NCBI GenBank assembly: GCA_964019415.1
Contig: OZ025884.1
Coordinates: 2,909,875 to 2,973,874, forward strand
Direction: 5' to 3'
Length of the DNA stretch: 64,000 nt
Source: Ianthella basta
Taxonomy: Eukaryota > Porifera > Demospongiae > Verongiida > Ianthellidae
Below the pieces are notes generated by a model, which was given only the letters and a program-made list of their open reading frames with translations, searched no databases and was not told where the DNA came from. Numbering within the stretch: the first letter of the stretch is position 1; each line of letters starts with the position of its first letter. Below are positions 1-64,000 of the stretch, piece after piece. Position numbers and translations under genes: made by a program.

Positions 1-3000
1 GTTCTGATTTTGCTCTTTATCTTTACCTTTGTGTCGTGATCATCCTGTAAGCCACTTTTGCCTTCCAGCCCAGATAGATCAGGAACAGATGGAAATGTGT
101 ACAGTGAGGGGTAGTGGGAGAGCAAGTCAGCAGAGAGAGCATGCAGGGCAGACAAAATGCAATGACACACTTTCTGACAAAATATAAATAGCTGCACCCT
201 GAAGTACTGCCACCACGCCTATTGCTGGTCAAAATCTGCTCACTATCACTAGCAAAAGTGGGGTTCCTTGGCACCCCTGGATCTCTCCCTAGATCCACCA
301 CTGGTCTGGCACTACAACAGGTACTGTATATAATTATATGCTTCCAGATATGTACACAACTATATTCCTTCAAAGCATTTCAACCAATCGAGTAAGCATC
401 AGAGACTCACCTGGAAACTCTGTATCAAGGTTTAGGTGGCATAGGCCATTGCTGACACCATGCACCACCTCCCCTCCAGTAATAGTAAGGTCCGTGCTCT
501 TAGCTAGGTTAAGATCTTCTAGACTGTCCTCCACATCAAATATGTCCTTGTTAGCATTAGCTGTATCATTGGATACCATCTCACTCAGAGCACTCTTCAG
601 TGCAGCGCATTTTGGGTCCTCATCACTTCTCTCCACCATCTCCATGATCTCGCTGTAGGTACCACAAGCGAGGCATTCACCCTATATACAGATTGGAATA
701 AAGAAGCTGAGATACGTTCTCAGGAAACCATACTATACTGCAGTGCATATGCATGACAGCTACGTACAAACACATGAGAAGGGGCTGGGAACTTATATAA
801 GTGTCTTCCTATAGGCCCTTCCAAGCCACCTAAATTTATACGTACTTTATATTTGTAACTGCAATGATTGCAATGGAAGTTATGACTCAAAAAAGATGGG
901 AGAGGAAGGAAAAATTGGCACCAGCCGGCATTGAACCTAGGACAACTTACACTCTATCCTGGAGTTTCAGCAGCCCAAGCCAACCAACCCTGCTGTAACA
1001 ATTCACCTTTCCTTGCCTTGTAGGCTGGTCTGGAATGATAGAGTGTAAGTTGTCCTGGGTTTGATGCCGGCTGGTGCCAATTTTCCCTACCTCATCTATC
1101 TTTCTTTCCAGTTGTGACTTCCATAATCATAACGTGAGGTAGATACATTAATGAAAGCATGTGAATAAACCAATAGGGTACAACATGGAGTAACACATAT
1201 AGAATATGTGTATATATAGTGGCAGAAAATCCCACCTGGTCCACTACCAGCATTGTGTCGGCCAGCTGGGCATACTGCAGCTGGTGGGTGACCAGCACCA
1301 CCACACTGCTGCTCAGTACGCCCTTCAGGCAAGTTTCAAACAGCCTGCGGCCAACAACAGTGTCCACTGCACCGAGAGGGTCATCCAACAGGTACACATC
1401 TGCTCTACGATAAACGGCCCTATAAAACAGGCAGAGAAGAGAGTAAGTGATAGAACACATCACCTGGTCCAGCATAAATATCAGTGACTCTGACAAATTG
1501 TACTGAATCAAGCAGTGGAACGTCCAGCAAAGACCCACTCTACTATATACTGTACAGTAGCAAAAACTGGGAATATTTCAAGCAGTAGATAAAGCATTGG
1601 GTAAATACGTAGTGAAGAACACTTTGACCATGTAGGCTTCGATTGACAAAGGACTTCTAGTCTCGTTATGACCAAGTGAGTCTGGAAAAGTAAGGGAAGC
1701 CGTGTTACGAATACAGGTACAGTTGGAGGAAGACTCTAGTGGATCGAGGAACTATAATGTGTAGTCTTGCGCACCAGATGTTCCAATGGTTTTGCAGTTG
1801 AGGAGAAAAGGAATGAACTCACCAAACTGCAGAACACGGAATGTCTGGCGCATGAGCTAACTTTATGTACAGTGGTACAACTTAAGCTTCCTTTGAATGA
1901 TGTCGCAACTTTGTACACAGGTTTCCCTCTTGCCAAACAAAATGGAGTGATGTCATAATTAGCTTACAATACTACTATAGTAGCTTGTATTGAGGCAAAG
2001 CTGAGCTGCCCCTTTCAATCTTCCAAACCACACCTCTCCCTTGCTATGTTATAGGAGGTACACAACATTATGCATTTGTATGAAACAGCTAACATATGCA
2101 TGTACACTGGGAGGAGACAGGAGAATCACTACCTCAGTTCCCAGTAGGAAATTGAGGTATAAGTATCAGTGAACTCACCTTGCCAGAGTGACTCTTGCTT
2201 TCTTACCCCCACTCAGTATCACTCCTCTCTCCCCCACAGGAGTAGCATCCCCATAGGGAAGCTGCTTAAAGTCCTCATTCAGGCAGCAGGCATCCACCAC
2301 CTGATGGTACCAGTTGGGGTCAAACTCACGCCCAAACAGAATATTCTCCCTCAGTGTCCCAGAGAACACCCAGGGGTCTTGTGCTGCATATCCTAGACTG
2401 CCGACAATGTCAACACTTCCTTGTAATGGCTGGAGCTCACCCAAGAGACAGTGGAGAATGGTGGACTGCAAGGGAAAAACAGCCCACTCCTAACTGCTTG
2501 TCCTCCTGCAGTCCAGCAATGAGTCATGTTAATTAAACAACACCTAAATCAAAAGTTGATGTATCATACCTTTCCTGCTCCCCCAGGCCCAACAATGGCC
2601 ATCAGTTGGGCACTCTGATCACAGCTGAAGGAGATACTCTGCAATGTCGGTCTTCCTCCAGTCTTCAAACATATAGAAGTACCGATAATAATTCACAAAG
2701 CATTCAATATACATGAAGACCATTTATATACAGAAAATCTGGACTGCAAATCGTTTGCAACAGTTCACAGTACACTTACCTCTCCCTTTCTCCAAGCTGC
2801 AGTTAGCCCCTTCACCGCTACTCTTGGTCTCTCTCTTGGTTTATGTTTATCTAGACATTCTCTCACCCCATTCCCTGAACAGTTAACTTTGGGAACAGGT
2901 GGTCCATCTGGTGACGAACATCTGCTGCAATGCATAGCCTGAGAGGAATCTGGGAGGTCCTTAAGAAGCAGCTCCTGCACAAAAGATGTACAGGAGGTGG

Positions 3001-6000
3001 GATTAGAATTGCATTTCAATGTGCATATGAAATGCTATAATTACAGTGTATACCTCTTGTCTGGTCTGCTATCCCCAACATCCTGCATGGCCCCCACTCA
3101 CAATCAGAGGCAGGAAATTGAGGACAGCACGTGTACTCTAACCATGCATCTATCCACACTATACAAAACAATGCATTTTAATTTTATTTGATTATAAACA
3201 TGTTATCTTGCAGCAAACAACACTGCCTCAACATGCACCCAAGATACCACACACCAAACTGCACACTCACCTGTATCCTGCTAAAGGCAACTTTGGCTTC
3301 ATGGAAACCCACTACTGCATGCAGTATGTAGACAGAAGCTGTGATCCTGACACTTGACATCAGCGAGATGGTGGAGAAGACAATAGCGGGAGTGAGGGGA
3401 TTCCCCGTTGTCAAGACGTACGTGGAGAAGGTGAGTAAGTTGATCACACCGATAATGACAAAGAATAGTGCAGACCTGGAGACCTGGAACAACATTGCAG
3501 CCATGTTCAATCTGGTCTCCTTCCTGTTGGCAAAAGAGTTGCGCAAATACATTAGGGTTTGAGGTAAATAGGACAAACTAGACTAAGGGCATAAAGATTA
3601 ACATACAGAGGAGCCTCGCTAAATGACTACCTCTATAAAATGACCACCTTAAAAATAAGACCACTTTAGTTTAGTCCAAATCCTATGTATACAGGAATTA
3701 TGGTTCTCAGAATTAGGACCACCTCGAAAATAAGACCACTTTTCATGGCCTGGATGGTGGTCTTATTTCTGAGGTTCCACTGTACACAAAATGGCACAAG
3801 AATAAAGAAAAACACGTTTGATTGAGTGTTGTTACTTACATACACACAGAGTCTATACCACTTTCAATGTACACACCTGCGAATGCTGACTACAAGCTCC
3901 TTGAAGGCATGCTCCCAACCATACATCTTGATCACTCTGATCCCAGAGATCACCTGGTTCATGACCTTCACACGTTTGTCTGTGTACTGGGCAGATCTGT
4001 GCCTGCATGTGTAGATAAAACAAGTGTAAAAAGCTGTACAACTCGTTGGGGCTGGAGAACGGACGGGTATGCAACGAACACTTCGCAGGCACAAGTCAAC
4101 AATCAATGAAGCAACAAGGTGAACTAAATCTGTGAGCACTATAGGGTCTCTGATCGTGACTGACTAAGGTGCACGTGCAACAACATCCGGATGATCACAG
4201 AGTTCTAATCAGGTGTGGATACATAACATTTCAAATTACAGATACACATGTACACAACACGATCATCCACACACAGTTAACACAAGGGTCCATGTAGTGT
4301 CACACAGCTCCCGTCGTGGGAAGAATCTGTCCCGGATTCAGTACGATACAAAACCACCATACTGATCTGGTGGACGGTGTGTTCTGGTAGGGTAACGGCT
4401 TGGACATCGAGTGGCCATGTCTGGAACACCACGTTGACCAATTGGAGGGCATGCCCTGGCAGGGCAAAGACTTGGAGATTGGTGGGAGGCTGTGTCGTCA
4501 GCCTCAACAGTTTGAAGCTGCTCGCCAAACACTGGAGGCTCTGCGGTTATCCCGGTAGGGGAAGTAGTGAGGGCAGGAGGTGACGGTTTCTCCTCATCAG
4601 TGAATCGGGTCCCCTCTACACATGGTTTCAATCGGTCAAAGTGAACAACCAAACGCTGTTTCCTTCCATGGGTATGTTGAATCCAGTAAGTGACATCAGA
4701 CAACTGCTTCACAATGCAATAGGGCCCGGTCCAGGGGTGATGCAGCTTACGAGATTGGCCTTTTGGGACAATCACTGAGTGCAGCCAAACTAAACTGTCC
4801 CGCTCATAGGGCTCTCCGTGGATCTTGCGGTCATAGAAATCCTTCTGTCTGGATAACTTCAACTTGAAGTTCTTTTGCACCCTCTCATAGGCAGAACCAA
4901 GCATCCTCTGCAGTGCAGCAGCATATTCACTTGCCGGCTGGGGAGTGATGTCCGACGTACCATATGTGAGTTCAATTGGGAGGCGTGCCTGTCTTCCAAA
5001 CATGAGGAAAAAAGGCGAGTATCCGGTTGTTGGCTGCAGGCTGGTGTTGTAGGCCATGCATACTGCTCGTACATGTTCTTCCCATGTATCATGATGGGTG
5101 CCAACCATGGTAGACAGCATGCTCAGGAGGGTACGGTTGAACCGCTCTACGAGTCCATCACTTTGAAGGTGATAGGGGGTTGTTCTTGTCTTTTTGATGT
5201 TCAGCAACCGACATACTTCAGCAAGAACTTGTGCTTCAAACTGGCAACCCTGGTCGGAATGGAGCTGCTCTAGTGGGGAGAATTGCAGGAACAACTCATT
5301 GGTCAAAGTCTTGGCCACGGTGGAAGCTTCTTGGTTCGGGATGGGATAGGCTTCCATCCAACGTGTGAAGTAGTCACCCGCTACCAACAGGTATGAGTTC
5401 CCCTTAGGCGACTCGGGAAGTGGACCAAGGATGTCCACTGCCACCAATTGCATTGGGTACCCCACAGTGACTGGTTGCAATGGAGCCTTCCTCTTAGGAT
5501 GGGCCGACTTCCGGGTAGTGCACTGCGAGCAAGTCCAACACCACTTCTGCACATCGTTGTAGTGCCAGGCCAATAGTACCTCTCCTTGAGTTTAGCCAGT
5601 GTCTTGTCTTCACCAAGATGACCCGACATGGTACCTCCATGGACATCGTGTAGGACTTCCTCCCTCAAGGCAGTGGGGGTTACCAACTGTAAATGAGAAG
5701 TGTTCCCATCGTTGGACTCGAACACTCTCCACACTATGCCATCCTTGACAATGAGTTGTCTCCATATCTGATGTAGCCGCCGATAACTGGGGCCATTGGC
5801 CAAGGACTCCGAAAGTGGTGGTTTCTGACCACTGTCTTTCCCTCTGAGAATGGGTCCCACATCTGGATCAGCAAGCTGTAAGTCCCTTAGTGAAACCTCA
5901 GATTGACCTCTGCATGAGATAGTAAGCACCAAGGAAGCAGCCTCTTCTGCGAACGGCGTCTGCAAGTGGGTCTCTTGGCCACATTGATGATAAGGCAACC

Positions 6001-9000
6001 TGGATAGAGCATCAGCATTACAATGTCTCTTACCAGGTCTGTGGAGGACAGTAAAATCATACTCCTGCAACCTCTCCAGCCATCGGGCAAGTTGTCCTTT
6101 GGGTTCCTTGAACTTCCAGAGCCAGGTGAGGGAGCTGTGGTCCGTTCTCAATGTGAAGTGTGAACCCAACAGGTACGGGCAGAAGTGCTGCACAAACGTG
6201 ACTACAGCCAACAATTCTCGCCTGGTGACACAATAGCATCTCTCCTGTTTGGACAAGACCTGGCTAGCATAGGCGATGACCTGCTCCTGACCATCCTGGA
6301 CTTGTGAGAGCACAGCCCCCATTCCCACATCACTGGCGTCTGTGTCCAAGATGAATGGTTGATTGAAGTCAGGAAAGGCCAAGATCGGTGCAGATACTAA
6401 CCTCTGGCGGAGCTCCTGGAAGGCTGATGCACATTCAGCACTCCAATGAAATGAGCATGACTTCTCGGTTAGTTGGTGTAGCGGTTTGGCAATCTGTGCA
6501 AAATCCTGCACAAACCGCCGGTAGTAACTAGCCAATCCCAGAAACTGCTGTACTTCCCGGACTGACTGAGGTTCTGGCCAATTACTCGGTTAGGGCTGGA
6601 TTGGTTGCCACGCCTTGATCTGACACAATGTGTCCTAAGAATGTGACCTCCTTGCAAGCAAATGTGCATTTTGTAGGTTTCAGCTTAAGGTTGGCACTAC
6701 GCAGACGGTCAAAAACCTCAGCTAGATTTCTCAAATGGTCCTCAAATGTCTTACCTATCACAATGATGTCATCCAGGTACACAAGGCAACTGCTCCACTG
6801 CAGTCCTGCCAAGACCGAGTCCATCAACCTTTGGAAGGTCGCTGGGACATTGCATAAGCCAAAGGGCATGACATTAAACTCAAAGAGACACAAAAGGCAG
6901 TTTTGGGCTTGTCTGCCTCGTCCATCTCAACATGCCAATAACACTTAGCAGATCTAGGGTGCTAAACCACTTAGCGCCAGCGAGGGTGTCAAGCGTATCA
7001 TCTACCCTTGGAAGAGGGTATGCGTCTTTTCTGGTCACTGAGTTAAGCTCACAGTAGTCTACGCAAAACCTGATACTCCCATCTTTTTTCTGCACTAGCA
7101 CATCGGGGAAGCCCAGGGACTCGTTGATGGCTGAATGATCCCCTTGCATGTCCTGTAGCAATTGAGTGACTTCTTGCCTACGGGCTGGGGGAATTCTCCT
7201 GATTCGTTGTTGGATAGGATGGGCATCACCTGTGTTGATCTGGTGTTGCACCTGGGCGTTTCTGCCGAAATCATCAGGACTGCTAGCGAAAATGTTAGAG
7301 TAACTTTCTAGAAATGAATACAGTACCTCCCGCAGCTCCATTGTCAGTTGTTCCCCCACATGTTCCACTGTGTGCCACAAGTCCCCTTCCAGTTCACGCG
7401 AAATGCTGAGCACTCCGCGACAATCCTGGTCTGAACACTCTACAACCTGGGAGGCCTCCACAGAGCTGGCTACAGCCACTCGACTGCCACTGTACAGAGT
7501 TACCCCCCCTTTTCCAGAGTTAAGGATGCGGACAGGGATCCCCTGCTGTGCTTGAGCAGTTACCACGGCTCGAGCTACTAGTACTGGAGATGAGACTGTC
7601 TCTCTTCCCTCCACTAAGCAGATCCCACCCGAAACTGGACCCTCAGGGGTGGCCAGCACTTCCATCTCGCTCATGGCTGGGACCTCGGTCGTCACTGCAA
7701 CACGCAATACTCTAGTAGGGCTGGGCGTACACCCGCCTCCTGCCTTGTCTAACGGCACCTTACCCCCTGAAAAGCGGAGTTCACCAGCCCCAACAGCTAG
7801 TGTGCAATCATGGGCTTCCAAGAAATCTAACCCGAGCAGCGCTTCAGTGGCGATGTTGCTCAAAACAAAAATGCGGTGATCAAAATGTGCACCCCCAATG
7901 TTTATGCGCAACTCCCAGGAACTATGTGAATCCAGGTTGTCTCCGTTCACACCAACAAACGTCTGGGTACTGGCTTCAAGGGGAGGTCCATTTGGGCAAA
8001 TTCGCTCCCACGTGTCTTTCATTAGGATGGTAAAAGCTGATCCGGTGTCAATCAGGAAGGAGACTCTTCCGTCATTGATAGTGGTGGTGACAAAATATGA
8101 TGAATCGGAGACTGTAGAATATACAGTTGTCGGCGGAGGGCACTGCTTGGGCATTTCCACTTCTCCCTCGAACGTAGGCCCCACTACGCCGAGGATTGGC
8201 CGTTTCCCGGCAACTTCTTTGCCGCATACCCTCGAGCATAGTGCCCTTCTTTGCCATACTTGTGGCAGACGACAGGGGCAGATGAATCCCTGGATTGGGG
8301 TTTATGATCTCTTCGGGTTGCAGATGACTGAGTTTCCAGACACTCGAGGTGTTCCAGGATGGTTGACATGGTCTCCAGCAAGGCATCTGGTCTTCCCCCA
8401 ACTCAGTCTATGGACGCTTCTTCCACCCGTGCTACACACTGCTTTGGAAGCAGGTACGACTCTAGCTCAAGGGTAGCACTCACCGCGGCCTCTACTGTGG
8501 TAGGGTGTCGCTGTTTCACGGCAAAAGCAATCTGGGGATTGTCAATCTGACCCAGATACTGCTGTAGGGCCAGCAGCTGTCGAGCATCTGTGCTCAAGGT
8601 GGGGAATGCCCTATCAGCTAACACTCTGAGCTCTACGCCAAAATCGGCCCATCCCTCAGACTTGCTCTTCGCGCGCGTGTGAAACTCCACCACGTACAAG
8701 GCACGCTTGCTCTCTGGTTCAAAGCATTCGTGCAGCGCCTTGACAGCCTCCTCGTAGTCTCCCTGCGCTGCCTCAGACAGCTGCTTAAATGCCCGTTGGG
8801 CCCGTCCTGTCAGGCGGACCTTCAGCCACAGTAGCTTCTGTTCAGGGGTCCACTTGTTCGCCGCCGCGACGTTACCGAAGTGGTCGAGCCACTCATCCCA
8901 GTTCCCATCGCCTGTATATGCGTCAGGAAGGACAACTGGTTTCCCCGCCATTCCTCCAAAAATCCTGCCGACTACGCCAATTGTAAAAAGCTGTACAACT

Positions 9001-12000
9001 CGTTGGGGCTGGAGAACAGACGGGCATGCAACGAACACTTCGCAGGCACAAGCCAACAATCAATGAAGCAACAAGGTGAACTAAATCTGTGAGCACTACA
9101 GGGTCTCTGATCATGACTGACTCTGGTGCACGTGCAACAACAACTGGATGATCACAGAGTTCTAATCAGGTGTGGATACATAACATTTTAAATTACAGAT
9201 ACACATGTACACAACACGATCATCCACACACAGTTAACACAAGGGTCCACGCAGTGTCACACGAGCATTGTAGGACAGGGGACAATAGTTGAACACTCAG
9301 CATGCAAGTGTCAAATCTTGTATATAGCTAAGATGCATGTTATGAAAGGTTCTCACTAGGACATGCAAGAATAGTATATGCATGATGAGCAGTACACATC
9401 AACTGTATAAATAAATGCATAAATACTGTAATACATAAATACTGTATTTGGATGTCATAACAAACATATGTAAATGCATTGTCGATGTCTCAACACAGTG
9501 TAGCGATAGAGCAAAGAAATGCAGTTCAATTCTTCACTGGCTGTGAATGACGTTATGGTGGATTGGTTTAGTATACTCACCTCAGTTTGGCATAAAGCTG
9601 TGCTATAATGTACAGCAACGGGATCTGCATCAGGACTGCACCCATTCCTGCCAGTGAACTGGGGCCGAGACCAATGTAGAACCATAGCAACAGTGTTACC
9701 ACGACAACATGTATTGGAGTCAGAATGAAGTAGACGGAGAAAAAAAATGCCTGCAAAGAGAAAGTGTGGCATACAAAGTCTTAAAGCCATTTCAAACTGG
9801 AACGTATATAAGGAGAGTCCACAGGAAGCATGGCATATAATATCTTCAAGATGGTAAAGACATGTACATATTCACTTGCACAGTGCACACACTAGTACAG
9901 TGCATATTTTGTATGCACCTGGTCAAGTCTCTGCACATCATAGCCAGCCAGGTTAACAATCTTCCCAATAGTCACTTGGCCAATGGTGGTCAGATTCAAT
10001 TCCAAGATCTTCTTGAAAATGGCACCAGTAGCTGCTATTCGACCAATCATACCTGAAAACACAAGGAACATATCATTTATACAGATCAAAGTCCATAGTC
10101 ACACTCCATCATGTATACTTTACTACATACCTAACACATAATTATATGCAGACTGTACTGTTTAGGAAACTTCATGGTGATTGTCTCATGAATACTTGCA
10201 TAGACAGTACTATGTACTTCAGTAAAATGCGGCGTAAAGCAGACATAGAATGCTTCATATGAAAGTGAATGAAACTGCCAACACCCACCATGTTCGTGGG
10301 CCCACAGAAATGCCCATGCATGATCGAGTCCTACTACAAGAAACGTGGCTGCTATTCCAACAGCATACAGGTAAGCATCTCTGGTTTCTTCTGGTGAGCG
10401 GTCACTGACAAAGTAATTGGCCAACCAGCCCACCATTATCGCAAGGAGAGTCTGAAGGGCTAGCTGTGGAGGACAAAACACAGTAGAATGCAAATTGTCT
10501 ATCAAACCTGTAAAACTCAACTTTTAATAAAACTAGTAAACGCTCATGCCGGGGAATCAATCATCTTTTCAGTTGTGCTATAGTGCATAGCCCACAGAAT
10601 CCTCACATTGAGCCATTCTAACCAGTTATGTGGGCAATGTAGAGTATTAAATAGTGCACTGGCTAGCTTAATATGCACTAATGCAACCGCAGTGCTAAAT
10701 GTTTGAACCATACATGTAGACTGAATGTGAAGTGCCTCCTGGAACAAACCTCAATAGCACAGAGTATGAACTGTGCTACGAGTTTCAACCAAAACAGCTT
10801 TACAATTGCCAGCCATAGTCGTGGAGTCCTGCCCCTCTGTCTGCGATCCAGCTCATGCTGCCAATGCCTACAGAGTGCATATAAGTAGTAAGCAGGCGGA
10901 TAATAACAATAATAGGGGATACACTTAATGTTATAGTGACATGAAGAAAGACTCTTCTTTATCAATAAAAATATAATTTTACATAACACATTATCATAGA
11001 CATAACATTGCACTCAGTTGAAGCTTCCTAATTTATTCAATAAAAGCAATACTCCTATATAGCTACACCATGTAATAATAGAGTCACTTCAACAATACTT
11101 GCATTACAGCTGATGCCATTGTGCTGTATGTGACATTTCATTCATTCAGAAAGTTCAGCGTGACTACAGCACTCGATTAGCAGGTCATTGAAGTAGCCTT
11201 AGACAACCATTTGATCATGAAGCACTAATAACTACACTGCTACTCCTAACAGCACTGTATCACTCTATATCTTCTGCCATGTAATGCTCAACATTTGTAA
11301 CATTTCAACACATGAAGACAAACTGACACCACTACAATCTTCCATTTACGTTTATAACAGCAAACTACCTACAACCCCTCACTTCTGAAAGGAGTGTTGC
11401 AATTTCTCAGACGAGGTATAGTCTGGAGGATCTGGTAGATCCTTTTGCTGCAGCTCCTTCTTCCTCACACCAGCCCAGAACAAAGGCTCCATCCAGCTGC
11501 ATTGAAACACAAGACTCAGGATGATGACATTCAGTCAACTGTAGGTAGCTACGTACCTTGACATAATTATACATGTGACTCGATAGCCCAGCAGGCAATG
11601 CGGTTTCGCTGTTAACTCCTGAGGGGATGTATCTATGTAGGTGGGTCACTGAACTTGAATGACCCATGGATAATCCATGGACGAAGTGTGACCCAAGCCG
11701 ACCTTGTCTAGCTAGCTACTGACGTACGTCGACACACCCCTCCGACCGGATGTTTCAACTCAGAGGCATTCGCTGTGCCGGGCCAAGCGAAATGTGGCCA
11801 AGTACAACATGTACAGACATCTATCCTTCTAAGGACAGTACATCGTATACCATCATGAGCTGGTTAAATGTCAGACATAGCTATGCTGGGAGAAGAAGTG
11901 TCAGTGAGCCTCAGAGGGGTGACACTTACAGCCAAAAGAGTCTTGAAAGAACACTAGCGGACTGATATCCCTTGGATCCCTTCACTCGGAGATGAGAGGA

Positions 12001-12060
12001 GTCCACCCGGCTACACGAATCCACTTGATCATCCGAAGAAAGCAGAGTGGTGGCGGCCAT
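1..12060 (-). CDS. ABCC4-like: ABCC4/MRP4-like ABC transporter, gene A (exons 1-14; continues beyond left edge)
   Basis: Half of a full-length ABCC exporter: membrane domain 1, NBD1 and the start of the linker. Exons by splice signals and by match to gene B: 12060-11930, 11496-11383, 10867-10750, 10463-10289, 10052-9919, 9750-9581, 4002-3877, 3523-3271, 2974-2780, 2662-2570, 2465-2179, 1419-1236, 681-411, 61-27. All phases agree and no exon has a stop. There is no TMD0, as in ABCC4. I chose the ATG at 12060 (MAATT) because the start is conserved in all copies; an in-frame ATG lies about 40 codons upstream. NBD1 has Walker A GPGGAGKS, but the signature reads LSGGK instead of LSGGQ and the D-loop reads LGAVD instead of LSAVD. 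Intron 6 holds a 5.2-kb gypsy element. Membrane domain 2 and NBD2 must lie left of base 1. Introns at 1420-2178 and 10868-11382 show nothing further. Confidence 0.9.
893..1100. repeat. Foldback element with tRNA-like arms (intron 12, gene A)
   Basis: Two arms of about 55 bases are reverse complements: roughly 896-955 and 1037-1095, around a 75-base centre. Each arm, read outward, contains GGGTTTGATGCC or GGTTCAATGCC (B-box-like) followed by GGCTGGTGCCA, which resembles the 3' half of a tRNA ending in CCA. The same foldback sits in the matching intron of gene B, so it predates the A/B duplication. A tRNA-derived SINE pair is possible, but a plain MITE would also fit. Confidence 0.55.
3606..3782. 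mobile_element. Mariner/pogo-type MITE in intron 7 of gene A
   Basis: The element is bounded by TA dinucleotides, with inverted ends reading CAGAGGAGCCTC on the left and CAGTGGAACCTC when the right end is reversed. These ends and the TA duplication fit Tc1/mariner-pogo non-autonomous elements. Repeated AATAAGACCAC units fill the inside. The same element is at the same intron position in gene B (25883-26058), so it was inserted before the duplication. Confidence 0.65.
4025..4304 (-). repeat. 3' LTR of the gypsy element
   Basis: A 280-bp terminal repeat, left copy, from TGTAAAAAGCTGTAC to GTGTCACA. It pairs with 8982-9261 at the same length with no indels and about 12 substitutions (about 4%). 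Confidence 0.93.
4338..8184 (-). pseudogene. Gypsy pol (protease, RT, RNase H, integrase), frameshifted
   Basis: Domains in order: aspartic protease with DTGS (8038-8049); reverse transcriptase with YLDD (6768-6779); RNase H starting with a TDAS motif near 6345; integrase with an N-terminal HHCC zinc finger across 5640-5510 and a core with VDILGPLP, SDQGCQFE and LVERFNRTL carrying the D, D and E residues; and a C-terminal GPYCIVKQLSD segment. Three frame breaks interrupt it: near 6943 inside RT, near 6587 after RT, and near 5567 inside the zinc finger. The family and gene order are clear, and this copy is dead. Confidence 0.88.
8184..8951 (-). pseudogene. Gypsy gag (capsid plus decayed zinc knuckle)
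   Basis: Gag-like protein beginning at the ATG at 8951 (MAGKPVVLPDAYTG). The WDEWLDHF and WLKVRLTGRA stretches are typical of gypsy capsid proteins. An in-frame TGA at 8403-8405 splits it. Past the stop the same frame continues to a nucleocapsid zinc knuckle near 8225-8265. There the CX2CX4HX4C pattern keeps the first Cys and the His, but the second and fourth positions are Tyr, each explained by one G-to-A change. The frame ends at a TAG at about 8184, and pol continues in another frame. Confidence 0.8.
8982..9261 (-). repeat. 5' LTR of the gypsy element
   Basis: A 280-bp terminal repeat, right copy; it is the 5' LTR because the element is on the minus strand. Just inside it, read on the minus strand, is TTGGCGTAGTCGGCAGGAT, the expected position and style of a gypsy primer-binding region. 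Confidence 0.93.
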
Positions 12061-12305
12061 CTTATTATAATGGATGGTAGTTGCGTAACTAGTACTCGTG
12101 ACCGGCAAGCGATCGTTAGCTAATGCCATAGACAAACGTAGTGCAGTCATTCCATGATGACACTGAAGTAACAAATGCACTATCTAGCTATAATAGGTTC
12201 TCTTGCCAGTGCACATAAGGCACTCAGAACATGCACTAGTTATAGCTATATGTAATATATAACCTATGGTAGATATTGCAGACGTCTTGCGCAATCGCAG
12301 CAAAA

Positions 12306-12434
12306 ATGTCTGGCCGATTCGATAATACCGCGTGGTATGTCAAATTAAAGAGCTCGCCGCTGGTACCAGAAGAAACGAAACTCAGCAAACTTGGTATCAA
12401 ACGAAAGATCGTTGGCAGATCTATCAGACCTTAG
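12306..12434 (+). CDS. Short ORF at left end of the 3.85-kb insertion, possible first exon
   Basis: A 42-codon ORF (MSGRFDNTAWYVKLK...) with AAAAATG start context and basic composition. A good splice donor (GTATGT) lies inside it just after the codons for NTAW. It could be the first exon of the plus-strand gene whose last exon ends at 14758, or chance. No family is recognised. Confidence 0.25.
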   Translation: MSGRFDNTAWYVKLKSSPLVPEETKLSKLGIKRKIVGRSIRP

Positions 12435-12866
12435 TACTTTCATGTCGACTGATAGTACTGGCTTTGAGTAATGGGCGCTCAGTTTCTATGGTAATGTGTA
12501 GTGGGCCACCTCTCAGCCAGCTGGCTATTAGAAGGAACGCGAAAGTGCTGTAATCAGTGGCGTAGGGTCGAATCTGGATGTTCAACTACGCTTATTCGCT
12601 ATTAAATGGTGTCCTGCTTAAGCGAAGTTGAAAAGGCTTCGGACTTTGGGTAATTTTGGAAGCTTTGATGCTATTGCGCCTGTGGGCAAAGATGTACTCT
12701 TTTTAAAATGTTCGCACTCACCGACAACTCAACTTATGCGACGGCGAAACCTGCAGTTTCACGAAACTAGCTATACGGGAGTCGAATCGCAGTCATCGCT
12801 GCATTCAATCTTCAAATGAACGAACTGTAGTGGTATACCGCAGTAAGGGAGGTGGGTAGACCGAAG

Positions 12867-12966
12867 TGAAACGTGTCTAAGTGGTCACGACCTTGAAACG
12901 GACATGCACACAACATTTACTGTACGTGAAACGTGTCTAAGCGGTCACGACCTTGAAACGGACATA
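12867..12966 (+). repeat. Direct repeat of a 40-mer, two copies 60 bp apart
   Basis: Positions 12867-12906 and 12927-12966 share 40 bases with one change. Both begin GTGAAACGTGTCTAAG. They lie inside the 3.85-kb insertion and are absent elsewhere in the window. Confidence 0.8.
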
Positions 12967-13165
12967 CATACATTTAATTTCTTAACCGGAAGCTTAGTAT
13001 CTTTGGCGCGAGCGGGAAAGTATAGAGAGGACTTTCAACATTTGCTTGTACAGCTGATTCTAGACACCGCGCGATCTTACACATGCAGGTTAGCCTACCA
13101 GTTTCAGCCAGAATTCCAGAGTTGTTGTATATATATATCACACAGGAGATTGTAAAACTACTTAG

Positions 13166-13241
13166 GAGGATTCAGCTGTACTAACTATATATACAACGCT
13201 CAGTGTTCTATATAATAGTTAGTATAGCTGAATTACCTTCA
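13166..13241. repeat. Short hairpin/foldback, 76 bp
   Basis: The arms GGATTCAGCTGTACTAACTA and its near reverse complement TAGTTAGTATAGCTGAATTACC enclose an AT-rich loop. It lies in the 3.85-kb insertion. No promoter or RNA role can be shown. Confidence 0.5.
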
Positions 13242-13757
13242 AAGTAATCTTTGGTGTTGGGTACAGATTTATATATGTACCTCCAAGACTGGGAACAGAA
13301 TCTTTTGCTCTCAACCAGATGAATTGGAACCCACCGTTAGCCATAGATTAACACCTATTCATGTCCAGCATGCAAAATGTGTGCATGCAATTTACGTATT
13401 ACATATGACTGATCTGATACGCATGAATGCAGTGCTGCAGGACGTCATATTTATTACCCCTTATTATGTGCATTCGTCAATTACATATACTTCTTAATAT
13501 TCTAGGCTACATGCAATCATAATATTACAACCAATTAAAACATTACAAATCTAATTCATAGAACAAAATGAATATAATGTGGGAAAACTCATGTATACAA
13601 TGCTAATCATTACTAAACCATGCATGCATACATGTATAACAGTTCTTAAAACATACGCGCACTGATGAAAGGGACCACCTGTTGATGTGCTTGCAGGTAT
13701 GACGACGCGTACGACTGCATACCCTGGGCTTGTTTGTGAGTCTTCTGGTTTAACCAG

Positions 13758-14758
13758 TTCTGCTGGGTGATATTCTCGAAGCACTACTGGTACCAAACCC
13801 AGATCTTGATGATCTTGCACGGGAAATACTTCAGGCAATATTCCGGACACTAAGCCTGCTGATTGAGCGAGTTGTAGGCGACTACCTACCAGGGGGAGAG
13901 TGGGACAGGGCAGCAGGAGATGCAGAAATGAAAACAAACACAAGGTCAGTACAGAAGACCAACACCATTAGTGAAAGGGATTTTGCGAAGTTAGATAGGT
14001 ACATCCGAGAGAAGCCAAATGCACGCCTGCTTGCACTAGAAGCACACATTCTTTTTACAAGTAACAAAACTGCCATGTGGCTAGACAGCAAATCAGCGGA
14101 AGAGAAAGAGAAACTGTTTGCAATGGTACGGAAGGCATCACCACAACACCAGAAAGCATTCAGGGAGAGACAGAAGGCAATACAAGAACAAAGACATGAA
14201 GCACTAAGGCTGAAGCAAGTGGAGATCGAGAGAAAGCAGCAAAGGGCTCTGCAAAGAAAGGAAAAGTACACCAGTGAGCTGATGGAGTATGGCCTCTGGC
14301 AGAGCATAAAGGAGGTGGATGCCTCTTTGATGCCCATGTCAAGATCTAAAAGGGTTACAGCACTCAAGGTGCAGCTACGTTTTCGAAAGAATGTGCTACA
14401 GCAGGTGCACTCTGACAAAACTATTTTCCAGTTCTCTGACAAAAGTAGTGGAACATACTCACCTGACAAGCTTCGTGACAACTTGACAAAACTTATCCAG
14501 GCTGCTCAGTCTGAATGTGAATTGTGTGACAGTCGCACAAGAGAAGTTGAGGCAGAGAGTACTCTCAGACTGGTGGGAAAACGAATTTTGCATGATTTCA
14601 TTGAAGATGATGCTGTTGTACAATACACAGGAACTGTAATATCTCAGGTACCTGGTTTTCCCGAGTGGTATAACACAGTTTACGACAATGAGCCAGATTG
14701 TGTGTACACATTTCAGCTACTAGATGACTACAATAGTGGTGACCTTAAAATACTTTAA
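13758..14758 (+). CDS. Last exon of an unnamed protein: coiled coil plus Tudor/Agenet-like C-terminus
   Basis: An open frame of about 333 codons starting after an acceptor (TTTAACCAG, 13757) and ending at TAA, with AATAAA at 14843. The part upstream of the first ATG (13928) is also coding-like: ILEALLVPNPDLDDLAREIL, then LPGGEWDRA, so the ATG is probably not the true start. The middle (about 14090-14290) is a Glu/Gln/Arg/Lys-rich helix likely to form a coiled coil. The last 45 residues contain YTGTVISQVPGFPEWYNTVYD and end LLDDYNSGDLKIL, resembling Tudor/Agenet-type beta barrels. It sits in a transposon-like insertion, so it may be an element's own protein or a passenger. Family not recognised. 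Confidence 0.6.
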
Positions 14759-14842
14759 AGTAATTTATCACCTTTGAATTCTGTGTATATATGTGTACTT
14801 TTTTCATTGGTCAGGCTAACATTTTATGTTAAATTTTAAGCA

Positions 14843-14848
14843 AATAAA
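14843..14848 (+). terminator. Polyadenylation signal AATAAA
   Basis: A canonical AATAAA 85 bases after the stop of the 13758-14758 exon on the same strand. It supports that exon being a real 3' terminal exon. Confidence 0.5.
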
Positions 14849-15103
14849 ATGAGTAAGTAGAATTTCCGGTATGACAAACTACTCACTGATCGTGCAGCTG
14901 TACAACTCCCCCTGCGCTTGCCATGATACATGCAGCGCTTCAGCGTATCAGCCATCTGCCACGCTTCCTTCATCCATTCCTTTCGCTTAAGTACTCTTCA
15001 CGAGGCGTAAGTGTCTTCTACTATCACTGCGATGCCAAGCGCTCGGTTACTGCTCGCAAGCGACGAATGTTCTTGTTCTACTAAACGTGACTGCGTTATT
15101 CAG

Positions 15104-15111
15104 TGACGTCA
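15104..15111. promoter_or_regulatory. CRE-like palindrome TGACGTCA
   Basis: A perfect CREB/ATF site next to ATGCGCGCG. It is about 110 bases upstream, on the minus strand, of an open stretch with ATG and a GTGAGT donor (about 14967 down to 14890). It could be the promoter of a minus-strand transcript. This is inferred from motifs only. Confidence 0.35.
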
Positions 15112-15319
15112 TGCGCGCGATTCGTACATACCGTAATTCCTATTACTACGTGTCAGAAAAAATTCGTACGGTAACAATATTCAGAAGCTTGTAATTCAGC
15201 TTCTACCGAACGGATTTGGATGAAAAAAGTCTCATACAGATCGCAAAAGGTAGGTGAATCCGAAAATGCTACCAACATATTGTCAAAACTGAAAGCATAT
15301 TTGAGCCTGCAGTCTCTAC

Positions 15320-15402
15320 CTATGGTAAGGAGGTTGATATACAGCCCGAGGGTTGATATTTTCCGCAATCAACCTCCTTGCCATACGTTATACGTTATAT
15401 CG
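15320..15402. repeat. Short hairpin with GGTAAGGAGGTTGAT arms
   Basis: GGTAAGGAGGTTGAT at about 15324 pairs with ATCAACCTCCTTGCC at about 15367, with flanks extending to CTATGG/CCATACG. The outer CCATACG matches the end sequence of two other foldbacks here (34167-34260 and the edge at 16105). Confidence 0.5.
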
Positions 15403-15513
15403 TATGGTCTTTCCGAAGCTCAGCTAGCGCGAAGGTACAATACGACTGCCAGGCAAGTAGCAGCTGCCGCCATTTGCATTCCTTATTAGGAGACGTCACC
15501 CTAGCAGCCTAAT

Positions 15514-15525
15514 CTGCGCATGCGC
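15514..15525. promoter_or_regulatory. NRF1-like palindrome TGCGCATGCGCA
   Basis: A perfect 12-base match to the NRF1 core, about 400 bases from the CRE-like site, in a locally CG-rich patch of the 3.85-kb insertion. It suggests a promoter, but the gene it would serve is uncertain. Confidence 0.35.
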
Positions 15526-15582
15526 AGTAGATTCTGGCGCCAACTTCATGTCGCATTTGTGGTCTGCGATGTAACTGAACGA

Positions 15583-15985
15583 GCAGAAAACTCGGAGGCT
15601 CTCTCTCTCTTCCTCAAGCGCTCGTCATCAGAGCGATTTCAGGCTGTTCCATCAAGAGACAAGTCGATCGAAGGAACCCTACATTCCTGATAACACGCAG
15701 CGCTGAACTGATTGGGCAGTTAGGACCTTTGAGGAATGGAGAGATTTCTACAATTCCAGACATAGCGAATCCGAGTTCCCACGCGATATTTTGCTGACAG
15801 AGGACAAGTAACGCGCCGTCACTGGCTTTGCATTTTCGTAATGGAAGCAAGAAAGGCGAGTGGAGAGCCATATACGCCACGAAGGTTTGATCCACTTATC
15901 TCCTCTGATGGAACAGCCTGAAATCGCTCTGATGACGAGTGCTTGAGAGAGCCTCCGAGTTTTCTGCTCTTTCTGTTCCATCAAT
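15583..15985. mobile_element. Foldback/MITE with about 75-bp inverted ends
   Basis: AGCAGAAAACTCGGAGGCTC on the left returns as the reverse complement near 15950-15974. The arms, about 15583-15658 and 15900-15976, are nearly identical and enclose about 240 bases with no ORF of note. This is typical of a non-autonomous DNA element nested in the 3.85-kb insertion. Confidence 0.7.
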
Positions 15986-16436
15986 CACTGTATGTTGCAT
16001 GTGACATGCCAGGTATGATATATTAACGAACCTCATTTTGGAGTTATTATGGCATATAACATACTTTTTACCCCTATCCTTTACTACGTGATTGCGCAAT
16101 CACCATACGATATGTCCATATAATTATAATTATAGCTACACTAATCGATGAATAAATGCCACCCTGTTCACTGCAAGCAATGTATGTACATATGTACTAG
16201 CTAACTGTACAAATTAAGATATCAGGGGAATGTCTTGGCCCGGGTCAAAGCTGATTATCATGCATGACAAAGGAGCTAGTGCAGGAAGAAGATTGAAGCT
16301 ATAGAGCTTGAGGGAATCATTAATTAATGCAAGATCATATATATAGCTTGCATGCATGCATGATTGTCTTGCTCATAGCTTGACAATCAAGAAATTAAGT
16401 GTTATATGCGTAACTTAATTAAATTTGGTGGTATGT

Positions 16437-29030
<12,594 letters not shown>

Positions 29031-29763
29031 CTTATAGTTGGTAGTTGCGTAACTACCCGTGACCAGAATTAGATCATTAGCTAATGCCATAGACAAACGT
29101 AGTGCAGTCATTCCATGATGACGCTAAAGCAACAAATACACTATCTAGCTATAATAGGTTCTCTTGCAAAGGCACATAAGGCACTCAGAACATGCACTAG
29201 TTATAGCTATATGTCCATATAATATAATATAATTATAGCCACACTGATTGATGAATAAATGCCACCATGTTCACTGCAAGCAATGTATGTACATATGTAC
29301 TAGCTAATTGTACAAATTAAGCTATAGCAGGGGAATGTCTTGGGTCAAAGCTGATTAGCATGCATGACAAAGGAGCTAGCACAGGAAGAGGATTGAAACT
29401 AGAGCTCGAGGGAATCATTAATTAATGCAAGCCCATAGCTTGCATGCATGCATGCATGATGGAGACGTACAGCTTATCACACATGCTTGTACTTATATAA
29501 TTTTTATACACACACTGACATATATCTGTATGTATTATGCAGAGTATATAACTGTCCTGCACTATAAATACATAGCTATATGCATTCGATGTAGACATTG
29601 CAGTGCATGTTTACCCTCAACATTGGTCCTCATTTGCATGCCTGAAGGCCTGACAACTGGAATAATCGTCAAATATAATGTACAAGTGTATTGTCTTGCT
29701 CATATCTTGACAATCAAGAAATTAAGTGTTAGATGCATAACTTAATTAAATTTGATGGTATGT
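29031..29763. other. Spacer between gene B start and gutted ABCC remnant
   Basis: It matches the gene A/gene B spacer (16106-16436) in its right part, including AATAAATGCCACC and ATGTACATATGTACTAGCTA. It is the uninterrupted form of the spacer that holds the 3.85-kb insertion. An extra stretch at about 29460-29690 is not in the other spacer. I see no gene. Promoter elements of gene B should lie here, but I see no clear TATA box. Confidence 0.6.
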
Positions 29764-30441
<678 letters not shown>

Positions 30442-31480
30442 AGCTAGCTATTGCTGCAAATCGAAGTCAAGGACTAGCTGTGTGGGTTGAATTGAGTGGA
30501 CACTGCTGCTGAAGTAGCTTAAGTTATATCCAGACAGCCTCGCAATTGATTAGTACACAGCTAGAAAGGAAGTGACTCATAATAACTTAGCATTCCTATT
30601 CACTTGCATAATCCACTTTGTTACTATATAATCCATGTGATGCTATGTGTAGGAGGACACCATGAATATTATTAGTACCGTGCGCCAGACTCCCTGCAGA
30701 AAGGTCTGGTATTATTGCGTACACTGACTTATGTCCAGGACAAGATCCTGTCCTGGCCAATCAGTTTTGCTGATTGCTATAATTATGACGTCAGCCTAAA
30801 TTCAGAGACAAGGAATTTGCTCACTTGAAGGATACATTGGGTGCACTGTGGCTTTGCTTGGGCACTCTCTGAAAGTAGAACAAGACTGAGCCACACATGT
30901 GAGCAAAACAATGCAAATTCTGACTCGGTACTACTAGACCCTTCCACAAGGGGGTCTGGCACGCAAGACTAGCCCCACAAGTTGTATGATGATTATATAT
31001 TATAAAAATATTATTACATTATGCACATTTATGTTGTCTTTACAGTACCAATACATTTATTGAAATGCATCATCTGGATTACCATAAATTAACTACTTCA
31101 ATCAGCAGGACGCCTTGTCCTCCTGGCCTTGTAGGTTTGTTGTGCTGAATGGCTGTATGTGATGATACTGACCAATGAATACACTTGGTTGTGATAACAG
31201 AGAGTCTATATACTAGCTATAGGGTAGTCTCGTTCCCAGACCACTTCCAGCCGCCACAAAATGGCCGCCGGAAGTGGTCCGAGAAAGAGATTAGCTATAG
31301 GATGGTCCAGTCAGTGGTGCATGAGTCAGCATACTGTTGCTGGGGTGGGCTTATATGATCACCTCTTGGTTAGAGGCAGTCAAGTGATATTCCTAAATAT
31401 TGTATAAGGCTACAGATGGTAGCTGTGCTGTGATATAGGTATTTGTATACAGCTAGGAGTTGTGCATGTGTGAGTATGCA
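30442..31480. repeat. Segmental duplication, left copy (thiaminase 5' flank)
   Basis: It corresponds to 33173-34355. By eye 30637-31279 is identical to 33382-34024 with no indels (constant offset 2745), whereas the 200 bases next to the start codon differ by substitutions and small indels. It ends with a 65-bp hairpin (31227-31291: TAGTCTCGTTCCCAGACC arms) and TATTGTATAAGGCTACAGAT. No gene is recognised in it. Confidence 0.9.
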
Positions 31481-31493
31481 TCGACTGTGGCAT

Positions 31494-31616
31494 ACTTCTA
31501 CATTGACTACAAAACGTAACACACCGTCTTGCAAACTCTGCCCCTGATAACATCATTTGCAAATTTTGACCATTGCAGCCAATTTGGGACAAAAGTTATT
31601 GCGACGTCCAATTAAA
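31494..31616 (+). pseudogene. Fragment related to a C-x2-C zinc-finger ORF
   Basis: It is similar to 36905-37015: shared stretches include CTCTGCCCCTGATAACATCA and CAATTTGGGACAAAAGTTA. The other copy encodes APDNIICKFCPLQLIWDK. This copy has lost the reading frame. It is probably a scrap of a transposon gene. Confidence 0.45.
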
Positions 31617-31624
31617 TGCCCGTT

Positions 31625-31630
31625 TTTATT
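31625..31630 (-). terminator. Possible polyadenylation signal for the thiaminase-like gene
   Basis: AATAAA on the minus strand, 310 bases downstream of the stop codon at 31940. I saw no closer canonical signal. Confidence 0.3.
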
Positions 31631-31689
31631 GCCACGCACAAGCAAACAAGCGAACGAACGAACGCACAGACTGGAAAAGATTAAATATA

Positions 31690-31736
31690 TTATTAAGGAA
31701 AGGATTAAGGATTAAGGATAAGGATTAAGGATTGTA
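31690..31736 (+). repeat. AAGGATT tandem repeat
   Basis: Five to six imperfect units of AAGGATT(A) downstream of the thiaminase-like gene. Confidence 0.75.
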
Positions 31737-31939
31737 TACAAACATTATTACAAAGCTGTAACAGTTTGTTACTACAAAAATCTACTACTGGTACTTCACA
31801 TTAATTTATACTACAGACTTAAGGCTACAATTAAAGGTTCACACCAAGCAGCTGCAGGTAACAATACAATGTATCACTACAGCTGCAACTAGCCTATATG
31901 TTGCTAAAAACCAAGTGCAAATGGTTAGAAAATAGTTAA

Positions 31940-33172
31940 TTACTTCAGCTGGGTGGACGCTTTCGGTTCCAGCCCAAGTGCCTTCTTCAATTGTGCCTGA
32001 AGAGCTTTCCTTTTGCGATAAATGTCATGATTTGGGGCTGGGGTTGAGTGCTTGAGAGCAGCATAGAATTCTTTGTAGCGTTCATCGGCTGCAGCAGCTG
32101 TTTTCGTGAAAAAATCCTTGCGAGCAGGAAGAACATAGCGTGGGTAGAGAACAGAGGATGGCAAATCCCGACCAAAGGCAAAACACGTGCGAAAAGGCAA
32201 GGAAGTGTAGAAATCAACAAACTTGAGAATATCTGCGGCTCTCTGCTGATCAGCAAACTTGGATTTGTTCACAACTACAGCATCCGTGTACGTCAGGAGG
32301 TTGTTGGAATGATCAAGTGGAGGTGAGATGATGCGGAGCGTCCTCTTGAACTTTTTCAATTCGGCACCCTTTTGGAGAGCTTCGCCCATGTTCTCCGAGT
32401 ATCCATACATCAAGATATGCCTGGAAGTAGTTACCTCCGCAATGAGCAAATCGTGGTTGTCGTGAAACTTGCCACTTGTATCTGGATTGCTTCCATCTGC
32501 CAGCTGTCCATAATCAGTGAATTCCTTCAGCTCTTTTATTAGCTCTTGGTCATCTACTGGGGCATCGATACCCTCATACAGTGAACCAGCGCCATGCTTG
32601 TCAACATATGCGTCCAGGTAGAACATAGGAAGCCCCCAACTTCCCCGAAAATCACCGGCCAAGAGGACCCTGTGGCCACTTTCTTGTTCTGCCTTGTCCA
32701 GGGTTTCTTTTAGTTTGTCAAAGGAGTTCCAGTCCTTCAGCAGTGGATTTTTAGGAACGTGATCCACATCTGCCAGCTCCATCAGAAAGCTGGCGCACTG
32801 AAGTGTCGGCACGCCATACAAGTGGCTCTTCAGGTTCGGGTTATAGCTCACGGAGTGAACAGCAGAGGAAGCAAAGACGTCTGTTGTCACTTCAAAGTGC
32901 CTTTCCAGAGGTTGCAGGAGATCGCTCTTTGCCAGTTCTCCGAGTAAAACTGTGTCGACTTCCATGACATCGTACGCGTCTTCACGATCGGCTAAGTACT
33001 TGCCTTTCAGTTCGCTCAAATTGTACGGGTCGGCTGTGGCCTCTACTGTCACTGACACACCGTGCTGTTTCTTAAATTCGTCGGCAATGAATCTTGTCAG
33101 TCCTACAAGCTTATCGCCGGCCAGGTCTGGGATGTAGGGGAAAATCGACACTCTAAGCTGTTGCGATGACAT
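31940..33172 (-). CDS. Thiaminase I-like protein (thiamine pyridinylase family), 410 aa, intronless
   Basis: A single uninterrupted ORF from ATG 33172 to the stop at 31940, close to the length of bacterial thiaminase I. The family cleaves thiamine by swapping its thiazole for a nucleophile (EC 2.5.1.2) and has a periplasmic-binding-protein fold. Visible family features: N-terminal LRVSIFPYIPD, then YDVMEVDTVLL; GVPTLQCASFLM with Cys126 where the catalytic Cys lies; MYGYSENMG with Glu260 where the catalytic acid lies; LLTYTDAVVVNKS; and LYPRYVLPARKDF. There is no signal peptide, unlike the secreted bacterial enzymes, so it is probably cytosolic. It has no introns among intron-rich neighbours, consistent with horizontal acquisition or retrocopying. 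A substrate-binding protein without thiaminase activity is the main alternative. Confidence 0.8.
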   Translation of the reverse strand: MSSQQLRVSIFPYIPDLAGDKLVGLTRFIADEFKKQHGVSVTVEATADPYNLSELKGKYLADREDAYDVMEVDTVLLGELAKSDLLQPLERHFEVTTDVFASSAVHSVSYNPNLKSHLYGVPTLQCASFLMELADVDHVPKNPLLKDWNSFDKLKETLDKAEQESGHRVLLAGDFRGSWGLPMFYLDAYVDKHGAGSLYEGIDAPVDDQELIKELKEFTDYGQLADGSNPDTSGKFHDNHDLLIAEVTTSRHILMYGYSENMGEALQKGAELKKFKRTLRIISPPLDHSNNLLTYTDAVVVNKSKFADQQRAADILKFVDFYTSLPFRTCFAFGRDLPSSVLYPRYVLPARKDFFTKTAAAADERYKEFYAALKHSTPAPNHDIYRKRKALQAQLKKALGLEPKASTQLK

Positions 33173-34005
33173 AGCTAGCTATCGCTGCAAATCGAAGTCA
33201 AGGACTAACTGTGTGGATTGAATTGAACGGACACTGCGGCTGAAGTTATATAAATCCAGACAGTTTCGTGATTGACTAGTACACAGCTAGAAAGGAAGTG
33301 ACTTATAATAACTTAGCATTCCCATTGCATACATTCACTTGCATAATCCACTTTGTTACCATATATAGCTGGTGGCATCACGTGATGCTATGTGTAGGAG
33401 GACACCATGAATATTATTAGTACCGTGCGCCAGACTCCCTGCAGAAAGGTCTGGTATTATTGCGTACACTGACTTATGTCCAGGACAAGATCCTGTCCTG
33501 GCCAATCAGTTTTGCTGATTGCTATAATTATGACGTCAGCCTAAATTCAGAGACAAGGAATTTGCTCACTTGAAGGATACATTGGGTGCACTGTGGCTTT
33601 GCTTGGGCACTCTCTGAAAGTAGAACAAGACTGAGCCACACATGTGAGCAAAACAATGCAAATTCTGACTCGGTACTACTAGACCCTTCCACAAGGGGGT
33701 CTGGCACGCAAGACTAGCCCCACAAGTTGTATGATGATTATATATTATAAAAATATTATTACATTATGCACATTTATGTTGTCTTTACAGTACCAATACA
33801 TTTATTGAAATGCATCATCTGGATTACCATAAATTAACTACTTCAATCAGCAGGACGCCTTGTCCTCCTGGCCTTGTAGGTTTGTTGTGCTGAATGGCTG
33901 TATGTGATGATACTGACCAATGAATACACTTGGTTGTGATAACAGAGAGTCTATATACTAGCTATAGGGTAGTCTCGTTCCCAGACCACTTCCAGCCGCC
34001 ACAAA

Positions 34006-34162
34006 ATGGCCGCCGGAAGTGGTCTGAGTAAGAGATTAGCTAAAGGGTCGTTTGGTAGCCATAGAGTTCTGCTGAAGGACAAGCAGACTACGGCAGCTGC
34101 TGAAAGACGAGCAACAAGCAACGTCCCGCCGGAACTAAGCGCAGAAGGGCGCATACAACAAG
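34006..34162 (+). CDS. Candidate first exon of an unknown plus-strand gene
   Basis: It starts AAAATGGCCGCC (good start context), stays open for 52 codons (MAAGSGLSKRLAKGSFGSHR...) and ends at a strong donor, CAA|GTAAGT. It is Lys/Arg/Ala-rich. A foldback lies right at the donor and no second exon is recognised, so it may be an orphan exon or chance. No family assigned. Confidence 0.3.
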
Positions 34163-34166
34163 TAAG

Positions 34167-34260
34167 TTATCGTATGGTCAACGATGCATTGGCTCTTTAT
34201 TGCACTCACCCTCGGGACTCGAGCAATAAATGCGCCAATGCATCATTGACCATACAATAA
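34167..34260. mobile_element. 94-bp near-perfect hairpin element
   Basis: The 27-base ends match at 25 positions (TTATCGTATGGTCAACGATG on the left, its complement on the right), and an inner TTTATTGC/GCAATAAA pair extends the stem. The TTAT/AATAA edges suggest a target duplication. It is absent from the left duplicate near 31290, so insertion followed the duplication. A small MITE. Confidence 0.65.
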
Positions 34261-34747
34261 CTATTACATATTGTATAAGGCTACAGATGGTAGCTGTGCT
34301 GTGATATATAGGTATTTGTATACAGCTAGGAGTTGTGCATGTGCGGGTATGCATAGACTAGTACTTTATCTCGAAAACTGTAGGAGATTTGAAGGGTTAA
34401 GTGGATGTAGTTTACATGCATATTATGTCTCTTGATGTTTGTGCACACAGTCACACTACATGCAAAGTATCCCCATGAGATGACACAAATAAATCAACAC
34501 ATGCATGTAACTGTGAATGAAGGGGTCTATACCATCTGAACACCTATGGCTGGCCGGAATAGATCTTTTGAGCACCTGTTTTGAGGGATAGGACTGACAT
34601 GGAGGGGGATGAGGTCCAGATGTTGGTCTGCAGTGACAGGTGGTCAGGGAGGTAACAGGGAGCAGGGAATGATGCACACCATCTTTATGCATCCTTATTC
34701 CTTGTGTGGTGTGGTGTGTGCATGTACACTAACCAACACATGTAACT

Positions 34748-35733
34748 CAGGGCCGTCGTAGGCAATTTAGAAGTAGTAAGGCCATTGGGTGAAGGATACA
34801 CAATGTTGCGAGCGAAGCGAGCGAAAAAATTTTTTAAGCTACTTTTCATTATTATACAGATAACGTTTGCTACAGATCTGTGCCTTAAGAATGGTGATGC
34901 CTTTGCTAGCCCAGCATGCACTCTCGATCAGTCAGTAAGTCGTTTAAGAGGGTTACATAGATTTCACAATGATATCAGTGATATACAGCAAAAAGCAGCT
35001 AAATCATGTTTATTAAACGTTCAGCATTGTATGAAGCTAGATACGTGCCCATGCATAGGATACACATGCGTATATATAGCTAAATATTAGATACAATAGC
35101 TAGTCTTTGATTTAGCTAGCTAGCATTTCAAAGCTGCTAGCTATTATGCAAAATCCTTACCTGGTATACCAGCTCTCTTGGAAAGTTCGAGAAACGATCT
35201 TCTTCACAGCGAATTGACGCTTAGGGTACTGAAAACCTGCGCGAAGCTGATGAGGCTTGTCACCTATTGTCGGCGTTCTTAGGTCCACGTGCTTCGACGA
35301 TGAGGCCATTTGAATTGTTACATCACCGTTAATGGCATAGCGATTCGCTGACGTGTGGTGCTACAAGCCATGCTTCGTAGCGCCAGGTGATGTGGGTCTA
35401 TTGGTGCGAGAAAACGATGGCTTACGTACGCGCTGCTGGCCTCCATCTTTATTAGGTTTTGAATCGATTACGTAACAAAACATGGCGGAAGAAAGGAGCG
35501 TGCTTGCAAATCGTGAAGTATTGGACCCTACTTGATATCTCCTTGTTTCATTGCATCTGCTAACAACCTAAGATCATTGCTTCTTTTTTTCCTCAACGGT
35601 TAGTTAAGGTAGGGTAGGGCTAATCTGGTTTAGTAGCTAAAAGCACTGCTTTTGAAAATTAAAAAAAACTGCTAGCTGTTAAAAAAGTGGTACGGCCATG
35701 GCCGTACCGGCCGTACCGCCTCCGACGGCCCTG
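34748..35733 (-). mobile_element. hAT-type DNA element, about 1 kb, internally deleted
   Basis: Its ends are inverted: CAGGGCCGTCGTAGGC at the left and CAGGGCCGTCGGAGGC when the right end is reversed. TAACT flanks both sides, a 5-bp target duplication. CAGGG termini are usual for hAT elements. It contains one coding exon (35161-35309) resembling the start of a TTF-finger hAT transposase, but the rest of the transposase is missing. AT-rich filler occupies 34800-35100. Confidence 0.65.
35161..35309 (-). CDS. First exon of a TTF-finger/hAT transposase-like gene (orphan)
   Basis: It starts at ATG 35309 (AAATGGCC) and runs 149 nt to a GTAAGG donor. The product begins MASSSKHVDLR and contains FPKRxFxxK...RTFQxSWY-like sequence (FQYPKRQFAVKKIVSRTFQE, then SWYT), the pattern found just before the TTF zinc finger in hAT and ZMYM-like proteins. 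The next exon, expected to carry the Cys residues, is not found downstream. It belongs to the element at 34748-35733. Confidence 0.5.
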
Positions 35734-36750
35734 TAACTGACAAGAGGTTGCCAATAACATCACCATTACATGTACCCTGTACACTGTGAATCCAATTTGC
35801 TGAGGCCAGCATGAACTGAAAGAGAAGACACTGTGACTGGACTAAGGCTACCACGCTCACCTAGAGTCTCCTGGCCACCACTGCAAGTCAGTGGCAGATG
35901 AGCTGAAAGACCACTCCCCCATACCTGTGGGCAGGGCTGGCTTCACTGTAGAGGAGGAGTGTCCTGCCACACCCAGCAGGTCAGAGTCACACAGGGAGGG
36001 ACTCTTGACTCTCCACCCCTCCTCTCACACAACTAAGTGCACTCTCTTTCCCTCAACTGCCTATGTGAAATTCAATGTGAATAAGGATATACTTTCACAG
36101 GACACATTCACTTTCACAGGAGTGGCCCCAGGACCGTAGCAAGCCATGATATGAATGAACAAGAATGCACCTTCACAGGAGTGGCCCTATATACCATGCT
36201 CACTAACAACAGTTCTACAGTTACACACTTGCACTGTAAACACACACATTCACACACAACATGGCATGCATAGCAATTACAAACATGCATGTGTGCATAC
36301 AAATACGCACCAGCACACAACCACACATAGGTGCACGCATGTGTGTGTACTCACCCTTTCGCTATAGTACTGCTGCTGACATAGCTAGCTAGCACACATA
36401 ACCTAAAACATATATACACACAGAGCTCACTACTACACCACAGAGGTGGTTGTCTGGCACACTGCAGTGTACACATGACAGCAGGAAACAAGGAGTGATG
36501 GCTAACTGAGGCAGGAGGTGACATGTTCTGCGTCCATGCTGTGTGGGGGTGGGTAGCTGTGAGTGTGTAGGTCTTGCAAGCCCATAGATGAGTAGCCCTA
36601 CTGCACCAAGGGGCCATGCAACTGGCCCAGGTAATAAGGCTAGCGTCTATGCAGCCAATGGGCCACTGGTCTTGTTGCCACCTGCTGGCTCACTCCTTTA
36701 ATGGGGTCCATGTAGCCAAGTCTTAGTGTTACAAGTACCAGTACAAGTGT
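35734..36750. other. Non-coding stretch with no recognisable gene
   Basis: It holds a repeated TTTCACAGGAGTGGCCC motif (36112 and 36170), a CA-rich patch (36235-36350) and short shadow ORFs. No domain is recognisable. Confidence 0.5.
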
Positions 36751-36904
36751 GATCTGTGTATATACTATGTGCATGCACACATGTACCTGAAGAGGATAGC
36801 CCCAGGAAAGGGTTTGATGTAGCCTTCATGTGTTCACTGTTGCCTTCTTCAACAAGTAAATTATTGACAGCCATGTTGACCTCAAGGTTCTGTAGGGAAT
36901 GGAA

Positions 36905-37217
36905 CAAGTGGCATACTTTTACATGGACTACAAAACGTAATGCGCCGTCTTGCAACTCTGCCCCTGATAACATCATTTGCAAATTTTGTCCATTGCAGCT
37001 AATTTGGGACAAAAGTTACACAACTCGAAAGCGCGCGATAGATCACGTTATAGGATCAGCTGCATGCGCTGCAGCTTCCGATGTGCATGTATGCACATGT
37101 ATGCTTACTTCGTTGGTCAAGAGAGGCTCCAGCACGTGGCCTTCTTCATCACAGAACACTCCTAGAACAAGCATGGAGGATATGTCTTTGAAATGGTCGG
37201 CCACTCAATTGACATAA
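36905..37217 (+). pseudogene. Zinc-finger fragment of a transposon-type protein
   Basis: The plus-strand frame reads SAPDNIICKFCPLQLIWDK followed by RKRAIDHV, a C-x2-C...H arrangement like the BED/CGGBP1-type fingers that head many hAT proteins. It is related to 31494-31616. It has no clear start and no further transposase domain. It is probably a remnant, and the finger type is my guess. Confidence 0.35.
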
Positions 37218-37610
37218 AATACTGGGAGATAAAAATGGGGTTCCAGACAAGTTGGTGTTTCCAAATACAGCCCTTCAGACTGATTGTTACGAAGCAGTTT
37301 CTCACTGCACCAGTCGGACATTGAATCCTTCACCAACACTGCCAAGGGCAGCAGTGTGGGTAGTGAGGTGTTTTGACGCTTAACTGATTGATGATTTGTT
37401 CCCTGTCAGAGCTTAGCGTTTTAGTACCAATTCTTGACCGTTTGCATTGTGCAACCTTAGATTTACATGGCGTATGCAATAGAATACGCTCCCTGGCTGG
37501 AGAGCAGAGTGACACACCATGGAAAGCTAAACTGTTAAAAACTTGGAGTGACAATCACAGTAGTAATTGGTGTGAATTGATGACCACAGGGAGCACACCA
37601 GATTCCAGTT

Positions 37611-37766
37611 TGACTGTCACGCCATGCTACATGGTTTGACTGTCACACCATGCTACATGGTTTGACTGTCACACCATGCTACATGGTTTGACTGTCACAC
37701 CATGCTACATGGTTTGACTGTCACACCATGCTACATGGTTTGAATGTCACACCATGCTACATGGTG
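37611..37766 (+). repeat. Six 26-bp tandem repeats with internal palindrome
   Basis: Units start at 37611, 37637, 37663, 37689, 37715 and 37741 and are nearly identical. Each contains ACCATG-CTA-CATGGT, an inverted repeat with a 3-base loop. A seventh unit begins and decays after 37767. It is not a CRISPR, because there are no spacers. Confidence 0.95.
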
Positions 37767-38381
37767 TGACTGCTATTCCTAAACTTAGCTAATACGATGT
37801 CATATGAACTGTATAAGAACTGTGTGACCTGTTGTTTTGAGTATGGAACATTGACATGAAACAACTTGAAATGAAAAACTTGTGCTCACCCGCACTGGTA
37901 AACAAAACTGTTGACTCTCTGAGTCACGTAATATGTTCCTAAACAACAAACTGAGTAGATAATTTTTTCAACTGCCCTCAACTAGGAAGCATTCATATGT
38001 TCACAGTTTAGGAAACACAGCCTACACTATATACAGCAACCTATGCCATTTCAGTTTCAACAAGGAAACCACCTGCATACAAGTTTACTTGTGTATTACC
38101 GGTTAGTAACATACCTGGTATACACTGCATTCATGTGAACACCAATGGGGGGCCTATATATAATGCAGGGAATGTTTTGCTGTGCGAACACTAGCTGCAA
38201 CTCTCCATTCTCTTGAGCCTTTGTTAGATGACAATCACAGCGGGTTTTGTGGTCTCAAATTATCTGCCCAAAGTCTGAAATGATGTCAGGTGTGGGACCT
38301 TGGGGTGAAAGTGTTGATGCATTTTTTAAATCTTGCTGTAAACATCACTTGTAGTACATGTGTGGTGTATGTGTGACCCAG

Positions 38382-38619
38382 TTTTGATCGAAACCGCACA
38401 TTCTATAAGAGGCTGGCATCTTTACTAGCAGAGAAGCAGGCTCAAACATATGCCAAGACCATCGGGTGGCTTCGATGCACCTTGAGCTTCTCCTTGATGC
38501 GGTCTGCACTCATGTGCATTCGCGGAGCACGTTCGACTAGGAAGCAGCCCGGTAGACCATTCACCCTTGACACCCAGATTGAGCTGGCAGCAGCTGAGAG
38601 CCGAACCATCGGCTCTTGA
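38382..38619 (+). pseudogene. C-terminal fragment of a retroelement-type protein
   Basis: An open frame of about 78 codons containing FYKRLASLLAEKQ, IGWLRCTLSFSLMRSA and MCIRGARS, ending at TGA 38619. I recognise this as the conserved C-terminal segment found after reverse transcriptase in a common group of invertebrate element-derived proteins. No RT domain is left upstream. It may begin at an acceptor (CCCAG). Confidence 0.4.
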
Positions 38620-39344
38620 CTTGATCATGTTTGATTTCATAATTCACTGTACCTTTCAGAGATTTTGATATCTGATTAAGTATTGCATGGCATTTCTGTT
38701 ATATTGGGCAGTGCGCATGTGTGCCTGTGTATCATTATTTTGGTGTTATTGGTGTTTGATTGGCTTGGTGAATCGAAACTGCACACACAAACACACACAC
38801 AATAAATTGACTCTACTCTGCAACTCTGCGAGGTTCGCCATTGGTGTAGCGGCACTTCAACTGGATATGTGGTGGTTTCGGAAGGCTAATGAACGCCGCC
38901 CGTGTGCTGGGACACGTTGGTCTTTCTGCCGTTTGTCGACACCACGTCAGCATACCACAAGCCATGGTTGTTGCTTCCTAGAGCATCTATGGTCGCTTCA
39001 GCTCCTCAGTGACAGTAATAGTATTAAAACTTCACAACTCTTCAAGCAGTGGGTAAGTTTTGTTACTCCAGGCCTTTGCTCCGGCCTCCAAGTGAATATG
39101 GAGTGATAAGGCACCATGGGAATGTCAGTGAAGATAAAACCACCTTAGCACTTCAATGATAGCCTTGCCCTGTGTGTACTAGGAGGGCTCTATACTGTCA
39201 TCAGTTACGTACATATGTAGAGGGAATTGGGATTAATCGTGTGAGTCTCATGCCACATGTAACATTTCAACACGTGAAGACAAACTGACACCACTACAAT
39301 CTTCCATTTACGTTTATAACAGCAAACTACCTACTACTCCTCAC

Positions 39345-39937
39345 TTCTGAAAGGTGTGTTGCAATTTCTCAGACGAGGTATAGTCTGGAGGCTCTGGTAG
39401 ATCCTTTTGCTGCAGATCCTTCTTCCTCACACCAGCCCAGAACAAAGGCTCCATCCAACTGCATTGAAACACAGGATTGAGGATGATCACATTCAGTCAA
39501 CTGTAGGTAGCTAACAGTACGGCAAGTGTTGTCATACGTAATTATACAAGTGACTCGATAGCCCAGCAGGCAATGCGTCTGCGCTGTTAACTCCTGAGGG
39601 GATGTATCTATGTACGTAGGTGGGTCACTGAACTTGGATGAACCATGGATAATCCATGGATGAAAAGTGACCCAAGCCGACCTAATGTAGCTAGCTAAGG
39701 ACAGTACATCGTACGCCATCATGAGCTGGTTAAAGGCCAGACATAGCTATGCTGGGAGAAGAACTGTCAGTAAGCCTCAGAGGGCACGCACTTACAGCCA
39801 GAAGAGTCTTGAAAGGACACTAGCGGACTGGTATCCCTTGGCTCCCTTCACTCGAAGATGAGAGGTGTCCACCCGGTTACACGAATCCACTTGACTGTGA
39901 TCATGATCATCCGAAAAAGCCGAGTGGCGGCGGCCAT
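39345..39937 (-). pseudogene. ABCC4-like remnant, 5' part (exons 1 and 2)
   Basis: Exon 2 (39458-39345, 114 nt) is intact and nearly identical to genes A and B. Exon 1 (39937-39796) has the MAA start but a one-base loss about eight codons in, plus a small ATGATC insertion. It is out of frame and meets a TGA. Homology to intron 2 continues to about 39253 and then stops. Together with 29764-30315 it frames a gutted fourth member of the array. Confidence 0.88.
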
Positions 39938-40019
39938 CTTATAAATGGTATAATAATAGTTACGTAACTCAATATGCCAAGCGTTTTATATATATACTGA
40001 TTATTATTGATGATTATTG

Positions 40020-41078
40020 ATTGATATATTGAGATGATTGAGGATAAAGCAATGGCAGGGAAGAAGGCATTAGGGACATGGTTTCAGAGATGTACAGCAG
40101 AGTTGGGAGACATTGGTATTGGGACATTTAGGAAATTGATGACTTCACTAGTGGACTCCACCATGTTGTATGGAGCTGAGGTTTGGGGTTGTTGTCGGAA
40201 CTTACAATCAGTACAACAAGTGCAATTGAGAGCAGCCCGTTTATTCTTTGGAGTTGGGACTCTCCACCCCCGAACATCACTGCTGCTGGAGCTAGGAGAC
40301 CTCCCAGTGGTATGGCTGGCGAGGATAAGATGTATGGTTTTTTGGCTCAAGATTTTGACTAGTGCAGCATATGATGGAAGGTTACTGAAAAGAGTGTCTG
40401 TCGAGGCTATAAGACTCAACAAGGGTACATGGATAAAGAAAATGAATGCCTGCTGTAACGATTTTGGTTGGCAAGATGTGGGAGTGGAGCAGGTTAAAGA
40501 TATGTCAGAGAATGAGTTGAAGAGAATGTTGGAGAGTGTGGCGTGGAGGAGAGTAAGAAAAGAATCTAGTCAGGAATTAGAGAACAAACCAAAGCTGTCG
40601 ATGCTGAAGAAGATTGTGGAGTATGAAGAAGAATCCAGTTGTGCAAATGTGAAGATGAAAAGCGAGAGGAGGGTCTTGATCAAGCTGAGGGGAGGTACTG
40701 CACCGTTTCAAATGGAGACGGGCAGATGGCATGGAGGGAGGAAAGAGTATGCAAAGAGTGCGACAGTGGAGAGGTGGAAGATGTGGTCCATTGGCTGATC
40801 AGGTGCCCAGCCTGGATTGGACATCGTGAGGCACTTTTGAAACAATGTCATGATCATTCCTCCAATTCTGATGAAGATACCACGGCAAGACTCCTGTGCC
40901 TGGCTTGCCACAACCACAAGATAGCAGCAGATATCCACACCATGTGGAAGGCGCGTTTTGGCACATAGGGCCAGAATGAATTCCCTATACCCTGCAGGCC
41001 CTTAACTGATTTGTATATTTATATGTGAAGGACATCATCTAAACAGTTTTATGTAAATGTTTGTATATATATATAGTG
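40020..41078 (+). mobile_element. 5'-truncated LINE (non-LTR retrotransposon)
   Basis: It begins inside the thumb region of the reverse transcriptase and ends in a TATATATATATA tail near 41064. The 5' truncation and simple-repeat tail are typical of LINEs. No target duplication was identified. Confidence 0.7.
40034..40968 (+). pseudogene. LINE reverse transcriptase C-terminal region, frameshifted
   Basis: The first frame (40034-40798) has LVDSTMLYGAEVWGC and LLLELGDLPVVWLARIRC, the conserved end of LINE RT domains. A second frame (to 40968) carries the terminal zinc-knuckle-like CKEC...HWLIRCPAWIG. The true product shifts frame near 40730, so this copy is dead. The catalytic YxDD part is missing through 5' truncation. 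Confidence 0.75.
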
Positions 41079-41163
41079 CTGCTTTGGGCCAGCCTGGGCC
41101 CTAGTGCTGTATGGCATGATGAGTATACTAGCGGACAGACCTGCCCTTCGTGCAGGTCTCTCC

Positions 41164-41800
41164 GCGTGCTCGGCGTATGCCAGCTGGTCGGACACAGGCT
41201 GGTAATGTCATTGCTACTCAGGCCCCAGCTAGTAAAGCACTGGCTGGTCATGCATGCTCTGGCAAAGGATAGTCCAGGCTGGCCTGGTGATGTCAGTGTG
41301 ACCGACCTACCATGTCCATGCAGACTTTCTGCAATATAAAGACATATAATGTACAAAGGAATGCAGCAAAATGTTGGCAGATGTAGGGATAGTGAAAACG
41401 TATTCAGTCAGCGCATGTTAATGACCTGGGTTTTGTATGGACCGGCCCTCCTCCTTGTTGCATGGACCAACTGCCCCCCCCCCCCCCCCCCTCTTTGCAT
41501 GGACCGGCCCTCCTCCTTGTTACTACGGTTTTTCCGCCAGGTGGTTTTGCCATACCTTGCAGGTATGCACTGCACCATCCTTACATCTGCCCTTGTTTTT
41601 GGAGGAAACATTTTTACACACCCATAAGGGCGGGTCCCTATGTGTGCTTGGCATATGCCAGCTGGTCGGACACAGGCTGGTAATGCCATTGCTACTCAGG
41701 CCCCAGCTAGTAATGCACTGGCTGGTCGTGCATGCTCTGGCAAAGGATAGTCCAGGCTGGCCTGGTGATGTCAGTGTGACTGACCTACCATGTATGCATG
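41164..41800 (+). repeat. Direct repeat of about 155 bp, two copies 479 bp apart
   Basis: 41164-41320 and 41643-41800 both read GTATGCCAGCTGGTCGGACA-like sequence through to TGACCGACCTACCATG with few changes. An 18-C run (41474-41491) and repeated CTTTGCATGGACCGGCCCTC lie between them. There is no gene. It may be two ends of an unrecognised element. Confidence 0.8.
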
Positions 41801-41939
41801 CAATTTACATGGAAGATCACCGTAGACAAACAACGAATAGTTGTAAGAAGCTGATGGTTTCCGTGTGAGACAACCCCCCTTTTTCTCAGCTTCGGCATCG
41901 CGTTAGCTTGGGTGTAATCCTCGAACCTGCGCGAACGCC

Positions 41940-42398
41940 TAGGATACGGCATACTTTCTTCCAAGATCCAAGATGGCCGACGGTCGGTTCATCCTGGGTT
42001 ATCGCCGCGCGCTCCTTGGTAGCAGCTTATGTTAGCACGTCTACCACCTTAGATTGATGTGAGGTACAGCGTGCCACGGCTGGGAACGTTTGGGCACGTT
42101 TCGTCGACGTTCGCAGGAGGAGTTCGCGAACAACGGTTGGGGTTCTTCTTTTGTATTGGCAGCATAGGAACGTGCGCGGAAAACCGTATATTTTCTCCGT
42201 AAATCAAAGATGGCGGACGGTCGTTTGGAGGTTTTCCGCCGCGCACTCCTCGGCAGGGACTTCTTCGCGCACGTCGCCTCCCTTAGATCGAGACCGGGTG
42301 TGGCGTCCATAATCTGGGAAATTTGGTCTCAATTGGTGGACGCTCGCGGGAGCACTTCGCGGACAACCGCTCTGCTCATTACCTCTTTATATATATAG
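41940..42398 (+). repeat. Diverged tandem duplication carrying ATGGCGGACGG starts
   Basis: Two units about 236 bp apart share AGATGGC(C/G)GACGGTCG and CGCCGCGC(G/A)CTCCT. The second opens a 62-codon frame from 42210 (MADGRLEVFRRALLGRD...), and the first is broken after about 18 codons. It is GC-rich against AT-rich surroundings. A promoter/first-exon duplicate is possible. Function unknown. Confidence 0.45.
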
Positions 42399-43044
42399 AT
42401 GTAGTGCAGTGATTCCCTGCATGATGACGCTAAAGTAACAAACACACTAGGCTCGAGCTCATGCACATGCGCATAGGCACTCAGAACATACAGCAGTTAG
42501 AGCTATATGTTCATACATATACACATGCACTGATTGATTAATGAATGTCATCCTGACCACTGCATGCAATTTATATAAATTGCACTATATATAGCTAGCT
42601 AATTATATAGTTATTGTACGAAGAATACAGAAGAATGTCTTACAAGAGAGCTAATTGCTGATATGCATGACAAAGGAACTAGTGCAGGAAGAAGATTGGA
42701 TAAAGTATTATTATTATAATGGAATCATCAATTAATGCGATGCTTGCATGATGGAGACAACTTATAATGATCACACACACACAATGGTACACACTGACAT
42801 TGCATAATTATATGTGTGCACAGTGTAAGTATATAATTATATAATATTATCCTATGTACATAGCTACATCCGTCTAGACCTTGCATTGCATGTAAACCCT
42901 CAATATTGACCTTCATTTACCTAACTGAAGGCCAGACTACTGAAATAATCGCCATATAATTATTTATAGACATGTGCATTGTCTTGCTCAGAATTTGAAA
43001 AACAATTAAAGTGTTACGCAGCTAAATTAAATTTGGTGGTATGT

Positions 43045-60910
<17,866 letters not shown>

Positions 60911-62204
60911 TAACCGCAGCACACTAGCATTCCACAAATTGCTGCCTCCAAATCCAATCGCCCACTGAACAGAAGTATTTTATACTAGTTACTTAGGGTA
61001 ACTAACGAAATACAGTTTACCGTTTACGTTTACTGCAGTAGTTTAATTTATGAATATAGTTAATGTCTCACGTATCCCGTTCGTGCACCAGCCGAACACC
61101 CTCAGCCTGTTGGGGGTGTCCGTCTGTTGCACTCACCCTTTCCCTGTCCTATAGTTGGGCTCACTACATATAGCTAATACCTAATTCCCTACACCTAACT
61201 ATTACCAGTGAGCCAACCTACTGGTGGTGCACTGGCTTGGTCTTAAGTGGGCTGGGCCCGCCCCCGTGACCTTCGACCTCCTAAGGGTCCCATGACCATT
61301 GACCTTTGACCTCCTAGGAGTCTACATACTAGGTTGACCTTCAAGACGAGGTTAACCCTGGGGGACAGGGCCCAGGCCCCAAGAGGGGTCCCCCAGGTAT
61401 GAATCAACTTTAATGTTACTAGATAATAATATAATTATAAGATTTGATACTGTGTAGCTAGCTAAGTTCCGGGGCTAGATAATAATAATATAGTTATAAG
61501 AGTCAATACAATGCAAGTTCAGGGTGGGAATGGTACTTTAATGTCCATTGTGGCCTAAATGTACCAAGTTATTCCCCGAGGGAGTTTGCTGCCTGTGAGC
61601 CAGGGGCTGCTTGTGGTAGGGTCTTCCTGCAGAGGTGGCTTTGACTGTGGTCCTGGGGAGCCTGCAATACATCTGGAGACTGCTGCTAGGTCTGTGGTAC
61701 TCGGCCTAATGTACTGTTGGTAAGCCATGCTGGGCCACCTGCCCACGATCTTGATCATGGTCTCAGGGCATGAGGGACCCTCGCCTGGCTTGCTGATGTG
61801 GCCGCTCCTATTTTGAAGCTATGTCTGTTAAAGTGATCCCCAATGAGTCCAGTCTGCTGCAGGGCCTGCTGCACCCTGAGCACAAATTGCTCTCTTCTCA
61901 TTGGCGAACCATTCTCGTTGATGAATAACGTCCCTGGGCGGTTGCCCCTAATCGTCAAGTAATCCAACAGTGCTGAGACGGGGCAGGTTGAGGCTACTCT
62001 TGTCCCCTGCCGATATTGATCGGTTTTTGAGGCTTTGATTTGTAGCTCAATGTGATTGTGTGTCTCGTCATGGACATACACAAGGTCTGCCACGCAAAGG
62101 TGTACCTGGGGATTGAACGGCCCTCTCAGTCCCATTAAGGCATGGTGTGCAGTTTTGAAGCCTTCCTGTAAGGGTTCCTCCCCTTTGTTTGTGTAGTGGT
62201 TCGC

Positions 62205-62395
62205 TATACAGCCGATTTCAGAATGGTTGTCCAAAAGGTAAATGGCAAATGGCGTGACATCATAGCAAATGGCAGTACTGTACAATAGGAGTGACGTGTT
62301 GGCAAGCAGTTAAACTAATAGTGACGTCACGCCATTTGATCGTTCTGCCATTTGCCATTTTGGCCAACCGTTCTGAAATCGACTGTATAAACTTG
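62205..62395. repeat. Foldback nested in the 876-bp insertion
   Basis: The arms TATACAGCCGATTTCAGAAT and its near complement (about 62370-62393), plus the inner AATGGCAAATGGCG pair, enclose about 60 bases. Confidence 0.7.
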
Positions 62396-62432
62396 CTATG
62401 TAAACTGTAATGATCGCTACTTCCTGCGTGCG

Positions 62433-62440
62433 TATATAAA
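62433..62440 (+). promoter_or_regulatory. TATA box (TATATAAA)
   Basis: TATATAAAGG lies 36 bases upstream of an ATG in good context (62469). It is one of the clearest core-promoter arrangements in the window. Confidence 0.45.
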
Positions 62441-62468
62441 GGTGGGGCACGTGCATAATTTATTCAAA

Positions 62469-62645
62469 ATGGCGGACACCAAGCAGATAGACTATTTCTA
62501 CCCGAAAGAGTCTCATGCCGGCTATGAAGGAGTCGCTCCAGGCTACTTTCATAACCTTCGCGCGATAGAGCAACATCAATCACCAGTTTTTCCAATTGTG
62601 CTTGTTTGTGGAGGCTACAGTGCTCTCTGGAGACGCTTGCATTGA
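62469..62645 (+). CDS. Short ORF behind a TATA box in the 876-bp insertion (58 aa)
   Basis: AAAATGGCGG start; product MADTKQIDYFYPKESHAGYE..., ending TGA 62645. A GTGAGTCC donor lies further on at 62694 but out of this frame. It may be the remains of a transposase first exon. No family recognised. Confidence 0.3.
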   Translation: MADTKQIDYFYPKESHAGYEGVAPGYFHNLRAIEQHQSPVFPIVLVCGGYSALWRRLH

Positions 62646-63829
62646 TCTAGAAAATACTTCCGTTCGGCATCTTGGTGACCAGTTCTCAGCGCTGGTGAGT
62701 CCTACAATGAAGCACAATGGTGACATTAAGGAGCAGTTTGGAAGAACACGTAGGGTACAAAAATCCTGTTCATAGGTTGAGGAGTTCATAGCCGGATTTT
62801 GTATTTTAATGTCAAAATTGGCTTCCGTTCAGCTACGCTTTTCAAAGCGACTTTTTCGTCCAGCGCTCATCTGTTGCTTGCGCTGCACAGCTTGTCCACT
62901 CTTGCATTCCACAGTAACGTCAAAGCTGCAACCACGGTCAATTCAGGGATAAAAATCGCCTTATAATGTACCATTAAAGATTGCGCAATTTTGCGTGCCA
63001 TGCCTTAATACCCCTGAGCTGAGTCTGGTGCCACGAACTCACTGCAGCGTAGGAAGCTGAAAACTCCTATGCAGCAAGCTGCCCAAAGAGCCCGATTCTT
63101 AAAGCTGTGTGGATCCAATGCGAGGGCTGCCCTAATGTGGTTCATCATAGCCGCAGTAATGGGCAGCCGGATCCCTGCTGGTCCCCTCCCCGCGTTTGCT
63201 CGCTTGATGCCTCTAATCAAGAGATTAACATATGGGGTGTGGAACGATGGTGCCATGCAGGTCGGGTCTCTGAGTAGGCGAAAGAACCTGAGGCCTGCCA
63301 AATACACCTCAATGGTTGAGGCTGCCAGTCCCAGAGACCCCACGTGGGCAATAAACAGAGTCACCTTTTCCCCTGTGATTGAGTGTGGGGCAAGGTGGAA
63401 TTGGGAGGTGAATTTCTGGTACCATAACCAGCCTACTTTGTACGTGTTCATTGTCGCTTTCGCCAGTCCGGCCTCCAGAAAGCATTGAACGTCTCCCTCC
63501 AGCGAAAGGATGTCCATTCTGGGGCCTGCTCGGTGATCTGCCTGACCAGAGCTGGGGGTACCTGTGACGGAGCAGGGAAGCCTGCATATGGGTGTAGTCT
63601 GCGAAATGATGTCACTCTAAAGTGAGACAGATGGTCTGCTCCCGTGTTTTGGGGCCAGCTATGTGAACTGCCCTCAAATGGCAGTTGTACAGTGCCTGCA
63701 GATATGCCAAACATCGCAACATATGACTTGCTTGTGGATCTTGAGCGTGCAGCCGATTAATCTGTGAGACCACAGTATCATTGCCCAACACAAATGACCA
63801 AACAACACAAATGACCACTACAAGAGGAG

Positions 63830-63925
63830 AGAGAAAAGAAAGGTCTATGGAAAAAGTGAGGCCTATGAATAAAAGTCTATGGAAAAAAGAGAGGCCTATG
63901 GAAAAACGTCTATGGGAGTGCCTAA
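63830..63925 (+). repeat. Imperfect tandem repeat (GTCTATGGAAAAA / GAGGCCTATG)
   Basis: Three to four degenerate units of about 30 bases near the right edge, within the DIRS-like region. Confidence 0.65.
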
Positions 63926-64000
63926 GGGGGTTCCAGTTCCATTAAACAGTCGTGCTTCGCCCGCCTTGTCATGATGGTCCCAAATCACTGAATGTCCGAC

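Follow-up and report, generated by a model that had tools for sequence, protein, structure and literature searches.

The enzymes most closely comparable with the gene analysed here are the thiaminases I of the solute-binding type, in which a Cys residue activated by Glu is catalytic, according to excerpts of PMC10499793, and in which many nucleophiles can replace the thiazole of thiamine (excerpts of PMC5627462). The enzyme of Paenibacillus thiaminolyticus (2THI/3THI/4THI; TIGR04541, BcmE) shares with the protein encoded here the solute-binding fold, the order of the motifs and the columns of Cys113, Glu241, Asp64, Asp272, Tyr50 and Tyr239, with 23% identity in an alignment covering 2THI residues 6–244. 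However, the P. thiaminolyticus enzyme is secreted, whereas the present protein is leaderless, scores below the equivalog cut-off and is encoded in an animal-like genome. The thiaminase I of Naegleria gruberi (4HCW) is eukaryotic and shares the catalytic Cys and Glu, but lies elsewhere in the tree. A further divergent member, the myxobacterial CcThi1, is annotated as a solute-binding protein and is 18% identical to 2THI, and nevertheless has thiaminase I activity; Cys148 and Glu269 are in its active site, and the activity is lost when both residues are replaced. It is a lipoprotein of outer membrane vesicles, and is likened to the present protein by description (excerpts of PMC10499793). In zebrafish, an animal gene likewise confers thiaminase I activity, although its authors describe the enzyme as TenA-like and without sequence similarity to microbial thiaminase I (excerpts of PMC9839694). 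A TenA-type animal thiaminase was considered for the present gene and rejected, the encoded protein having a solute-binding fold by both Pfam and the structural model.

The earlier note on this DNA rightly described thiaminase I as reported mainly from bacteria and a few eukaryotes, yet animals had already been recorded, since rotifers, as well as cyanobacteria, are named among the carriers of thiaminase I homologues in the excerpts of PMC10499793, the discussion of which also refers to a publication on a rotifer enzyme. Thus, animals with the solute-binding-type family are already in print. Apart from this mention, no study of an animal gene for solute-binding-type thiaminase I was recognised in the literature covered, which left most subscription papers outside its scope. 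Thiaminase I is stated to be absent from the queried reference genomes in the excerpts of PMC12637900, and the word thiamin does not occur in PMC10176882, which deals with transferred bacterial genes in a sponge. A thiaminase I-like gene on an animal-like chromosome is therefore unusual but not unprecedented, and what is special about the present one is its missing leader and its unstudied subfamily.

The gene lies near the middle of the window, that is, the whole stretch of 64,000 nucleotides analysed, and the coordinates of its features are collected in Table 1. The uninterrupted frame of 410 codons described previously was found again, on the minus strand, which had not been given, and it is the sole ORF of at least 100 aa (with ATG, GTG or TTG start) that overlaps positions 31000–34000. 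All four motifs named at that time, GVPTLQCASF (with Cys126), MYGYSENMG (with Glu260), TYTDAVVVNKS and YPRYVLPAR, are present. The protein begins with MSSQQLRVSIFPYIPD, directly at the strand that opens the mature domain and that at least 30 residues precede in the bacterial alignment rows, and judged by eye it has no hydrophobic leader, in line with the proposed absence of a signal peptide. Extension from stop to stop adds two residues (LA), the preceding in-frame stop lying three codons before the ATG. Since the frame is closed two codons upstream of the ATG, the ORF itself lacks the leader of a secreted thiaminase, unless a possible upstream exon is spliced to it.

Table 1. Features of the thiaminase I-family gene, its truncated copy and the adjoining ABCC exon (positions in the window)
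Feature	Position	Strand	Remark
Thiaminase I-family ORF	31940..33172	-	ATG at 33172, stop at 31940; 410 aa, single exon as read, leaderless
Tyr50 codon	33023..33025	-	Aligned with Tyr50 of 2THI (20/20 rows)
Asp73 codon	32954..32956	-	Aligned with Asp64 of 2THI (20/20 rows)
Cys126 codon	32795..32797	-	Aligned with catalytic nucleophile Cys113 of 2THI
Tyr258 codon	32399..32401	-	Aligned with Tyr239 of 2THI (20/20 rows)
Glu260 codon	32393..32395	-	Aligned with catalytic base Glu241 of 2THI
Asp297 codon	32282..32284	-	Aligned with Asp272 of 2THI (20/20 rows)
TATA-like TTATATAA	33246..33253	-	About 75 bp upstream of ATG; weak, by eye
AATAAA	31625..31630	-	About 310 bp 3' of stop codon; weak
Codons 1–37 and upstream region of gene	33062..34046	-	One half of tandem duplication
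Truncated tandem copy	30331..31301	-	Upstream region and codons 1–37 (30331–30441); 94% identical overall
15-nt filler TAACTAACCCTAACC	30316..30330	-	Telomere-repeat-like; at junction of truncated copy and ABCC
ABCC exon (second nucleotide-binding domain)	30159..30307	-	Splice signals AG (acceptor) and GT (donor) as read; joined to truncated copy

As judged from its sequence, the ORF is a divergent, leaderless member of the known thiaminase I family, with the solute-binding fold. The Pfam models SBP_bac_8 (E 7.5e-12) and SBP_bac_1 (E 6.8e-6) match the protein, and among the NCBIfam models TIGR04541 alone (thiamine pyridinylase, BcmE; E 5.1e-10) matches it at E<=1, with 38.8 bits, far under the equivalog cut-off of 175 bits, so that it is not filed as an equivalog. 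A control solute-binding protein (Nonomuraea, n=1) gave no TIGR04541 match even at E<=10. The earlier note had allowed that another solute-binding family might turn out to be the best match; on this point the profiles favour thiaminase I, whereas a phmmer search with the ORF protein alone returned no thiaminase at E<=1 but weak matches to MalE sugar-binding proteins (E 4e-4), which counts against thiaminase I. A two-sequence profile of the ORF protein and a Bradyrhizobium plasmid protein has 2THI as its top match (3.8e-15), with Cys126 on Cys113 and Glu260 on Glu241. As a non-circular check, a further profile (A4) was made from the ORF protein, five cyanobacterial proteins and one from Candidatus Tectomicrobia; the three of its seven rows that were scored singly against TIGR04541 (the ORF protein, L003 and L007) are all under the cut-off. 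Against the PDB, A4 gave 12 matches at E<=0.01, of which the top five are thiaminases I (5.6e-24 to 1.3e-11), with 4KYS at 5.6e-24, 2THI at 2.1e-22 and Naegleria 4HCW at 1.3e-11, and the first transporter-type protein follows at 3.8e-7. By A4 and NCBIfam, the protein thus resembles thiaminase I more than it does transporter binding proteins, phmmer being contrary.

The AlphaFold model of the protein (pLDDT 80.7) has the thiaminase I fold, and in Foldseek its ranks 1–3 are thiaminases I (1.3e-19 to 2.6e-17), with the next match at 7.7e-16. However, the VIA-align Z values for thiaminase I (33.2 and 31.9) are tied with or barely higher than those for sugar-binding proteins (31.5), which counts against the assignment. 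Taken with the alignments, the profiles support the proposal that the protein belongs to the thiaminase I family, its putative catalytic pair being Cys126 and Glu260. When 20 rows (the ORF protein, 16 genome loci, the Bradyrhizobium plasmid protein, 2THI and part of 4HCW) are aligned with MAFFT, the 2THI columns Tyr50, Asp64, Cys113, Tyr239, Glu241 and Asp272 are identical in every row, so that Cys126 and Glu260 occupy the family positions of the catalytic Cys and Glu. By its alignment with 2THI, Cys126 would lie in the cleft, which the aligned residues of 2THI reportedly line according to the structure paper of 1998. Tyr18 and Tyr270 of 2THI are also conserved in the ORF protein, while Tyr16 corresponds to Phe11 and Tyr222 to Asp241, two replacements that count against the reading preferred below.

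Relatives were sought in genome contigs with patterns built on two motifs, a scan that covers only relatives carrying those motifs, and 16 were confirmed from 63 pattern matches. In tblastn with the bacterial loci, E-values, which refer to candidate stretches only, reach down to 1e-39, and together with the Pfam and NCBIfam matches they show that the ORF is no chance frame. The best of the 16 are five loci from cyanobacteria, at 1e-39 to 8e-31, and one from a Candidatus Tectomicrobia MAG, at 9e-25; of the other ten, eight are from Bacillota, one is from Bradyrhizobium and one from a Crocosphaera MAG. TIGR04541 is matched at E<=0.001 by all 17 rows (the ORF protein and the 16 relatives). In single scans of six bacterial members the scores run from 52 to 458 bits; half of the six pass the 175 cut-off, and the remainder, L003 (77 bits), L007 (52 bits) and L009, fall under it. 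The uncharacterised cyanobacterial and Tectomicrobia proteins (L003–L008) are the nearest relatives found, at 25–31% identity to the ORF protein, and 61 columns are invariant across these seven sequences, several of them in the AGD-RGSW and PRY-PA regions. By eye, these six proteins have an N-terminal leader or hydrophobic segment, unlike the ORF protein. Likewise by eye, the ORF listing around their genes, inspected for a thiamine operon, revealed no recurrent neighbour. Two of the loci show that Dolichospermum genomes carry thiaminase I-like genes (L005, 4866–6143; L006, 4127–5392), in contrast to the absence stated in PMC12637900 for the reference genomes queried there.

The tree of the 20 rows joins the ORF protein, the five cyanobacteria and Tectomicrobia in one clade with support of 100/99, and the clade returns with the same support when Naegleria and Crocosphaera are removed (18 rows), but the ORF protein sits on a long end branch of 2.35 changes per column, for which the tool warns, in both trees, of long branches meeting. 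Together with the contig-scan matches, the tree upholds the suggested bacterial affinity. Constraint tests rejected a grouping of the ORF protein with Naegleria (p-AU 0.00014), but not one with the cyanobacteria without Tectomicrobia (p-AU 0.068). Because the Naegleria grouping is rejected, separate entries are indicated, and thiaminase I is likely to have entered eukaryotes at least twice, as far as these sequences tell. That the frame is open and the catalytic columns are intact despite the long end branch speaks for functional selection. A viral or mobile origin was discarded, as no confirmed relative appeared in three scans of viral contigs, no relative appeared among phages at E<=0.1, and the only plasmid relative at E<=0.01 was the TIGR04541-like Bradyrhizobium protein (109.6 bits). 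That protein is encoded by a divergent thiaminase I-like gene on a conjugative plasmid (L001, 5857–7155). A second plasmid match, from Nonomuraea, came up only when the Bradyrhizobium protein served as query; since it does not carry the motifs and fits transporter models, it was left out of the alignments.

The ORF is accompanied by a truncated tandem copy, and at the end of this copy the order is codon 37, the filler (about two TAACCC units), CTATACAG and the ABCC exon. At 1.2e-20 the exon matches the second of the two nucleotide-binding domains of ABCC proteins, and its sequence is also found at 16967 and 43572. The filler at 30316–30330 resembles the scar of double-strand-break repair. Upstream, the two copies have blocks (30634–31301 and 33379–34046) that are 100% identical over about 640 alignment columns, whereas the coding ends of the copies and the adjacent bases are 8–11% different, for which gene conversion or an assembly effect is possible. 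Since the truncated copy is fused to the ABCC exon, the thiaminase gene sits in animal-like DNA; repeats beside the ORF reappear near 36.9 kb, and an ABCC4-like exon is found near it. Ten flanking frames of the 57 listed were scanned with Pfam, and six have ABC transporter, Spin/Ssty or mobile-element (retrotransposon integrase) domains, the other four having no match; tyrosine-recombinase and ABC_membrane matches of flanking frames were below the Pfam cut-offs. With the ABCC fusion, these domains bear out the claimed residence in an animal-like genome, and the window belongs to a eukaryotic, animal-like chromosome, whose repeats and composition are vaguely reminiscent of a sponge. Regarding composition, the GC content (ORF 0.49, window 0.45) counts for residence in the host, whereas the observed/expected CpG of 0.71 for the ORF, in a window depleted to 0.45, indicates that the ORF is not fully host-like and counts against the preferred reading.

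Thus, we consider it probable that this is a nuclear animal gene of bacterial derivation, encoding an enzyme of the thiaminase I family. Its donor would come from a branch related to the subfamily that cyanobacteria and a Candidatus Tectomicrobia bacterium carry today, and the gene would be distinct from the line of descent that led to the Naegleria enzyme. Following what is established for the family, thiamine would bind where the two lobes of the solute-binding fold form a cleft, Cys126, activated by Glu260, would attack its pyrimidine, the thiazole would leave, and a second nucleophile (a thiol, an amine or a pyridine) would free the pyrimidine as an adduct. The catalytic residues and the missing leader suggest the same reaction inside the cell, where an enzyme without a leader would work. 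The data show the family, the residues, the subfamily and where the gene lies, whereas bacterial transfer, catalysis and intracellular location are steps that we infer.

The transfer would be illusory if a symbiont ORF had merely been joined to animal DNA during assembly. A single exon and bacterial relatives agree with such a contamination, and assembly trouble could explain why about 640 columns are perfectly identical next to a coding region differing by 8–11%; however, the truncated second copy has its own substitutions and, at its codon 37, is joined to an ABCC exon, six of the ten scanned flanking frames carry ABC transporter, Spin/Ssty or mobile-element domains, against four without a match, and repeats lying next to the ORF are met again near 36.9 kb, so that we regard this explanation as extremely improbable. 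The gene could also be recently dead or an expression-silent relic, and the truncated sister copy does show that decay occurs at the locus, but 410 unbroken codons, intact catalytic residues and motifs retained in spite of the long branch make a relic unlikely. Very unlikely, too, is a non-catalytic protein that uses the solute-binding fold to bind thiamine or a sugar, given that Cys126 and Glu260 are conserved in 20 of 20 rows and that thiaminase I comes first in the profile and Foldseek rankings; moreover, eukaryotic cells are not known to have a partner importer for such a binder.

A more substantial question is what the enzyme acts on, since the nearest characterised enzyme is distant and the substrate may have shifted, a point that counts against a thiaminase proper. 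The fold and the catalytic pair would then be kept for another pyrimidine or heteroaryl compound, such as damaged thiamine or a thiamine antivitamin, or for a base-exchange reaction in which a pyridine or amine of the host yields a natural product. The distance of the subfamily from characterised enzymes (TIGR04541 scores of 38.8, 77 for L003 and 52 bits for L007 against 175), the Asp found at 2THI Tyr222 in the ORF protein and five cyanobacteria of the clade, in a stretch that aligns loosely, the lack of an obvious common neighbour by eye in the ORF listing of the six relatives and the many nucleophiles accepted by thiaminase I (excerpts of PMC5627462) speak for such a shift. Nevertheless, six active-site columns are unchanged, and CcThi1, about equally distant with 18% identity to 2THI, still cleaves thiamine (excerpts of PMC10499793), so that another substrate appears rather unlikely, and the enzyme of the favoured reading, judging by its kept residues, probably destroys vitamin B1.

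A cytosolic thiaminase in a host without thiamine synthesis would put the host's own cofactor at risk, which counts against the favoured reading. An animal that must eat thiamine might keep the gene as a deterrent or to attack microbes that it engulfs, or because the substrate has shifted or the gene is expressed in a restricted way. The likeliest use, as a guess, is the removal of thiamine or its analogues from engulfed microbes, or from the tissue as a deterrent. In its full form, a domesticated bacterial thiaminase I, cytosolic and in a small tandem family, with the enzyme or its base-exchange chemistry turned against microbes or consumers, is a tentative and somewhat doubtful proposal. If it is true, the thiaminase activity of some animals would come from a solute-binding-type gene of their own, instead of from gut bacteria or a TenA-type gene. 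In a multicellular animal, the leaderless copy and its sister fragment would represent a second animal thiaminase route beside the TenA type, with a clear enzyme for testing.

Concerning the remainder of the window, the frames scanned include no thiamine or bacimethrin operon, and Rfam gave 0 matches at the gathering score over its whole length. Large duplications of an ABCC4-like cluster occupy positions 1–31000 and 39000–60000 (for example, 1–4024 and 22312–26307 are 94% identical), and within the ABCC cluster a 334-codon open frame on the plus strand (13754–14758) ends in a Spin/Ssty domain. Frames at 61755–63616 have weak phage-integrase matches, below the Pfam cut-offs, and perhaps belong to a DIRS or Crypton element. 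A Gypsy-type retrotransposon with an integrase frame (4021–9262), bounded by 285-base direct repeats (4021–4305 and 8978–9262, 95% identical), sits in one ABCC copy and is absent at the matching place near 26305 in another.
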